Below are positions 1-64,000 of a stretch of DNA of 64,000 nt, one piece after another. A model generated the notes under the pieces. That model had not been told where the DNA came from, ran no database searches, and was given only the letters and a program-made list of their open reading frames with translations. The position numbers were made by a program, and so were the translations under genes. Source of the stretch: Pseudoxanthomonas broegbernensis (lineage in GTDB: Bacteria; Pseudomonadota; Gammaproteobacteria; Xanthomonadales; Xanthomonadaceae); NCBI RefSeq assembly GCF_014202435.1, contig NZ_JACHGU010000001.1:310001-374000 (forward strand), written 5' to 3'. Every line of letters begins with the position of its first letter. Position 1 is the stretch's first letter.

Positions 1-37
1 GTTTCTTCATAAGCCTCGCCGCCTGTAGCCCTTTCCC

Positions 38-1975
38 ATGATTTCCTTGCGCAATTTCGCCCTGCGCCGCGGCGAACGCCTGCTGCTGTCCAACGTCGAC
101 CTGGCCCTCCACGCCGGCTACCGGGTGGGCGTGGTCGGCCGCAACGGCACCGGCAAGTCCAGCCTGTTCGCCGCCATCCGCGGCGAGCTGGAGGCGGACA
201 AGGGCGACGTCGACCTGCCCGGCAAGGTGCGCATCGCCTCGGTCGCCCAGGAGACCCCGTCGCTGCCGGACCCGGCCATCGATTTCGTGCTCGGCGGCGA
301 CGCGGTGATCGCCGCCGTGCTGCGCGAGGAGGCCGCGGCCAATGCGCGCGAGGACTGGGAGGCGGTGGCCGCCGCGCACCAGAAGCTGGCCGAGCTCAAC
401 GGCTACGACGCCGAGGCCCGCGCCGGCCGCCTGCTGCACGGCCTCGGCTTCCCGGCCGACACCCACCGCCGGCCGGTGGCCTCGTTCTCCGGTGGCTGGC
501 GCGTGCGCCTGAACCTGGCCCGCGCGCTGATGATGCCCAGCGACCTTTTGCTGCTGGACGAGCCGACCAACCACCTGGACCTGGATGCGGTCTACTGGCT
601 GGAGCAGTGGCTGCTCAAGTACCCCGGCACCCTGCTGCTGATCTCCCACGACCGCGAGTTCCTGGACAACGTCGCCACCCACACCCTGCACCTGCACGGT
701 GGCGGGGCGAAGCTGTACGTGGGCGGCTACACCGACTTCGAGCGCCAGCGCGCCGAGCAGTTGCGCCAGCAGCAGATCGCGCACGAGAAGGAGCAGGCCG
801 AGCGCGCCCACCTGCAGAGCTTCATCGACCGCTTCAAGGCCAAGGCCTCCAAGGCCAAGCAGGCGCAGAGCCGGATGAAGCGCCTGTCCAAGCTGGCCGG
901 CACCGAGGCGGTGCGCGCCGAGCGCGAGTTCCGGATCGAGTTCGCCCCTCCGTCGAAGCTGCCGCACTCGCTGATCCGCTTGAACGAAGTGGACTGCGGT
1001 TATCCGCTGCATTCGCGGCCCGGCGATGCGGACCCCGCGCAGCGCGAGGGCCTCGCGCCGGCGCGAGAACCGGCATCGGGCGAGCGCCACGTCCTCGTCC
1101 TCCGGGAGATCGGCTTCGGCCTGGAGGCCGGCGACCGCATCGGCCTGCTCGGCCCCAACGGCGCGGGCAAGACCACCCTGGTGCGCACCCTGGTCGGCGA
1201 GCTGCCGCCGCTGGCCGGCGAGCGCGGCGCGCACCCGGACCTGCGCATCGGCTACTTCGCCCAGCACACGGTGGAGTCGCTGCACGAGGGCCAGTCGCCC
1301 ATCGACCATTTCCGCGACCTTTCGCCGGACACGCCGACCCAGGCCTTCCGCGACTTCCTCGGCAAGTGGAACTTCCCCGGCGACCGCGCCTTCGAGACCG
1401 TGGACGGCTTCTCCGGCGGCGAGCGCGCGCGCCTGGCGCTGGCGCTGATCGCCTGGCAGCAGCCCAACGTGCTGCTGCTGGACGAGCCGACCAACCACCT
1501 GGACCTGGAGATGCGCGAGGCGCTGGCCGAGGCGCTGAGCGACTTCGACGGCGCCATCGTCATGGTCAGCCACGACCGGCACCTGATCGGCCTGGTCTGC
1601 GACACCTTCTGGCGCGTGGCCGACGGCGCGGTGGAGCCGTTCTCCGGCGACCTGGACGACTATGCGGCCTGGCTGCGCACCCGCCCGGCCGCGCAGGGCA
1701 CCCGCCAGCGCATGGCCGAGGCCGTGCCCGTGCCCGCGCCGGCGACACCGGCCGTGGCGAGGAAACCGGCCAACCCGGTCAAGCTGGCCGCCGCCGAGAA
1801 GCGGGTGACCGAGCTGGAGAGCCGGATCGCCGACCTGGACCGGCAACTGGCCGATCCATCGCAACTGTCCGACCCGGCGCGGGTCACGGTGCTGGGACGC
1901 GAGCGCGAGACCGCCGCCCAGCACCTGGAGCAGGCCGAGCAGGCCTGGCTGGAATTGCTGGAAAGCGCCGGCTGA
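38..1975 (+). CDS. yheS: ABC-F family ATPase, YheS-type
   Basis: Cytoplasmic soluble ABC protein with two nucleotide-binding domains and no membrane segments. ABC-F proteins of this type act on the ribosome rather than in transport. Walker A motifs lie at residues 34-41 (GRNGTGKS) and about 372-379 (GPNGAGKT). Signature motifs SFSGGWR (about 149) and FSGGERARL (about 458) and two LLLLDEPTNHLDL Walker B segments are present. The inter-domain linker is charged, and a coiled-coil-like tail closes the 645 aa protein, the usual length for YheS (about 637). About 25 extra residues (roughly 325-350, rich in Pro, Ala, Arg) sit at the start of the second domain. The start is the first ATG and aligns with the family N-terminus. 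The family is certain, the exact paralogue less so. Confidence 0.93.
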   Translation: MISLRNFALRRGERLLLSNVDLALHAGYRVGVVGRNGTGKSSLFAAIRGELEADKGDVDLPGKVRIASVAQETPSLPDPAIDFVLGGDAVIAAVLREEAAANAREDWEAVAAAHQKLAELNGYDAEARAGRLLHGLGFPADTHRRPVASFSGGWRVRLNLARALMMPSDLLLLDEPTNHLDLDAVYWLEQWLLKYPGTLLLISHDREFLDNVATHTLHLHGGGAKLYVGGYTDFERQRAEQLRQQQIAHEKEQAERAHLQSFIDRFKAKASKAKQAQSRMKRLSKLAGTEAVRAEREFRIEFAPPSKLPHSLIRLNEVDCGYPLHSRPGDADPAQREGLAPAREPASGERHVLVLREIGFGLEAGDRIGLLGPNGAGKTTLVRTLVGELPPLAGERGAHPDLRIGYFAQHTVESLHEGQSPIDHFRDLSPDTPTQAFRDFLGKWNFPGDRAFETVDGFSGGERARLALALIAWQQPNVLLLDEPTNHLDLEMREALAEALSDFDGAIVMVSHDRHLIGLVCDTFWRVADGAVEPFSGDLDDYAAWLRTRPAAQGTRQRMAEAVPVPAPATPAVARKPANPVKLAAAEKRVTELESRIADLDRQLADPSQLSDPARVTVLGRERETAAQHLEQAEQAWLELLESAG

Positions 1976-2023
1976 CCCGCGCACCGCCGGCACCAGGGGT
2001 GTCGGGATTCGCCGCCGCCATTC

Positions 2024-2048
2024 GTAGGAGCCGACTTCGGTCGGCGAC
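2024..2048 (+). repeat. REP-like palindrome, copy 1
   Basis: GTAGGAGCCGACTTCGGTCG followed by GCGAC. This copy has the core shared by five intergenic elements in the window: GGAGCC, an imperfect CCGAC/GTCGG stem, then GGCGAC. It resembles the short extragenic palindromes common in xanthomonads. It lies between the ABC-F gene and fmdB. Confidence 0.7.
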
Positions 2049-2136
2049 ACCGCCCCGAAGCCACGAAACGGCCAACCCGCCCGCAGGCCAGCGCCGGCCG
2101 AACCAGTGCTTGCTCCCTTTCTCGGGGCGAAGAACC

Positions 2137-2142
2137 TAGAAT
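2137..2142 (+). promoter_or_regulatory. Candidate -10 element of fmdB
   Basis: TAGAAT lies 53 bases before the fmdB start, in the same context (CTAGAATC) as several other genes here. No good -35 hexamer is visible at standard spacing, so this rests on the recurring pattern alone. Confidence 0.35.
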
Positions 2143-2195
2143 CCCTCGTTGCCGGCGCTCGCCGGCCGTACCAACCCCCTCGACTTCCCGTTGCC

Positions 2196-2528
2196 ATGCC
2201 GATCTACGCTTTCCAATGCACCCTGTGCGGCCATGCCTTCGACCGCCTGCAGAAACTTTCCGACGCCGATCCCGAGACCTGCCCGGCCTGCGCCGCCGCC
2301 GGCGGCATCCGCCGGCAACTGACCGCGCCCTCGTTCCGCCTGGCCGGCAGCGGCTGGTACGAGACCGACTTCAAGAAGGACGGCGACAAGAAGCGCAACC
2401 TGGCCGATGGCGGCGAAGGGGCCAAGCCCGCCGCCGCTTCCACGCCGGACGCCCCCGCCGCGGCCGTCAAGCCCGACAGCGCCCCGGCGCCCGTGTCCAA
2501 GCCGGCCACGCCCGCCAGCGACAACTGA
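2196..2528 (+). CDS. FmdB family zinc-ribbon protein
   Basis: Small regulatory-type protein of 110 aa. The N-terminus MPIYAFQC carries a zinc ribbon with CxxC pairs at C8/C11 and C29/C32, the hallmark of the FmdB/CxxC_CXXC_SSSS family. The second half is a low-complexity tail rich in Ala, Pro, Lys and Ser. The start is set at MPIYAF because family members begin there; an upstream in-frame ATG would add 30 unconserved residues. In related genomes fmdB directly precedes aspS. Here two minus-strand genes separate them by 3.65 kb. Its biochemical role is not established. Confidence 0.85.
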   Translation: MPIYAFQCTLCGHAFDRLQKLSDADPETCPACAAAGGIRRQLTAPSFRLAGSGWYETDFKKDGDKKRNLADGGEGAKPAAASTPDAPAAAVKPDSAPAPVSKPATPASDN

Positions 2529-2770
2529 TCGGCCCGGAGCCGGCCGCACCACATCGCCCGCGACGGCCGGAATCGCCAGGCCGCCGCGGGCTGTTCCGGG
2601 CCCGGACCGCGCGCGCCGCCGCGCCGCCGCGCCGCCGCGATGGCGGCGACCCGAGGAGCGTTCAGCCGCCACAGGACGGTCGCCCACGGGTGCCGGCGCG
2701 GCCTGGACACGTGCGACCGTAGCCATGGCCGCTGCCCGGATCGCCCGCGGTCGCCGGCGCGGCCTTCGGA

Positions 2771-3712
2771 TCAGCGCGCGCCGAAGCGCGCCCGGCAGCC
2801 GCCGTTGACCCAGATCGTGCCGTTGCCGTCCCAGCCCCAGTTGCGGCCTTCCTGGCAGCGGGTCTTGGAGATCTGTTCGACCAGCACCGGGCGTCCGCGG
2901 CGCCGCTCCCAGGTGCAGGTGCGCGCGCGGTTGTCCTCGCTGCTGCAGACGAGGGTGTAGCCGCTGTCGCCGCGGCCACCGCCGCGGCGGTCCTCGGCGA
3001 ACTCGCCCCGGCAGCCGCCGGACACCCAGATCGAGCTGCCGCGCTGGCCCCAGGTGCGGCCCTGGATGCAGGCGGCCTTGGACAACTGCCGGACCAGCAC
3101 CGCCGGGTTGCCGAAACCGGCCGGGCAGGTGCGGTCGCGGTTGTCCTGGCTCTCGCAGCGCACGGTGCGCGCTTCGCTCGTGCCGCCACGGCCCTGGGCG
3201 AAGCGCCCGCGGCAGCCGCGGTCGACCCACATCGTGCCGCCGCCGCCGCCGAAGTTCACGCCCTCCACGCAGCGCGTGTCGGAGATGTTCTCCACCAGCA
3301 CGGGGCGGCCGCCGAACGGGGTGCGGCACTCGCGCCGGCGGCGGTCCTCGCTGGAGCACACCAGGGTCTGGCCGTTCCAGTTGGAGCCGTTCCAGCCGCC
3401 CTGGCCGGCGCCGGGCCGGTGCCCGCCGCCGTTGCCGCGCAGCGATGCGGAGATGTCCTGCCTGATCCGGCTCATGCCCCAGCCCGAACCGGCGCGGTCC
3501 AGGTAGAACTCGAGCTGGTCGTCGGGAATGCGGCGGCCCCGCGACTGCTCGGCGTACTCGCGCTCGATCGCCCGTGCCCGCTCGGGCGCGGGAAGCGCGC
3601 GCAGGTTCTCCGGTGCGTGGGCGCGGGCCGGTTGCGCGGCGGCCGGCGCGGAGGGCGCCGCGAAGAGGGCGAGGCCGAGGGCCAGGCACGCGGTGGACAA
3701 GGAACGAACCAT
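2771..3712 (-). CDS. Secreted DUF3011 protein with three cysteine-rich repeats
   Basis: A 313 aa protein with an N-terminal signal peptide (MVRSLSTACLALGLALFAAP, cleavage near AAAQP), so probably periplasmic or exported. After a spacer of about 90 residues come three repeats of about 55 residues (roughly 119-175, 187-241, 254-310). Each has a CxSxDxxxRxC opening, a PVLVxQIS core, a Cxx-G segment and a closing W-V-x-GGCRxxF. This is the DUF3011 pattern, with four cysteines per repeat that could form disulfides. The start at MVRS is supported by a GGGGG tract 4-8 bases upstream. The function is unknown. It lies downstream of opgB on the same strand. Confidence 0.82.
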   Translation of the reverse strand: MVRSLSTACLALGLALFAAPSAPAAAQPARAHAPENLRALPAPERARAIEREYAEQSRGRRIPDDQLEFYLDRAGSGWGMSRIRQDISASLRGNGGGHRPGAGQGGWNGSNWNGQTLVCSSEDRRRRECRTPFGGRPVLVENISDTRCVEGVNFGGGGGTMWVDRGCRGRFAQGRGGTSEARTVRCESQDNRDRTCPAGFGNPAVLVRQLSKAACIQGRTWGQRGSSIWVSGGCRGEFAEDRRGGGRGDSGYTLVCSSEDNRARTCTWERRRGRPVLVEQISKTRCQEGRNWGWDGNGTIWVNGGCRARFGAR

Positions 3713-3806
3713 CACCAACCCCCTGCAAGCCGCCATACCGTGGCGGGTTGGGCGGATTTACCCATGTACCGGCTTAATGCCGGCTCACCGCGACGGGGAA
3801 GGCGCG

Positions 3807-5933
3807 TCAACCTCCGGCCATCGTGCGCGCCGGGCGTCTCTGCGGCACCAGCGCGATGCGCTCGACCTCGATGTCCTCCGCGTAGTCCAGCCAGGCGCGG
3901 ATCACCAACTGGTCCACGGCCGAATCCAGCCACAGCGGCAGGCGGATCTGGCCGCCGCTGCCGCCCGGTTCGATCTGCACCCATTCGCGCGCGCGGATCA
4001 CCTTGCCGTCGTCGGACACCGCCTCCAGCCAGAAGGAGTGGTTGGGCAGGCTGCGGGTATTGACCCGAACCTGGTACTGGCCGGGTGCCATCGGCCGGCT
4101 CTGGCGGCTGAGGGTGAACGCGCGGCGCGGGCGCGGGCGCGCCTGGCTGCTGGCCTCCAGCGGCGAGTCGACCTGGATGCCGCGCTGCAGTTGCCAGTCC
4201 GGGTACAGCTTCAGGCCGTTGTGGCGGTCCACCAGCAGCGCGCACCACTCGCCGCTGGAAGGGTCGTCCACGAACGCGGTGCAGCGGTCGATGTAGGCCA
4301 GGATGTTGTCCGGGTCGCTGTCGGCGAACTGGCGCGGCGCGTCCTCCAGCACGATCGACTTGATGTTCCAGCCGCTGTCGTACTCCAGCATCACCGGCGG
4401 CTTGATCCGCTGCAGCCCGGTCACCACCTGGTCGTCGTCGATGCGCAGGGTCCGGGTCTCGGTGCCGGTCCACAACTGCCGGGCGAAGCCCAGGTACAGC
4501 GGATAGCGCGCGCCGTCCCCGGTCAGCGCAGCCACGCTGGCGCTGGGCTGCGGCGCCTGCGCCAGCAGCGAGCGGCCGAAGCCCAGTTCGCCGATGTCCG
4601 GGTCCAGCAACTGCAGCAGGGTCGCACCCGAGTCCAGGGTGCTGCCGGTGCGCGCCAGTTGCTGCGGTTCCAGGCCGGTGCCCAGGAACAGCAGTAGGTT
4701 CTCGCGCTCCATCCCGGCCAGCACGTGGCTGAGATGGTTGGGCATGGCCAGGTGGTCGGAGGCCACGACGATCAAGGTGTCGTCGGCGTATTCGCTGTCG
4801 CGGATCCGGTCGACCAGGCGCGAGATCAGCCGGTCGCTGCACGCCAGCGCGCGCAACAGGCCGATGTCGCCGTGCTCGCTGTCGTAGCGCACGTCGCGGC
4901 AGGCCACCGGCAGGTGCCCGGCCGGATGGTGGGTGTCCATGGTGAGCGCCGAGAGCAGGAACGGCTGGCCGGCCGCGGACAGGCGCAGGAAGTCCTCGAA
5001 CACGTCGTCCAGCAGCACGTCGTCGTGCACGCCCCAGTTGGAGAAGTGCTTGCGGGCCACGCCCTTGTCGCGGAAGTGGCGCTGGTCCTTGACCGTGTCG
5101 AAGCCGTGGCTGGCCAGGAACTTGTCCTTGGCGGCGAAGGCCGCGTTGGCGCCGCCGCTGAAGTGCGTCGCGTAGCCCTGCTGCTTGAGGTAGTCGCTCA
5201 GGCAGAACGCGCCGGGCAGGAAGTGGTCCATCCGGCCCATGCTGTTCTCGTCGCCGCGCGCGGCGGTCAGCGGCACCCCGCACAGCGAGGAGACCAGGCC
5301 GGCGATGGTCCAGCCGCTGCCGTCGGCCGAGGCGATGCCGCGGAAGTCCAGCGCCTGCCCGGCCAGGCGGGCGAGGTCGGGCATCAGGCCGGGGAAGGTG
5401 CGTTCGTCCAGGTAGGTCCGTTCCAGGCTTTCGGCGTAGATCCAGACGATGTTCTTGCGCTGGCGCAGCGGCCGGTCCGGGACCGCGTACTCGGAGGCGA
5501 CCTGGCTGGTGTCCACCGGGCGCGAGTCGCGGTACAGGCGCAGTGCGTCGCCGGCCAGCGGGCTGCTCAGCACCGCCACGGCGAACACCGCCGCGAACGC
5601 GGGCGCTGCCGCGCCGCCAGGGATGCGCGGCCGTGGCCGCCGCACCCGCACCAGCAGCAGCGGCGCCAGCGCCAGCGGGACCAGCGCGGCCAGGCCCAGG
5701 ATCGGGCGGGCGAAGTCGCCGACCCCGGCGCCGTCCATCCCGCTGTGGAGATGGTAGATGGTGGCCGAGTTGATGCCGTCGCCGCTGAGCTGGTCGATGA
5801 ACCACCAGGCGCTCAGCGCGAGCAGCAGGCCGCTCAGCGATGCGGCCTTGGCCCATGCCCCGCGCGGGGAGGCCAGCAGCAGCGCCAGCAGGGCCAGGAT
5901 GCAGGATGCCAGCACCAACGCCGGCACGCTCAT
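3807..5933 (-). CDS. opgB: Phosphoglycerol transferase I (OpgB/MdoB)
   Basis: Membrane enzyme of 708 aa that transfers phosphoglycerol from phosphatidylglycerol to osmoregulated periplasmic glucans (EC 2.7.8.20). Three or four N-terminal membrane helices (about 1-110) are followed by a large periplasmic alkaline-phosphatase/sulfatase-fold domain. Signatures shared with E. coli MdoB include [19 protein letters not shown] (about 166), SHGFD, DTHHP and SDHLAM (392-397), which supply metal ligands. A beta-rich C-terminal region follows. The start at [11 protein letters not shown] gives the expected first helix. It is divergent from aspS with a 250-base gap. The family is firm; the glucan substrate in this organism is inferred. 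Confidence 0.88.
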
Positions 5934-6128
5934 GCGGTGCCGTTCCTGGCCGGGGATTGCCGCCGTGCCGCGTGCCCGCCGCGCTGCCGATCGATCATGG
6001 TTACGCCCTCTCCGTCGTGACCGGCGGACAAACTGCCGGGCCTTGCCTGAACGAAATGTATTTCCAGGCCCGGCCGCCCGCGCCCGCGGCTCCCGCGCCG
6101 GCCATGCCGCAGCGCTCCGGCGCCGGGT

Positions 6129-6134
6129 TAAAAT
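6129..6134 (+). promoter_or_regulatory. Candidate -10 element of aspS
   Basis: TAAAAT, 50 bases before the aspS ATG, in a small AT-rich patch (GGTTAAAATTCG) inside a GC-rich divergent intergenic region. No convincing -35. Confidence 0.4.
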
Positions 6135-6183
6135 TCGCGCCGTCGCCCCGATCCGGGCGCGCGTCCCCTCTCGCGGAGCCTTC

Positions 6184-7941
6184 ATGCGTACCCATTTCTG
6201 CGGCCTGATCGACGAGTCGTCGATCGGCCAGACCGTCACCCTCGCCGGCTGGACCGACGTGGCCCGCAACCTGGGCGGGGTGTGCTTCATCGACCTGCGC
6301 GACCACGAGGGCATCGTCCAGGTCACCGTCGAGCCCTCCAACGCCGAGGTCTTCGCGGTGGCCGCCTCGCTGGGCTACGAGGACGTGCTCCAGGTCGAGG
6401 GCACGGTCCGCGCGCGCGAGGCGGTCAACGAGAAGATCCGCAGCGGGCGGGTGGAGGTGATCGCCACCCGCATCACCGTGCTCAACAAGGCCGCGCCGCT
6501 GCCGTTCCACGCGCACGAGAACCCGGGCGAGGAAACCCGCCTGAAGTACCGCTACCTGGACCTGCGCCGCCCGGAGATGCAGCGCATGCAGCGCACCCGC
6601 ATCAAGCTGGTGCAGGCGCTGCGCCGGCACCTGGACGCGGCCGGCTTCCAGGACATCGAGACCCCGATCCTGACCAAGGCCACGCCCGAGGGCGCGCGCG
6701 ACTTCCTGGTGCCCGCGCGCATGCACCCCGGCGAGTTCTACGCGCTGCCGCAGAGCCCGCAGTTGTTCAAGCAGATCCTGATGGTGGCCGGCTTCGACCG
6801 CTACTACCAGATCGCGCGCTGCTTCCGCGACGAGGCCCTGCGCGCCGACCGCCAGCTCGAGTTCACCCAGTTGGACATGGAGTTCGCCTTCGTGCGCGAG
6901 CGCGACGTGCAGGACTTCGTCGAGGCGATGATCCGCGCGGTGTTCGCGGAAGTGGTCGGCGCCGACCTGGGCGCGCCGTTCCCGCGCATGACCTGGGCCG
7001 AGGCCATGCGCCGCTACGGTTCGGACAAGCCCGACCTGCGCATCGGCCTGGAGCTGGTGGACGTGGCCGAGCGGGTCAAGGACAGCGGCTTCGCCGTGTT
7101 CTCCGGCGCGGCCAACGATCCGGACGGCCGCGTGGCCGCGCTGCGCATCCCCGGCGGCGCGGCGCTGTCGCGCAAGCAGATCGACGAGTACGCCGCGCAC
7201 GCGGCCAAGTTCGGCGCCAAGGGCCTGGCCTACATCAAGATCGACGCGGCCGGAAGCGTCAGTTCGCCGATCGCCAAGTTCTTCGACGAGGCCGCGTTCG
7301 CCGCGCTGATCGCCGACGTGGGCGCGGGCAACGGCGACATCGTGTTCTTCGGCGCCGGCGCCTACGGCAGGGTCTGCGACTTCATGGGCGCGCTGCGGCT
7401 GAAGGCCGGCCGCGACTTCGGCCTGGTCGCCGAGGGCTGGAAGCCGCTGTGGGTCACCGACTTCCCCATGTTCGAATGGGACGAGGAGGCGCAGCGCTAC
7501 GTGGCCCTGCATCATCCGTTCACCGCCCCGGCGGTGAACGACATCGCCGAGCTGCGCGCCCATGCCAGGACCGCGGTGTCGCGCGGCTACGACATGGTGC
7601 TCAACGGCAACGAGATCGGCGGCGGCTCGATCCGCATCCATCGCCCGGAGATGCAGAGCGCGGTGTTCGAGCTGCTGGGCATCGGCGCGGAGGAGGCGCA
7701 GGCCAAGTTCGGCTTCCTGCTCGACGCGCTCAAGTACGGCGCCCCGCCGCACGGCGGCATCGCCTTCGGCATCGACCGCATCGCCGCGCTGATGGCCGGC
7801 ACCGAGTCGATCCGCGACGTGATCGCGTTCCCCAAGACCACCACCGCGCAGTGCCTGATGACCGGCGCGCCCTCGCCGATTCCCGAAGCGCAACTGGCCG
7901 AGGTGCACGTGCGCGTACGGGCGGACGGAGCGTCCGAATGA
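6184..7941 (+). CDS. aspS: Aspartyl-tRNA synthetase
   Basis: Cytoplasmic class II synthetase (EC 6.1.1.12) of 585 aa, the bacterial type. An N-terminal OB-fold anticodon-binding domain begins [11 protein letters not shown]. The catalytic core contains [15 protein letters not shown], the motif 2 segment [19 protein letters not shown] and motif 3 [13 protein letters not shown], and a GAD insertion domain lies between motifs 2 and 3. The start is chosen at the conserved MRT; longer in-frame extension upstream is not conserved. Residue 30 is Leu, as in discriminating enzymes, but residue 81 is Val, so use on tRNA-Asn cannot be judged. The stop overlaps the next gene by ATGA. Confidence 0.97.
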
Positions 7942-8243
7942 CCGGGCCCGCGTTCGCTTTGCAGTGGGAAAGGCTGGACAACGAAGGCGCCGAGGTCGGG
8001 CTGGTGACCGAGCGCGCCCGCGTGTTCGGCGGCTGGCTGGTGCGGGTGGGCGGCTCGCCGGCGTCGATGGCCCTGGCCTTCGTTCCCGATGGCCAGGGCC
8101 GCTGGGACGGCGAGGACTTCGGCGAGGACGACTACGAATACGAGGAAGAAGAGGACGAGGACGAGGACGACGAATACGAGGAGGATGAGGACGGCCTCGA
8201 AGAGGAAGCGGGCGAGGACGCCGAAGAAGACGAGGACGCGTGA
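7938..8243 (+). CDS. Small protein with a strongly acidic tail
   Basis: A 101 aa protein. The first 58 residues look like a compact domain ([20 protein letters not shown]). The last 40 or so are almost entirely Asp and Glu with a few Tyr. The start ATG overlaps the aspS stop (ATGA), and its own stop overlaps the GTG of the following acetyltransferase (GTGA), so the three genes look translationally coupled. I do not recognise the domain; similar short genes follow aspS in related bacteria. An acidic tail could bind basic proteins or metal, but that is speculation. Confidence 0.75.
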
Positions 8244-8764
8244 GCCTGCGCATCCGCCGCGCCGGGCCGGCCGATGCGGCGACCCTGTCGGCGCTGGCCG
8301 CGCGCACCTTCACCGAGACCTTTGGCCACCTCTATCCGGCCGAGGACCTGGAGGCCTTCCTGGCCGGCACCTACACCGTCGCCCGGCAGGCGACGATCCT
8401 GGGCCATCCCGACTACGCGGTGTGGCTGCTGGAAGAGGGCCATACGGCCGTCGGCCACGCCGCGGCCGGCCCCTGTGGCCTGCCGCATGCGGACGTGGCC
8501 CGGGGCGATGGCGAGCTCAAGCGCCTGTACGTGCTGGCCGGCCACCAGAATGGCGGCTGGGGCGGCAAGCTGTTCGACGAGGCCGAGCGCTGGCTGCTGC
8601 GTGACGGTCCGCGCGCGCTGTGGGTCGGAGTCTGGTCGCAGAACCTCGGCGCCCAACGGTTCTATGCGCGCCACGGGTTCGAGCGGGTCGGCAGCTACGA
8701 ATTCCCGGTCGGGCGGGTGCGCGACCTGGAGTTCGTCCTGCGTCGGCCAGCCGGCGGCGGCTGA
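8240..8764 (+). CDS. GNAT family N-acetyltransferase
   Basis: A 174 aa cytoplasmic protein with the single GNAT fold. It opens with IRRAGPADAATLSALAARTF. The acetyl-CoA-binding motif A region is LKRLYVLAGHQNGGWGGKLFDEAE, where the usual Q/RxxGxG/A loop is HQNGGWGG, and the C-terminal part has NLGAQRFYARHGFERVG. The GTG start overlaps the stop of the acidic protein gene. It is the last gene of the aspS operon and is followed by a terminator. The substrate is unknown. Confidence 0.85.
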   Translation: MSLRIRRAGPADAATLSALAARTFTETFGHLYPAEDLEAFLAGTYTVARQATILGHPDYAVWLLEEGHTAVGHAAAGPCGLPHADVARGDGELKRLYVLAGHQNGGWGGKLFDEAERWLLRDGPRALWVGVWSQNLGAQRFYARHGFERVGSYEFPVGRVRDLEFVLRRPAGGG

Positions 8765-8792
8765 TGCCGTGCCTGCCGGGCGTGGACGGAAG

Positions 8793-8824
8793 AACGGCCG
8801 CTTCGCAGCGGCCGTTTTCCTTTT
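8793..8824 (+). terminator. Rho-independent terminator of the aspS operon
   Basis: Ten-base perfect stem AACGGCCGCT / AGCGGCCGTT with a TCGC loop, followed by TTCCTTTT. It is placed 29 bases after the acetyltransferase stop and could also serve the convergent hydrolase gene weakly. Confidence 0.85.
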
Positions 8825-8857
8825 GCGGCGCGCCCCAGGGGCGCGCCCGCGCCCGCA

Positions 8858-9739
8858 TCACTTCCGCAGGAACTCCAGCAGGTCCTGGTTGAGCCGGTCC
8901 TTGTGCGTGTCGCTCAGGCCGTGCGGCGCGCCGGGATACACGATCAGCTCGGCGCCCTTCACCAGCGCGGCCGAGGCGCGTGCCGACGCGTCGATCGGCA
9001 CGATCTGGTCGTCGTCGCCATGGATCACCAGGGTCGGCACGTCGAACCTGGCCAGGTCGCCGCGGAAATCGGTGGCCGAGAACGCGGCGATCGAGTCGTA
9101 GGTGGCCTTGTGCCCGGCCTGCATGCCCTGTACCCAGAACGACTGGATCAGGCCCTGGCTGGGCGTGGCGCCGGGCCGGTTGAAGCCGAAGAACGGGCCG
9201 GAGGCGATGTCCAGGTACAGTTGCGAGCGGTTGTCCAGCGAGCCCTTGCGGATGTCGTCGAAGGCCTCGATCGGCAGCCCGCCCGGGTTGTCGGCGGTCT
9301 TCAGCATCAGCGGCGGCACCGCGGCCACCAGCACGGCCTTCCTCACCCGCGCGGTGCCGTGGCGGCCGATGTAGCGCGCGACCTCGCCGCCGCCGGTGGA
9401 AAAGCCCACCAGGACGACGTCCTTCAGGTCCAGCGCCTGGATCACCGCGGCCAGGTCGTCGGCATAGTGGTCCATGTCGTGGCCGTCCCAGGGCTGGCTG
9501 GAGCGGCCATGGCCGCGGCGGTCGTGGGCAACCACGCGGTAGCCCTTGGAAGCCAGGAACAGCATCTGCGATTCCCAACTGTCCGAGTTCAGCGGCCAGC
9601 CGTGGCTGAAGGTCACCACCTGCCCGTCCTTCGGGCCCCAGTCCTTGAAGTAGAGCTGCACGCCGTCGGCGGTGGTGACGTAGCTGCCCTGCGCGGTGGC
9701 GCGGGCGGCGGCGGAAGCGGGGGTGGCGTCGATGGACAT
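8858..9739 (-). CDS. Alpha/beta hydrolase, non-heme chloroperoxidase-like
   Basis: A 293 aa alpha/beta-hydrolase. The oxyanion region is [12 protein letters not shown], the nucleophile elbow GFSTGGGE (Ser), the acid site HGDDDQIVP (Asp) and the catalytic His in PHGLSDTH. The arrangement matches esterases called cofactor-free haloperoxidases. No signal peptide is evident. The start at MSIDATP is preceded by GGAGA eight bases upstream. It is divergent from an AraC-type regulator, whose operator-like direct repeat lies 51-81 bases upstream of this start, so control by that regulator is likely. The physiological substrate is not known. Confidence 0.88.
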
Positions 9740-9790
9740 GGGGATGTCTCCGGAAGGTCGTTGGGGGAGGGAATGCCCGGCGGGCAGGAC

Positions 9791-9820
9791 GTACTTTGCG
9801 CTTCTGGCGCGTACTTGGCG
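9791..9820. promoter_or_regulatory. Direct repeat, candidate AraC-type operator
   Basis: GTACTTTGCG and GTACTTGGCG (9 of 10 identical) begin exactly 20 bases apart in the gap between the divergent hydrolase and AraC genes. Direct half-sites two helical turns apart are typical of AraC-family binding. The repeat sits just upstream of a TAGAAT -10 for the regulator gene. Confidence 0.6.
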
Positions 9821-9825
9821 GGATG

Positions 9826-9831
9826 TAGAAT
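9826..9831 (+). promoter_or_regulatory. Candidate -10 element of the AraC gene
   Basis: TAGAAT 27 bases before the regulator start and 5 bases after the direct repeat, so a bound regulator would overlap the -35 region. Confidence 0.45.
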
Positions 9832-9857
9832 CCTGAAAAATTGATCGGGAGTACGGA

Positions 9858-10694
9858 ATGGTCGATCGCCTGGCGGTCCTGCTGGAGCGCTTCCCGGTAA
9901 GCGCGCAGGTGTTCCACGCCGGCCCGCTGTGCGGCATCAACACGCTCGAAGGCGAGCGCGAACTGGGCCAACTGCACCTGGTGCAGCGCGGCCCGGTGGA
10001 GGTCTTCCATGGCGGGGAGACGGTATGCGTCGACCGGCCCAGCCTGTTGCTGTACCCGCGGCCGCTGACCCATCGCTTCGCCACCGACCCGGAGCGCGGC
10101 GCGGACATGGCCTGCGCCAACCTGCGCTTCGAGGGCGGCGCGCAGAACCCGGTGGCGGCGGCGCTGCCGGCCTTCGTCTGCCTGCCGCTGGAGGCGCTGC
10201 ACGGCACCGGGCCGGTGCTGGCGCTGCTGTTCGAGGAGGCGTTCGCGCGCAACTGCGGCCGCCAGGCCATGGTCGACCGCCTGTTCGAGGTGGTGATGAT
10301 CCAGGTGCTGCGCCAGTTGATGGAACGCGGCGAACTGCGCGGCGGGATGCTGGCCGGGCTGTCGCATCCACGGCTGCGCCACGCGATGGTGGCCATGCAC
10401 GAGTCGCCGGCGCGTGAATGGACGCTGGAGGACCTGGCCGCGGCGGCCGGCATGTCGCGCAGCGTGTTCGCCAGCGCCTTCCGCGAGCGGGTGGGGCTCA
10501 CCCCGGGCCATTACCTGCAAGGCTGGCGGGTGGGGCTGGCGCAGCGCGCGCTGCGCCAGGGACGGCCGTTGAAGGTCGTCGCCGCCGAGATCGGATACGG
10601 CAGCGAGGCGGCGCTGTCGCGTGCGTTCAAGGCCCACTGCGGGCTGTCGCCGCGCGCATGGAAGCAGCAGGACGCGGCCGCGGCGGCGGAATGA
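9858..10694 (+). CDS. AraC family transcriptional regulator
   Basis: A 278 aa regulator. A cupin-like effector domain occupies about residues 1-165 (hydrophobic beta strands, [20 protein letters not shown]). A C-terminal AraC domain with two helix-turn-helix units follows ([21 protein letters not shown] and [19 protein letters not shown]). GGGAG lies 8 bases before the ATG. It probably controls the divergent hydrolase and itself through the direct repeat between them. Its stop overlaps the next gene by ATGA. The effector is unknown. Confidence 0.9.
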
Positions 10695-11353
10695 GCCGGC
10701 CCGGCGACACGCCGCGGGTGGTGCTGGTCCACGGCCTGTGGAACGCCAGGTCCTGGCTGGCGCCGCTGGCCTGGCGCCTGCGGCGCGCCGGTTTCGCGGT
10801 GGAAGGCTTCGGCTACCCCAGCATCCTCGGCGGGCCGGAGGCGGCGATCGAGTCCCTCGTCCGCCGCCTGCGCGCGGGCGGGCCCGCGTACCTGATCGGG
10901 CACAGCCTGGGCGGGATGCTGGGGCTGGAAGCGCTGCGCCGCGCGCCGGAACTGCCGGTGGAGCGCATGGTCTGCCTGGGCTCGCCGTTGCGCGGCAGCG
11001 GTACCGCGCGCGCGCTGGCCGCCCGTCCCCGCCTGGGCTGGGTGCTGGGCCGCAGCGCCTGCCTGCTGCGCGGCGGTTGCCGCGCGTGGGACGGGCGCGT
11101 GCCGGTGGGCATGGTGGCCGGCGACGTGGCCCACGGCGTCGGCCGCCTGCTCGCGCGTCTGGACGCGCCCTCGGACGGCACCGTGGCGGTGGCCGAGACG
11201 CGCCTGCCCGGGCTGGCGGCCCATTGCCTGGTGCACGCCAGCCATACCGGGCTGGTGTTTTCCGCCGCCGCCGCGCGGCAGGCCGCCGCGTTCCTGCGCG
11301 ACGGCGCCTTCCTGGACGATGCCGCGGGGCCATCCGCGCGGCGGCCGCTATAA
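10691..11353 (+). CDS. Alpha/beta hydrolase (lipase/esterase-like)
   Basis: A 220 aa protein opening with [21 protein letters not shown] (oxyanion HG) and containing the nucleophile elbow [15 protein letters not shown]-terminal His in ASHTGLVF may complete the triad. No signal peptide. The ATG overlaps the AraC gene stop, so it is translationally coupled to the regulator. Similar proteins are annotated as PGAP1-like or triacylglycerol lipase-like hydrolases. The substrate is unknown. Confidence 0.78.
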
Positions 11354-11354
11354 T
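11349..11354 (+). promoter_or_regulatory. Candidate -10 element of yebC
   Basis: A perfect TATAAT 34 bases before the yebC start, overlapping the end of the preceding hydrolase gene. No clear -35. Confidence 0.5.
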
Positions 11355-11388
11355 CGCGCCTTCGCTCTTCAATGCAGTGTGGTGGCAC

Positions 11389-12114
11389 ATGGGTCGTGGT
11401 CCCTCGATCGAAGCCCGCAAGAACGCCAGCGACGCCAAGCGCGGCAAGGTCTTCACCAAGCTGATCCGGGAAATCGGCGTGGCCGCCCGCGGCGGCGGCG
11501 GCGACCCGGCCAACAACCCGCGCCTGCGCGCGGCGATGGACAAGGCGCTGGCGTCGAACATGTCCAAGGACGTGATCGAGCGCGCGATCAAGAAGGCCAC
11601 CGGCGAGCTGGAAGGCGTGGAGTACGAGGAAGTGCGCTACGAGGGCTACGCCCCCGGCGGCGTGGCGGTGATCGTGGACTGCCTCACCGACAACCGCGTG
11701 CGCACCGTGGCCGACGTGCGCCATGCCTTCTCCAAGTGCGGCGGCAACATGGGCACCGAGGGCTCGGTGGCCTTCATGTTCAAGCGCCTGGGCGTGCTCA
11801 GCTACGAGGGCGGCGCGGACGAGGAGCGGATCACCGAAGCGGCGATCGAGGGCGGCGCCGACGACGTGGTCGTGTACTCCGAGGACGGCGCCATCGACGT
11901 GGTCACCGCGCCGGAGAGCTTCGAGGCGGTCAAGCAGGCGATGGAGGCCGCCGGCCTGGCCCCGGGCTACGCCGAGGTGACCTTCCGCGCCGACAACGAC
12001 ATCGCCGTGTCCGGCGAGACCGCCCAGCAGGTGCGCAAGCTGCTGGGCATGCTGGAAGACCTGGACGACGTGCAGAACGTCTATTCCAACGCCGAGCCGG
12101 GCGGCGAGGACTGA
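11389..12114 (+). CDS. yebC: YebC/PmpR family regulatory protein
   Basis: A 241 aa cytoplasmic protein of the YebC/TACO1 family, described either as a DNA-binding regulator or as a translation factor for proline-rich stretches. Conserved segments include [49 protein letters not shown]-like [20 protein letters not shown] and the C-terminal [16 protein letters not shown]. The start [12 protein letters not shown] matches the family start region. yebC immediately before ruvC is the standard gene order, which supports the assignment. Confidence 0.95.
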
Positions 12115-12178
12115 ACGTGCGCCGGCCCGGGAGCGAAGCGCCGGCACGCATGGCCCGGACCCGTTTCCCGGAGCCGGC

Positions 12179-12733
12179 GTGAGCGCCACGCGCGCGCCGG
12201 CGGCGCCGGTGGCGGTCCGCATCCTCGGCATCGACCCGGGGTCGCAGCGCACCGGCGTGGGCATCATCGACGTGGACGCCGGCGGCCGCGCGCGCCACGT
12301 CCACCACCAGCCGCTGCTGCTGCTGGGCGAGGGCGGCTTCGCCCTGCGCCTGCGCCGCCTGCTGGACGGGCTGTCGCGGCTGATCGACGAGTACGCGCCG
12401 GACGAGGTGGCCATCGAGCAGGTGTTCGTCGGCCGCAGCGCCGCCTCGGCGCTCAAGCTGGGCCAGGCGCGCGGCGCGGCGATTTGCGCGGTGGTGCTGC
12501 GCGACCTGCCGGTGAGCGAGTATGCCGCGCGCGAGGTGAAGCTGGCGGTGGTCGGCAGCGGCGGCGCGGAGAAGGCGCAGATCCAGCACATGGTGGCGGC
12601 CATGCTCGGCCTGTCGGGCAAGTTGCAGGCCGACGCCGCCGACGCCCTGGCCATCGCCCTGACCCACGCCCACGTGCGCGCCACCGCGCAGCGGCTGGGC
12701 GTGGACGCGCGCATGGCCTGGAGCAGGAAATGA
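12179..12733 (+). CDS. ruvC: Holliday junction resolvase RuvC
   Basis: Endonuclease (EC 3.1.21.10) of 184 aa that cleaves Holliday junctions with RuvAB. The RNase H-like fold is marked by [14 protein letters not shown] (catalytic Asp19), the acidic [24 protein letters not shown] segment and [14 protein letters not shown] near the C-terminus. The GTG start gives ten extra residues ([10 protein letters not shown]) before the usual beginning. It is followed by ruvA after 10 bases. Confidence 0.96.
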
Positions 12734-12743
12734 GGAGCACGAC

Positions 12744-13331
12744 ATGATCGGTCGCCTGCGCGGCATCCTCGCGCACAAGCAGCCGCCTTGGCTGGTGGTG
12801 GACGTGGGCGGCATCGGCTACGAGCTGGAGGCGCCCATGAGCACGTTCTACGACCTGCCCGAGCTGGGGCGCGAGGTGGCGTTGTTCACCCACTATGCGC
12901 ACAAGGAGGACAGCGTGGCGCTGTACGGCTTCCTGCGCGAGGCCGAGCGGCGCCTGTTCCGCGACGTGCAGCGGGTCAGCGGCATCGGCGCGAAGATCGC
13001 CCTGGCCATCCTATCCGGCGTGAGCGTGGAGGAGTTCGCGCGGCTGGTTCAGGCCGGCGACGTCACCGCGCTCACCCGCATCCCCGGCATCGGCAAGAAG
13101 ACCGCCGAGCGCATCCTGGTCGAATTGCGCGACCGCGCCGCCAGCCTGGCCGGCGGGCCCGCGGCCGGCATGCCCGCCACGGCCGCCGACCCGCAGTCCG
13201 ATGCGGTCACCGCGCTGCAGCAACTGGGCTACAAGCCGGCCGAGGCGGTGCGCATGGCGCGCGAGGCCGGCGCGCCCGGCGACGACGCGGCCGCGATCAT
13301 CCGCAAGGCGCTGCAGTCGGCGCTGCGCTGA
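12744..13331 (+). CDS. ruvA: Holliday junction helicase subunit RuvA
   Basis: A 195 aa DNA-binding subunit that forms tetramers on the junction and loads RuvB. The N-terminal OB-like domain begins [15 protein letters not shown]. The middle carries helix-hairpin-helix motifs ([16 protein letters not shown] and [17 protein letters not shown]). A flexible linker precedes the C-terminal RuvB-binding domain ([21 protein letters not shown]). ruvC and ruvA are closely spaced. ruvB is separated from them by kup. Confidence 0.97.
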
Positions 13332-13378
13332 CGCGCCCGCCCACCCCCATCCCGCACCGGACCGCGCCAGGCCAGCCC

Positions 13379-15301
13379 ATGCCCTCCACTCCTTCTCCCG
13401 TGCCCGATCCCGACATGCGCCGGCGCCCCGGGCACGGCGGCAAGGGCGCCGGCCTGGCCCTGGCGATCGGCGCCATCGGCGTGGTCTTCGGCGACATCGG
13501 CACCAGCCCGCTGTACACGCTCAAGGAAGCGTTCTCGCCGCACTACGGCCTGGACAGCGACCACGACACCGTCCTGGGCGTGCTGTCGCTGGCGTTCTGG
13601 TCGCTGATGATCGTGGTCACGCTCAAGTACGTGACCATCATCATGCGCGCCGACAACGAGGGCGAGGGCGGGATCATGGCGCTGATGGCGCTGGCCCAGC
13701 GCACCCTGCGCAACGGCTCGCGCTCGGCCTACGTGGTGGGCATTGCCGGCATCTTCGGCGCCTCGCTGTTCTTCGGCGACGGGGTGATCACCCCGGCCAT
13801 CTCGGTGCTGGGCGCGATCGAGGGGCTGGAGATCGCCGCGCCGGGCCTGCACCACTTCATCGTGCCCATCACCGTGGCGGTGCTGCTGCTGGTGTTCATG
13901 GCCCAGCGCCTGGGCACCGAGAAGGTGGGCAAGGTGTTCGGGCCGATCACCACGCTGTGGTTCCTGGCACTGGCGGCCATCGGCACCTGGAACATCGTCC
14001 AGTCGCCGGAGGTGCTCAAGGCGTTCAACCCGTGGTGGGGTGCGCTGTTCTTCATGGAGCACGGCTGGCACGGGGTGTTCATCCTCGGCGCGGTGGTGCT
14101 GGCGGTCACCGGCGGCGAGGCGCTGTACGCGGACATGGGCCACTTCGGCGCCCCGCCCATCCGCCACGCCTGGTACTTCTTCGTGCTGCCGTGCCTGGTG
14201 CTGAACTACCTGGGGCAGGGCGCGCTGGTGCTGGAGCACCCGGAACTGGTGCGCAACCCGTTCTACGAATCGGTGCCGGGCTGGGCGCTGTACCCGATGA
14301 TCGTGCTGGCCACCCTGGCCGCGGTGATCGCCTCGCAGGCGGTCATCACCGGCGCGTTCTCGGTATCGCGTCAGGCCATGCAACTGGGCTACATCCCGCG
14401 CATGCGGATCAAGCACACCTCGCGCGACACCATCGGCCAGATCTACATCCCCGGCATCAACTGGCTGCTGGCGGTGATGGTCATCGGCCTGGTGCTGGTG
14501 TTCCGCAGTTCCTCCAACCTGGCGGTGGCCTATGGCATCTCGGTGTCGGCCACGATGCTGATCGACACCGTGCTGCTGGCCCTGGTGGCGCGCGCGCTGT
14601 GGCCGGGCCGGCGCGGCTGGGTGCTGCCGCTGTGCGTGGTGTTCATCCTCATCGACGTCGCCTTCGTGGTGGCCAACGGCGCCAAGCTGCTGCAGGGCGC
14701 CTGGTTCCCGGTGGTGCTGGGCATCGTGCTGTTCACCCTGATGCGCACCTGGCGGCGCGGCCGCGAGCTGTTGGGCGAGGAAATCCGCAAGGACGGCATC
14801 CGCGCCGACACCTTCCTGCCCGGGCTGATGCTGGCGCCGCCGGCGCGCGTGCCGGGCACGGCGGTGTTCCTCACCGCCGACGTCGCGGTGGTGCCGCATG
14901 CGCTGCTGCACAACCTCAAGCACAACAAGGTGCTGCACGAACGCAATGTGTTCCTGACCGTGGAGACGCTGCCGGTGCCGGTCGCGCCGGCGGCGCAGCG
15001 GCTGCGCATGGACCAGATCGGCGACGACTTCTACCGCATGGTGGTGCGCTTCGGCTTCATGGAGGTCCCGGACGTGCCGTTGGCGCTGATGCGCGCCTGC
15101 GATGCCGGGGTGTCGTTCGACCCGATGGACACCACCTACTTCGCCAGCCGCGAGACGGTGGTGTCCAGTGCGCGCCGGGGCATGCCGATCTGGCGCGACA
15201 AGCTGTTCGCGGTCATGCACCGCAACGCGGCGCCGGCCACCGGGTTCTTCCGCATTCCCGGCAACCGCCTGGTGGAGCTGGGCTCGCAGGTGGAGATCTA
15301 G
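13379..15301 (+). CDS. kup: Kup family potassium transporter
   Basis: Inner-membrane K+ uptake protein of 640 aa, probably K+/H+ symport, with about 12 membrane helices in the first 430 residues and a cytoplasmic C-terminal domain. Family signatures include [67 protein letters not shown], and [18 protein letters not shown] at the very end. The start is the ATG at MPSTPSP. It sits between ruvA and ruvB, an arrangement I recall from xanthomonads and not functionally explained. Confidence 0.96.
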
Positions 15302-15316
15302 CGCCCGCCGGCCACG

Positions 15317-15351
15317 CCCCGGCGAAAGCGCATGGATTCCCGAGGGAATGG
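15317..15351. repeat. Possible degenerate extragenic repeat (GGCGAAAGC/ATTCCCG type)
   Basis: The gap between kup and ruvB contains CCCCGGCGAAAGCGCATGG and then ATTCCCGAGGGAATGG. The parts resemble the GCGAAAGCGGGAAT-type repeats of xanthomonad genomes. A related fragment in the opposite sense occurs at 30009-30044. The copies are divergent. Confidence 0.35.
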
Positions 15352-15433
15352 CCGGCCACCGCCGGCGCGGCGGCGGCCCCGCGGCCCCCCTGGCGCGGCG
15401 CCGCGAAGCCGCCGGCCGTGCGAACATGGCCGC

Positions 15434-16456
<1,023 letters not shown>

Positions 16457-16493
16457 CGTCGCGGGCTGGCGGCCGCTTCGCCCGTTTGCCTGG

Positions 16494-16516
16494 AGGAGCC
16501 GGCTTCCGTCGGCGAC
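16494..16516 (+). repeat. REP-like palindrome, copy 2
   Basis: AGGAGCCGGCTTCCGTCGGC then GAC. Same core and same orientation as the copy at 2024. It lies between convergent ruvB and the mtfA-like gene. Confidence 0.7.
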
Positions 16517-16564
16517 CGGGGCCGGGCAGGATCGGCGTGGGATAGGGCGCTCGCCGGAGGCCGC

Positions 16565-17317
16565 CTACAGGGAAGGCGGCGGGCCGTAGAAGCGCGCCAG
16601 GTGCGCGGCCACCGCCGGCATTTCCTCTTCCAGCAGCGCCGGGGCGGAGAAGTGGTATTCGCTGACGACTGCGAAGAATTCCTCCGGCGCCTCGGCCGCA
16701 TAGGGGTCGATGGCGGTCTTGCGGCCGGCGTCCACCTGCGCGCGGAAGGCATCGTAGGCGCGCTGGAAGTCGCGCGCCCACGCGTGCTGCCAGCGCGCCG
16801 GCAGCGGGGGCGTGCCATCCAGCTCGCCGTCCAGCGCGTCGAGCTTGTGCGCCATCTCGTGCACCGCCACGCAGTAGCCGGCGTCGGGCTCGTCCAGGTC
16901 GGCCTGCACGTCGGCCCAGGACAGGATCAGCGGGCCGTGGTCCCAGGCCTCGCCGATCAGGTCGTCGTCCCATTCGTGCAGCACGCCCGCGGCGTCGACG
17001 TGGCTGCGGCGCACGCGGAAGGCCTCCGGGTAGACGATCAGTTGCGACCAGCCGCGCAGGCCGGCCCGGCCGAATTCAAGCAGCGGCAGGCAGCACAGCG
17101 CGGCCAGCAGCACGCGCTGCTCGGACGCCAGTTCCAGGCCCGCCAGCGGGGTGATGGTCTTCTCGTGGAGGAAGCGCGCCGCCAGCCGGCGCAGGCGCTC
17201 GCGCCGGGGCGGATCGAGCGCGGCGGCCCAGGGCAGGCGCGCGCTGGCGCGCTCCCAGAGGGCGTCGTCGATGCAGGGCGGGCGCGGCCGCAGCCAACGG
17301 AACAGCGTGCCGATCAG
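16565..17317 (-). CDS. mtfA: MtfA-like zinc peptidase, start codon unclear
   Basis: About 250 aa, M90/MtfA family metallopeptidase. Matches to E. coli MtfA include LPWAAALDPPRRERLRRLAARFL, CCLPLLEFG, LIVYPEAF, the zinc motif HEMAHKLDALDG and EEFFAVVSEYHFSAP. In E. coli MtfA binds the Mlc repressor and affects glucose uptake. No ATG, GTG or TTG is found near the expected N-terminus. Candidate starts are CTG at 17317 or ATC at 17314, which overlap the TGA of the upstream gene, so re-initiation at a rare start codon is possible. The nearest in-frame ATG (17551) would add about 78 Arg/Pro/Gly-rich residues. Confidence 0.8.
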   Translation of the reverse strand: MIGTLFRWLRPRPPCIDDALWERASARLPWAAALDPPRRERLRRLAARFLHEKTITPLAGLELASEQRVLLAALCCLPLLEFGRAGLRGWSQLIVYPEAFRVRRSHVDAAGVLHEWDDDLIGEAWDHGPLILSWADVQADLDEPDAGYCVAVHEMAHKLDALDGELDGTPPLPARWQHAWARDFQRAYDAFRAQVDAGRKTAIDPYAAEAPEEFFAVVSEYHFSAPALLEEEMPAVAAHLARFYGPPPSL

Positions 17318-17595
17318 CGGAACATGCCCGGCAGGAAGCTGTGCCAGCGCGGGCCGCGCGCGCGGGGCGCCATGGGCGCTTCCGCATCGCCGCCGCCGCT
17401 GGCCGGCTTGGGGACGCTGCGGGCCACCGCAGGCGTGGCCGGCCGCGCCTGCGGGGCGTCGTGGTCGGGGGCTGCCGTGGCGGCGGGGCGCACGTAGACG
17501 CAGGCGCCCCGCTTCGGGGCCGCGTCGGGATCGCCGTCGGCGGCCCAGCACAGCGCCGGGGCGGCGAGCAGCAGCAGCGGGACCAGGCAGCGCAT
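17314..17595 (-). CDS. Small secreted protein of unknown function
   Basis: A 93 aa protein with a clear signal peptide (MRCLVPLLLLAAPALCWA, cleavage before ADGDPD). A short Cys-containing segment (KRGACVYVRP) is followed by a Pro/Ala-rich stretch, and the C-terminus ends WHSFLPGMFR. The stop codon overlaps the likely start region of the mtfA-like gene. A TATAGT -10 on the minus strand lies 31 bases upstream. No known domain. Confidence 0.7.
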   Translation of the reverse strand: MRCLVPLLLLAAPALCWAADGDPDAAPKRGACVYVRPAATAAPDHDAPQARPATPAVARSVPKPASGGGDAEAPMAPRARGPRWHSFLPGMFR

Positions 17596-17625
17596 CGTCG
17601 GTCCATGGACTGGAGCGGAACGCGG

Positions 17626-17631
17626 ACTATA
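17626..17631 (-). promoter_or_regulatory. Candidate -10 for the secreted protein and mtfA
   Basis: Minus-strand TATAGT, 31 bases before the ATG at 17595. It is one of two divergent -10-like elements in this gap. Confidence 0.45.
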
Positions 17632-17687
17632 ACGCGCCGGGGCATCGCCGGCATGTGCCGCCGTCCCGGCGCCGCCCGGGAACGGGC

Positions 17688-17693
17688 GATAAT
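17688..17693 (+). promoter_or_regulatory. Candidate -10 element of birA-coaX
   Basis: GATAAT 43 bases before the TTG start of birA. No clear -35 at standard spacing. Confidence 0.4.
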
Positions 17694-17735
17694 CGGCCGT
17701 CATGGAGCCGGGGCCACCGGCGCCGAGGAGCGGAT

Positions 17736-18713
17736 TTGGACGATCGCGAACTGCTGGTCCGGCTGAGCGCCGGGGGCGTCTCCGGCGATGCCCTGGCGCG
17801 CGCGGCGGGCATCACCCGCGCCGCGGTCTGGAAGCGGATCCGGGGGCTGCGCGCGGCCGGGGTGGAGATCCTGGCCCGGCCGGGCCAGGGCTACGTCCTG
17901 GCGCATGCGCCCGACCTGCTCGAGGCCGCGCGCCTGCGCGCCGCGCTGCCGGCCGGCCTGCTGGATCCCCAGGACACGCTGGAGGTGGCCTGGAGCCTGG
18001 ACTCGACCAACAGCGAGCTGCTGCGCCGGCCGCCGCCTGCGGGCGTGTCCGTGCTGCTGGCCGAGCGCCAGACCGCCGGCCGCGGCCGCCTGGGCCGGGC
18101 CTGGGCCTCGCCGCTGGGGGCGCAGGTATGCATGTCGGTGCGCCGCGGCTTCGACGGGGGGCTGGCCCGCCTGGGCGGCCTGAGCCTGGTGGCCGGCGTG
18201 GCCGTGGCCGAGGCGCTGCGCGGCCTGGGCTGCGCCCAGGTCGGGCTGAAATGGCCCAACGACCTGGTGGCCGGCGGCCGCAAGCTGGCCGGGCTGCTGG
18301 TGGAAGGCGGCGGCGAACACGGCGGCCCGGTGCACGCGGTGGTGGGCATCGGCATCAACGTGCGCCTGCCGGCCACGGTGGGCGCGGACATCGACCAGCC
18401 ATGGACCGACCTGGCGCGGCTGTCGGGCGGGCGTGCGCCGCCGTCGCGGCAGGCGGTCGCGGCCGCGGTGCTGGCGGCGCTGCTCCCGGCCCTGGCCGGG
18501 TTCGACCGCGACGGGCTGGCGCCGTTCCTGCCGCGCTACGCGGCCCTGGACGCGCTGGCCGGGCGCGAAGTCCGGGTGATGGCCGGGCATGCGGCCTGCA
18601 GCGGCCGCGTGCTCGGGCTCACCGCCGACGGCGCCCTGCGGGTGGATGCCGGGAGCGGCGAGGGCGGAGAGCGGGTGTTTCATGCCGGCGAAGTGAGCGT
18701 GAGGCCGCAATGA
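17736..18713 (+). CDS. birA: Biotin-protein ligase / biotin operon repressor BirA
   Basis: Bifunctional 325 aa protein (EC 6.3.4.15). An N-terminal winged helix (about 1-60: SGDALARAAGITRAAVWKRIRGL) suits DNA binding. The ligase domain has the biotinyl-AMP motif GRGRLGRAW, LKWPNDL and an SH3-like C-terminal part. It attaches biotin to acetyl-CoA carboxylase BCCP. TTG at 17736 is chosen because GAGGAG lies 5 bases upstream and no ATG or GTG is close. The stop overlaps coaX by ATGA. Confidence 0.93.
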   Translation: MDDRELLVRLSAGGVSGDALARAAGITRAAVWKRIRGLRAAGVEILARPGQGYVLAHAPDLLEAARLRAALPAGLLDPQDTLEVAWSLDSTNSELLRRPPPAGVSVLLAERQTAGRGRLGRAWASPLGAQVCMSVRRGFDGGLARLGGLSLVAGVAVAEALRGLGCAQVGLKWPNDLVAGGRKLAGLLVEGGGEHGGPVHAVVGIGINVRLPATVGADIDQPWTDLARLSGGRAPPSRQAVAAAVLAALLPALAGFDRDGLAPFLPRYAALDALAGREVRVMAGHAACSGRVLGLTADGALRVDAGSGEGGERVFHAGEVSVRPQ

Positions 18714-19450
18714 GCGACTGGCTGTTCGACCTGGGCAACTCGCGCTTCAAGGCCGCGCCGTGGCGGCCCGACGGCGGCATCGGCCAGATCCTGGCCTGGC
18801 CGCACGGTGCCGACGCGCTGGCCGCCGGCGACGCCAGCCAGGGACCGCTGCCGCGCGGCCGCCGCGCCTGGGTGGCCAGCGTCGCCGCACCGGCGCTGAC
18901 CCTGCAACTGCTGACCCTGCTGCGCGAACGCTTCGAACAGGTACGCATGGCCGAGAGCCGGGCCGAGTGCGCCGGCGTGCGCGTGGCCTACGCGCAGCCG
19001 CAGCGGCTGGGCGTGGACCGCTTCCTGGCCTTGCTCGGCGCGCGCGCGGTAGGCGGCGACGTCCTGGTGGCGGGGGTGGGCACGGCGCTGACCATCGACC
19101 TGCTCGGCGCCGACGGCACCCACCATGGCGGGCGCATCGCCGCCTCGCCGACGCTGATGCGCCAGGCGCTGCACCAGCGCGCGGCGCAACTGCCGGCGAG
19201 CGGTGGCGGCTATCGCGAGTTCGCCGGCGACACCGAGGACGCCCTGGCCTCCGGATGCGACGGCGCGGCGGTGGCGCTGATCGAGCGTTCCCTGCGCGAG
19301 GGCCAGGCGCGGCTGGGGCGCGCGCCCGCGCTGCTGCTGCACGGCGGCGGCGCGCCGGCGTTGCAGCCGCTGTTGCCGCAGGCACGCGCGCATCCGGCGC
19401 TGGTGCTGGAAGGATTGGCGCTGTGGGCGAGCGTGGACCCGGATGCCTAG
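18710..19450 (+). CDS. coaX: Type III pantothenate kinase
   Basis: Cytoplasmic kinase (EC 2.7.1.33) of 246 aa for the first step of CoA synthesis. It belongs to the ASKHA superfamily: N-terminal phosphate loop WLFDLGNSRFK, pantothenate-site segment RLGVDRFLALLGA, GVGTALTIDLL, and C-terminal LLLHGGGAPAL. Type III kinases need a monovalent cation and resist CoA feedback. The start overlaps the birA stop; birA-coaX is a widespread pair. Confidence 0.94.
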   Translation: MSDWLFDLGNSRFKAAPWRPDGGIGQILAWPHGADALAAGDASQGPLPRGRRAWVASVAAPALTLQLLTLLRERFEQVRMAESRAECAGVRVAYAQPQRLGVDRFLALLGARAVGGDVLVAGVGTALTIDLLGADGTHHGGRIAASPTLMRQALHQRAAQLPASGGGYREFAGDTEDALASGCDGAAVALIERSLREGQARLGRAPALLLHGGGAPALQPLLPQARAHPALVLEGLALWASVDPDA

Positions 19451-19478
19451 AATCGATCTTCCACAACGGCCTTCCGCC

Positions 19479-20165
19479 ATGCTCGCACGTGCCCTGATCG
19501 TCGTCCTGCTGGCCCTGAACCTGGGCGTGGCCGCCTGGTGGCTGCTGCGTCCTTCGCCGCCGCCGTACCGTGTGCCGGCCTCGGACGCGGGCGGCCTGGA
19601 ACTGCGCCTGGTCCCGCCGCCGGCCGGCGGCGCGCCGGCCGCGCCGCTCGCCGCGTCCGGACCTTCCCGGGCGCGGCAGTGCCTGCGCGCCGGCCCCTTC
19701 GCCGAGCTGGTCGCCGCGCAGGCGGCGCAGGCCGCGCTCGCCGGCCTGGCGGATGGAATGGTGCTGGAGGAAGTGCCGGGCGAGGCGGCCGGCTATCGCG
19801 TGCTGCTGCCGCCGGCGGACGACCTGGCCGAGGCGCAGGCGCTGGCCGGACGGATCGCCGCCGCCGGCGTCCAGGACTACCTCATCGTCCGCCAGGGCGA
19901 GGAGACCCATGCGATCGCGCTGGGCAGCTATCGCAGCCGGGAGGCCGCGCAGCGCCGCCTGCAGGCGCTGCGCGATGCCGGCTTCCCGGCCGTCCTGCGC
20001 GCGCAGGGCCGGGCGGCGTCATCGCAATGGTGGCTGGAACTGGAAGTGGACAGCGTGGATGCCGATGCCGCGCGCGCGCGACTGGAAGTGGAAGGCACGG
20101 AAACGGCCGCATGCCTGTTGCCGCGCGACGCGGCCACGTCCACCGCCGTGCAGGCACTGCGCTAG
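19479..20165 (+). CDS. SPOR-domain membrane protein
   Basis: A 228 aa protein with an N-terminal membrane anchor (MLARALIVVLLALNLGVAAWWLL) and a periplasmic part with a SPOR-like fold at about 105-170 (GYRVLLPP, AIALGSYRSREAAQRRLQALRDAGFPAVL). SPOR domains bind glycan strands lacking stem peptides at division sites. An in-frame ATG at 19443 overlaps the coaX stop, but starting at 19479 puts the membrane helix at the N-terminus. TAGAAT at 19448 may be its own -10. coaX followed by a SPOR gene is common in this family. Confidence 0.82.
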   Translation: MLARALIVVLLALNLGVAAWWLLRPSPPPYRVPASDAGGLELRLVPPPAGGAPAAPLAASGPSRARQCLRAGPFAELVAAQAAQAALAGLADGMVLEEVPGEAAGYRVLLPPADDLAEAQALAGRIAAAGVQDYLIVRQGEETHAIALGSYRSREAAQRRLQALRDAGFPAVLRAQGRAASSQWWLELEVDSVDADAARARLEVEGTETAACLLPRDAATSTAVQALR

Positions 20166-20168
20166 AAT
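20163..20168 (+). promoter_or_regulatory. Candidate -10 element of tRNA-Thr
   Basis: TAGAAT, ending 11 bases before the tRNA 5' end and overlapping the stop of the SPOR gene. Confidence 0.45.
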
Positions 20169-20179
20169 CCTGCGCCAAT

Positions 20180-20255
20180 GCCGCTTTAGCTCAGTTGGTA
20201 GAGCAACTGTCTTGTAAACAGTAGGTCGTCCGTTCGATTCGGACAAGCGGCACCA
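20180..20255 (+). tRNA. tRNA-Thr (anticodon TGT), CCA encoded
   Basis: A complete cloverleaf. Acceptor arms GCCGCTT and AAGCGGC, D-arm GCTC/GAGC, anticodon stem ACTGT/ACAGT around loop CTTGTAA (anticodon TGT, reads ACA), T-arm GTCCG/CGGAC with loop TTCGATT, discriminator A and genomic CCA. It reads threonine ACA codons. The lower-GC restriction-modification cassette begins 182 bases downstream. Confidence 0.98.
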
Positions 20256-20437
20256 GTTCCCTTGCAGTCGGCGGATTTCCGCGCTGCGCTTCATGGGCCT
20301 CGGTCGGAGCCTGGCCGCGCTGCTCCCGATACTTGACCGGAAATCCGAGCAGCGGCACATACCCGGCGCGGTCCGGCATGGTCATATGCGGTTTCCGGCA
20401 TCCGAGACAATTCCGCAGGGGTTCTAGATCCTTAGTG

Positions 20438-21412
20438 CTATTGCTTTCGGTATTCGTCTAAATCCACAGATTCGCCAGAGATGATGCGTTTATAGATATC
20501 CTTCATCACCTTCGGTGTCGTGTCCTTGTCGATGAACCGGAACGCTGAGGTTCCCACGTACTCGCGCAGGATCTCGAACGCCATCCACCGACGCCCTTGC
20601 GCCTCTGCCACTTGGCCGGTGGTGTTGGAACCGCCGAAGATGTCCACGACGAGGTCGTCGGGGTCCGTCAGCATCCGAATGAAGAACTCCGGCAGTTTCG
20701 CGGGGAAGCGTGCGGGGTGCCCCTTGAGGTCGACGGCCTTGCAGCCGGACAGGTACTGCCCATTGGACTCGGAGTTCGGAATCTGTAAGAGGTTGGGCGG
20801 GATCGCGCCGCCATTGTCCTTCGCGAAGCCCTTGCCGATATCGTGCCCCGAAGGACGGACCTTGGGAGTGTAGAACTTGTCTGGGTCCTCGATCAGCTTC
20901 TTCATGCGGTCGCTGTAGGGGGCAAGGACCCTGGTGATGTCCGACTTGGGCCACTCGGTCTTGCTGAACCACCAGACGGTATTGATCGCGTCCTTGACGC
21001 GCATCTTGCGCTTGTTCACCCATTCGATCGGGCTCGGAAGCTTGGACGGATTGAACCAATAGAAGTCTTCCGCGAGGAAGAACCCCAGTTCGTCCACGAT
21101 TCGGATCATCACACGAAAGTTGTAGAGACTCCGGGCCGGCACCCCCTTCATGTAAGCCCCGCCGAAGTCGACGACGAAGCTGCCGTCGTCCTTCAACTTT
21201 TGATGCACCAGCTTCGCGAACCCAAGGAACCAGTCGATGTACTCGTGCTGGTCGAGGTTGCCGTATTCCTTCTGTCGCTGGAGTGCGAAGGGAGGACTGG
21301 TCATTACCAGGTTGACGCTGTTGTCGGGCAACGTGGCCAGGAGCTTGCGAGCGTCGCCTATGTAGGCCGCACCCTTGCAAGTGAAATAGGCCGGGGAGAA
21401 ATCATCGCCCAT
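20438..21412 (-). CDS. PvuII-type DNA (cytosine-N4) methyltransferase
   Basis: A 324 aa protein, close throughout to M.PvuII: TSPPFALQRQKEYGN, VVDFGGAYMKGVPARSLYNF, KLPSPIEWVNKRKMR, PYSDRMKKLIEDP, KVRPSGHDIGKGFAKDNGGAIP, HPARFPAKLPEFFIRML. Catalytic motif IV (TSPPF, 38-42) precedes the AdoMet motif I (DIFGGSN, about 257-263), the beta-class order. By homology it should modify the inner cytosine of CAGCTG as N4-methylcytosine and protect the host from the adjacent endonuclease. It is divergent from the controller gene across a 58-base gap holding C-boxes. Base composition is clearly lower in GC than the flanks. Target specificity is inferred. Confidence 0.92.
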   Translation of the reverse strand: MGDDFSPAYFTCKGAAYIGDARKLLATLPDNSVNLVMTSPPFALQRQKEYGNLDQHEYIDWFLGFAKLVHQKLKDDGSFVVDFGGAYMKGVPARSLYNFRVMIRIVDELGFFLAEDFYWFNPSKLPSPIEWVNKRKMRVKDAINTVWWFSKTEWPKSDITRVLAPYSDRMKKLIEDPDKFYTPKVRPSGHDIGKGFAKDNGGAIPPNLLQIPNSESNGQYLSGCKAVDLKGHPARFPAKLPEFFIRMLTDPDDLVVDIFGGSNTTGQVAEAQGRRWMAFEILREYVGTSAFRFIDKDTTPKVMKDIYKRIISGESVDLDEYRKQ

Positions 21413-21421
21413 GCCGCATGC

Positions 21422-21447
21422 TACTCATCGTCTGTAGATTCATTGTC
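21422..21447 (+). promoter_or_regulatory. C-boxes of the restriction-modification controller
   Basis: TACTCATCGTC, spacer TGTA, then GATTCATTGTC. Two related half-operators of 11 bases are arranged like PvuII-family C-boxes (ACT-AT-GTC half-sites around a central GT). They lie between the divergent methyltransferase and controller genes. The right box ends 23 bases before the controller ATG and would overlap its -35. No Shine-Dalgarno is seen before that ATG, which is consistent with a leaderless transcript. Confidence 0.75.
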
Positions 21448-21470
21448 ATCATGCTTCAATTATCCCTTGC

Positions 21471-21707
21471 ATGAAGAAGAAGTTAAAGCTCTCTGAGGCA
21501 CGGCAGCGGTTCGCCGTGCACCTAAGGGTCGCGCGGGGGAGGCTCGGATTATCGCAAGAGGCGCTAGCCGATGCGGCGGGCCTGCATCGGACCTACGTGG
21601 GTTCGGTGGAGCGGGGTGAGAGGAACATCTCCATAGACAACATCGAGCGGCTAGCAATCGCTCTGGGCGTTTCTCCCGCGTCACTGCTGGAGGAACCGAA
21701 GGAATGA
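21471..21707 (+). CDS. Restriction-modification controller protein (C protein), XRE family
   Basis: A 78 aa helix-turn-helix protein. The HTH core is [43 protein letters not shown], the C.PvuII-type pattern ([23 protein letters not shown]). Controllers of this family form dimers, bind the C-boxes, activate their own and the endonuclease gene, and repress at high dose. This delays endonuclease until DNA is methylated. Its stop overlaps the endonuclease start (ATGA), the usual C-R arrangement. Confidence 0.92.
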
Positions 21708-22267
21708 CACTGAAGCCGCACGCCGACTACGGACGCCTGCAAACCGTCTGGCCATCCGTCGAGGAGTATCAGAGGCTGGCGACCGAGCATGGCATTGACG
21801 ATGTTTTCCAGGACAACGGGGGCAAGCTGCTGCAGGTGCTACTTCTTCTTGGCCTGCGCATCATCCCTGGTCGCGAGGGCAATGACGCTATTGACGCAGA
21901 CGGCCGCGAGTACGAGCTCAAATCGGTGAACATCGAATTGACCAAGGGCTTCTCGACTCACCACCACATGAACCCCGCCATCATCGCCAAGTACCGGCAG
22001 GTGCCTTGGGTCTTCGCCATCTACCGGCATATCGCGCTCCAGGCCGTGTATCTCCTGGAGTCCGCAGCCTTGGAGTTCTATTTTCTGAAGTGGGAGCAAA
22101 AGTGGCACGCGGATGGCGGCAAGGACATCAACAATCCAAAGATCCCAGTCAAGTACGTCATGGAACATGGGCGCCTAATCTATGGTCAGGCTCCTGAGCT
22201 ATCGGCCCGGCGCCGCATACAACCGACTCCAACAGATGCCGCGGGTTTCGGGCCTGACGAGGCATAG
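21704..22267 (+). CDS. PvuII-like type II restriction endonuclease
   Basis: A 187 aa protein very close to R.PvuII (157 aa). Shared stretches include [64 protein letters not shown] and [17 protein letters not shown]. Catalytic residues equivalent to PvuII Asp58, Glu68 and Lys70 are Asp61, Glu71 and Lys73. The His cluster that reads the central GC is at 86-88. Predicted target CAG^CTG with blunt cleavage, by homology. It carries a 27-residue C-terminal extension absent from PvuII. The start overlaps the controller gene, with AAGGA just upstream. Confidence 0.93.
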
Positions 22268-22286
22268 GGAAGCATTCCGCAACCTC

Positions 22287-23573
22287 TCACGCCGCCCCCG
22301 TCGACGGCCGCGCACCCCACAGCGCGTAGAACAGCACGTACAGCTCGCAGGCCGCGGTCAGCAGGAACGACATCTGCAGGCCGTAGCGGTCGGCCAGCCA
22401 GCCCTGCACCACCACCAGGGCGCCGCCGGCGATGGCCATCACCAGCAGGCCGGCGCCTTCCTCGGTGAGGGGGCCCAGCCCGCGGATGCCCAGTGTGAAG
22501 ATGGTCGGGAACATGATCGAGTGGAACAGGCCCACCGCGATCAGCGACCACATCGCCAGCTTGCCGCTGGCCAGCACGGTCGCGACCATCGCCACGAACG
22601 CGCCCACCGCGAACAGGGCCAGCACCTTCTCCGCCGCGATCGTGCGCATCAGGACGCTGCCGGCGAAGCGGCCGACCATCATCCCGCCCCACAGCAGGAA
22701 CAGGTAGTGCGAGGCCTGCGCATGGGTGAGATCGCCGATGTGCGGCTGGGAGACGAAGTTGATGAACAGGTTGGACACGCCGATCTCGGCGATGAGGTAG
22801 ATGAAGATGGCGGGGATGCCCAGCACCAGGTTGCGGTGCGACCACAGCGAGTGGCGCGCGCGTTCCTCGCGGCTGGCGCGGCGGGTGGCCTGGCCCAGCG
22901 CGGGCAGGCGGAAGCGGGCGATCACGATGGCCAGCAGCACCAGCACCGCGGCCACGATCAGGTAGGGCAGTTGCACCGACTGCGCATCGGCCAGGCGCTC
23001 GGCCGGGGACAGCACCGCGTCGGCGGCGGCGGTGCCGGAGGCCGAGCGGCCGAGGATGAGGTAGCCGCCGAACAACGGCGCCAGAGTGGTGCCGAACGAG
23101 TTGAACGCCTGCACCAGGTTCAGCCGCGAGGATGCCGTCTCCGGCGAGCCGATCACCGCCACGTAGGGATTGGCGGCCACCTGCAGCAGGGTGATGCCGC
23201 TGGCGATGACGAACAGCGAGACCAGGGTGACGGTGTAGGAGGGCAGCCGCGCGGCCGGGATCATGCCCAGCGCGCCCAGCGCCATCACGGCCAGGCCGAT
23301 CACCAGCGCGCGCTGGTAGCCGACCCGCTCGATCAGCCGGGCCGAGGGCAGGGAAGCGACGAAGTAGGCGATGAACCACACCGACTCGATCAGCGTGGCC
23401 TGCGTGTAGGTCAGGTCGAACACGCTGCGCAGGTGCGGCAGCAGGGTGTTGTTGATGACCGTGATGAAGCCCCACATGAAGAACAGCGAGGCCAGCAGCG
23501 ACAGCGCCGCGCGATGGGAAACGCCGCGCGCGCGCGCGGCAGCCGGAGCCAGGGGCTCCACCGGTCCTGTCAT
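22287..23573 (-). CDS. FucP/GluP-like sugar MFS transporter
   Basis: Inner-membrane permease of 428 aa with 12 predicted helices. FHS-family (fucose/glucose/galactose:H+ symporter) features are [56 protein letters not shown] and the second-half [33 protein letters not shown]. The start MTGPVEP is chosen because the upstream extension is Arg/Cys-rich and unlike the family. The substrate may be fucose, glucose, galactose or a disaccharide-derived sugar. No catabolic genes are adjacent. Confidence 0.88.
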
Positions 23574-23703
23574 CGGGGCGTTCCCTCCGCAGCGGTCGAT
23601 ACGAGATGCCGGGCGCGCGTGCGTACCCGTCCATCCCACCGGGCCGCAGCATAGGCGGCGGGCGTCCCGCGCGACCAATGACGAGACAGGCGCCTCGCAT
23701 ATC

Positions 23704-23716
23704 GCATTTGCAATGC
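23704..23716. promoter_or_regulatory. Short palindrome upstream of the sugar permease
   Basis: GCATT-TGC-AATGC, a perfect inverted repeat with a 3-base centre, lies in the divergent gap between the permease and arginase genes, 131 bases from the permease start. It might be an operator. No regulator gene is near. Confidence 0.25.
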
Positions 23717-23846
23717 TGCGACGCAGCGGCGACGGGGCGTGGGAGATACGGATGCCGCCCCGCTGCTGCGATGCGGCGTGGGGCCCGCGTGCGGATGGCT
23801 AGACTGGCGGCATCTTCCAACAATCGCGCGGGAGCGGGCTGCATCC

Positions 23847-24770
23847 ATGATCCGAGGCCATCCACCCATATCCCTCATCGGCGTCCCCACCGACATCGGC
23901 GCCGGCCACCGCGGCGCTTCGATGGGGCCGGAGGCGCTGCGCATCGCCGGCATCGGCCAGGCCCTGGCCGCGCGCGGCGTCGATGTGCGCGACTGCGGCA
24001 ACCTGGCCGGTCCGGCCAACCCCTGGCAGCCGCCGGCCGCCGGCTACCGCCACCTGGGGCAGGTGGTGGAATGGAACCGCATGCTGATGGAGGCCAGCCT
24101 GCGCGAGCTGCGCGACGGGCGCCTGCCGGTGATGCTCGGCGGCGACCATTGCCTGGCGATCGGCTCGATCACCGCGGCGGCCCGGCATTGCCGCGATACC
24201 GGCAAGCGCCTGCGCGTGCTGTGGCTGGATGCGCACGCCGACTTCAACACCAGTGCGGTCACGCCCTCGGGCAACGTACACGGCATGCCGGTGGCCTGCC
24301 TGTGCGGGCTGGGTCCGGATGCGCTGACCCGCCTGGGCGGCGACGCCCCGGCCATGCGCCCGGACCAGATCCGCCAGATCGGCATCCGTTCGGTCGACGC
24401 GGAGGAGAAGCGCCTGGTCAAGGAATACGGCCTGGACATCTACGACATGCGCTACATCGACGAGATCGGCATGCGCCGGGTGATGGAGCAGGCGCTGGAC
24501 GGCGTGGACGATGCGACCCACCTGCACGTCAGCTTCGACGTGGATTTCCTCGACCCGGGGATCGCGCCGGGCGTGGGCACCACCGTGCCGGGCGGGCCGG
24601 ACTACCGCGAGGCGCAACTGGTGATGGAGATGATCGCCGACACCGGGCGCATGGGGTCGCTGGACATCGTCGAGCTCAACCCCGCGCTGGACGACCGCAA
24701 CCGCACGGCGCAACTGGCGGTGGACCTGGTGGAGAGCCTGTTCGGCAAGTCGACGCTGATGCGGGACTGA
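23847..24770 (+). CDS. rocF: Arginase
   Basis: Mn-dependent ureohydrolase (EC 3.5.3.1) of 307 aa that converts arginine to ornithine and urea. Metal-binding motifs are GGDH (98-101), DAHADFNT (128-135) and DVDFLDP (231-237). The true-arginase segments [20 protein letters not shown] and [15 protein letters not shown] are also present, which separates it from agmatinase and formimidoylglutamase. The ATG at 23847 matches the family start region, with GGGAGCGGG upstream. Confidence 0.93.
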
Positions 24771-24872
24771 ACGCGGCGGGTGCCGAATTCACGCCGGTTC
24801 GACGGCCCGCCGTGGAGATTGGCGCCACCGCCGCACCGCTGCGTGCGGCCCCCGCGTCACAAGGAGCCCACC

Positions 24873-25025
24873 ATGAAACGCATCATCGTCATGTCCATGC
24901 TGAGCCTGTTCTGCGCAGGCATGCTGCCCGCCTGCAACACCATGAAGGGTGCCGGCCAGGACGTCCAGAAGGTCGGCGAGAAGCTCGAGGACAAGGCGCA
25001 GGACTGCAAGGACGGCAGGTGCTAG
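24873..25025 (+). CDS. Entericidin A/B family lipoprotein
   Basis: A 50 aa predicted lipoprotein. The signal peptide ends in the lipobox LPAC (Cys21), followed by [24 protein letters not shown], the entericidin pattern. It is likely anchored in a membrane. In E. coli entericidins act in a stationary-phase toxin/antidote pair, but only one gene is present here. AAGGAG lies 6 bases upstream of the ATG. A strong terminator follows. Confidence 0.9.
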
Positions 25026-25060
25026 AAGTCGCTTTTGCGCAGGGATGTGCACGTTCGACC

Positions 25061-25087
25061 ACGGGGCCGGAAACGGCCCCGTTTTTT
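25061..25087 (+). terminator. Rho-independent terminator after entericidin
   Basis: Stem ACGGGGCC / GGCCCCGT with loop GGAAAC, followed by six T residues. Confidence 0.92.
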
Positions 25088-25228
25088 GTCCGGCGCTTGT
25101 CGCCCGCGCTTTGCGTTCAGCCGGCTAACACCGCGTTGACGCGCGCTGGACCCCGGCCCAACGCACCCCTGCGCAGACTGTGCGTGCGGCCGCTGCATGG
25201 CCGCCTTCCCAACACGCAGGAGCAGTCT

Positions 25229-25444
25229 ATGAACCGCGACATCATTGCTGGCAACTGGAAGCAGCTTAAGGGCCAGATCCAGGCCAAGTGGGGCGATCTG
25301 ACCGATGACGTCTTCGACGTCGCCGCGGGCGACGCCAAGTACCTGGCCGGAAAGCTGCAGGAACGCTACGGCTGGGAGCGCGACCGCGCGGAGAAGGAGG
25401 TCACCGAGTTCGAGCGCGGCCTCGACGAGCGCTATCGCCACTGA
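25229..25444 (+). CDS. CsbD family stress-response protein
   Basis: A 71 aa cytoplasmic protein with [27 protein letters not shown] and a central [12 protein letters not shown], typical of CsbD/YjbJ. These are abundant stress proteins of unknown biochemical role. CAGGAG lies 6 bases before the ATG. It is flanked by terminators and sits next to entericidin, another stationary-phase gene, so general-stress control is plausible. Confidence 0.92.
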
Positions 25445-25487
25445 TGCCGTCGGGCGCACTGCGCGCGCCGTGCCCCGCGCATCGATG

Positions 25488-25518
25488 GCCCGCCATTCTC
25501 CGGAGTGGCGGGCATTTT
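25488..25518 (+). terminator. Rho-independent terminator after csbD
   Basis: Stem GCCCGCCA / TGGCGGGC with a 10-base loop, then ATTTT, 44 bases after the CsbD stop. Confidence 0.8.
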
Positions 25519-25537
25519 CATGGACGGTGCGGGTTCC

Positions 25538-25562
25538 TTGAGCGCCGGCTTCAGTCGGCGAC
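25538..25562 (+). repeat. REP-like palindrome, copy 3
   Basis: TTGAGCGCCGGCTTCAGTCG then GCGAC. Same core as the other copies, with GCGCC in place of GGAGCC at the left. Confidence 0.65.
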
Positions 25563-25695
25563 GGTATCCGGCGCCACGCAAGGTCGGCCGGTAACCGCAT
25601 GCGCAGCCGCGCGCGTGGACACGCGGGCATGGGCGGTCGCCGGCTTGGCCCGGTTCCTGCAACGCCCTGGAGTTTTCCGGGGAGGGTCCGCCCGC

Positions 25696-26598
25696 TCACG
25701 GTCTGGGCCCGTTGCAGCAGGGCGGGTCCGGCACGAATCCATGATGGGGGAATGCGCGCGGTTCGGCCGGGTCGCGGTGCGGCCGATGCGGCGCGTGCGG
25801 CGCGATGTCGATGCCGCGCGCCAGCAGGGCGTGGCGGGTGTCGTAGCGCAGTTCGGTCAGTTGCGCCGGTGCCGGCTCGCGGACGAAGCCGGTGCGGTAG
25901 GCCGGGGCGCTCTCCACGCTGCCGTGGCCGGTTCCCAGGCGGGGCCGCATGTCCGCATGCGTGGCGCGATGGCCCGATGAGGCGCCACCGGAGTCGTGCG
26001 CCCGGTCCTGCGCCGGCGATGCCGCTTCCGCCGCCGCTTCGGCGTGCGCGTCGGTCGCGCGCGCCGAAGGCGCGGCACCGGCGATCCGGGGGATGGGCGA
26101 TGCGGGCAATGGCCGCTCGCGGAACACCGCGATGCCGATCACGCCGACGTTGCCCGGGCGCCCGGTACGCGCCGCGTAGCTGGCGGCCGGGTCCACGAAC
26201 ACGAAGCCGGCCACCGCCTCGAGCGACTTGCGCCAGCCGGCGATCTCCAGCGTCTGCCATGGCCCGAGCACGTAGCCGGCCTGCCGCGGGTCGGCGGTGC
26301 GCCCGTCGACCACGTTGACGCCGTCCACCGACACCACGGCCAGCACGCGCTGCGGGCCGTGATTGCGCAGGCGCAGCGCGTAGCGGCGGCCCGGCTCGCC
26401 GGGCAGCCAGGCCTGGCCGCGGTGGCGGTACTGCGGCAAGGGCATGCCGCTGTCGCGGTCGATCACCGCCAGCTCGACCAGCGGCGTGCGCGGCTTGGGC
26501 ATCGATGCCAGCGCCGGGGGAAATGCCGGGAACGCCAGCAGGGAAAACGCAAGCAGCGCCCGCCAGGGGCGCCGGGACAGGATGGATGGCAGGTGCAT
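25696..26598 (-). CDS. Conserved secreted protein of unknown function
   Basis: A 300 aa protein with a signal peptide (about 1-31, ALASMPKP). A conserved core runs from VELAVIDRDSGMPLPQYRHRGQAWLPGEPGRRYALRL to AARTGRPGNVGVIGIAVFRE (about 40-165). I recall similar sequences in many proteobacterial secreted proteins without a known function. The C-terminal half is low-complexity, rich in His, Pro, Arg and Ala and ending HPPCCNGPRP-like. It stands alone on the minus strand, divergent from trpS. Confidence 0.7.
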   Translation of the reverse strand: MHLPSILSRRPWRALLAFSLLAFPAFPPALASMPKPRTPLVELAVIDRDSGMPLPQYRHRGQAWLPGEPGRRYALRLRNHGPQRVLAVVSVDGVNVVDGRTADPRQAGYVLGPWQTLEIAGWRKSLEAVAGFVFVDPAASYAARTGRPGNVGVIGIAVFRERPLPASPIPRIAGAAPSARATDAHAEAAAEAASPAQDRAHDSGGASSGHRATHADMRPRLGTGHGSVESAPAYRTGFVREPAPAQLTELRYDTRHALLARGIDIAPHAPHRPHRDPAEPRAFPHHGFVPDPPCCNGPRP

Positions 26599-26685
26599 GG
26601 TCTCGCTCCGCGTCGGGCCTGGACGGGGGAACGGGCCAGGTGGGCCATTGGGGTCGCCATCGGACCGGGGCCGCGGCCATCACGC

Positions 26686-26691
26686 TAGAAT
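26686..26691 (+). promoter_or_regulatory. Candidate -10 element of trpS
   Basis: TAGAAT 27 bases before the trpS ATG, in the recurring GCTAGAATCGC context. Confidence 0.45.
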
Positions 26692-26717
26692 CGCCGGGTC
26701 TCCCTGCCGTATTCGCC

Positions 26718-28079
26718 ATGACCGTCCGCGTCCTCACCGGCATCACCACCACCGGGACCCCGCACCTGGGCAACTACGCCGGCGCCATCCGCCCGGCCAT
26801 CGCCGCCAGCCGCGCGCCGGGCGTGGAAAGCTTCTTCTTCCTGGCCGACTACCACGCCCTCATCAAGGCCGACGATCCGCGGCGCGTGGCGCGCTCGCGC
26901 CTGGAGATCGCCGCCACCTGGCTGGCCTGCGGCCTGGACCCGGAGAAGGTGACCTTCTACCGCCAGTCCGACATCGTCGAGATCCCGCAGTTGACCTGGC
27001 TGCTGACCTGCGTGGCCGCCAAGGGCCTGCTCAACCGCGCCCATGCCTACAAGGCGGCGGTGGACAGGAACCGCGAGGCCGGCGAGGACCCGGACTTCGG
27101 CGTGACCGCGGGCCTGTACATGTACCCGGTGCTGATGGCCGCCGACATCCTGGCCTTCGGCGCGCACAAGGTGCCGGTGGGCCGCGACCAGATCCAGCAC
27201 ATCGAGATGGCGCGCGACATCGGCCAGCGCTTCAACCACCTCTACGGCGACGCCTGGCGCGCGGCCACCGGGCAGGCTGGCGAGCCGCTGGCGCTGCCGG
27301 AGGCGCAGATCGACGAGAGCGTGGCCACGCTGCCGGGCCTGGACGGGCGCAAGATGTCCAAGAGCTACGACAACACCATCCCGCTGTTCGCGGCTCCGGC
27401 GGAGCTGAAGAAGCTGGTGATGTCCATCGTCACCGACTCGCGCGCGCCGGGCGAGGCGAAGGACACCGAAGGCTCGGCCGTGTTCCAGCTCTACCAGGCG
27501 TTCGCCACCGCGCACCAGGCGCAGGAGATGCGCCACGCCTTCGCCGAGGGCATCGGCTGGGGCGACGCCAAGCAGCGCCTGTTCGCGCGGGTCGACGAAG
27601 CCGTGGCGCCGATGCGCGAGCAGTACGCGCAACTGGTCGCACGCCCAGCGCGGCTGGAGGAGATCCTGCTGGAAGGCGCGCGCAAGGCGCGCGAGGTCAC
27701 CGTGCCGCTGCTGGACGGGCTGCAGCGCGCGGCCGGCCTGGGTGCGTTCGCCGCGCCGGGCGCCACCGCCGGGGCGCGTCCGGCCGTCGCCGCGAAGCTG
27801 CCGCAGATCAAGCAGTACCGCGAGGCCGACGGGCGTTTCCACTTCAAGCTGGTCGACGCCGAGGGGCGGGTGCTGCTGCAGGGCGCCGGCTTCGACTCCC
27901 CGCGCGAGGCCGGGCAGTTGATCGCCCGGCTCAAGCGCGAGGGTGCCGACGCGCTGCATGAGATGGAACAGCGCGCGGTGGGCCTGGCGGGCGAGCGGGT
28001 CGGCGTGCTGGGCGAGGATGCGGCCGGGGTGGCCGCGATCATCGATGCACTGCGCCTGATGGCCGAAGGCCAAGCCTGA
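26718..28079 (+). CDS. trpS: Tryptophanyl-tRNA synthetase, long form
   Basis: Class I synthetase (EC 6.1.1.2). The HIGH-type motif is TGTPHLGNY, KMSKS lies at 212-216, and GRDQIQHIEMARDIGQRFN is the tryptophan-site region. At 453 aa it is about 120 residues longer than E. coli TrpS. The extra C-terminal part contains a segment (about 362-410, QYREADGRFHFKLVDAEGRVLL) resembling the DUF1508/YegP fold. Long TrpRS forms also occur in Pseudomonas and Xanthomonas. The stop overlaps the next gene (TGATG), so a three-gene operon is likely. Confidence 0.95.
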   Translation: MTVRVLTGITTTGTPHLGNYAGAIRPAIAASRAPGVESFFFLADYHALIKADDPRRVARSRLEIAATWLACGLDPEKVTFYRQSDIVEIPQLTWLLTCVAAKGLLNRAHAYKAAVDRNREAGEDPDFGVTAGLYMYPVLMAADILAFGAHKVPVGRDQIQHIEMARDIGQRFNHLYGDAWRAATGQAGEPLALPEAQIDESVATLPGLDGRKMSKSYDNTIPLFAAPAELKKLVMSIVTDSRAPGEAKDTEGSAVFQLYQAFATAHQAQEMRHAFAEGIGWGDAKQRLFARVDEAVAPMREQYAQLVARPARLEEILLEGARKAREVTVPLLDGLQRAAGLGAFAAPGATAGARPAVAAKLPQIKQYREADGRFHFKLVDAEGRVLLQGAGFDSPREAGQLIARLKREGADALHEMEQRAVGLAGERVGVLGEDAAGVAAIIDALRLMAEGQA

Positions 28080-28393
28080 TGGCCTGGTTGTCGCTGTTGC
28101 TGTTCCTGCCCTGGTTCGGGCTGATCGGCACGCTGTACTGGTGCTACCCGCGCCGGCCCCGGCCGCGCGCGCGGCGCCTGTTCGACGCGGCGGTGCTGGC
28201 GCTGGCGCTGGTCCTGAGCGTGGCCGGGATGCACTGGGGCTACGCCGAGGGCGTGGCCCATGCGGGCGCCGGCCCAATCTGGCGCCAGGTGCTGGCGGTG
28301 CTGTACGCCTACGGCGCGTTCCTCGCGGTGCTGGCGCTGGCCGTGCCATGGCGCATGCGCCTGCTGGCCGGGCGCTGGAGCGGCCATGGATGA
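28079..28393 (+). CDS. Small inner-membrane protein
   Basis: A 104 aa protein with three predicted membrane helices (about 3-20, 36-54, 70-90) separated by basic loops (YPRRPRPRARR). No recognised domain. Its ATG overlaps the trpS stop, and its last 8 bases overlap the following cytochrome/VCBS gene, so it is coupled on both sides. It may assist that exported protein, but this is inference. Confidence 0.72.
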   Translation: MAWLSLLLFLPWFGLIGTLYWCYPRRPRPRARRLFDAAVLALALVLSVAGMHWGYAEGVAHAGAGPIWRQVLAVLYAYGAFLAVLALAVPWRMRLLAGRWSGHG

Positions 28394-29993
28394 GCGTCCG
28401 TTGCCGGCCGGGCGCAGGTTCGCGCGCGCCTGTGCCGGCCTTTCGCTTCCGGCGTTCCTGGGCCTGGCGTGGCTCGGGCTGCTGGCGGCCACCCCCGGGC
28501 GGGCGCAGGACGCTTCGCCCCCGGCTCCCAAGAGCCTGGAGGAAGTGGTCGCCCTGGTGGACCAGTACTGCGGCGCCTGCCACCGGGTGCCGCCCCCCGA
28601 TGTGCTGCCCAAGCGAAGCTGGCCGGCCGCGGTGCAGACCATGGCCGAGATGTCGCGCGAGATCATGGGCCACGAATTCATCCCGGTCGACGCGCTGCCC
28701 CACATCAAGGCGTACTACTACGGCAGCAGCCCGGCCGAGCTGCCGCGCCTGCCCTACCTCCCGCCGGCCGCCTCGCCCGTGGCGTTCCGCGTCTCGACCA
28801 TCGGCGCCGGCTCGGATGCGCCGCTGGTGACCAACATCGCCCCCGGCCTGACCGGCGCGCCGACCGACTTCCTGGTGGCCGACGCCGGCCAGCGCCAGGT
28901 GATGCGGGTGTGGCACGAGGACGGCCGCTGGAAGGAGCGGGCGCTGGCGGACATGGCCGTGCCGGTGCACACCCAGGTGGTCGACCTGGATGGCGACGGC
29001 ATCCAGGACATCCTGGTGGCCGAACTGGGCGAGCTGCCGCCCTCGGGCAAGAAGGTCGGCAAGGTGGTCGTGCTGCGCGGGCAGGCGTCCGGGGAATTCG
29101 TTCGCCACACCCTCGTCGAGGGCCTGGGCCGGGTCACCGACGTCCGTGCCGTGGACCTGGACGGCGACGGCGACCTGGACGTGGCCGTGGCCGTGTTCGG
29201 CGGGCAGAACCAAGGCGAGATCCTGTGGCTGGAGAACCGCGACGGCTCCTACCACCCGCACACGCTGGTGTCGCTGGCCGGCGCCCTCGGCGTGGAGCCG
29301 GTGGACCTGGACGGCGACGGCCGGCTGGACCTGGTCAGCCTGGTGGCCCAGGAGCACGAGATGGTGCTGGCCTTCCGCAACCTGGGCGGCGGCCGCTTCG
29401 AGCAGGAGGTGATCGCGCGCGCGCCGCACCCGATGTTCGGCTCCACCTTCATGCTGCCGGTGGACCTGGACCAGGACGGCGACATCGACCTGGTGTTCAC
29501 CAACGGCGACGCGTTCGACCTGCAGACCGAGCCCAAGCCCTACCACGGCGTGCAGTGGCTGGAGAACCTGGGCGGCATGGAGTTCCGCTTCCACGACATC
29601 GGCCGCCTCTACGGCGCGGCCACCGCGGCCGTCGGCGACCTGGACGGCGATGGCGACCTGGACATCGTGGTGAGCAGTTGGGTCAACTACTGGAACGACC
29701 CGGGCCGGCACACCCTGGTGTGGTACGAGAACGACGGCCGGCAGGGTTTCACCGCCCACCCCATCGCCAGCCGTCCGGCCGGGCTGGTCTCGCTGCGCCT
29801 GGCCGACGTCAACGGCGACGGCCGCACCGACATCGTCGCCGCCGCGTTCCGCATGGACCTGCTGCTGGAGCGGATGGGCTTCCCGTTCAACCCGGACACC
29901 CGCCCCAAGATGCCGGAGGACGGCGGCCAGGACAGCCCGCGGCTGCTGCTGTTCGAGAACCTGCCCGCCAGCGGGGGCGCCGGTACCCGCTGA
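28386..29993 (+). CDS. Exported c-type cytochrome/VCBS-repeat protein
   Basis: A 535 aa protein. The N-terminal signal/anchor (about 10-40, ends GRAQ) is followed by a heme c motif CGACH (62-66) in a short cytochrome-like region with MAEM as possible distal ligand. Five or more FG-GAP/VCBS repeats follow from about 140, each with a calcium-type loop (DLDGDGIQD, DLDGDGDLD, DLDGDGRLD, DQDGDIDL, DVNGDGRTD), giving a predicted beta-propeller. Likely periplasmic and heme-bearing. It is coupled to the upstream small membrane gene and trpS. The substrate or partner is unknown. Confidence 0.82.
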   Translation: MDERPLPAGRRFARACAGLSLPAFLGLAWLGLLAATPGRAQDASPPAPKSLEEVVALVDQYCGACHRVPPPDVLPKRSWPAAVQTMAEMSREIMGHEFIPVDALPHIKAYYYGSSPAELPRLPYLPPAASPVAFRVSTIGAGSDAPLVTNIAPGLTGAPTDFLVADAGQRQVMRVWHEDGRWKERALADMAVPVHTQVVDLDGDGIQDILVAELGELPPSGKKVGKVVVLRGQASGEFVRHTLVEGLGRVTDVRAVDLDGDGDLDVAVAVFGGQNQGEILWLENRDGSYHPHTLVSLAGALGVEPVDLDGDGRLDLVSLVAQEHEMVLAFRNLGGGRFEQEVIARAPHPMFGSTFMLPVDLDQDGDIDLVFTNGDAFDLQTEPKPYHGVQWLENLGGMEFRFHDIGRLYGAATAAVGDLDGDGDLDIVVSSWVNYWNDPGRHTLVWYENDGRQGFTAHPIASRPAGLVSLRLADVNGDGRTDIVAAAFRMDLLLERMGFPFNPDTRPKMPEDGGQDSPRLLLFENLPASGGAGTR

Positions 29994-30008
29994 GCGCGTG
30001 CGGCATAT

Positions 30009-30044
30009 CCCGCTTTCGCCGGCGCGAGGAATGTCCGGGTGAAG
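30009..30044. repeat. Possible degenerate extragenic repeat, second copy
   Basis: CCCGCTTTCGCCGGCGCGAGG followed by AATGTCCGGGTGAAG. Resembles the inverse of the element at 15317 and the GCTTTCGCGGGAAT-type repeats of xanthomonads. Confidence 0.35.
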
Positions 30045-30074
30045 GCGCCGCAACGCCAGACGCACACGGTCGGA

Positions 30075-30080
30075 TAAGAT
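30075..30080 (+). promoter_or_regulatory. Candidate -10 element of rimK
   Basis: TAAGAT 60 bases upstream of the rimK ATG in a local AT-rich patch. Confidence 0.35.
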
Positions 30081-30140
30081 TCGCACCTCCTTTCCCGCCC
30101 GGGCGTCTCCGGGCTCCCGCCAGGGCATGCCCAAGCGCCG

Positions 30141-31019
30141 ATGAAGCTGGCGATCCTTTCCCGCAACGGTTCGCTGTACTCGACCCGGCGCCTGGTCGAG
30201 GCCGCGCGCGTGCGCGGCCACACGGTGCGCGTGCTCGACCCGCTGCGCTGCTACCTGCGCATCGCGCCGGGCGGCTTCGCCATGCGCTACAAGGGCAAGC
30301 CGGTGGCCGGCTACGACGCGGTGATCCCGCGCATCGGCACCTCGGTCACCCGCTACGCCACCGCGGTGCTGCGCCAGTTCGAGCTGATGGGCGTCTACAG
30401 CCCCAACCCGTCCGACGCCATCCTGCGCGCCCGCGACAAGCTGCGCGCGCACCAGTTGCTGGCCGCGCAGGGCATCGGCCTGCCGACCACGGTGTTCGGC
30501 GACAACCCGGACGACACCGACGACCTGCTGTCGCTGCTGGGCCCGCCGCCGCACGTGATCAAGCTCAACGAGGGCACCCAGGGCGCGGGGGTGATGCTGA
30601 CCGAGAAGCCCGCCGCCTCGCGCGCGGCGGTGGAGGCGCTGCGGGGCCTGTACGCCAACTTCCTGGTCCAGGAGTTCGTGGCCGAGGCCGGCGGCGCCGA
30701 CCTGCGCTGCTTCGTGGTCGGCGACCGGGTGGTGGCGGCGATGCGTCGCCAGGCGCCGGACGGCGAGTTCCGCTCCAACCTCCACCGCGGCGGCCAGGCC
30801 AGCCCGGCGCAGGCCGATGCCCAGGAGCAGGCGGTGGCGGTCGGCTCGGCGCGGGCGCTGGGGCTGGGGGTGGCCGGCGTGGACCTGGTGCAGTCCTCGC
30901 GCGGCCCGCTGGTGCTGGAAGTGAACTCCACGCCGGGCCTGGAGGGCATCGAATTGGCCTGCCGAGTGGACGTGGCGGGGGCGGTAATCGAATACGTGGC
31001 CGGGAATATCTCTTGTTGA
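30141..31019 (+). CDS. rimK: RimK, ribosomal protein S6--L-glutamate ligase
   Basis: ATP-grasp enzyme of 292 aa that adds glutamate residues to the C-terminus of ribosomal protein S6. It opens [27 protein letters not shown]. The ATP-grasp parts are [56 protein letters not shown] and the metal-binding [15 protein letters not shown]. The length matches E. coli RimK (300 aa). It is the gene upstream of the two-component pair, separated by a 446-base gap. Confidence 0.92.
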
Positions 31020-31465
31020 ATCAACGGGATGGACATGAATGCGGGGCGCCTCCCCCGACCCGGGCACCGGTTTTTAACACGCCTTTAATCGAAATCGGCT
31101 TAGTCTCCCGCAGACCGCAGCTCCATCGTCAGCCGGCGACGCCCGCGCCGCCGGATGTACCAAGAGATACGGTAATCGGGGCAATCCTTTGGCCCAGGCG
31201 GTGCCACCGCTTGGGCCTTTTTGTGCCCGGCCGGCCGCTGGACGCGGCGGCGGGCGCGGTTTGCCCTGCCATGCGGACACCGGCATCATTCGGCGTGGAT
31301 GCCGGCCGCGTGGCCGTGCCGGTCCGCGCACGCAACCGAGACAGGGATGCGGATGCGCGGGCGGTCCGGTCGCGCGAGCGGAACCGGGCGCGATGCCCAC
31401 GCGGCGGCGCACCGGCCGCCGCGCCACACCCCTTCACGAAAGGCCGCTGAAGGCCGGAGCAGAAC
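31020..31465. other. Long intergenic region with candidate small RNA or leader
   Basis: 446 bases without a supported gene. Positions 31071-31105 form an AT-rich patch (TTTTTAACACGCCTTTAATC, then GAAATCGGCTTAG) unlike the surroundings, and a strong terminator ends at 31222. This could be a small RNA of about 100-130 nt or the 3' UTR of rimK. 31223-31465, up to the response regulator, shows no clear element apart from a GGAG before the GTG start. Confidence 0.4.
31191..31222 (+). terminator. Strong terminator downstream of rimK
   Basis: GGCCCAGGCGGTG and CACCGCTTGGGCC pair over 13 bases (one G-T), with a very short loop, followed by TTTTT. It lies 172 bases after the rimK stop and 244 before the regulator start. 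Confidence 0.85.
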
Positions 31466-32149
31466 GTGCGCATCCTCGTCATCGAAGACAACAGCGACAT
31501 CGCGGCCAACCTCGGCGACTACCTGGAGGACCGCGGGCATACCGTGGACTTCGCCGCCGACGGCGTGACCGGCCTGCATCTGGCCGTGGTCCACGACTTC
31601 GACGCCATCGTGCTGGACCTGAACCTGCCGGGCATGGACGGCGTGGAGGTCTGCCGCAAGCTGCGCAACGAGGCGCGCAAGCAGACCCCGGTGCTCATGC
31701 TCACCGCACGCGACAGCCTGGAGAACAAGCTGGCCGGCTTCGATTCGGGCGCCGACGACTACCTGATCAAGCCGTTCGCGCTGCAGGAGGTCGAGGTGCG
31801 CCTGAACGCGCTGGCCAGGCGCGGCAAGGGCGTGCAGACCCGGGTACTCAACACCGGCGACGTGGAGTACAACCTGGACACGCTGGAAGTGCGCCGCGAG
31901 GGCAAGCTGCTGCAGCTCAACCCGACCGCGCTGAAGATCCTGCAGGCGCTGATGGAAGCCTCGCCGGCGGTGGTCACCCGGCAGGAACTGGAGACCCGGG
32001 TGTGGGGCGAGGAACTGCCCGATTCCGACTCGCTGCGCGTCCACATCCACGGCCTGCGCGCGGTGATCGACAAGCCGTTCCCGGTTCCCTACATCCAGAC
32101 CCGGCATGGCATCGGCTATCGCATCGCCGCCCCCGATGGCGGCAACTGA
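31466..32149 (+). CDS. OmpR-family response regulator (PhoP/ColR/VgrR type)
   Basis: A 227 aa regulator. The receiver domain (1-115) has acidic pocket ED8 and phospho-acceptor Asp51, with the Thr in LMLTARD and the Lys in LIKPF. A C-terminal winged helix (about 130-222) includes LNPTALKILQALMEASPAVVTRQELETRVWG and the wing IQTRHGIGYRI. The GTG start has GGAG 8 bases upstream. The histidine kinase gene overlaps it by 14 bases. The sequence type matches xanthomonad regulators linked to metal, cation or host signals, but the signal here is unknown. Confidence 0.9.
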   Translation: MRILVIEDNSDIAANLGDYLEDRGHTVDFAADGVTGLHLAVVHDFDAIVLDLNLPGMDGVEVCRKLRNEARKQTPVLMLTARDSLENKLAGFDSGADDYLIKPFALQEVEVRLNALARRGKGVQTRVLNTGDVEYNLDTLEVRREGKLLQLNPTALKILQALMEASPAVVTRQELETRVWGEELPDSDSLRVHIHGLRAVIDKPFPVPYIQTRHGIGYRIAAPDGGN

Positions 32150-33503
32150 CGGGGCCGCCCCGCCGCCCCGGTCGCGGCGTTTCCGCCGGCGGCTGCGTAC
32201 CCGCATCATCCTCTCGTTCCTGCTGCTGGGCACGGGCCTGACGGCCCTGTTCGCGTTCCTCACCGACTACTCGCGCCAGCGCGTGGAGAGCCAGTTGGTC
32301 GAGGACGTGATGAACAAGAACATCGACGAGTTCGCACGGCTCTACTACCTGGACCCCTCGCGCAACCCGGAACTGCCGGTGCAGCAGATGCGGGCCTGGG
32401 TGTACCCGGCCGACCGCTTCGACCGGGTGCGGCAGGAATACCCGGAGTGGGCGCGGCTGCCGAACGGCAACCACACCATCACCAACATCGGCCCGGACGG
32501 CGAGTCGTTCCCGTACCGGCTGGCGGTGCGCAAGACGCCCGACACCTGGTTCTTCCTGGCCTACGACATGAGCCAGGCCACCCGCGGCGAGGCCCAGCTC
32601 AAGCGCGCGCTGATCGCCTCGATCCTGCTGTTCAGCGCGCTGTCGCTGCTGATCGGCTGGTGGTCGGCCTCGCGGGTCATGCGCCCGGTGACCGACCTGG
32701 CCGCGCGGCTGCGCGCCTATCGCGGCAGCAGCCAGCCCAAGCGGCTGGCCACGCACTTCCCCGAGGACGAGGTGGGTCAGCTCGCCGAGGCGCTGGACGA
32801 CTATTCCATCCGCCTGACCGAGGTGGTGCAGCGCGACCGCGAGTTCAACGCCGACGTCAGCCACGAGCTGCGCACGCCGCTGGCGGTGATCAAGGGCGCA
32901 GTGGAGCTGCTGCTCTCGCGCCCGGAACTGGACGAGCGCACCCGCGCGCGGCTGCAGCGCATCCAGCGCGCCGAGCAGCAGTGCAGCGACCTGATCGGTT
33001 CGCTGCTGCTGCTTTCGCGCAACGAGCGCGGCCAGGGCCGCAGCGACGTGGCCAAGGTGGCCGAGCAGTTGCTGGATTCCCACCGTGCCCAGCTCGGCGG
33101 CAAGCCGCTGGAGCTGCGCCTGGAGGGCGAGCCGGGCGTGGTGGTGGTGGCGCCTGAGGCGGCGCTGTCGGTCGCGCTGGGCAACCTGGTCGGCAACGCG
33201 GTCAAGTACACGCCGCAGGGCGAGGTGGTGGTACGGCTGCTGTCCGATGCGGTGGAGGTGGTCGACAGCGGACCGGGCCTGAGCGAAGAGGATGCCGCCG
33301 GCCTGTTCCGGCGCGGCTACCGCGGCACCCATGCCGGCCATTCGCAGGGCGCCGGCATCGGCCTGTCCATCGTCAGCCGGTTGTGCGACCTCTACGGCTG
33401 GGAGGTCAGCGTGCGTCCGCGCACCGATGGCGAGCACGGCGTGGTGGCCGCGCTGGCGTTCGGTCCCTCGGCGGAGCCGGAAACGGGCGACGCCGCGGGT
33501 TGA
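32136..33503 (+). CDS. Sensor histidine kinase
   Basis: A 455 aa inner-membrane kinase. Two membrane helices (about 22-43 and 156-177) bracket a periplasmic sensor of about 110 residues (PSRNPELPVQQ, EYPEWARLPNGNHTITNIG). HAMP-like linker, then HisKA with H243 (FNADVSHELRTPLAVIKG) and HATPase (LGNLVGNAVKYTP, DSGPGLSEED, GAGIGLSIV). The start MAATDG inside the regulator gene keeps the basic stretch before the first helix. It pairs with the overlapping regulator. Confidence 0.9.
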   Translation: MAATDGAAPPPRSRRFRRRLRTRIILSFLLLGTGLTALFAFLTDYSRQRVESQLVEDVMNKNIDEFARLYYLDPSRNPELPVQQMRAWVYPADRFDRVRQEYPEWARLPNGNHTITNIGPDGESFPYRLAVRKTPDTWFFLAYDMSQATRGEAQLKRALIASILLFSALSLLIGWWSASRVMRPVTDLAARLRAYRGSSQPKRLATHFPEDEVGQLAEALDDYSIRLTEVVQRDREFNADVSHELRTPLAVIKGAVELLLSRPELDERTRARLQRIQRAEQQCSDLIGSLLLLSRNERGQGRSDVAKVAEQLLDSHRAQLGGKPLELRLEGEPGVVVVAPEAALSVALGNLVGNAVKYTPQGEVVVRLLSDAVEVVDSGPGLSEEDAAGLFRRGYRGTHAGHSQGAGIGLSIVSRLCDLYGWEVSVRPRTDGEHGVVAALAFGPSAEPETGDAAG

Positions 33504-33527
33504 GCGCGCCGGCCGCCGGCCCTCGGA

Positions 33528-34439
33528 TCAGACGTATTCCAGCCAGCCGCGCGTATCCGCCGTGCCGCCGTCGAACAGGCCGAAGAACAGCTTCTGCAGC
33601 CGCCGCGTCACTTCGCCCGGCTTGCCGTCGCCGACCGGCTTGCCGTCGACCGAGCGCAGCGGGGTGATCTCGGCGGCGGTGCCGCACATGAACAACTCGT
33701 CGCACAGGTACAGGTATTCGCGTGGGATGTCGCGCTCGACCACCTCGATGCCGGCGTCGCGCGCCAGCTTGATGATGGAATCGCGGGTGATGCCGGTGAG
33801 GATGGAGGCGCTGGCGGGGGTGGTGTGCAGCACGCCGTCGAACACCAGGAACAGGTTCTCGCCGGCGCCCTCGCTGAGCAGGCCGGAAGAGGCCAGGGCG
33901 ATGCCCTCGCCGTAGCCATGGCGTCGCGCCTCGCGGGTGATGAGCTGGCCGGAGAGGTAGTTGCCGCCGGCCTTGGCCCCGGCCGGCACGGTGTTGGGCG
34001 CGAAGCGCTGCCAGCTCGACACGCAGGCGTCGATGCCCTGTTCCAGCGCCTCGGCGCCGAGGTAGCGGCCGAAATCCAGCGCGGCCACCGCCACGTCGAT
34101 CGGGGTCTCCGCGGCGATGCCCACGCTGCCCACGCCGCGGAAGGCGACCGGGCGCAGGTAGGCGCTGCGCAGCCCGTTGGCCTTGACGATGTCGCGGCAG
34201 GCGGCGTTGATCTCCTCCAGCGCGTACGGGATGACGATGTCGTAGATCTTGGCCGAGTTGAACAGGCGCTTGTTGTGCTCGGTCATCCGGAAGATCGCCG
34301 TGCCCCGGGGCGTGTCGTAGGCGCGGATGCCCTCGAACACCGACGAGCCGTAATGGATCGCGTGCGCCATCACGTGGGTGGTGGCCTCGGCCCACGGCTT
34401 GATCGTGCCGTTGTGCCAGATCTTCTCGGGGAACTGCAT
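33528..34439 (-). CDS. ilvE: Branched-chain amino acid aminotransferase
   Basis: PLP enzyme (EC 2.6.1.42) of 303 aa, fold type IV, last step of Val/Leu/Ile synthesis. It starts MQFPEKIWHNGTIKPWAEATTHVMAHAIHYGSSVFEGIRAY. The PLP lysine is K156 in AGAKAGGNYLSGQ, with LSEGAGENLFLV and the C-terminal CDELFMCGTAAEITPL. The start is chosen at the conserved MQFPEKIW, with GGAGCAGG just upstream. Monocistronic by appearance. Confidence 0.95.
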   Translation of the reverse strand: MQFPEKIWHNGTIKPWAEATTHVMAHAIHYGSSVFEGIRAYDTPRGTAIFRMTEHNKRLFNSAKIYDIVIPYALEEINAACRDIVKANGLRSAYLRPVAFRGVGSVGIAAETPIDVAVAALDFGRYLGAEALEQGIDACVSSWQRFAPNTVPAGAKAGGNYLSGQLITREARRHGYGEGIALASSGLLSEGAGENLFLVFDGVLHTTPASASILTGITRDSIIKLARDAGIEVVERDIPREYLYLCDELFMCGTAAEITPLRSVDGKPVGDGKPGEVTRRLQKLFFGLFDGGTADTRGWLEYV

Positions 34440-34585
34440 CGACCTGCTCCGTGAGGGGAAGGGGCTATTCTGCCGCAAGCGCGGCTGGCCTGCCGCCCGC
34501 CGCCGCCATCGCCGGGCCGGTGCGCTCAAGTCCTGCGCCGCCGGACCGATAGTGGACTTGAGGGAGACCATCCCTTGGGGGCGAT

Positions 34586-35713
34586 ATGGACCTGGTACCG
34601 CTGCACAGATCCGATATCCAACTGGGTCGCGAGGCCCCTTTCGATATCTACGACCCGCACGGCAACAAGCTGTTGTCGAAGGGCGTGCTGATCGCCAGCG
34701 AGGCGGTGTGGGAGCGGTTGCTGGAGCGTGGGCGGCGCGATTCGAGCGACGAGGGGGCGTCGGGTTCGAGGAACGCCGAGCGCGAGGTCCCGCCGCCGCC
34801 CACGGTGTTCGACAAGGTGGAGGCGTTCTCCGGAGAGCTCGGAGCGCTGCACGATTCCCTGGTCGGCGGCCGTGCCTCGGGCGCCGCCGCCGCCTTCCAT
34901 GCCCTGTCCGACCGCGTGGTCGCCTGTTTCGACGCCGACCAGGACGCCATGCTGGCGGCCTTCCAGATCGGTTGCGGGGACGACACCCCGGCCACGCGGA
35001 TGCTGCACGTGTGCGTGCTGTCCGAGCTGATGTCCGCGCGCCTGGAACTGGAGCAGGCCGCGCGCCGCCTGGTCCGCGTGGCCGCCCTGAGCTACGACCT
35101 GGGCATGCATGCGCTGTACGGGCAACTGGCCCTGCAGGCGTTCGGGCTGAGCCGGGAACAGCAGGCCCAGCTCCACGGCCACCCGCAACTGAGCGTGGAA
35201 CTGCTGCGGCGGGCGGGGATCGAGGACGCGGGCTGGCTGGAGCTGGTACTGAGCCACCACGAGCGGATCGACGGCAGCGGCTATCCGCGGGGCCTGCACG
35301 ACTCGGACATCACCCGGCCGGCGCGCATCCTGGCGATCGCCGACATCTACTCGGCCATGATCCGCCCGCGCGCCTACCGGGGCGCCATCAACGCGCGCGA
35401 GGCGATGCGCGAGATATTCCTGGAGCGCGGCCGCTGGGTGGACCCGGACCTGTCCGCCATTCTCATCAAGGCGGTGGGCATGTACCCGCCGGGCAGCTTC
35501 GTGCGCCTGGCCAGCGGCGAGGTGGCCGTGGTCGTCGGCCGCACCGACAACGCCAGCCTGCCGGAGATCCGCTCGGTGGTGGGCATGGAGGGGATGCCGC
35601 GGGCCGTGCCGGTGGCCCGCGATCCGCAGGACCCGCTCTATGCCATCGTCGCCACGGTCCCGCCCAGCGAGTACCGGTTCCCGATGGCGCCCGTGCGCAA
35701 GCTCTGGCGATAG
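34586..35713 (+). CDS. HD-GYP domain protein with altered HD motif
   Basis: A 375 aa cytoplasmic protein. N-terminal PilZ-like or DUF3391-like segment (IQLGREAPFDIYDPHGNKLLSKGVLI), then an HD-GYP domain (about 130-330). Conserved HP (GHPQLSVELL), HHE (224-226), GSGYP (230-234) and RILAIADIYSAM are present, but the HD dyad is Tyr170-Asp171 (SYDLG), so one metal ligand is lost. HD-GYP proteins hydrolyse cyclic di-GMP; this one may be inactive or altered. A C-terminal extension of about 45 residues follows. Confidence 0.85.
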   Translation: MDLVPLHRSDIQLGREAPFDIYDPHGNKLLSKGVLIASEAVWERLLERGRRDSSDEGASGSRNAEREVPPPPTVFDKVEAFSGELGALHDSLVGGRASGAAAAFHALSDRVVACFDADQDAMLAAFQIGCGDDTPATRMLHVCVLSELMSARLELEQAARRLVRVAALSYDLGMHALYGQLALQAFGLSREQQAQLHGHPQLSVELLRRAGIEDAGWLELVLSHHERIDGSGYPRGLHDSDITRPARILAIADIYSAMIRPRAYRGAINAREAMREIFLERGRWVDPDLSAILIKAVGMYPPGSFVRLASGEVAVVVGRTDNASLPEIRSVVGMEGMPRAVPVARDPQDPLYAIVATVPPSEYRFPMAPVRKLWR

Positions 35714-35737
35714 GCCGGGCCGCGTACGGGCCTCGCT

Positions 35738-36439
35738 TCACAGCGCGATCCACAGGCAGCCGAAATTGCGGCGCAGGCCGAACACGGTACGCATCGGCGT
35801 GGCGCCGCCGGCCAGGGTCTGTTCCAGCCGCAGTCCCACCGGGCGCGGACGCGTGGTGGTGGCCCGGATCGCCGCCGTTGCGGCCTCGGCCGGTACCGGT
35901 GCCGGTGGCGGGTCGGTGCGGCGGGGCCAGTTCGGCATCCAGGCCGGACTGGCCGGGGCGGGTTCCAGCAGGGCGCCTTGCGCGGCCGGCAAGTTCCCGT
36001 CGCCCGGCACGGGCATGCCGGTGCCTTCCGCCGGATCGGCCGCCATGACCGGGGCGACATCGACCAGCGGCCGCGCCACCACCGCTTCGAGCCGGTCGAG
36101 GATGCGGCTGGCCGAGGCGTTGGAGACGCCGGCCCAGTCGTAGACGCCGGCCAGCCTGTTCACGTCGCCGGCCCGTACCGCCGCGCCGACCTCGCCGGCC
36201 AGCGCGCCGAGCGTGCGCGCGCAGCCGATGCGCTGCAGGCGCCCGTCCGTGGCCGCCGTGCCGCGGGGCGGCGGCACCCGGTCGACCGCGCCCAGGTCGG
36301 CGCAGCGGCGGTCGGTGTAGAGGGTGCGCCCCTCATCGGTCACGCAGCGCTGCACCGGGCCGGCCGCCGGCGCGGGGTTCTGCGCGACGGCCAGCATGGC
36401 GGCCGCGGCGGCGAGCAGCGTGGGCAGGCGAAGGCGCAT
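35738..36439 (-). CDS. Secreted DUF4124-domain protein
   Basis: A 233 aa protein with a signal peptide (MRLRLPTLLAAAAAMLAVAQ). A DUF4124-type segment follows (VQRCVTDEGRTLYTDRRCADLGAVDRV, about 29-56), named for a Cys-x-D-x-G-x-x-x-Y-x-D pattern in proteobacterial envelope proteins. The middle holds a short helical part (GCARTLGALAGEVGAAVRAGDVNRLAGVYDW), and the C-terminus LRRNFGCLWIAL suggests a final strand. Function unknown. It lies on the same strand as metF, 65 bases downstream. Confidence 0.75.
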   Translation of the reverse strand: MRLRLPTLLAAAAAMLAVAQNPAPAAGPVQRCVTDEGRTLYTDRRCADLGAVDRVPPPRGTAATDGRLQRIGCARTLGALAGEVGAAVRAGDVNRLAGVYDWAGVSNASASRILDRLEAVVARPLVDVAPVMAADPAEGTGMPVPGDGNLPAAQGALLEPAPASPAWMPNWPRRTDPPPAPVPAEAATAAIRATTTRPRPVGLRLEQTLAGGATPMRTVFGLRRNFGCLWIAL

Positions 36440-36504
36440 GGTGGAACAGCCTAGCCTCGCGCACGTCGCGGGGAAAGCCGGGGATGCCGGCGCGGGCGGA
36501 AGCT

Positions 36505-37329
36505 TCAGCCCAGGCGCTGCAGCACCGCCTCGGTGGGCCTGGCCAGGTTGAGCGTGTAGAAGTGCAGCGCCGGCGCGCCGCCGGCGACCAGGCGCCGGCA
36601 CAGGGCGGCGACCGCGTCGGCGGCGAACTCGCGTACCGCCTTGGCGTCGTCGCCGAAGCCCTGCAGGCGCTTGTCCATCCAGCGCGGAATCTCCGCGCCG
36701 CAGGCTTCGGAGAAGCGGCGCAACTGGGCGTAGTTGGAGATGGGCATGATCCCGGGGACGATCGGCACGTCCACGCCCAGCGCGCGCGTGTCGTCCACGA
36801 AGCGGAAGTAGGCGTCGGCGTTGTAGAAGTACTGGGTGATGGCCGCGTCCGCGCCGGCATCGACCTTGGTCTTGAAGTGGCGCAGGTCGGCCACGGCGCT
36901 GTCGGCCTGCGGATGGGTCTCCGGGTAGGCGCCCACTTCGATGCGGAAGTGGTCGCCGTGGTCGGCGCGGATCAGTTCCACCAGTTCGGCGGCGTAGCGC
37001 AGGTCGCCGGGATGGCCCATGCCCGAGGGCAGGTCGCCGCGCAGGGCGACGATGCGGCGGCAGCCGATGGCCCGGTACAGCCGCAGCAGTTCGCGGATCT
37101 CCTCGCGGGTGCCGCCGACGCAGGACAGGTGCGGGGCGGCATCGAAGCCATGCTGCTGGTGCAGGTGGCGCACGGTCTCGGAGGTGTAGCTCAGGGTCGA
37201 GCCGCCGGCGCCGAAGGTGCAGGAGACGTACTCGGGCGCGTGCGCGCCCAGGCGCTTGGCCGCGCGGTCCAGTTGCGCGCGCTGCTCGTCGCTCTTGGGC
37301 GGGTAGAACTCGAAGCTGATCGGGGTCAT
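36505..37329 (-). CDS. metF: 5,10-Methylenetetrahydrofolate reductase
   Basis: Flavoprotein TIM barrel (EC 1.5.1.54) of 274 aa that makes 5-methyl-THF for methionine synthase. Conserved segments are ISFEFYPPKSDEQ, FVSCTFGAGG-like YVSCTFGAGGSTL, RRIVALRGDLP, GAYPETHP, KVDAGADAAITQYFYNAD and VPIVPGIMPISNYAQL. The start MTPISFEF is the family start. A 13-base palindrome lies 27-39 bases upstream of the ATG. Same strand as ahcY 6 kb away. Confidence 0.95.
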   Translation of the reverse strand: MTPISFEFYPPKSDEQRAQLDRAAKRLGAHAPEYVSCTFGAGGSTLSYTSETVRHLHQQHGFDAAPHLSCVGGTREEIRELLRLYRAIGCRRIVALRGDLPSGMGHPGDLRYAAELVELIRADHGDHFRIEVGAYPETHPQADSAVADLRHFKTKVDAGADAAITQYFYNADAYFRFVDDTRALGVDVPIVPGIMPISNYAQLRRFSEACGAEIPRWMDKRLQGFGDDAKAVREFAADAVAALCRRLVAGGAPALHFYTLNLARPTEAVLQRLG

Positions 37330-37355
37330 CGCGGGGCGGGCTCGGAAGTCTGGCC

Positions 37356-37368
37356 GAGATAATATCTC
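37356..37368. promoter_or_regulatory. Perfect palindrome upstream of metF
   Basis: GAGATA-A-TATCTC, in an AT-rich island (37356-37374) within GC-rich DNA, 27 bases from the metF ATG. It contains a minus-strand TATTAT, so a bound protein would cover the promoter. GATAA and TTATC also form a second inverted pair (37358-37362 and 37370-37374). A candidate methyl-cycle repressor site. Confidence 0.45.
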
Positions 37369-37476
37369 TTTATCGCGATGGATGTGAATAGTGATGTGTG
37401 CTGGGCGCTTGCAGCGTGCCGCGGGCACCGGCACCCGGTGCTTCTACCGGCCCGTTCCCCACCGTATGCTGGGGCC

Positions 37477-38604
37477 ATGCCAGACCGAACCGACGCCGAT
37501 CCCCACCGGCTCCAGCAGCGCCATCGCGACTTGCTGGTGCAGGAGGCCGTCGAGACGCGGCAGCGCGCGCGCCTGGGCGGCTGGTTCTATGCGGTGGCCG
37601 CCGCGCTGGCCTTCGCGGTCACCGGCCTGGTGCCGCCCTACGGCATGATCGGGCTGCCGGTGGTGGGCGGTCTGCTGGCCCTGGCCTGCCTGCGCGTGCT
37701 GGTGCCGCTGCCGGCCGCGCCGGGCGAACGCGAGGCCGCGCGCTACCTGCGGGCGATCTGGGCGGTGGTGCTGGTCACCACCCTGGCCTGGGGCGCGTTC
37801 AGCGCCTGGGCCCAGTCCGCGCTGCCCGATCCGGCGCCGCTGATTGCGCTGCTGTTCTCCGGCGCGTTCGGCATGGCGCTGGCGCACACCATGTGCATGC
37901 GCATCCTGCCCTCGATGCTGACCGTGCTGCTGGTGATGCTGCCCACCCAGGGGGTGCTGTGGCGCGACGTGTCGATGGGCGTGGGCGCGATGTGGCTGGT
38001 CTACACCCTCTACATGCTGCTGGTGATGCGCCGCAGCCACCGCGAGTACCGCGCGCGCATCGAGCTGGAGGAGGAGCTGCGCCACCAGCGCAACCTGTTC
38101 GAGCGGCAGAGCCGGCTCGACGGCCTGACCGGGCTGCCCAACCGCCGCGAGTTTTCCGCCTCGCTGGAGCGCGCCCGCGACATGGCCGCGGACGGCCGGC
38201 CGCTGTCGCTGTTGATCCTGGACATCGACCACTTCAAGCGGATCAACGACAGCTTCGGCCACGTGGCCGGCGACGCCTGCCTGCAGGCCTTCGCCGGACG
38301 GCTGCAGGCCTTCTTCCCCTGCACCGACGACGCGCTGTGCGCGCGCCTGGGCGGGGAGGAGTTCGGCGTGATCCTGGCGCTGGACGGCGCGGCCGCCCAC
38401 CTGCGCGCCGAGGCGTTCCGCCAGGAGCTGGCGCGCGCCGAGCTGGCGTTCGACGGCCTGCGCGAGGCGGTGACCGTGAGCATTGGCTGCAGCGGCTTCG
38501 ATGCCGCCCGCCATGGCGATGCCGATGCGCTGTACCGCCATGCCGACGCGGCCCTCTACCGGGCCAAGGTCGGCGGCCGCAACCGCAGCGAACTGGCCGT
38601 CTGA
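37477..38604 (+). CDS. Membrane-bound diguanylate cyclase (GGDEF)
   Basis: A 375 aa protein. The N-terminal half has about six membrane helices (MASE-like sensor, about 30-190), a short coiled coil (IELEEELRHQRNLFERQ), then a GGDEF domain (DGLTGLPNRREFS; ILDIDHFKRINDSFGHVAGD; GGEEF at 292-296; ADAALYRAKVGGRN). The active site is intact, so it should make cyclic di-GMP. The inhibitory RxxD site before GGEEF is absent. The start MPDRTDADP is preferred over an upstream ATG at 37378 that overlaps the metF promoter region. Confidence 0.88.
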   Translation: MPDRTDADPHRLQQRHRDLLVQEAVETRQRARLGGWFYAVAAALAFAVTGLVPPYGMIGLPVVGGLLALACLRVLVPLPAAPGEREAARYLRAIWAVVLVTTLAWGAFSAWAQSALPDPAPLIALLFSGAFGMALAHTMCMRILPSMLTVLLVMLPTQGVLWRDVSMGVGAMWLVYTLYMLLVMRRSHREYRARIELEEELRHQRNLFERQSRLDGLTGLPNRREFSASLERARDMAADGRPLSLLILDIDHFKRINDSFGHVAGDACLQAFAGRLQAFFPCTDDALCARLGGEEFGVILALDGAAAHLRAEAFRQELARAELAFDGLREAVTVSIGCSGFDAARHGDADALYRHADAALYRAKVGGRNRSELAV

Positions 38605-38704
38605 GCGGCGCACGCGCGGACCCGGGGCCGTCGTGTCCGTCGCGCGGCGGACTCCCGCGCTTGCGGCCAGACCGCGCTTGCGTGGCGGTAGGCGGGCCTG
38701 CCGC

Positions 38705-38710
38705 TAGACT
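38705..38710 (+). promoter_or_regulatory. Candidate -10 element of the DUF3228 gene
   Basis: TAGACT 30 bases before the ATG at 38740, in the CCGCTAGACTGGC context also seen before gcvH (CCGCTAAACTGGC, near 63728). Confidence 0.4.
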
Positions 38711-38739
38711 GGCTCCGTCTTTTTCGCCGGCCCCCGAGC

Positions 38740-39297
38740 ATGTCGATCTTCCTGACCCCGTTTGCCCGCACCCGCCTGTTCCCGCGGCAGCCGCGCGGCA
38801 ACACCCTTCGCGACTGCACGCCCGAGCAGTTCGAGCGCCATCTCAACGAGCACCCTCCGCTGAAGGCGCTCGACGGCTACGCGCCGTTCTGCAAGCTGCA
38901 CGTGCACCGCAACTGGACCTCCACCCGCTGCCTGACGGTGCCGATCACCGCGGCGAACCGGCACCGGCTGCGCTCGGCCTACGAGGCGCGCGCGCGCGAG
39001 GAGCTGCCGGTGCTGGTGCGCTGGTTCGAGGGCATCGAGCCGCCGGTGGCCGACTACCTGGTGGTCATCCTCTACAGCCGCGAGCAACTGGCCCTGGAAG
39101 GCACGCCCATCGATGCGGATTGGGGCGTGGTCGGCTGCCTGTACACCGCCACGCCGGAGGAAATCCCGATGGCGCCGATCACGATGATGCGCAATGCGCT
39201 GGGCGTGGAGGAGGGTGGCTCGGGCGTGCCGCTGGACCGCGCGGCCTATTGGCGCGCCGTCGATTTCTGGGAGAACAACGCCAACTGGCGGCCCTAG
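38740..39297 (+). CDS. DUF3228 family protein
   Basis: A 185 aa cytoplasmic protein. It opens MSIFLTPFARTRLFPRQPRGNTLRDCTPEQFERHLN and contains GYAPFCKLHVHRNWTSTRCLTVPIT, EELPVLVRWFEG, YLVVILYSREQL and the acidic DADWGVVGCLYTATPEE. This looks like the DUF3228 family of unknown function, found in proteobacteria. It is convergent with the GH115 gene across a shared terminator. Confidence 0.65.
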   Translation: MSIFLTPFARTRLFPRQPRGNTLRDCTPEQFERHLNEHPPLKALDGYAPFCKLHVHRNWTSTRCLTVPITAANRHRLRSAYEARAREELPVLVRWFEGIEPPVADYLVVILYSREQLALEGTPIDADWGVVGCLYTATPEEIPMAPITMMRNALGVEEGGSGVPLDRAAYWRAVDFWENNANWRP

Positions 39298-39328
39298 AGT
39301 CGCGGCGCGGCCCGGCCGTGGAGAAGCA

Positions 39329-39352
39329 AACGGGCGCCTTGCGGCGCCCGTT
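39329..39352. terminator. Bidirectional terminator between DUF3228 and GH115 genes
   Basis: Perfect 10-base stem AACGGGCGCC / GGCGCCCGTT with TTGC loop. T-rich flanks are weak on both sides. The hairpin and the following CCGTATCC are repeated at 43258. Confidence 0.7.
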
Positions 39353-39396
39353 CCGTATCCTGCATCGGCGCCCGGCCAAGGGCGGCGCATGCGGGG

Positions 39397-42006
39397 TCAG
39401 GGGGCGGCCGCGGCCTGCGGCGCCGGGCCCAGGTAGGTCGGCGGCAACGGGCCTTCGGCGACCACCAGCTTCTGCAGCACCACGTTGTCGTCCAGGCGCC
39501 AGATCTTGACGGCGTGGCGGCCGGCCGGCACGCCGGCGAAGCGGGCCTGGATCATCCGTGCGTTGTCCTCGACCGCCGCGTTCCAGTCGCGCTGCGCCTG
39601 CAGCGTGGTATCGGTCGGAGCCGGGACCAGGCTGTCGGTCAGCACCTGCACCGGGCCGTCGTCGATCGACACGCCCACCCGCAGCCGGTCGCCGCCATCG
39701 ACGTCGAGCGTGGGCACCAGGTACAACTGCACGGCCAGGTCGCCGGAACCGGCGGTGGTCACGTCGTACTCCAGACGCATGCCGTCCTCCACCGTGGTGG
39801 CCGGCCGGCCCTGGGGCAGGGCGACGACCGCGCCCCCGGTGCGGCCCAGGTGCGCGATGGCGTGCCAGCGCAGCCCGGCCGCATCGACCTTGCGCGCGTA
39901 GTGCGGGGCCTCGAACGCGGTCGCGCCCGGCGCCACCGGGAAGGCGGCGGGGCGGAAGCGGACCGGCGGCGCGGCGCCGGTGGCGCGCACGCGCTTCACT
40001 TCCGGCATCACCTGCTTCTCCGGCTGCTGCCAGTTCGTGTAGCCGATGTGGGTCTGCAGCATCATCCCGTCCCACTTGCCGCCGTTGAGCGCGTGGTACT
40101 GCGCGCTGATCGCCTCGTCGCGGGCGAACGCGGCCCGCGCCCGCTCGGCGAAGACGTTGGCGCGCGCATCGCCGGCCGCGGCCAGGCGCCGGTTCCAGGC
40201 CACCGCGTAGTACAGCCGGTACAGGTTGGCCATGGCGATGACGGGGTGCTCGACCAACTGGAAGTAGGCGTCGTGGTGGCCGGCCGGCAGGGCGGCCTTC
40301 ACCCGCAGCGCCTGTGCTTCCAGCGCGTCCCATTCGGCCACCATCGCGCCGAACTCGCCGCCGTCTAGCTCCTCGCCGATGCCCTCGCCGAGCGGGAAGC
40401 TGCCGGCGTCGATCAGCTCCGGCTTGCGCCGCGCCGAGTACTGGCTGAAGCGGGTCACCAGGTCGGCGATGGCCTCGGCCTGTTCCTCGCCGAAGCTGGC
40501 GCGCGCCCACTCCCGCGGGAAGCGCCGCAGCGCATCGGCATCCATCGCCTCCGGGTCCCAGGCGTGCTTCATGAAGAAGTCCAGCGGGTATTCCACCGGC
40601 TTGATGTCGCCGACGTTGACGATCCACATCGCGCGCGCGCCGCGCCGGTAGGAGAGGTCCATCTGCTGCCAGGTCTTCTCGACCTGGGTGGTGTTGAGCC
40701 ACTTGTAGTTGCGCGGCCCGCCCACGTAGTCGAAGTGGTAGTACACGCCGAAGCCGCCGGGGCGGTCGAAGTCCTTGGTCGGCAGGCGCCGCACCTGGCC
40801 CCAGTTGTCGTCGGCGAACAGCAGGATCACGTCGTCCGGCACGGTCATGCCGTGGTCGTAGTAGTCCTGCACCTCCTTGTACAGCGCCCACACCTGCGGG
40901 GTTTCCGTGGCGGGACGGCCGGTGGCCTCCTCGAGGATGCGGCGCTGGTCGGCGACGATGGTCTCCAGCAGCCGGGTCGCGGTGCCCTCGGACATGGCCT
41001 CGTCGCCATCGCCGCGCATGCCCAGGCTGACCACGCTTTCGTAGGGGCGGCCGTCGCCGCGCGACATCATCCGCTCGATGCCGCCGCGCCAGAAGGCGCG
41101 CAGGTTCTCGCCGTTGCTGGCGTAGTCCCAGCGCCCGCCGGTGACGCCGCCGCCGGTGTTGCGGTGCCACTCGTCGTGGGCGCGCATCATCGGCTCGTGG
41201 TGGGTGGTGCCCATGACCACGCCCATCGCGTCGGCCAGCACCATGTTCTGCGGGTCGTCGTCGTTGAAGGCCTTGGGCGTCCACATCGCCGGCCACAGGT
41301 AGTTGCCCTTGAGCCGCAGCAGCAGCTCGAACACATGCGCGTACATGGCCGAGTTGATGCCGCCGAAGCGCTTGCGCGCCCAGGTGCCGAACGCCGGCTC
41401 CTCGTCGTTGATGAAGAAGCCGCGGTACTTCACCTTCGGCTGGTCGTGGCGTGCGCCGGCCGTCAGGTACACGCCGGACCTGCGCTGGACCGGGACGTCG
41501 GCAAACCAGTGCCAGGGCGAGACGCCGATCTTCTCGGACAGGTCGTACAGGCCGAACACCGCGCCGCGGCGGTCGGCGCCGGCCACCACCAGGGCCCGCT
41601 CCACGCCGGGCCAGGGGTGCTCGACCACGGCCTGGCGGTAGGCTTCCCACTGGCCGGCCAGGCCGTCCGCGTCGAGCTTGCCGGCGCGTACCAGGGCATC
41701 GATCAGCGGGCTGTCGCCCAGCACGCCCACCACCACCAGCGCGCCGCGCGCCGCGCCGGTGTCGCCCACGCGCTGCGGCGCTTGGCCGCCGACCCGTTCC
41801 AGGTCGGCGGCGAAACCGTCCGCCGCGTGGCGCACCGCCGGATCGGCGGAGGCTTCCACCAGCAGCGCCGCGGGGCGTCCGTCCTCGATCAGGGCGAAAC
41901 TGCCCTTGGCGCCGTGCGCGCAGACCGAAACGGGTGTGGTGCAGGCCAGCGCCGCGGGCGCGGCCAGGGCGGCGATCAGGGCCAGGCAGGTCAGTAGGGG
42001 TTTCAT
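39397..42006 (-). CDS. GH115 xylan alpha-1,2-glucuronidase
   Basis: Exported enzyme of 869 aa that removes (4-O-methyl)glucuronic acid from xylan. Signal peptide MKPLLTCLALIAALAAPAALA. GH115 segments include KYRGFFINDEEPAFGTWARKRFGGINSAMYAHVFELLLRLKGNYLWPAMW, GTTHHEPMMRAHDEW, FADDNWGQVRRLPT, YHFDYVGGPRNYKWLNT and MHIGYTNWQQP-like THIGYTNWQQPEKQVMPEV near the C-terminal beta domain. An ATG 15 bases upstream is an alternative start. A xyl-box-like palindrome lies 57-70 bases upstream of the start. No other xylan gene is in the window. Confidence 0.9.
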   Translation of the reverse strand: MKPLLTCLALIAALAAPAALACTTPVSVCAHGAKGSFALIEDGRPAALLVEASADPAVRHAADGFAADLERVGGQAPQRVGDTGAARGALVVVGVLGDSPLIDALVRAGKLDADGLAGQWEAYRQAVVEHPWPGVERALVVAGADRRGAVFGLYDLSEKIGVSPWHWFADVPVQRRSGVYLTAGARHDQPKVKYRGFFINDEEPAFGTWARKRFGGINSAMYAHVFELLLRLKGNYLWPAMWTPKAFNDDDPQNMVLADAMGVVMGTTHHEPMMRAHDEWHRNTGGGVTGGRWDYASNGENLRAFWRGGIERMMSRGDGRPYESVVSLGMRGDGDEAMSEGTATRLLETIVADQRRILEEATGRPATETPQVWALYKEVQDYYDHGMTVPDDVILLFADDNWGQVRRLPTKDFDRPGGFGVYYHFDYVGGPRNYKWLNTTQVEKTWQQMDLSYRRGARAMWIVNVGDIKPVEYPLDFFMKHAWDPEAMDADALRRFPREWARASFGEEQAEAIADLVTRFSQYSARRKPELIDAGSFPLGEGIGEELDGGEFGAMVAEWDALEAQALRVKAALPAGHHDAYFQLVEHPVIAMANLYRLYYAVAWNRRLAAAGDARANVFAERARAAFARDEAISAQYHALNGGKWDGMMLQTHIGYTNWQQPEKQVMPEVKRVRATGAAPPVRFRPAAFPVAPGATAFEAPHYARKVDAAGLRWHAIAHLGRTGGAVVALPQGRPATTVEDGMRLEYDVTTAGSGDLAVQLYLVPTLDVDGGDRLRVGVSIDDGPVQVLTDSLVPAPTDTTLQAQRDWNAAVEDNARMIQARFAGVPAGRHAVKIWRLDDNVVLQKLVVAEGPLPPTYLGPAPQAAAAP

Positions 42007-42062
42007 GTCTGTAAGGTCCATCCCTTCGGGTGAGGCGGCGTTTCGGAAGGCGACCGCATAAC

Positions 42063-42076
42063 TGGTAGCGCTATCA
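42063..42076 (-). promoter_or_regulatory. xyl-box-like operator of the GH115 gene
   Basis: TGGTAGCGCTATCA, a near-palindrome differing at one position from the xyl-box TGGTAGCGCTAACA described for the XylR regulon of Xanthomonas. A minus-strand TATAGT (42082-42087) lies just upstream, so the box overlaps the expected transcription start, a repressor position. The rest of the 350-base gap holds a REP-like element (42177) and nothing else obvious. Confidence 0.75.
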
Positions 42077-42176
42077 TTTCGACTATAGCCAATTCCTGCC
42101 CGGGGGGCGTGCTGCGCTGCGGCGCAAGGCCGAAGGGACAAGGTTTGCCGGGCTCGCCGCCGCCCGATGCGCGGCC

Positions 42177-42204
42177 TTGCAGGGAGCCGGCTCCAGTCGG
42201 CGAC
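42177..42204 (+). repeat. REP-like palindrome, copy 4
   Basis: TTGCAGGGAGCCGGCTCCAG then TCGGCGAC. Same core and orientation as the other four copies. Confidence 0.7.
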
Positions 42205-42356
42205 CTTCCCCCGGACGCGGCATTCCCATGCACCCGGCTCAGGATATTCCCGCGGCGGCCGATCTGCTTGTGTCCCCCGGCCCTCGGTGGCGGGCTGTCG
42301 CCCCGACGCGCGCCACGGGCCGGAGACGCCTCCCTTCCCACTTCCCCCCGACCCGC

Positions 42357-43088
42357 ATGACCCTCTTCCCACTCATCCTCATGGCCATCCTGGCGGGCTG
42401 GGCCGTCACCGCGACCCTGCTGGCGGCCAGCCTGGGCGGGCGGCTGCGGCGCGAGCGCCAGGAGCACGCCCAGGCGCAGGAACGGAACGCCCGCTACCGC
42501 GCCGCCCTGCGCCTGCTGGAAGGGAAGGCCGCCGCCATCGCCGCCCGGTTCGAGGCGCTGCAGCGCGAGCACGCCGACCTCAGGCAATCGGTCGAGGCCC
42601 GGGACCGGGCGCCCGTGGAGCGGCCGCTGCCGACGATCGTAGTCGACAGCCTCGACATCTCCGGGGAGGTCGGCACCCTGTTCGAGCACGTCGCGCGCGT
42701 GGCCGTGGCGATCAGGAACTACAGCGCCTATACCCGCGGGCACTACGGTCCGGAGCCGAACAAGGCCCGCTACGACCTGCTCTGGCTGGCGGACTGCCTG
42801 CACACCTTCGACCGGGTCGGGAAGGCGCTGGCGGCCGGAAGCCAGCGGGAACTGGCGGCGGCCAGTGGGGAGCTGCTGTCCATGTACGACATGTACCTCA
42901 AGGACGGCTCCGGCTACGACAGCCGCGATACCTTCAGGCGGCTGGCCGAGCGCGTGCCGCTGGCCGGCGTGACCGACGCCATCCGCTCGATCGCGATGAA
43001 GACCGCGCCGGACCCGGAGGAGGCCACGGGCGCGCAGGTTCCAGCCGCGGGCGCCGCGCCGCCGGTGTCCGCCGCCGCGCAGGGCTGA
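42357..43088 (+). CDS. Membrane-anchored coiled-coil protein, unknown
   Basis: A 243 aa protein. One N-terminal membrane helix (MTLFPLILMAILAGWAVTATLLAASL), then a basic/acidic coiled coil (about 33-85, RERQEHAQAQERNARYRAALRLLEGK) and a helical C-terminal domain (about 95-225) with NYSAYTRGHYGPEPNKARYDLLWLADCLHTF and a variable Ala/Pro tail. No recognised family. The start is chosen so that the helix is N-terminal; upstream in-frame sequence runs through a REP-like element. Confidence 0.65.
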   Translation: MTLFPLILMAILAGWAVTATLLAASLGGRLRRERQEHAQAQERNARYRAALRLLEGKAAAIAARFEALQREHADLRQSVEARDRAPVERPLPTIVVDSLDISGEVGTLFEHVARVAVAIRNYSAYTRGHYGPEPNKARYDLLWLADCLHTFDRVGKALAAGSQRELAAASGELLSMYDMYLKDGSGYDSRDTFRRLAERVPLAGVTDAIRSIAMKTAPDPEEATGAQVPAAGAAPPVSAAAQG

Positions 43089-43257
43089 AGGAACGGTCCG
43101 CCGGCGGACGCTTTCCCGCGGCGCATCGCCACGGGTGTCCCGGCGCACGCCGGCGAGGGTCTATGCACCAGGGTTGCGCGCCTGGGGGTGCGCCTGCGCC
43201 CGTATCCGCCCGAGGGCGCTTGCCGGGGCCTGACGAGATGGCGTTCACCGCAACGGG

Positions 43258-43281
43258 AACGGGCGCCCTGCGGCGCCCGTT
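43258..43281. terminator. Terminator downstream of ahcY
   Basis: Stem AACGGGCGCC / GGCGCCCGTT with CTGC loop, 27 bases past the ahcY stop on the minus strand. Nearly identical to the hairpin at 39329, including the flanking CCGTATCC. Confidence 0.7.
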
Positions 43282-43307
43282 CCGTATCCATGCGGCATGG
43301 ACGCCGC

Positions 43308-44765
43308 TCAGTAGCGGTAGTGCTCCGGCTTGTACGGGCCGTCCACCGGGATGCCCAGGTAGTCGGCCTGGGCCTGGGTCAGCCGGGTCAGCTTCACCCC
43401 GATCTTCTCCAGGTGCAGGCGCGCCACTTCCTCGTCCAGCTTCTTCGGCAGGCGGTAGACCTCCTTGCCGTAGGCGTCCTTGTTGGCCCACAGGTCGATC
43501 TGGGCCAGGGTCTGGTTGGAGAAGCTGTTGGACATCACGAAGCTGGGATGGCCGGTGGCGCAGCCCAGGTTCACCAGGCGGCCCTCGGCCAGCAGGAAGA
43601 TCGAGTTGCCGGCTTTTCCATCGCTCGTCGCGAAGGTGAACTTGTCCACCTGCGGCTTGATGTTGGTCCGCACCGCGCCGGAGGCGTACAGCGCGTCGAC
43701 CTGGATCTCGTTGTCGAAGTGGCCGATGTTGCAGACGATGGCCTGGTCCTTCATCGCCTGCATGTGGGCCAGGGTGATGATGTCCTTGTTGCCGGTGGTG
43801 GTGACGTAGATGTCGGCGGTGCCCAGGGTGTCTTCCACCGTGTTGACCTCGAAGCCCTCCATCGCCGCCTGCAGCGCGCAGATCGGGTCGACCTCGGTGA
43901 CGACGACGCGGGCACCGTAGGCGCGCAGCGAGTGCGCCGAGCCCTTGCCGACGTCGCCGTAGCCGCACACCACGGCGACCTTGCCGGCCAGCATCACGTC
44001 CATCGCCCGCTTCAGGCCGTCGGCCAGCGACTCGCGGCAGCCGTACAGGTTGTCGAACTTGCTCTTGGTCACCGAGTCGTTGACGTTGATCGCCGGCACC
44101 AGCAGGGTGCCGGCCTCGGCCAACTGGTACAGGCGGTGCACGCCGGTGGTGGTTTCCTCGGACACGCCCTTCCAGTCGGCGACCACGCGGGTCCAGTAGC
44201 CGGGACGCTCGCCGGCCACGCGCTTGAGCAGGTTCTTGATCACCTGCTCCTCGTGGCTGCCGGAAGGCGTATCCACCCAGTCGCTGCCGTTCTCCAGCTC
44301 GTAGCCCTTGTGGATCAGCAAGGTCACGTCGCCGCCGTCGTCCACCACCAGCTCCGGGCCGGTCAGGGTGCCGTCGGGCAGGGCGAAGGTCAGCGCGTCC
44401 AGGGTGCAGTCCCAGTATTCCTCCAGGGTCTCGCCCTTCCAGGCGAACACCGGTGTGCCGGTGGCGGCGATCGCCGCGGCGGCGTGGTCCTGGGTGGAGA
44501 AGATGTTGCACGAGGCCCAGCGCACGTACGCGCCGATGTCCTTCAGGGTCTCGATCAGGACCGCGGTCTGGATGGTCATGTGCAGCGAGCCGGTCACGCG
44601 CACGCCCTTGAGCGGCTGCGCGGCGGCGTACTTGCGGCGGATCGACATCAGCCCGGGCATCTCGTGCTCGGCGATGTCGATTTCCTTGCGGCCCCAGTCG
44701 GCCAGGGCGATGTCGGCGACCTTGTAGTCGCCTTCGGTGGAGAAGGTCTTGGCGACGGCGTTCAT
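43308..44765 (-). CDS. ahcY: S-adenosylhomocysteine hydrolase
   Basis: Cytoplasmic NAD-dependent enzyme (EC 3.13.2.1, formerly 3.3.1.1) of 485 aa that splits SAH into homocysteine and adenosine. Key segments are [65 protein letters not shown], the NAD motif [22 protein letters not shown] and the C-terminal KPEHYRY. The length is that of the bacterial long form. The start [10 protein letters not shown] has GGAG nearby. Its leader carries an SAH riboswitch. Confidence 0.97.
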
Positions 44766-44807
44766 TGCGGGTGCTCCGGTGTGGGGCGAGACGGGGTCTC
44801 GCTTTGG

Positions 44808-44927
44808 CCGGGCGCCGTTGTTGCATGTTCGTAACCTGCGCCGAGCCTGGCCGTGGAAGCCCGGCACGTCGAAGTGCCGGCGCCTGCGGAAGGTTCCGCC
44901 GGTCCACGGTCGCAGCGCCCCTCGGCG
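44808..44927 (-). promoter_or_regulatory. SAH riboswitch in the ahcY leader
   Basis: Read on the minus strand, the leader has CCGAGGGGCGCTGCGACC, a variable hairpin, CCAGGCTCGGC, a second hairpin and AACGGCGCCC. This is the consensus layout of the SAH riboswitch (CCGAGG-GCGCUGC, CAGGCUCGG, AACGGCGC pseudoknot). A GCGAGAC/GTCTCGC hairpin (44785-44801) follows before the ribosome site and may be the expression platform. SAH binding turns expression on in known members. Confidence 0.92.
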
Positions 44928-44937
44928 GGCGTCGCGC

Positions 44938-44943
44938 ATTATA
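44938..44943 (-). promoter_or_regulatory. -10 element of ahcY
   Basis: Minus-strand TATAAT whose expected start point (about 44931) lies just before the first riboswitch stem. No clear -35. Confidence 0.6.
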
Positions 44944-44944
44944 T

Positions 44945-45269
44945 CGGCCCGGGCACGGTCCGGCGGCCGGCCGGGGGCGAGGAAGCCCGGCGCGGAGCCG
45001 TGCCGGCCTTCACGCGCGCACTCCCGCGGAACCCGGCGCGGTCGGGAGGCCGCGCGGCGCGCGGCGCGCCGGCGCCGCGGCGCGAACGCCTTCGGGAGCG
45101 CGGCGCGTGGGGGTGCCGCCGGCGGGCGTCGCGGGCGGATCGGAGGGCGTCCGGCGTACGCGGACGGCGCATTTGGACGGGGGTCGATTCGGTTGAAACT
45201 TTTGCGGCGGCGCACAAAACGCGGCTAAGCTCGGGAGTTCGCCCTTGATCTACGGAGTCGCGCGCTTCG
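44945..45269. other. Divergent intergenic region between ahcY and ppc
   Basis: About 325 bases with no supported gene, most of it extremely GC-rich. The last 80 bases before ppc are richer in A/T and contain TTGAAA (45193-45198) and ACAAAA (45214-45219) or TAAGCT (45226-45231), possible but poorly spaced promoter parts, and GGAG about 10 bases before the ppc ATG. Confidence 0.4.
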
Positions 45270-47999
45270 ATGAACGCCCCCCGCAACCTCGAATTCGCCT
45301 CCCCGGACCTGCCGCTGCGCGACGACGTGCGCCGCCTCGGCGCGCTGGTCGGCGACATGCTGGTCGAGCAGGTCTCGCCGGCCTTCCTCGACGAAGTGGA
45401 GCGGGTACGCACCACGGCCATCGCCCGGCGCCAGAACGGCGGGGAGATGGAATCGCTGTCGGCGCTGCTGGACGGCCTGGCGCCGGCGCACGCCGAGGCG
45501 CTGGTCCGTGCCTTCAGCACCTATTTCCAGGTGGTCAACATCGCCGAGCGGGTCCATCGCATCCGCCGCCGCCGCGACTACCAGCGCGCCGGCACCGGCG
45601 TGCCGCAGCCGGACAGCCTGCACGACGCGCTGCACCGGCTCAAGGACAAGGGCGTGACCCCGGCCGAGCTGGGCGGGTGGCTGGAGCGCATCGACATCGA
45701 GCCGGTGTTCACCGCGCACCCGACCGAGGCGGTGCGCCGCGCGCTGCTGGAGAAGGAGCAGCTCATGGTGGCCGCGCTGATCGACGACCTCGACGGCGGG
45801 CGTACCCCCGACGAGCGCGCCGCGGACCTGGCCCGCTTCCGCATGGCCCTGACCTCCACCTGGCAGACCGCCGATTCCTCGCCGGTGCGTCCGGACGTGG
45901 AGGACGAGCGCGAGCACGTCGGCTTCTACCTGACCGAGGTGCTGTACCGGATCATGCCGGCGTTCTACGAGACCCTGGAACAGGCCATCGGCGAGACCTT
46001 CGGCATCGCCACCGAGCTGCCGCGCCTGCTGCGCTTCGGCACCTGGGTCGGCGGCGACATGGACGGCAACCCGAACGTGGATGCCGGCACCATCCGCAAC
46101 ACCCTGCAGGTGCAGCGCCGCAACATCCTCGGCAAGTACCTCAAGGAACTGCAGCAACTGGCCACCCTGCTCACCCAGACCATCAGCGTGGTCGCCGTGG
46201 ACCCGCAGGTGCTGGCCCAGGTCGAGCGCTACCGCGCGCTGCTGCCCGAGGCCGCCGCCGCCGCGCGCCCGCGCCATGCCGACATGCCGTACCGGCTGCT
46301 GATCGACCTGATGCGCGCGCGCCTGCAGGCCACCCTGGAGGACCGCGACGAGGGCTACGAGTCGCCGGAGGCGTTCGCCGCCGACATCGACCTGATCCGC
46401 AAGAGCCTGGAGCACAACCGCGGCATCCACGCCGGCTGGTTCTCGGTGCGCCGGCTGGTGTGGCGCCTGCGCACCTTCGGTTTTCACCTGGCGCGGCTGG
46501 ACGTGCGCCAGGAGTCCAGCATGCACGCCCGCGCGGTGGCCGCGGCGCTGGGCGACGAGCAGTGGGAGTCGCGCGATGCGGTCGACCAGGCCACCCGCCT
46601 GGGCGCCTACGCCGCCGGCACCGAGGCGCTGCCGCAGGCGGACGACCCGGGCAACCAGCGCCTGGACGCGGTCTTCTCCGCGCTGGGCGATGCCCGCCGC
46701 AGCCATGGCGGCGACGCCGTGGGCGCCTACGTCATCAGCATGGCGCGCAGCCGCGCCGACGTGCTCACCGTGCTGGCCCTGGCTCGCCGCGGCGGCCTGG
46801 TTGCCGACGCCGGCCCGGCGTCGAAGGGACACGTCCCGCTGGACATCGCCCCGCTGTTCGAGACCGTGGACGACCTGCGCCAGGGGCCGGACACCCTGCG
46901 CGACCTGCTGGCCGACCCGGTGTACCGCGAGCACCTGGCCGCGCGCGACAACGTGCAGATGGTGATGCTGGGCTACTCCGACAGCGGCAAGGACGGCGGC
47001 ATCGCCGCCTCGCGCTGGAGCCTGCAGCGCGCCCAGGTCGAGCTGATGCAGGCCGCCGAGGAGCTGGGCATCAAGCTGACCTTCTTCCATGGCCGCGGCG
47101 GTTCGCTCAGCCGCGGCGGCAGCAAGACCACCCGCGCGGTGGACGCCTCGCCGCGCGGCAGCGTCGACGGCCGCCTGCGGGTGACCGAGCAGGGCGAGGC
47201 GATCCATCGCCGCTACGGCATCCGTGCCCTGGCGCTGCGCTCGCTGGAGCAGGCCACCGGCGCGGTGCTGGTGTCCAGCATCCGCCCGCGCGCGCCGGAG
47301 CCGCGCGAGGAGCGGTGGCGCGAGGTCATGGCCACCGTGGCCGATGCCAGCAGCCGCGCCTACCGCGGCTTCGTCGGCGCGCCGCGGTTCATGGACTACT
47401 TCCGCAGCGCCACCCCGATCGACGTGATCGAGCGCATGACCCTGGGCTCGCGCCCCTCGCGCCGGCTCGGCCAGGATGCGGCGCTGACCAACCTGCGCGC
47501 GATCCCGTGGGTATTCGCCTGGAGCCAGGCGCGCGCGGTGATCCCCGGCTGGTACGGCGTGGGCAGCGGCCTGCAGGCGGCGGTGGCCGCGCACGGCGAG
47601 GACGTGCTGCGCGAGATGGGCCGCGACTGGCCCTTCTTCAAGGTGTTCCTGGACGACATCTCGATGGTCCTGGCCAAGGGCGACATCGACATCGCGCGGA
47701 TGTTCTCGCACCTGGCCGGCGACGAGCTGCACCAGGAGTTCTTCCCGCGGATCGAGGCCGAGCATTCGCTCACCCGCGAATGGGTGCTGCGCCTGAACGG
47801 CAACGAATGGCTGCTGCAGCACGACCAGCGCCTGGCCCTGTCGATCCGCCTGCGCAACCCGTACGTGGACCCGATCAGCCTGCTCCAGGTGGACCTGCTG
47901 CGGCGCTGGCGCGCCAGCGGCCGCGAGGACGAGGCGCTGTTGCGGGCCCTGGTGGCCAGCGTCAACGGCGTCTCCCAGGGCGTGCAGAATACCGGCTGA
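45270..47999 (+). CDS. ppc: Phosphoenolpyruvate carboxylase
   Basis: Cytoplasmic anaplerotic enzyme (EC 4.1.1.31) of 909 aa that makes oxaloacetate from PEP and bicarbonate. Catalytic segments are [12 protein letters not shown] (essential His), [48 protein letters not shown] and [21 protein letters not shown]. The C-terminus ends [11 protein letters not shown], the typical QNTG. Length matches the family. Confidence 0.97.
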
Positions 48000-48036
48000 C
48001 CGGGGAAGGCCCGGGGGTGCCGGAGGGGGACGGGGG

Positions 48037-50907
48037 ATGGAAGAGGGCAGCGGGCGTTACCAGCGGGTCAAGCGCATCGTCCTCGAGGCCCTGGAGCTGC
48101 AGGGCCGCGCGCGCGAAGCGCTGATCGAGCGCGAGACCGGCGGCGACCCGGGGCTGGCCCAGGAGGTCCGCGCGCTGCTGGCCGAGATGGAGGCCGACCC
48201 GACCCTGGCCGTATCGCTGCGGCCCGCGCCCGGCAACGACGACCCGGGCAGCGACCTCAGCGGCCAGGAGACCTCGGCGCAGACGCCGCGCGAGTACCGC
48301 CTGCTGCGCCGGCTGGGCGCCGGCGGCATGGGCGTGGTCTACCTGGCCGAGCGCAGCGACGGCGGCTTCGTGCAGAAGGTGGCGCTGAAGCTGCTCAACG
48401 CCGTGGCCGAAGCCTCGCCCGAACTGCGCGAGCGCTTCGCCCGCGAACGCGAGCTGCTGGCGCGGCTGGACCACCCCGGCATCGCCCGCCTGCTGGACGG
48501 CGGCATCCTCGCCGACGGCCGTCCGTTCCTGGCCATGGAATACGTGGAAGGCGAGCGGATCGACCTGCATGCCGAGCGGCTGCCGCTGAACGAACGCATC
48601 GCCCTGTTCGCCAAGGTCTGCGAGGCGGTGGCCGACGCCCATCGCTGCCTGGTCATCCATCGCGACCTCAAGCCGGCCAACATCCTGGTCGACGCCCGCG
48701 GCCAGCCGCGCCTGCTCGACTTCGGCATCGCCCGCCTGATCGAGGACGAGGACGTGGCCGCGCAGACCCAGACCGGCCAGCACGCCCTGACCCTGGCCTA
48801 CGCCAGCCCGGAACAGGTGGCCTGCCAGCCGCTGACCACCGCCACCGACGTGTACTCGCTGGGCGCGGTGCTGTACCAGTTGGTTTGCGGCAGCGCGCCG
48901 TTCGCCGACGTCGATACCCCGGCCGGCCTGTACCACGCCATCGTCCGCACCGACGTGACCCCGCCCAGCCGGCGGGTGCGCCGCGGCGAGCCGCCGCCGC
49001 CGCGCGGCCGCGGCCGCGCGGTGCCGGCCGACATCGACGCGATCGTGCTCAAGGCCCTGCGCAAGGAGCCGGAGCAGCGCTACGCCTCGGTGGCCGCGCT
49101 GGCCGACGACCTGCATCGCTACCTGCGGCGCCGGCCGGTGGCCGCGCGCGGCGGCGAGCGCTGGTACCGCCTGCGCCGCTTCCTGCGCCGCAACGCCTGG
49201 TCCATCGCCGGCGCGGCGGTGGTCGCCCTGTCGGTGCTGGCCGGCCTGGTCGCCTCGCTGTACGCGTTGCGCGAGGCGCGCGTGCAGCAGGCGGTGGCGG
49301 AGACGCGGGGCCGCGACCTGCAACGGATCGTGGATTTCCAGCAGTCGATGCTGGAAGGCGTGGACATCGATGCGATGGGCCATGCGCTGACCGACACCCA
49401 GCAGCGGCAGGTGCTGGCGGCGCTGGCCGGGCAGCCGCCGGGAACGGCGCTGGAGGAGCGGCTGGAGCAGGCGTTCGCGCAGGTCGGGGCGCCGTCCATC
49501 GCGCGCGATGCATTGGATGAGCACGTGGTTTCGTACGCGCTGTCGCGGCTGGACCAGGATTTTTCGGACGCGCCGCTGCTGGCGGCGGACATGCGCCAGT
49601 CGCTGGCCCGGGTGCTGATGGCGATCGGCCACTACCCGCACGCGGCCGAAGAGCTGCGGCGCGTGCTGGAGGCCCGCTTGGTGGCGCTGCCGGCCACCGA
49701 CGCCAGGAGGCTTTCGGCACGGGTCGACCTGGGCCAGGCGCTGCACCTGCAGGCCCAGGACGAGGAGGCCGGCCGGGTATTGGCCCGCGCCCTGGACGAT
49801 GCCGCGCGGCTGCCGCCGCTGGACCCGCTGCGGCGCGCGGCCGAGGCGGGCGCGGCGCGGGTGACGGCGGCCCGGGGCGGGTTGCAGGCGGCGCTGGCCC
49901 GGCAGGGCGAACTGCGCGATGCCTGGATGGCGGCGCTGCCGGAGAACGACCTGGAACTGCTCGCGCTGCGCCGCGACTACGCGGACACGCTGGTCAAGCT
50001 GGGCCGGCGCGACGACGCCCAGACGGAGATGGAGCATCTGCTGCCCCTGTACGTGGCGCGCTTCGGCGAGGATTCCAACAAGACCCTGGCGGTGAAGCAG
50101 GTCCTGGCCGAGCACGCCTTCACCCGCCACGATTTCGAGAAGTCCGCCGAATTGGCCCGCGCCGTGGCCGAGGCGCGCGAGCGGCGGTTGGGCGCCGAGC
50201 ACCCGGACACCCTGAGCGCATGGGGTACGGCCGCCACCAGCCTGGTGCGCCTGGCGGTCACGCCGGAGGACTTCGTCCAGGTGCACGCGCTGCTGGACCG
50301 GCTGCTGCGGGTGCAGGGGCGCATCCTGGGCATGGACCACCCGGCCACCCGCCAGTTCGTGGTCGACCGGATCCGCCTGCTGAGCAAGGAGGAGCGCCAG
50401 GAGGAGGCGCTCGCGCTGCAGCGCGAGCACTACGCGCGCTGCCTGCATGCGCTGGGCGCCGAGCATCCGGACACGTTGTTCGCGCGCGGCTCGCTGGCCA
50501 GCCTGCTCAGCTACGCGGGCCGCTACGACGAGGCCCGTGCGCATGCGCAGGCCACCCTGGACGCCCAGCGCCGGGTGATGGGCATCGAGCACCCGATCGG
50601 CACGGCCACGCTGGACCTGATCGGCCGGATCGAGCGTGGCGCCGGCAATTGGGAGGCCTCGCGCGATGCCCATGCCCAGGCGCTGGAGATCCGCGCGCGC
50701 ACCCGCGGCATGCTGGACGCGCACACCATCGAGAGCGCCTCGCGCCTGTACGTGTCGCTGTACCACCTGCACGACGAGGCCGGCATGGCCGACATCCGCG
50801 CCCGCTTCCTCGACCCAGTGATCGCGCTGGACCCGGGGACGATCAACGCCAGCATGCGCAGCGTGCGCGATGCCTCGTTGCGGGCGCTGGAGGGGCGCTG
50901 GGAATAG
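48037..50907 (+). CDS. Transmembrane Ser/Thr protein kinase with TPR-like domain
   Basis: A 956 aa Hanks-type kinase. A short N-terminal helical region (RYQRVKRIVLEALELQG) precedes the kinase domain (about 87-365) with LGAGGMGVVYLA (from 93), the VALKLL lysine, HRDLKPANILVD (H208) and DFGIA. One membrane helix at about 389-412 leads to an outward domain of about 540 residues with repeated 'LGAEHPDTL' units, the TPR/Kinesin light chain type. Such kinases often neighbour an ECF sigma factor gene; none is seen here. Start ATG 37 bases after ppc, after a GGGGG tract. Confidence 0.88.
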   Translation: MEEGSGRYQRVKRIVLEALELQGRAREALIERETGGDPGLAQEVRALLAEMEADPTLAVSLRPAPGNDDPGSDLSGQETSAQTPREYRLLRRLGAGGMGVVYLAERSDGGFVQKVALKLLNAVAEASPELRERFARERELLARLDHPGIARLLDGGILADGRPFLAMEYVEGERIDLHAERLPLNERIALFAKVCEAVADAHRCLVIHRDLKPANILVDARGQPRLLDFGIARLIEDEDVAAQTQTGQHALTLAYASPEQVACQPLTTATDVYSLGAVLYQLVCGSAPFADVDTPAGLYHAIVRTDVTPPSRRVRRGEPPPPRGRGRAVPADIDAIVLKALRKEPEQRYASVAALADDLHRYLRRRPVAARGGERWYRLRRFLRRNAWSIAGAAVVALSVLAGLVASLYALREARVQQAVAETRGRDLQRIVDFQQSMLEGVDIDAMGHALTDTQQRQVLAALAGQPPGTALEERLEQAFAQVGAPSIARDALDEHVVSYALSRLDQDFSDAPLLAADMRQSLARVLMAIGHYPHAAEELRRVLEARLVALPATDARRLSARVDLGQALHLQAQDEEAGRVLARALDDAARLPPLDPLRRAAEAGAARVTAARGGLQAALARQGELRDAWMAALPENDLELLALRRDYADTLVKLGRRDDAQTEMEHLLPLYVARFGEDSNKTLAVKQVLAEHAFTRHDFEKSAELARAVAEARERRLGAEHPDTLSAWGTAATSLVRLAVTPEDFVQVHALLDRLLRVQGRILGMDHPATRQFVVDRIRLLSKEERQEEALALQREHYARCLHALGAEHPDTLFARGSLASLLSYAGRYDEARAHAQATLDAQRRVMGIEHPIGTATLDLIGRIERGAGNWEASRDAHAQALEIRARTRGMLDAHTIESASRLYVSLYHLHDEAGMADIRARFLDPVIALDPGTINASMRSVRDASLRALEGRWE

Positions 50908-50987
50908 CGCCCTGGCCTGGAGCCGCGCCCCGGCGGGCTGACCCAAGTCGCCGGCCGGCGGCGTCGCCTGCGGTCGGACGACGGACC

Positions 50988-51019
50988 AAAAAAAGAACGG
51001 GCCGCGCGAGCGGCCCGTT
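50988..51019 (-). terminator. Rho-independent terminator of metK
   Basis: On the minus strand, stem AACGGGCCGC / GCGGCCCGTT with TCGC loop, then C and seven T residues. 26 bases past the metK stop. Confidence 0.93.
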
Positions 51020-51045
51020 CCGGTGGCACGGAGGCGGGCGCGGGC

Positions 51046-52266
51046 CTACTTCAGCTTGGCATCGGCGCGCAGCGCCTCGGCGCGGTCGGTCTTCTCCCAC
51101 GAGAACGCGGTGGCGGCCTGCTTCTTGCCGGCCGCGTCGGCGTAGCTCACTTGCTGCGGCTTGCGGCCGAAGTGGCCGTAGGCGGCGGTGGCCTGGTACA
51201 CCGGGTGGATCAGGTCGAGCATCTTGACGATGCCGTAGGGGCGCAGGTCGAAGTGCCTGCGGATCAGCTTCTCGATCCTGTCGTCGCCGATCTTGCCGGT
51301 GCCGAAGGTGGTGACCGAGATCGAGGTCGGCTCGGCCACGCCGATGGCGTAGGAGAGCTGCACCTCGCACTTGTCGGCCAGGCCGGCGGCGACGATGTTC
51401 TTGGCCACGTAGCGGGCGGCGTAGGCGGCCGAGCGGTCCACCTTCGACGGGTCCTTGCCGGAGAACGCGCCGCCGCCGTGGCGGGCCATGCCGCCGTAGG
51501 TGTCGACGATGATCTTGCGGCCGGTCAGGCCGCAGTCGCCCACCGGCCCGCCGATCACGAAGATGCCGGTCGGGTTGATGTGCACCTTCTTCCTGGGCAG
51601 CGACTCCAGCCACTTCCTGGGCAGCACCGGCTTGAGGATGTGCTCGTACACGCCGTCGAACAGGTCCTTGTACTTCACTCCCGGGTCGTGCTGGGTGGAC
51701 AGCACCACCGCGTCCAGGCCGATCACCTTGTGCGCGTCGTCGTAGCGCAGGGTGACCTGCGACTTGGCGTCCGGGCGCAGCCACGGCAGCGGCGAGTTCT
51801 TCTTCTTGCGGATCTTGGCCTGCTGCTCGACCAGGCGGTGGCTGTAGTAGATCGGCGCCGGCATGAACTCCGGGGCCTCGTTGCAGGCGTAGCCGAACAT
51901 CAGGCCCTGGTCGCCGGCGCCCTGTTCCTCGGGCTTCCTGCGGTCCACGCCGGCGGCGATGTCCGGGGACTGCTTGCCGAGCATGTTGATGATGGCGCAG
52001 GTGTGGCCGTCGAAGCCGACGTTGGAGTTGTCGTAGCCGATCTGGTTGATCACCCGGCGCGCCAGCGCCTCGATGTCCACCCACGCGGTGGTGGTGACCT
52101 CGCCGGCGATGATCGCCGCGCCGGTCTTCACCAGGGTCTCGCAGGCCACGCGGGCGCGCTTGTCCTGGGCCAGGATGGCGTCGAGGACGGCGTCGGAGAT
52201 CTGGTCGGCGATCTTGTCCGGATGGCCTTCGGAGACCGACTCGGAGGTGAAGAGATAGCTGGACAT
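51046..52266 (-). CDS. metK: S-adenosylmethionine synthetase
   Basis: Cytoplasmic enzyme (EC 2.5.1.6) of 406 aa that makes SAM from methionine and ATP. Signatures are [40 protein letters not shown] and [27 protein letters not shown]. The start [10 protein letters not shown] is the family start, with AGGAG 7 bases upstream. A minus-strand TATCAT (about 52317) is a possible -10. No SAM riboswitch pattern is seen in the leader. Third methyl-cycle gene in the window. Confidence 0.97.
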
Positions 52267-52460
52267 CGAGGCTCCTGGGACGTATCCCTGTATTCGGATG
52301 AAGAGATGGGTGCGCATGATACACGGGCGCGGGCCACGGTGCATTGTGCCGGGGCAGGGGTTAAACGGGTGGAAGGCGGTGGCCGGCCGCGCGGTTGCGG
52401 GTATCCGCCCGGGCCGGTCGGGCCTGGGGTGCCGCGGGCCCGGCTGCTAGCATCCGGCGC

Positions 52461-53513
52461 ATGGATTCGCTCACCCAGATTCTCCTCGGCGGCGCGGTCG
52501 CCGCCGCCATCGCGCCTGCTTCGCACCGTCGCGCGGCCCTGCTGGCCGGCGCCGCGCTGGGCACCCTGCCGGACCTGGACGCGCTGCCGATCATGCTGTT
52601 CAGCGACGACCCGGTCGTGCTGATGACGGTGCACCGCAGCTTCAGCCATTCGCTGCTGGTGCTTCCGCTGGTCGCCTGGGCGGTCTGGTGGCTGTTCCGC
52701 CGCTACGGCCGCGGCCGGGTGGCGGAGGCGCCCGGCCGTTGGTTCTGGGCGATCCAACTGGCGCTGCTCACCCATCCCGTGCTGGACGCCTTCACCGTCT
52801 ACGGCACCCAGTTGTGGTGGCCGCTGCCGGTGGCGCCGACGATGTGGTCGAGCGTGTTCATCATCGATCCGCTCTACACGGTGTGGCTGCTGCTGGCCTG
52901 CGCGGTGGCCTGGCTGGCCCGCGCGCGGCCGCTGGCGCGGCATGCGCTGCTGGTCGGGCTGGCCTTGAGCAGCGCCTACCTGGGCTGGTCGCTGGTGGCC
53001 AAGGGCATGGTCGAGCGCGAGGCGCAGCGCAGCCTGGCGGCGATGGGCCTGGGAGACGCACCGCGCTTCTCGGTGCCGATGCCGTTCAACACGCTGTTGT
53101 GGCGGGTGGTGGCGATGACCCCATCCGGTTTCGTCGAAGGCGAGCGCTCGCTGGTGGCCGACCGCGGGCCGATGCAGTTCCGCGGCCATCCGTCGAACGC
53201 GCAGGCGCTGGCCGAGGCCGGCGACGTCCCCGCGGTGCGCCGGCTGGCCTGGTTCAATCATGGCTTCATGAAGGCGCGCGAGCGCGATGGCCGCCTGGAG
53301 CTGAGCGACCTGCGCATGGGCGCCGAGCCGGACTACACCTTCGTGTTCGCGGTGGCACAGCGCGACGGCGGCCACTGGCGCGCGATCCCGCCGCAGCAGT
53401 TGCGCGAACCCTGGCAGGCGCGGCGCCGGCTGGGGCAGATGTGGCAGCGCATCTGGCAGGCGCCGGCGGCGGTGGCCGGCAGCGGGCAGGCGGTCCCCGC
53501 GGCGGCCGAGTGA
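52461..53513 (+). CDS. YdjM-like metal-dependent membrane hydrolase
   Basis: A 350 aa membrane protein. MDSLTQILLGGAVAAAI, GTLPDLDALP, VHRSFSHSLLVLPL and THPVLDAFTVYGTQLWWPL form the His/Asp-rich signature of the YdjM/DUF457 family (predicted inner-membrane metal-dependent hydrolases). About five helices in the first half and a soluble domain in the second (about 215-345). Start chosen at MDSLTQ. TAGCAT at 52448 may be its -10. Substrate unknown. Confidence 0.82.
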   Translation: MDSLTQILLGGAVAAAIAPASHRRAALLAGAALGTLPDLDALPIMLFSDDPVVLMTVHRSFSHSLLVLPLVAWAVWWLFRRYGRGRVAEAPGRWFWAIQLALLTHPVLDAFTVYGTQLWWPLPVAPTMWSSVFIIDPLYTVWLLLACAVAWLARARPLARHALLVGLALSSAYLGWSLVAKGMVEREAQRSLAAMGLGDAPRFSVPMPFNTLLWRVVAMTPSGFVEGERSLVADRGPMQFRGHPSNAQALAEAGDVPAVRRLAWFNHGFMKARERDGRLELSDLRMGAEPDYTFVFAVAQRDGGHWRAIPPQQLREPWQARRRLGQMWQRIWQAPAAVAGSGQAVPAAAE

Positions 53514-53558
53514 GGCGATGCGCGGCACCGGTCGCCGGTCCGCGCTTCTTGCGCTTCC

Positions 53559-53586
53559 TTGCAGGAGCCGGGTCCAGCCGGTGTCC
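53559..53586 (+). repeat. REP-like palindrome, copy 5
   Basis: TTGCAGGAGCCGGGTCCAGC then CGGTGTCC. The most divergent copy; the stem is CCGG/CCGG and the right end is GTGTCC instead of GCGAC. Confidence 0.55.
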
Positions 53587-53710
53587 CCATGTCCGTGCAG
53601 TCGGCCCGCTTTCCTGGCGCCGGGAACCGTCGCCGGCTGAGTCCGATTCCTAGGCGACCAAGGGGGCAGCGCGGTGCGCAGGCACGGCCGCTCCGCCGCC
53701 AAGGCCGGCC

Positions 53711-54709
53711 CTAGGCCGCGTCGGGCAGCGCCGGTGCCAGCCCGGCTTCCAGCGCATGGAAGTAGTCGCCGGTCAGTTCCAGTTGTTCGTGCGCGGTCCG
53801 GGCGCGGTTGACCACGGCGCGGAAGGCCGCGTTCTCCGGGCGGTCCTTGGCGTACCAGCCCAGGTGCTTGCGGGCGATGCGCACGCCGTGTTCCTCGCCG
53901 TAGAACGCATGCAGCGCCCGCAGGTGACCCAGCAGGATCTCGCGCACCTGGGCCAGCGGCGGTGGGGGCAGTTCCTCGCCGGTGGCCAGGAAGTGGGCGA
54001 TCTCGCGGAAGATCCACGGCCGTCCCTGCGCGGCGCGGCCGACCATCACCGCGTCGGCGCCGGTGTCGCGCAGCACCTGCGCGGCGCGGCGCGGCGAGTC
54101 GACGTCGCCGTTGGCGATCACCGGGATGCGCAGGTCGGCCTTGATCCGGGCGATGGTGTCGTACTCGGCGCGGCCGGCGTAGTGCTGGTCGCGGGTGCGG
54201 CCGTGCACGGTCAGGGCCTGGATGCCGGCGGCCTGGGCGATGCGCGCGATCGTCGGCGCGTTGCGATGGTCCGCGTCCCAGCCGGTGCGGATCTTCAGCG
54301 TCACCGGCACGTTCACCGCGGCCACCACCGCCTCCAGGATGCGCCCCACCAGCGCCTCGTCGCGCATCAGCGCCGAGCCGGCCCAGGCGTTGCACACCTT
54401 CTTGGCCGGGCAGCCCATGTTGATGTCGATGAGCTGCGCGCCGTGCTCGACGTTGTGGCGCGCGGCATGCGCCAGTTGCGCCGGTTCGGTGCCGGCGATC
54501 TGCACGCTCACCGGTTCCGGCTCGCCGGCATGGTCCATGCGGTGCAGCGACTTGCGGGTGTTCCAGAAGCGCGGGTCGCTGATGGTCATTTCCGACACCG
54601 CCAGCCCCGCGCCCAGGCCCTTGCACAGCAGCCGGAACGGCTTGTCGGTGACCCCGGCCATCGGGGCCAGGACCACGCGCGGATGGATGGAATAGGGGCC
54701 GATGCGCAT
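53711..54709 (-). CDS. dusB: tRNA-dihydrouridine synthase B
   Basis: FMN enzyme of 332 aa that reduces uridine in the tRNA D-loop. It opens MRIGPYSIHPRVVLAPMAGVTDKPFRLLCKGLGAGLAVSEM, then INMGCPAKKVCNAWAGSAL (active Cys), VTLKIRTGWDADHRN, VHGRTRDQ, IPVIANGDV and MVGRAAQGRPWIFREI, all DusB-type. In enterics dusB precedes fis. Here the neighbour is rbsK, 102 bases away. Confidence 0.94.
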   Translation of the reverse strand: MRIGPYSIHPRVVLAPMAGVTDKPFRLLCKGLGAGLAVSEMTISDPRFWNTRKSLHRMDHAGEPEPVSVQIAGTEPAQLAHAARHNVEHGAQLIDINMGCPAKKVCNAWAGSALMRDEALVGRILEAVVAAVNVPVTLKIRTGWDADHRNAPTIARIAQAAGIQALTVHGRTRDQHYAGRAEYDTIARIKADLRIPVIANGDVDSPRRAAQVLRDTGADAVMVGRAAQGRPWIFREIAHFLATGEELPPPPLAQVREILLGHLRALHAFYGEEHGVRIARKHLGWYAKDRPENAAFRAVVNRARTAHEQLELTGDYFHALEAGLAPALPDAA

Positions 54710-54811
54710 GGCGTCATTCTAAGGGCGCCCGCGCCGGACATCCCTTCCTTCGCCCGGATGACGCCAGCGACGAGCGCGCTGCCGCGCAGCGGGGCGCACC
54801 GCGCGTTCGCC

Positions 54812-55777
54812 TCACTGGCCGAAGCGCGCCTCCACCTCGGCCCGCAGCGGCATGGCCAGCGCCGCGCCGGCGCGCTCGGTGGACAGGCCGGCATAGCGGT
54901 TGGCGAAGCGTACCTGCGCGCAGAACGGCTGCCCGGGGGCGCGCGCGAGCGCGGCAGCCAGGGCGCCGTTGAAGGCATCGCCGGCGCCGGTGGTGTCGAT
55001 GGCCGCCACGCTTTCGGCGCCGAGGCGGTAGCCCGGCTGGGCATCGCCGCGCGGCGCGTGCGCCGGGTGCGAGACGAACACGCCGACCGATCCCAGGGTC
55101 ACCACCACGCTGCCGTGGGGCAGCAGCTTGCGGCACAGCGCGTGCAGACTGGCGCCGTCCAGCGCGGCCACCGCGTCGGCGTCCACCCGTTCGCCCACGT
55201 GGCGGGCGAGCAGGGCGGCGAACTCGGTCTCGTTGGGCGTCAGCAGGTCGGCCAGGCGCAGCAGGCCGGCGGTGGTGGCCGCATCGGCCGGCGCCGGGTT
55301 GAGCAGGGTGGTCGCGCCGGCATGGCGCGCGCCGTCCAGCGCCGCCGCGATCGCCTCCGGCGGCGATTCGAGCTGGGCCAGCACCACGTCGCCGCGCGCC
55401 GGCCGCGCCGCGCCGGAGGTGGCGTGCACCGGGTCGAGCGTGCCGTTGGCGCCGGCGCCGACGACGATGGTGTTGCGCCCGCGCGCATCCACGTAGATGC
55501 CCGCCGTGCCGGTGGGCAGCTCGCTGGCCTGGGCATGCAGGGCGATGCCCTCGGCCGCGGCCAGGTCGCGGGCCAGGGTGCCGCCGGCGTCGTCGCCCAG
55601 GGCGCAGGCGAACGTGGTGGCGGCCCCCGCGCGGGCGGCCGCCATGGCCTGGTTGAAGCCCTTGCCGCCGGGCCCGCTGGCGTACCGGCCGGCGAGGGTG
55701 GCGCCCACCGCCGGCAGCTCGGCGCAGTGCCAGACGTGGTCCACGTTGAACGAACCCACGACGATGACCGAACCCAT
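54812..55777 (-). CDS. rbsK: Ribokinase (PfkB family)
   Basis: A 321 aa sugar kinase (EC 2.7.1.15 type). VVGSFNVDHVWHCAELPAVGAT, the PfkB motif SGPGGKGFNQAMAAARAGA, LLNPAPADA, LTPNETE and the C-terminal motif DTTGAGDAFNGALAAALA (catalytic Asp). The start MGSVIVVGSFN has GGAGG 6 bases upstream. It follows nupC with a 65-base gap, so the pair likely salvages ribose from nucleosides. A deoxyribose or other PfkB substrate remains possible. Confidence 0.9.
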   Translation of the reverse strand: MGSVIVVGSFNVDHVWHCAELPAVGATLAGRYASGPGGKGFNQAMAAARAGAATTFACALGDDAGGTLARDLAAAEGIALHAQASELPTGTAGIYVDARGRNTIVVGAGANGTLDPVHATSGAARPARGDVVLAQLESPPEAIAAALDGARHAGATTLLNPAPADAATTAGLLRLADLLTPNETEFAALLARHVGERVDADAVAALDGASLHALCRKLLPHGSVVVTLGSVGVFVSHPAHAPRGDAQPGYRLGAESVAAIDTTGAGDAFNGALAAALARAPGQPFCAQVRFANRYAGLSTERAGAALAMPLRAEVEARFGQ

Positions 55778-55842
55778 GTGCGACCTCCGCATCGCGGTGG
55801 AGAAAACGGCGCGCCGGCAGGCGGGCCCGCGCGGCGCCGGAA

Positions 55843-57141
55843 TCAGCCCAGGTGCGTCAGCACCCCGGCGATGGTGGCGGTCATCAGCGTGGCGATGCTG
55901 CCGCCGAGCACCGCGCGCAGCCCGAACCGGGCCAGGTCCTGGCGCCGCTCCGGCGCCAGCCCGCCGATGCCGCCGATCTGGATGGCGATCGAGCTGAAGT
56001 TGGCGAAGCCGCACAGCGCGTAGGTCGCGATCAGGCGGCCCTGCTCGGTCAGGGCCACGCCGCCCACCCGGCCGTTGACGATGTCGGCCAGTTGCAGGTA
56101 GGCGACGAACTCGTTGATCACCACCTTCTGCCCGATCAGCGAGCCCACCGTGGTCGCGTCCTGCCACGGCACCCCGATCACCCAGGCGATGGGCGCCAGC
56201 AGCCAGCCGAAGATCGTGGACAGGTCGGTGGGCCGGCCCAGCATGGCCTGCAGCCCGGTCGCCTCGCCGATCCAGGTCAGCGGCCAGTTGACCATGGCGA
56301 TCAGGGCGATGAAGGCCAGCAGCATTGCGCCGATGTTCAGGGCCAGGCGCAGGCCGTCGCTGGCGCCGGCCGCGGCCGCGTCGATCACGTTGGCGGTGGT
56401 CTTCTCCACCTCCATCCTCACCGTGCCGCGGGTCAGCGGCTCGCCGGTCTCCGGGACCAGGATCTTGGCCACCACCAGGGTGGCCGGCGCAGCCATGATG
56501 CTGGCCGCCAGCAGGTGCTTGGCGTAGAACGCCTGCTGCTCCGGGTCGCCGCCGCCGAGCATGCCCACGTAGGCGGCCAGCACGCCGCCGGCGATGTGGG
56601 CCATGCCGCCGATCATCATCGTGAGCAGCTCCGACTCGGTCATCCGGGCGATGTACGGGCGCACGGTCAGCGGCGCCTCGGTCTGGCCGATGAACACGCT
56701 GGCGCACACGCTGGTGGTCTCCGCGCCGGACACGCGCATGACCTTGGTGATCGCCCAGGCCATGGCCCGCACCACCGCCTGCATCACCCCCAGGTGGTAC
56801 AGCACGCCCATCAGCGAGGCGAAGAAGATGATGGTTGGCAGCACCTGGAAGGCGAAGATGAAGCCGTAGGTCGAGACGTCCATCAGGTCGCCGAAGATGA
56901 AGGCCGACCCGGTGTTGACGAAGGCCAGGATCCTGACGAAGCCATGGCCCAGCGCATCGAACACCTCGCGCCCGCCCGGCACCAGCAGCACCAGCGCGGC
57001 GAAGGCGATCTGCAGGGCCACCCCGGTGCCCGCCAGCTTCCAGTCCACCGCGCGCTTGTTGTTCGAGAACAGCCAGACGATGCCGACCAGCACGGCCAAT
57101 CCGAACAGGCCGAAGCCGATCCGCCCGAGTGCCTCGATCAT
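55843..57141 (-). CDS. nupC: NupC-type concentrative nucleoside transporter
   Basis: Inner-membrane CNT permease of 432 aa, usually nucleoside:H+ or Na+ symport, with 9-10 helices. Signatures are FQVLPTIIFFASLMGVLYHLG, GAETTSVCASVFIGQTEAPLTVRPYI, MTESELLTMMIGGMAHIAGGVLAAY, QKVVINEFVAYLQL and CGFANFSSIAIQIGGIGGLAPERR. ATG start is 8 residues before the first helix. Upstream of and probably cotranscribed with rbsK. Confidence 0.95.
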   Translation of the reverse strand: MIEALGRIGFGLFGLAVLVGIVWLFSNNKRAVDWKLAGTGVALQIAFAALVLLVPGGREVFDALGHGFVRILAFVNTGSAFIFGDLMDVSTYGFIFAFQVLPTIIFFASLMGVLYHLGVMQAVVRAMAWAITKVMRVSGAETTSVCASVFIGQTEAPLTVRPYIARMTESELLTMMIGGMAHIAGGVLAAYVGMLGGGDPEQQAFYAKHLLAASIMAAPATLVVAKILVPETGEPLTRGTVRMEVEKTTANVIDAAAAGASDGLRLALNIGAMLLAFIALIAMVNWPLTWIGEATGLQAMLGRPTDLSTIFGWLLAPIAWVIGVPWQDATTVGSLIGQKVVINEFVAYLQLADIVNGRVGGVALTEQGRLIATYALCGFANFSSIAIQIGGIGGLAPERRQDLARFGLRAVLGGSIATLMTATIAGVLTHLG

Positions 57142-57217
57142 GGAATGCCCTGGGTATGTTTGAGGACCCGCGGAAGCCTAGCAGGTCGACGGTGGACGCG
57201 TCCGTCGCGCCGGCGCT

Positions 57218-57223
57218 TACACT
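57218..57223 (+). promoter_or_regulatory. Candidate -10 element of the aldo/keto reductase gene
   Basis: TACACT 31 bases before the ATG at 57255, in the divergent gap with nupC. Confidence 0.35.
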
Positions 57224-57254
57224 GCCGCCATCGCGCGCTCCATGGAGAACGAAC

Positions 57255-58229
57255 ATGCACTACCGCCGCCTCGGCGCTTCCGGCCTGCAGCTCTCGGCGC
57301 TCTCGTTCGGCGCGTGGATGACCTTCGGCCGCCAGGTCGGCCGCAACCAGGCGCGCGAACTGGTCGCCGCGGCCTGGGACCACGGCGTCAACTTCTTCGA
57401 CAACGCCGAGGCCTATGCCAATGGCGAGGCCGAGCGGGTGATGGGCGACGTGATCGCCGACCTGCGCCTGCCGCGCGACGGCTTCTGCGTCTCCAGCAAG
57501 GTGTTCTTCGGCGCGGCCCAGGCGCCGCGCCCCACCCAGCGCGGGCTGTCGCGCAAGCACGTGATCGACGCCTGCCACGCGGCGCTGCGGCGCCTGCGCG
57601 TGGACTACCTGGACCTGTACTACTGCCACCGCCCCGATCCGGACACGCCGGTGGAGGAGACCGTGGCGGCGATGGACCTGCTGGTGCGGCAGGGCAAGGT
57701 GCTGTACTGGGGTACCTCGGAATGGCCGGAGGCGCTGATCCGCGAGGCGGCGAAGTTCGCGCGCGGCCACCACCTGGCCGCGCCGGCGATGGAGCAGCCG
57801 CAGTACAACCTGCTGCACCGCGAGCGGGTGGAGCTGGAGTACGCGCCGCTGTATTCCGAACTGGGCCTGGGCATGACCACCTGGTCGCCGCTGGCCTCGG
57901 GCCTGCTGACCGGCAAGTACGCCGGCGGCGTGGGCGCGGAAGGGCGGCTGGCCCGGCCCGAGGCCGGATGGCTGCAGGAACAGGTGGTCGGCGACGGCGG
58001 CGAGCGCCGGCTGGAGCGCGCGGGGCGCTTCGCCGAGGCGGCCGCCGAACTGGGCGAGCGGCCGGCCCCGCTGGCCATCGCCTGGTGCCTGCGCAACCCG
58101 CACGTGAGCAGCGTGATCCTGGGCGCCAGCGGCACCGCGCAGTTGCTGGAGAATCTGGGCGCGCTGGAACTGAGCGCGCGCTACGACGAGCCGGTATGGC
58201 GCCGGCTGGAGGCGGCGGTGATGCAATGA
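57255..58229 (+). CDS. Aldo/keto reductase (Kv-beta/YghZ-like)
   Basis: NADPH-dependent oxidoreductase of 324 aa with a TIM barrel. MHYRRLGASGLQLSALSFGAWMTFGRQVG, FFDNAEAYANGEAERVMG (Asp and catalytic Tyr), SSKVFFGA (Lys), YLDLYYCHRPDPDTPVEET (His), WGTSEWPEALI, and the cofactor end VILGASGTAQLLENL. Closest to the Kv-channel beta-subunit-like branch. GGAGA lies 7 bases upstream. Substrate unknown, probably reactive aldehydes. Confidence 0.88.
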   Translation: MHYRRLGASGLQLSALSFGAWMTFGRQVGRNQARELVAAAWDHGVNFFDNAEAYANGEAERVMGDVIADLRLPRDGFCVSSKVFFGAAQAPRPTQRGLSRKHVIDACHAALRRLRVDYLDLYYCHRPDPDTPVEETVAAMDLLVRQGKVLYWGTSEWPEALIREAAKFARGHHLAAPAMEQPQYNLLHRERVELEYAPLYSELGLGMTTWSPLASGLLTGKYAGGVGAEGRLARPEAGWLQEQVVGDGGERRLERAGRFAEAAAELGERPAPLAIAWCLRNPHVSSVILGASGTAQLLENLGALELSARYDEPVWRRLEAAVMQ

Positions 58230-58233
58230 CCGC

Positions 58234-58262
58234 TTGACATGCGAATGCGAACAATTATCATT
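58234..58262 (+). promoter_or_regulatory. hemP promoter with Fur box
   Basis: TTGACA (58234-58239), 16-base spacer, TATCAT (58256-58261): the best consensus promoter in the window. A 19-base Fur-like box, AATGCGAACAATTATCATT (58244-58262), covers the spacer and -10, so iron-loaded Fur should block it. Confidence 0.85.
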
Positions 58263-58298
58263 CATCGGGTTCCGCGCATTCCTCCCTGGAGCTCCGCC

Positions 58299-58490
58299 AT
58301 GAACGTGCATCGCCTGACCCTGCCGCACTCCTCCGCCCCGAACGCCGTCTCCGCCGTCCCCGCCGCCGTTCCGGAGGCGCTGGACAGCGAACACCTGCTC
58401 AAGGGCCGGCGCGAGATCCTGATCCGCCATGGCGACAAGCTCTACCGCCTGCGCCATACCAGCAACGACAAGCTGATCCTGACCAAGTGA
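58299..58490 (+). CDS. hemP: Hemin uptake protein HemP
   Basis: A 63 aa cytoplasmic protein. Conserved C-terminal core SEHLLKGRREILIRHGDKLYRLRHTSNDKLILTK is diagnostic for HemP. The start MNVHRLTLP is chosen, with GGAG upstream. HemP is an iron-regulated small protein at the head of heme-uptake loci. Its Fur-box promoter agrees. Confidence 0.93.
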   Translation: MNVHRLTLPHSSAPNAVSAVPAAVPEALDSEHLLKGRREILIRHGDKLYRLRHTSNDKLILTK

Positions 58491-58545
58491 CCGCCGCCGC
58501 GCGTCCGTCGGCGATGCCCGGCATGGCGCCGAGGCGGCGATAGCC

Positions 58546-59172
58546 ATGGCCCGCCTTGCCCCGGGCATGGCCCAGATCGTGGCGAACGCGGCGGCGCACC
58601 GCGGCGCGGCGCTGCCGCAGCCGCGGCAACTGGCCGAACTGGGTACGGTGCTGTGCATGTACCGCCCGCAGCGGGGCAGCGAACTGGCCGGCTGGACCCA
58701 GGCGGTGCGCGCCGAGTGCCGCACCGGCATGGACAGCGACGGTCCGTACGAGAGCCTGCGGTTCTTCGATTGCCATGGGCGCTGCTGCTGGCGTTTGTTC
58801 CTGTTGCCGGACAGCGACTTCCTCGCCTGGGACATCCTGGTCGCGCAGTTGCCCGCCCGCGCCGAGGAGGAAGGCGCGCAGGGCGGGGTCACCGAGCGCC
58901 TGTGGCGGCGGCTGGCCGGGCGCCTGGGCGGCGGCGACTGGCGGCTGTGCGCACTGCGCCTGCATGCCCTGCCGCAGTCCGGGTGGACGGCGGCCCTGGC
59001 CGCCAGCCCGGCGCCGGTGTCGGCGGTGGGCGTGGCGATCGCCCGCCGCATCGCCCGCCAGGAAGGCGCCGTCGGCGAAGTGAGATTGGACGACTGCTGC
59101 TGCGCCGGCGCGGCGGTGGCGACGGGGCTCTCTCCCACCGGTGGCAGCGAGGTGCCGCTGGTCAGGCTGTAG
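58546..59172 (+). CDS. HemS/ChuX-like heme-utilisation protein (tentative)
   Basis: A 208 aa protein without signal peptide. The central part (AELGTVLCMYRPQRGSELAGWTQAVRAECRTG, then PYESLRFFDCHGRCCWRLFLLPDSDFLAWDIL) resembles a half-domain of HemS/ChuX-type cytoplasmic heme proteins, and its place after hemP supports a heme role. The C-terminal half is variable with a Cys cluster (DDCCCAG). Start not strongly supported by a ribosome site. Confidence 0.55.
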   Translation: MARLAPGMAQIVANAAAHRGAALPQPRQLAELGTVLCMYRPQRGSELAGWTQAVRAECRTGMDSDGPYESLRFFDCHGRCCWRLFLLPDSDFLAWDILVAQLPARAEEEGAQGGVTERLWRRLAGRLGGGDWRLCALRLHALPQSGWTAALAASPAPVSAVGVAIARRIARQEGAVGEVRLDDCCCAGAAVATGLSPTGGSEVPLVRL

Positions 59173-59228
59173 CACGTGGACCTCGCACCGCCACGGATGG
59201 CGCCCTCCCATCACGCACGGAGCCGAAC

Positions 59229-60209
59229 ATGCGCCGGTCGCCCTTCCCGATGAATCCGCCGCCGGCCGTCGCGCGTCGGCCCCTCGCGCCGGCGAGCGCC
59301 GTGCTGCTGGCGATCGTGGCACTGGCCTCCATCGGCACGGCGCGCGCGGCGGACCCGGAGCGCGATCGCCGGAGCATCCTGGCGATGCGCGGCGAGTACC
59401 GGGTCGATTTCGCCTTCGACGAGACGGTGCTGCTGGCGCCGGGCTACGCGCGTGCGCCGGCCATGCGCAGCGGCGGCGACGAGGTGGTGATCGTGGTCGA
59501 GGACGGTCCGCGCAGGGTGGTGCTGCAGCACCTGCTGGTGGAGCCGAAGAGCGGGCACGTGACCAAGCACTGGTGCCAGGACTGGACCTACGAGGCGCCG
59601 CGGCGCTTCGAGTACAGCGCCGAGCGGACCTGGACCGTGCGCGAACTGCCGCCGGAGCTGACCCGTGGCGCTTGGACCCAGTGCGTCTACGAGGTGAGCG
59701 ATGCGCCGCGCTATTGCGGCACGGGCCGCTGGCGCTACGACGACGGCGTGGCCACCTGGACCGGCGACCCGTCCTGGCGCCCGCTGCCGCGCCGCGAGTA
59801 CACCCGGCGCAGCGACTACAACGCCTTGTCGGTGGTGAACCGGCATACCATCGCCCCGGGCGGCTGGACCCACGAGCAGTTCAACACCAAGGTGCAGCGC
59901 GGGCCGGATGGCCGCCGCCGCGAGATCGCCCGCGAGTTCGGCTTCAACGACTACCAGAAGGACACCGACGTGGACTTCGCGCCGGCCCATCGCTACTGGC
60001 AGGCCACCGCGGCGTACTGGGCCAGGGTGCGCGCGCGCTGGGAGCGGTTCCTGGCCGGGCCGCCGGGCCTGCGCATGAAGACCGGGGTGGACGGCATGGC
60101 GATGATCGTGCCGCTGTTCGTCCAGGCCGGCCGGGTGGAGCAGGGCGAGGCGGTGGCGGACGCGCAGATCGATGCGGTCTTCGCCCAATGGGTGGAGCCG
60201 GCGCCCTGA
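59229..60209 (+). CDS. Secreted DUF6607-like protein
   Basis: A 326 aa protein with a signal peptide (about 1-40, cleavage near ARAADPE). Core pattern ILAMRGEYRVDFAFDETVLLAPGYARAP, VVIVVEDGPRRVVLQHLLV, KHWCQDWTYEAPRRFEYSAERTW, RRSDYNALSVVNRHTIAPGGWTHEQFNTKV and FNDYQKDTDVDF. I recognise this as the DUF6607 type, often encoded near hemP and heme receptors. Probably periplasmic. The outer-membrane receptor expected beside it is missing here. Confidence 0.75.
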   Translation: MRRSPFPMNPPPAVARRPLAPASAVLLAIVALASIGTARAADPERDRRSILAMRGEYRVDFAFDETVLLAPGYARAPAMRSGGDEVVIVVEDGPRRVVLQHLLVEPKSGHVTKHWCQDWTYEAPRRFEYSAERTWTVRELPPELTRGAWTQCVYEVSDAPRYCGTGRWRYDDGVATWTGDPSWRPLPRREYTRRSDYNALSVVNRHTIAPGGWTHEQFNTKVQRGPDGRRREIAREFGFNDYQKDTDVDFAPAHRYWQATAAYWARVRARWERFLAGPPGLRMKTGVDGMAMIVPLFVQAGRVEQGEAVADAQIDAVFAQWVEPAP

Positions 60210-60360
60210 CCCGGGCCGCGCCCCGGGCGGGCCGGACGGAAGGCGGGACCGGGCCGGCGCGCGGCGTGCGGCCATGCCGCCTGAAGGGCGCGGCGGCGGC
60301 CTCGGCCGGGCGCCTCGGCGGCCCTCGCGCGGGGCGCGCTTCCCGGGGCACCGGCATGCC

Positions 60361-60366
60361 TATACT
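60361..60366 (+). promoter_or_regulatory. Candidate -10 element of qmcA-nfeD
   Basis: TATACT 39 bases before the qmcA ATG at 60405. No clear -35. Confidence 0.4.
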
Positions 60367-60404
60367 GGAACGTCATGGAATGGCCGGACGGCCGGGAGGA
60401 TGGG

Positions 60405-61379
60405 ATGTTCCCTACGAGTTTTCTTGCACTGGTATTGCTGGTCGCCGGCGTGATCGTGCTGTTCAAGACCGTGCGCATGGTGCCGCAGGGGTTCGAATGG
60501 ACGGTCGAGCGCTTCGGCAAGTACACCCACACCCTGGACCCGGGCCTGCACTTCCTGATCCCGGTGGTCTACGGGGTCGGCCGCAAGGTGAACATGATGG
60601 AGCAGGTGCTGGACGTGCCCAGCCAGGAAGTGATCACCAAGGACAACGCGGTGGTGCGCGTGGACGGGGTGGTGTTCTTCCAGGTGCTGGACGCGGCCAA
60701 GGCCGCCTACGAGGTCGCCAACCTGGAGGTGGCCTCGATCGCCCTGGTCCAGACCAACATCCGCACCGTGATCGGCTCGATGGACCTGGACGAGTCGCTG
60801 TCCAACCGCGAGCGGATCAACGCCCAGTTGCTCAACGTGGTCGACCACGCGACCAGCCCCTGGGGCATCAAGGTCACCCGCATCGAGATCCGCGACATCC
60901 AGCCGCCGCGCGACCTGGTCGACTCGATGGCCCGGCAGATGAAGGCCGAGCGCGACCGCCGCGCGGTGATCCTGGAGGCCGAGGGCCACCGCTCCTCGGA
61001 GATCCTGCGCGCCGAGGGCGACAAGCAGGCCGCGATCCTGCAGGCCGAGGGCCAGAAGGAAGCGGCGTTCCGCGAGGCCGAGGCCCGCGAGCGCCTGGCC
61101 GAGGCCGAGGCCAAGGCCACGCAGATGGTGTCCGAGGCGATCGCCAATGGCGACGTGCAGGCGATCAACTACTTCGTCGCCCAGAAGTACGTGGAGGCGT
61201 TCAAGGAGCTGGCCACCGCGCCGAACCAGAAGTTCGTGCTGATGCCGATGGAGGCCAGCGGCATCATCGGCTCCATTGCCGGCATCGCCGAGCTGGCCAA
61301 GGAGGCGCTGGGCAAGCAGCAGGGCGCCACCGCCACGCGCCTGGCGCGCGGTGCGCAGCCGCCGCGGATGGGGGACTGA
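60405..61379 (+). CDS. qmcA: SPFH/Band 7 membrane protein QmcA
   Basis: A 324 aa stomatin-like protein. One N-terminal membrane helix (FLALVLLVAGVIVLF), the SPFH domain (about 25-185: VPQGFEWTVERFGKYTHTLDPGLHFLIPVV, VLDVPSQEVITKDNAVVRVDGVVFFQV) and a long Ala/Glu coiled coil (KAERDRRAVILEAEGHRSSEIL) that oligomerises. Forms membrane microdomain scaffolds. The start at 60405 has GGGAGG about 7 bases upstream; an ATG at 60375 has none. Followed by nfeD after 3 bases, the standard pair. Confidence 0.93.
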   Translation: MFPTSFLALVLLVAGVIVLFKTVRMVPQGFEWTVERFGKYTHTLDPGLHFLIPVVYGVGRKVNMMEQVLDVPSQEVITKDNAVVRVDGVVFFQVLDAAKAAYEVANLEVASIALVQTNIRTVIGSMDLDESLSNRERINAQLLNVVDHATSPWGIKVTRIEIRDIQPPRDLVDSMARQMKAERDRRAVILEAEGHRSSEILRAEGDKQAAILQAEGQKEAAFREAEARERLAEAEAKATQMVSEAIANGDVQAINYFVAQKYVEAFKELATAPNQKFVLMPMEASGIIGSIAGIAELAKEALGKQQGATATRLARGAQPPRMGD

Positions 61380-61382
61380 GCC

Positions 61383-61814
61383 ATGCGCTGGGACGTGACG
61401 ACCTGGGCGGTGGTGGCGCTGGCGCTGATGGCCGCCGAGACCCTGGCGCCGGGCGCGTTCATGCTGTGGATGGGCTTCGCCGCCGCGGCGGTGTTCCTGG
61501 CCGTGCTGCTGGTGCCGGGCATCCCGGTGCTGGCCCAGGTGGCCGCGTTCGTGGTGCTGAGCTTCGTCTCGATCCAGATCTACCGGCGCTGGTTCCGCAA
61601 GGGCGCCCGGCAGAGCGACCGCCCGCTGCTCAACCGCCGCGCCGAGCAGAACATCGGCGCGGTCGCGCCGCTGGACCAGGCGATCGCCGGCGGCCGGGGG
61701 CGCATCAAGCTGGGCGACGCCTTCTGGGCGGTCGAAGGCCCGGACCTGCCGGCCGGGACGCCGGTACGCGTGATCGCCGTGGACGGCATGGTGCTGAAGG
61801 TGCAGGAAGCCTGA
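61383..61814 (+). CDS. NfeD family membrane protein
   Basis: A 143 aa protein with two or three helices (about 7-70) and a C-terminal OB-fold (GAVAPLDQAIAGGRGRIKLGDAFWAVEGPDLPAGTPVRVIAVDGMVLKV). Short NfeD/YbbK proteins partner the SPFH protein encoded immediately upstream. Confidence 0.93.
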   Translation: MRWDVTTWAVVALALMAAETLAPGAFMLWMGFAAAAVFLAVLLVPGIPVLAQVAAFVVLSFVSIQIYRRWFRKGARQSDRPLLNRRAEQNIGAVAPLDQAIAGGRGRIKLGDAFWAVEGPDLPAGTPVRVIAVDGMVLKVQEA

Positions 61815-61872
61815 CCCGGATGCACAGCAGCCCGGCTTCTGCGCCGCCGAGGGCACGGCCGGGAGGCGGCTG

Positions 61873-62511
61873 ATGGCGGGCTGCTGCGGATGCGAGGTCG
61901 AGGTGCGCCTGCTGCAGGCGCGGCAGCGGCGCGTGCTGGCCTGGGTGCTGGCGATCAACGCGGCCGCGTTCGCCGGGATGGTCGCCGCGGCGCTGCACGC
62001 CGGTTCCAGCGCGCTGCTGTCCGGCGCGCTGGACAACCTCGGCGACGCGCTGACCTATGCGCTGAGCCTGGCGGTGGTGGGTGCCTCGCTGCGCGCCAAG
62101 GCCTGGGTGGCGATGTTCAAGGCGGCCCTGATCCTGGGCGCGGCCGCGGCGGTGTGCGGTTCCATCGCCTGGCGCCTGCTCGTCGATCCGGCGGTGCCGC
62201 TGTTCGGCACCATGGGCTGGGCCGGCGGTCTCAACCTGGCGGCCAACCTGCTGTGTCTGTGGCTGCTGCGGCCCTACCGGGACGGCGACGTCAACCTCGC
62301 CTCCGCCTACGAATGCGCGCGCAACGACATCGCCGACGGCGTGGCGGTGCTGGCCGCCGGCGCGGCGGTGTGGTGGACCGGCGCGGGATGGCCCGACCTG
62401 CTGGTGGCCGCGCTGTTGCTGGCGGTGTTCCTGCGTTCGGCCTGGCGCGTCTTCCTCGCCGCGCGCCGGGCGCTGGCCGAAGCCGGCCGCGCCGCGCCGC
62501 GGCCGGGCTGA
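61873..62511 (+). CDS. Cation transporter, CDF-like
   Basis: A 212 aa inner-membrane protein with five or six helices. Metal-site motifs of cation diffusion facilitators occur in helix 2 ([16 protein letters not shown]) and helix 5 ([14 protein letters not shown]). N-terminal CCGCEVE could bind metal. It lacks the cytoplasmic C-terminal domain of full-length CDF proteins, as in the short 'cation transporter' group. Substrate (Co, Zn, Fe or other) unknown. Confidence 0.8.
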
Positions 62512-62533
62512 CGGGGGCGGGCGGCGCATCTGG

Positions 62534-62539
62534 GATAAT
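62534..62539 (+). promoter_or_regulatory. Candidate -10 element of gcvT
   Basis: GATAAT 27 bases before the gcvT ATG. The 55-base leader is too short for a glycine riboswitch. Confidence 0.4.
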
Positions 62540-62566
62540 GGCGTCCTTCCCTTTCGCGAGACCGCC

Positions 62567-63688
62567 ATGACCCGCAAGACCGTGCTCAACGACAGCCACC
62601 GCGCGCTCGGCGCCAGGATGGTCGACTTCGGCGGCTGGGACATGCCCATCCACTACGGCTCGCAGATCGACGAGCACCACGCGGTCCGGCGCGAGGCCGG
62701 CATGTTCGACGTCAGCCACATGACCGTGGTCGACCTCCACGGCGCGCGCGCGCGCGCGTTCCTGCGCCGCCTGCTGGCCAACTCGGTGGACAAGCTGCAG
62801 ACGGCGGGCAAGGCGCTTTACAGTTGCATGCTCGACGTGCGCGGCGGCGTCATCGACGACCTCATCGTCTACCTGCAGGACGAGTCGTTCTTCCGCATGG
62901 TCGTCAACGCGGCCACCCGCGAGAAGGACCTGGCGTGGATCCGCGAGCAGGCCGCGCCCTTCGGCGTGGACGTGCGCGAACGCACGGAGCTGGCGATCAT
63001 CGCCGTGCAGGGGCCGCAGGCGCGCGCCCGGGTGATCGGCCTGCTGCACGAGGGCGACCGCGCGGCGGCGCAGGAACTCGGCCGCTTCGCCGCGGTGCAC
63101 GTGCGCTCGGCCGGCGGCGCGCCGCTGTTCCTGGCCCGCACCGGCTATACCGGCGAGGACGGCTTCGAGGTCGTGCTGCCCGAGGATGCGGCGGTGGCGT
63201 TCTGGAACGCGCTGCTGGCGGCCGGGGTGACGCCGGCCGGCCTGGGCGCGCGCGACACCCTGCGCCTGGAGGCGGGCATGAACCTCTACGGCCAGGACAT
63301 GGACGAGAGCACCACGCCGTGGGAGGCGGGGCTGGCGTGGACGGTGGCGCTGGACGAGGCGCCCGCCGGGCAGCCGCGCGACTTCATCGGCCGCGCCGCG
63401 CTCGAGGCGCAGCGCGAGGCCGGGGTGCCGCGCCGGCTGGTCGGCCTGGTGATGGACGGTAAGGGCGTGCTGCGCCACGGGCAGAAGGTGCTCACCGCGC
63501 AGGGCGAGGGCGAGATCCTGTCGGGCACCTTCTCCCCGACCCTGGGCAAGGCGATCGCCTTCGCGCGCGTGCCGGCCGGCGAGACCGGCCGGGTGCGGGT
63601 GGACATCCGCGGGCGCGAGGTGCCGCTGCGGGTGGCCCGGTTCCCGCTGGTGCGCGAGGGCCAGGCGCAGCCGGACGCGCTGGGCTGA
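62567..63688 (+). CDS. gcvT: Glycine cleavage system T protein (aminomethyltransferase)
   Basis: THF-dependent enzyme (EC 2.1.2.10) of 373 aa that releases ammonia and methylene-THF from the aminomethyl-lipoyl H protein. [57 protein letters not shown]-like [43 protein letters not shown]. gcvH follows after 86 bases. Confidence 0.96.
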
Positions 63689-63774
63689 ACGCGCCGCCGG
63701 CAGGATTCCTGCGCCGTCCGGTCCTCCGCTAAACTGGCCTCCCTTCCCGAAGCAGCGTGTGACCGGAGCCACCC

Positions 63775-64000
63775 ATGAGCGAGATTCCTGGCGACCTCAA
63801 GTTCCTCAAGTCCCACGAATGGGCCCGCGTCGAAGGCAATGGACGCATCACCGTGGGCATCTCCGACCATGCCCAGGGCCTGCTTGGCGACCTGGTCTAC
63901 GTCGAGCTGCCCAACGTCGGCGACAGCATCGAGGCCGGCAACCCGGTGGCGGTGGTGGAGTCGGTGAAGGCCGCGTCCGACGTCTACAGCCCGGTCGGCG
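63775..64000 (+). CDS. gcvH: Glycine cleavage system H protein (partial, runs off the window)
   Basis: The first 75 codons are present. [47 protein letters not shown] and the lipoylation site [16 protein letters not shown], with lipoyl lysine K65. The remaining ~55 residues lie beyond the end. A CGCTAAACTGG -10-like element (near 63728) precedes it. Confidence 0.96.

Follow-up and report, generated by a model that had tools for sequence, protein, structure and literature searches.

A predicted PvuII-type restriction-modification cassette stands beside a tRNA-Thr gene in the window, the whole 64-kb stretch of DNA analysed here, and it raises the question of what such a system does over time to its own presumed target word, CAGCTG, in the genome that harbours it.

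The cassette and its neighbourhood

A complete PvuII-type M-C-R cassette had been proposed at positions 20438-22267 by a sequence-only reading, and the open reading frames together with profile and structure matches bore this out (Table 1). The endonuclease R scored 223 bits against PF09225 (Endonuc-PvuII; cut-off, 25) in the profile search and matched the solved PvuII structure 1eyu across residues 6-160 (2.5e-78), and the methyltransferase M matched the M.PvuII structure 1boo across residues 6-319 (2e-176). M is divergent from C and R with the C-box operator in between, which is the PvuII arrangement, and the end of C overlaps the start of R by 4 bases according to the ORF coordinates. The proposed gene order, C-boxes and controller were thus found in the ORF layout and in a comparison of the operator, GCTACTCATCGTCTGTAGATTCATTGTCATCAT, with that of the Proteus locus L016, from which it differs at three positions. 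Residues D61, E71 and K73 of R, placed by the offset of the 1eyu alignment, are the equivalents of Asp58, Glu68 and Lys70 of PvuII, and the His-cluster motif FSTHHHMNP is intact in the same alignment, as had been claimed; Asp58, Glu68 and Lys70 are catalytic in the PvuII endonuclease. The 27-residue tail that extends R beyond PvuII is real (residues 161-187). It is no peculiarity of the window, because tails of like kind occur in relatives from Stenotrophomonas, Stutzerimonas and Achromobacter, with longer variants in others. Judged from these matches, the cassette is an intact PvuII-type restriction-modification system that is probably active, and in itself it is an ordinary, additional system of the PvuII kind.

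Table 1. Features of the cassette locus, in window coordinates
Feature	Position	Strand	Remarks
SPOR-domain gene, beyond tRNA-Thr	19443-20165		
tRNA-Thr(TGT), anchor on the M side	20180..20255	+	
Spacer, tRNA-Thr to M	20256..20437	.	182 bp
M, predicted PvuII-type N4-cytosine methyltransferase	20438-21412	-	324 aa; PF01555 and M.PvuII match
C-box operator region separating M from C	21420..21452	+	compared by eye with loci L003, L004 and L016
C, controller (HTH) protein	21471-21707	+	78 aa; HTH_3 match
R, PvuII-type endonuclease with 27-residue C-terminal tail	21704-22267	+	187 aa; PF09225
MFS transporter, right-hand neighbour	22287..23678	-	82% identical to counterpart in congener G001

Two variants of the gene set were seen among related loci. 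In 18 of them, mostly from Bacteroidota, a single ORF of 235-304 aa matches both C and R (L026, L032, L039, L048, L050, L051, L054, L056, L059, L061-L064, L067, L070, L071, L074 and L077); such fusions are mentioned in PMC12707154. At L044, L052 and L067 an unrelated methyltransferase of 574-596 aa, which is not of the M.PvuII type, adjoins the PvuII-like R. PvuII-like endonucleases with 43-48% identity are also encoded in five phage records of 146-150 kb (H12-H16), and the hosts named for four of these are Ruegeria, Phaeobacter and Rhodobacter.

The lower GC content and probable acquisition suggested by the sequence-only reading also held up. GC amounts to 58.2% in M, 60.8% in C and 58.3% in R, against 72.7 and 72.0% in the two flanks and 72% in the host genome. 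Among 100 genomes, the host included, PF09225 was confined to the host and a single genome from another family of the order, and the sister-genome comparison that had been suggested as a check gave a match in none of 16 congeners (profile search; three of the 16 are <90% complete). Congener G001 carries the empty site: the SPOR gene, tRNA-Thr and the MFS gene are adjacent without the cassette, and 45 bp separate the MFS stop codon from the tRNA. These comparisons support an acquisition of the cassette by the host. A recent acquisition was rejected, because almost every CAGCTG of the sampled host DNA is lost (see below).

The cassette starts 182 bases after the end of tRNA-Thr, as stated before. 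No second full copy of the spacer exists in the genome, where a single 40-bp partial match was found, and no unusual fold was detected in it. A degraded tRNA end like that of a Stenotrophomonas relative was sought in the spacer but found no support, since the best match (14/28) was equalled in 1197 of 2000 shuffles; a second tRNA-end probe (16/28, equalled in 151 of 2000 shuffles) gave no significant remnant either. Plus-strand repeats of tRNA-Thr of at least 12 bases were absent from the 64-kb window. ARAGORN also called a tRNA-Arg(ccg) at 19582-19658 (-), entirely within the SPOR-domain gene and probably false. The DNA that follows tRNA-Thr differs across the genus; G006 has an ORF there that carries an Arm-DNA-bind_3 domain, which integrases also have.

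A survey of 82 loci, comprising 80 with R (kept of 103 found), L002 from among the relatives and the window, placed the window cassette in a wider pattern. Eligible were the 66 loci with M in which the sequence past M extends for 500 bp or more or contains a tRNA; L007 was counted with 300 bp only, owing to its tRNA. At 7 of the 66, the window included, a tRNA 3' end lies no more than 500 bp from the M end and points towards it (Thr at three, among them the window; Ser at two; Phe; Pro), compared to a chance expectation of 0.25 of 66 that assumes 60 tRNAs per 4 Mb, with some of the seven being related cassettes. On the R side, no full tRNA was found within 500 bp in the surveyed loci, and a tRNA-Leu 3' half at one, L009. 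In L009 a 51-bp, 98% direct repeat resembling the 3' half of tRNA-Leu (1060-1110 and 6812-6862) flanks 5.8 kb that contain the cassette.

Two relatives sit in insertions at tRNA-Thr. In the Achromobacter locus L012 (4391-7207), the anticodon loop of a tRNA-Thr(CGT) is interrupted by a 2.7-kb insert holding a complete additional tRNA-Thr and M-C-R, and both junctions read ATTCGTAAT. Among the matches listed, with their contig assignment presumed, no Phage_integrase match lies inside this insert; its right end resembles parts of the Stenotrophomonas island integrase region at 72-77%. Besides M-C-R, the island of Stenotrophomonas sp. BIGb0135 (~8 kb) carries a ParA-like gene and an integrase; the latter has an Arm-DNA-bind_3 domain, and its Phage_integrase score of 24.5 bits is under the cut-off of 27.1. 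One end of the island is a tRNA-Thr(TGT) half that starts at the anticodon loop and adjoins the integrase, and by eye the other flank of the cassette is a degraded tRNA-Thr 3' end. PvuII relatives in Salmonella reportedly adjoin a P4-like integrase (Naderer 2002). As relatives often lie 3' of tRNAs and the Stenotrophomonas island carries an integrase, the window cassette may be the remnant of a tRNA-integrating island that has lost the rest of its genes. At the window locus the tRNA-to-MFS interval holds recognisably M, C and R only, with no integrase gene and no second att copy, and because these are absent an island origin of this copy is one that we infer.

Loss of CAGCTG in the host genome

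From the 3.47-Mb host genome 464 kb (13%) were sampled, namely the window and 20 further stretches of 20 kb each, and the expected number of CAGCTG was derived from 4- and 5-letter counts. Only 6 CAGCTG were seen versus 227 expected, and none in the window, while observed/expected in 13 congeners was 0.72-0.88. In a comparison of 1570 hexamer rows between the host (464 kb) and congeners (797 kb), one row being an N run of congener pieces and not a real word, CAGCTG was the most depleted real hexamer (6 versus 789), which lends indirect support to the predicted CAGCTG specificity. The most enriched was CAACTG/CAGTTG, with 407 in the host versus 229 in the congeners. Other words were also rarer in the host than in the congener set, among them GTGACA (6/71), GGATCC (57/296) and CTCGAG (49/241).

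CAGTTG and CAACTG are the products of a C-to-T change at the internal cytosine of CAGCTG on either strand, and this cytosine is presumably the base methylated by M.PvuII. Of the nine classes of single-base neighbours of CAGCTG, this one alone was increased (3.05-fold), and the other eight were at 0.85-1.14. Per 10 kb, the loss of CAGCTG was 9.8 and the gain of CAGTTG/CAACTG 5.9, compared to a gain of 0.1 for TAGCTG/CAGCTA. The commonest frame of the site is the Gln-Leu codon pair. Among 118041 host codons, CAG-CTG occurred 2 times, CAA-CTG 123 times and CAG-TTG 134 times, against 544, 34 and 33 times in 190921 congener codons; the synonymous outer-pair transition CAG-CTA was found once in each set. 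Of 288 CAG-CTG lost in the host, 233 (81%) were regained as internal-cytosine transitions and 52 as other synonymous forms. In xxC-AGC-TG (frame 2), where both cytosines are in third position, C-to-T products numbered 19 for the internal and 1 for the outer cytosine (congeners, 1 and 1). Outside called genes, a set that takes in uncalled genes, CAGTTG stood at 2.55 and TAGCTG at 1.02 of the congener rate (Fisher P 0.011), and the seven other neighbour classes at 0.75-1.24.

None of 21 congener CAGCTG aligned to the host was kept (5 read CAGTTG, 3 CAACTG and 13 other words), compared to 41-92% kept for ten other hexamers. In the reverse direction, 8 of 13 host CAGTTG corresponded to CAGCTG in congeners, and for host CAACTG this was so in 0 of the 8 listed (of 10). 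The D-loop of the tRNA-Thr(TGT) next to the cassette itself reads CAGTTG; in the same tRNA of the congeners, CAGCTG is found in 13 of 16, CAGTTG in 2 and CAGCCG in 1.

Other hosts of PvuII-type systems

Of 16 further hosts reached, 13 were sampled at 48-131 kb each (G102, G106 and G114 were left out); they were picked by closeness, tRNA context and contig size and form a non-random set. As shown in Table 2, ten were depleted in CAGCTG, one showed early signs and two none. The early sign, in Stenotrophomonas, was that CAA preceded CTG in 16 of 97 cases versus 94 of 1356 elsewhere.

Table 2. CAGCTG in 13 other hosts and share of lost CAG-CTG regained as internal-cytosine transitions
Host	Observed/expected	Internal-C regain	Remarks
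Achromobacter	0.00	75%	
Alphaproteobacterial MAG	0.00	58%	
Verticiella	0.02	70%	
Tenebrionibacter	0.02	46%	P 0.38
Thiocystis	0.03	40%	P 0.14
Competibacter	0.06	82%	P 0.10
Lysobacterales MAG	0.12	93%	
Ventosimonas	0.19	25%	reversed, 4 gained vs 19 others
Stutzerimonas	0.21	93%	
P. putida	0.52	97%	
Stenotrophomonas	0.84	64%	
Gellertiella	0.82		without shift
Chromatiales MAG	0.82		without shift

Judged against codon usage, seven of the 11 other affected hosts had an excess of internal-cytosine over other synonymous forms (P < 0.05). The excess was not significant in Competibacter, Thiocystis and Tenebrionibacter, and the opposite was found in Ventosimonas. For pooling, hosts were grouped by observed/expected alone; this replaced an earlier, post hoc grouping with Ventosimonas among the late hosts (91%, four hosts). 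In the five hosts at or above 0.12, Ventosimonas among them, 246 CAG-CTG were lost, with 211 (86%) regained as internal-cytosine forms and 28 as other synonymous forms. In the six hosts at or below 0.06 the corresponding numbers were 330 lost, 207 (63%) and 104, and other synonymous forms were raised, at 258 versus 154. In frame 2, pooled over the 11 hosts, the outer-cytosine form reached 18 versus 8.4 and the internal one 78 versus 16.8.

Two genomes that carry a PvuII-like R with an unrelated methyltransferase, Pseudoalteromonas (0.73) and Vibrio barjaei (0.64), had no CAGTTG/CAACTG shift; both are AT-richer, and their systems may differ in specificity and in length of residence. Genomes with M alone were considered as a case of mutation without restriction and found unusable: 7 of 369 class members were M-like at 1e-60, of which three (the host, G230 and G146) have R too, and the other four, without R in the flanks retrieved, are 42-54% identical and may differ in specificity.

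Mutation or selection

The reading we prefer, with a probability of about 0.68, is that a long-resident PvuII-type cassette has emptied the host of CAGCTG through C-to-T hypermutation of the marked cytosine. The cassette would have reached the 3' side of tRNA-Thr, perhaps aboard a tRNA-integrating island since stripped of its other genes. As predicted from sequence, M would mark CAGCTG as CAG-m4C-TG, C would time expression, and R would cut unmarked CAGCTG. Over a long residence the marked cytosine would turn to T, either by mispairing or by deamination to uracil, far faster than other bases mutate, and almost every CAGCTG would become CAGTTG or CAACTG; a regained CAGCTG would be a target again, and the word would therefore stay rare. 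That mutation and not selection would be the main driver of the erosion we put at about two in three.

The alternative with most to commend it is restriction avoidance, in which methylation is incomplete, R cuts the host, and selection removes CAGCTG; we consider it unlikely. Internal C-to-T changes would lead here too, because they are often synonymous (CAG to CAA, CTG to TTG) in the Gln-Leu frame that is the most frequent for the site. Such avoidance is widely reported and ascribed to selection (PMC4687349). The strongly eroded hosts gained CTC, CTT and CTA as well, Ventosimonas chiefly these, and the regain of only 63% in the six hosts at or below 0.06 is what selection would also give; the late hosts fit selection, or codon usage that slowly re-equilibrated once the first change had occurred. 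These late hosts, Ventosimonas and the two hosts without erosion count against mutation, as do the aligned congener sites, only 8 of 21 of which read CAGTTG or CAACTG, and the increase in the outer-cytosine form seen in frame 2 of the pooled hosts. So does the m4C hypermutation known from Salmonella, which according to PMC9520237 concerns one Type III system and is C-to-A.

Against avoidance, the outer cytosine is spared in the host: products of its transition are hardly increased, whether in frame 2 or in DNA outside called genes. In four of the five hosts with less erosion, little besides the internal cytosine changes, and other synonymous forms are barely up. The uneroded state of Pseudoalteromonas and Vibrio barjaei, with a PvuII-like R and a different methyltransferase, also suggests mutation. 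The erosion pattern of the host hints that the mark itself causes the mutations.

An m5C origin of the loss, with a host C5-methyltransferase that also marks CAGCTG and ordinary deamination, is very improbable: C-to-T is the usual m5C signature and PF00145 matched in 9 of 12 hosts examined, but the profile found nothing in the host (99.99% complete), in Stenotrophomonas (G100) or in P. putida (G110), and AAGCTG, GAGCTG and TAGCTG are at 0.92-1.07 in the host. Scarcely credible, finally, is a recent cassette in a lineage where CAGCTG was already rare for another reason, for which the low cassette GC and its absence from all 16 congeners searched could be cited, but 13 congeners hold CAGCTG near expectation, and 10 of the 13 other hosts sampled are depleted as well.

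In general terms, we lean towards the view that PvuII-type m4C is strongly mutagenic (C-to-T) in many bacteria and that these cassettes are word-specific mutators erasing their own target. m4C is usually held to be a safer mark than m5C, and a near-loss of CAGCTG by C-to-T would change this view for the PvuII-type family. For one known m4C site, the host and its relatives span the range between untouched genomes and almost complete erasure, a natural series in which selection and mutation as causes of site avoidance can be separated. If mutation is the cause, part of so-called restriction-site avoidance is mutation and not selection. Erasure would also end the need for methylation and so release the host from dependence on the cassette: with the CAGCTG sites gone, loss of the cassette should cease to be lethal (addiction).

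The window copy shares gene order, orientation, operator sequence, catalytic residues and methyltransferase type with the PvuII system of Proteus, from which it differs in being chromosomal, in lying beside tRNA-Thr and in the 27-residue C-terminal tail of R. With tRNA integrative islands that carry restriction-modification genes it has the tRNA 3' location and the empty site in common; unlike them it consists of M-C-R only, without integrase or second att half. Methylation-induced hypermutation was reportedly described by Cherry in 2018 and 2021. In this process, mutations pile up on the methylated cytosine of a restriction-modification site (PMC9520237), and the host pattern is similar, with substitutions centred on the presumed methylated cytosine; this concentration is plain in the host and in 7 of the 11 other affected hosts, but not in the remaining 4. 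The Salmonella m4C case is Type III and C-to-A, whereas the present one is Type II and C-to-T with near-loss in several genera. With restriction-site avoidance (Rusinov 2015), the host shares the depletion in sites recognised by Type II systems of long residence, for which selection was invoked; the main text of that study uses neither the word deamination nor the word cytosine (PMC4687349). The literature searched, with its partial coverage, yielded no report that a Type II site carrying m4C erodes by C-to-T. The kind of cassette, site avoidance and hypermutation of methylated cytosine are already known, and the new part is the route of erosion.
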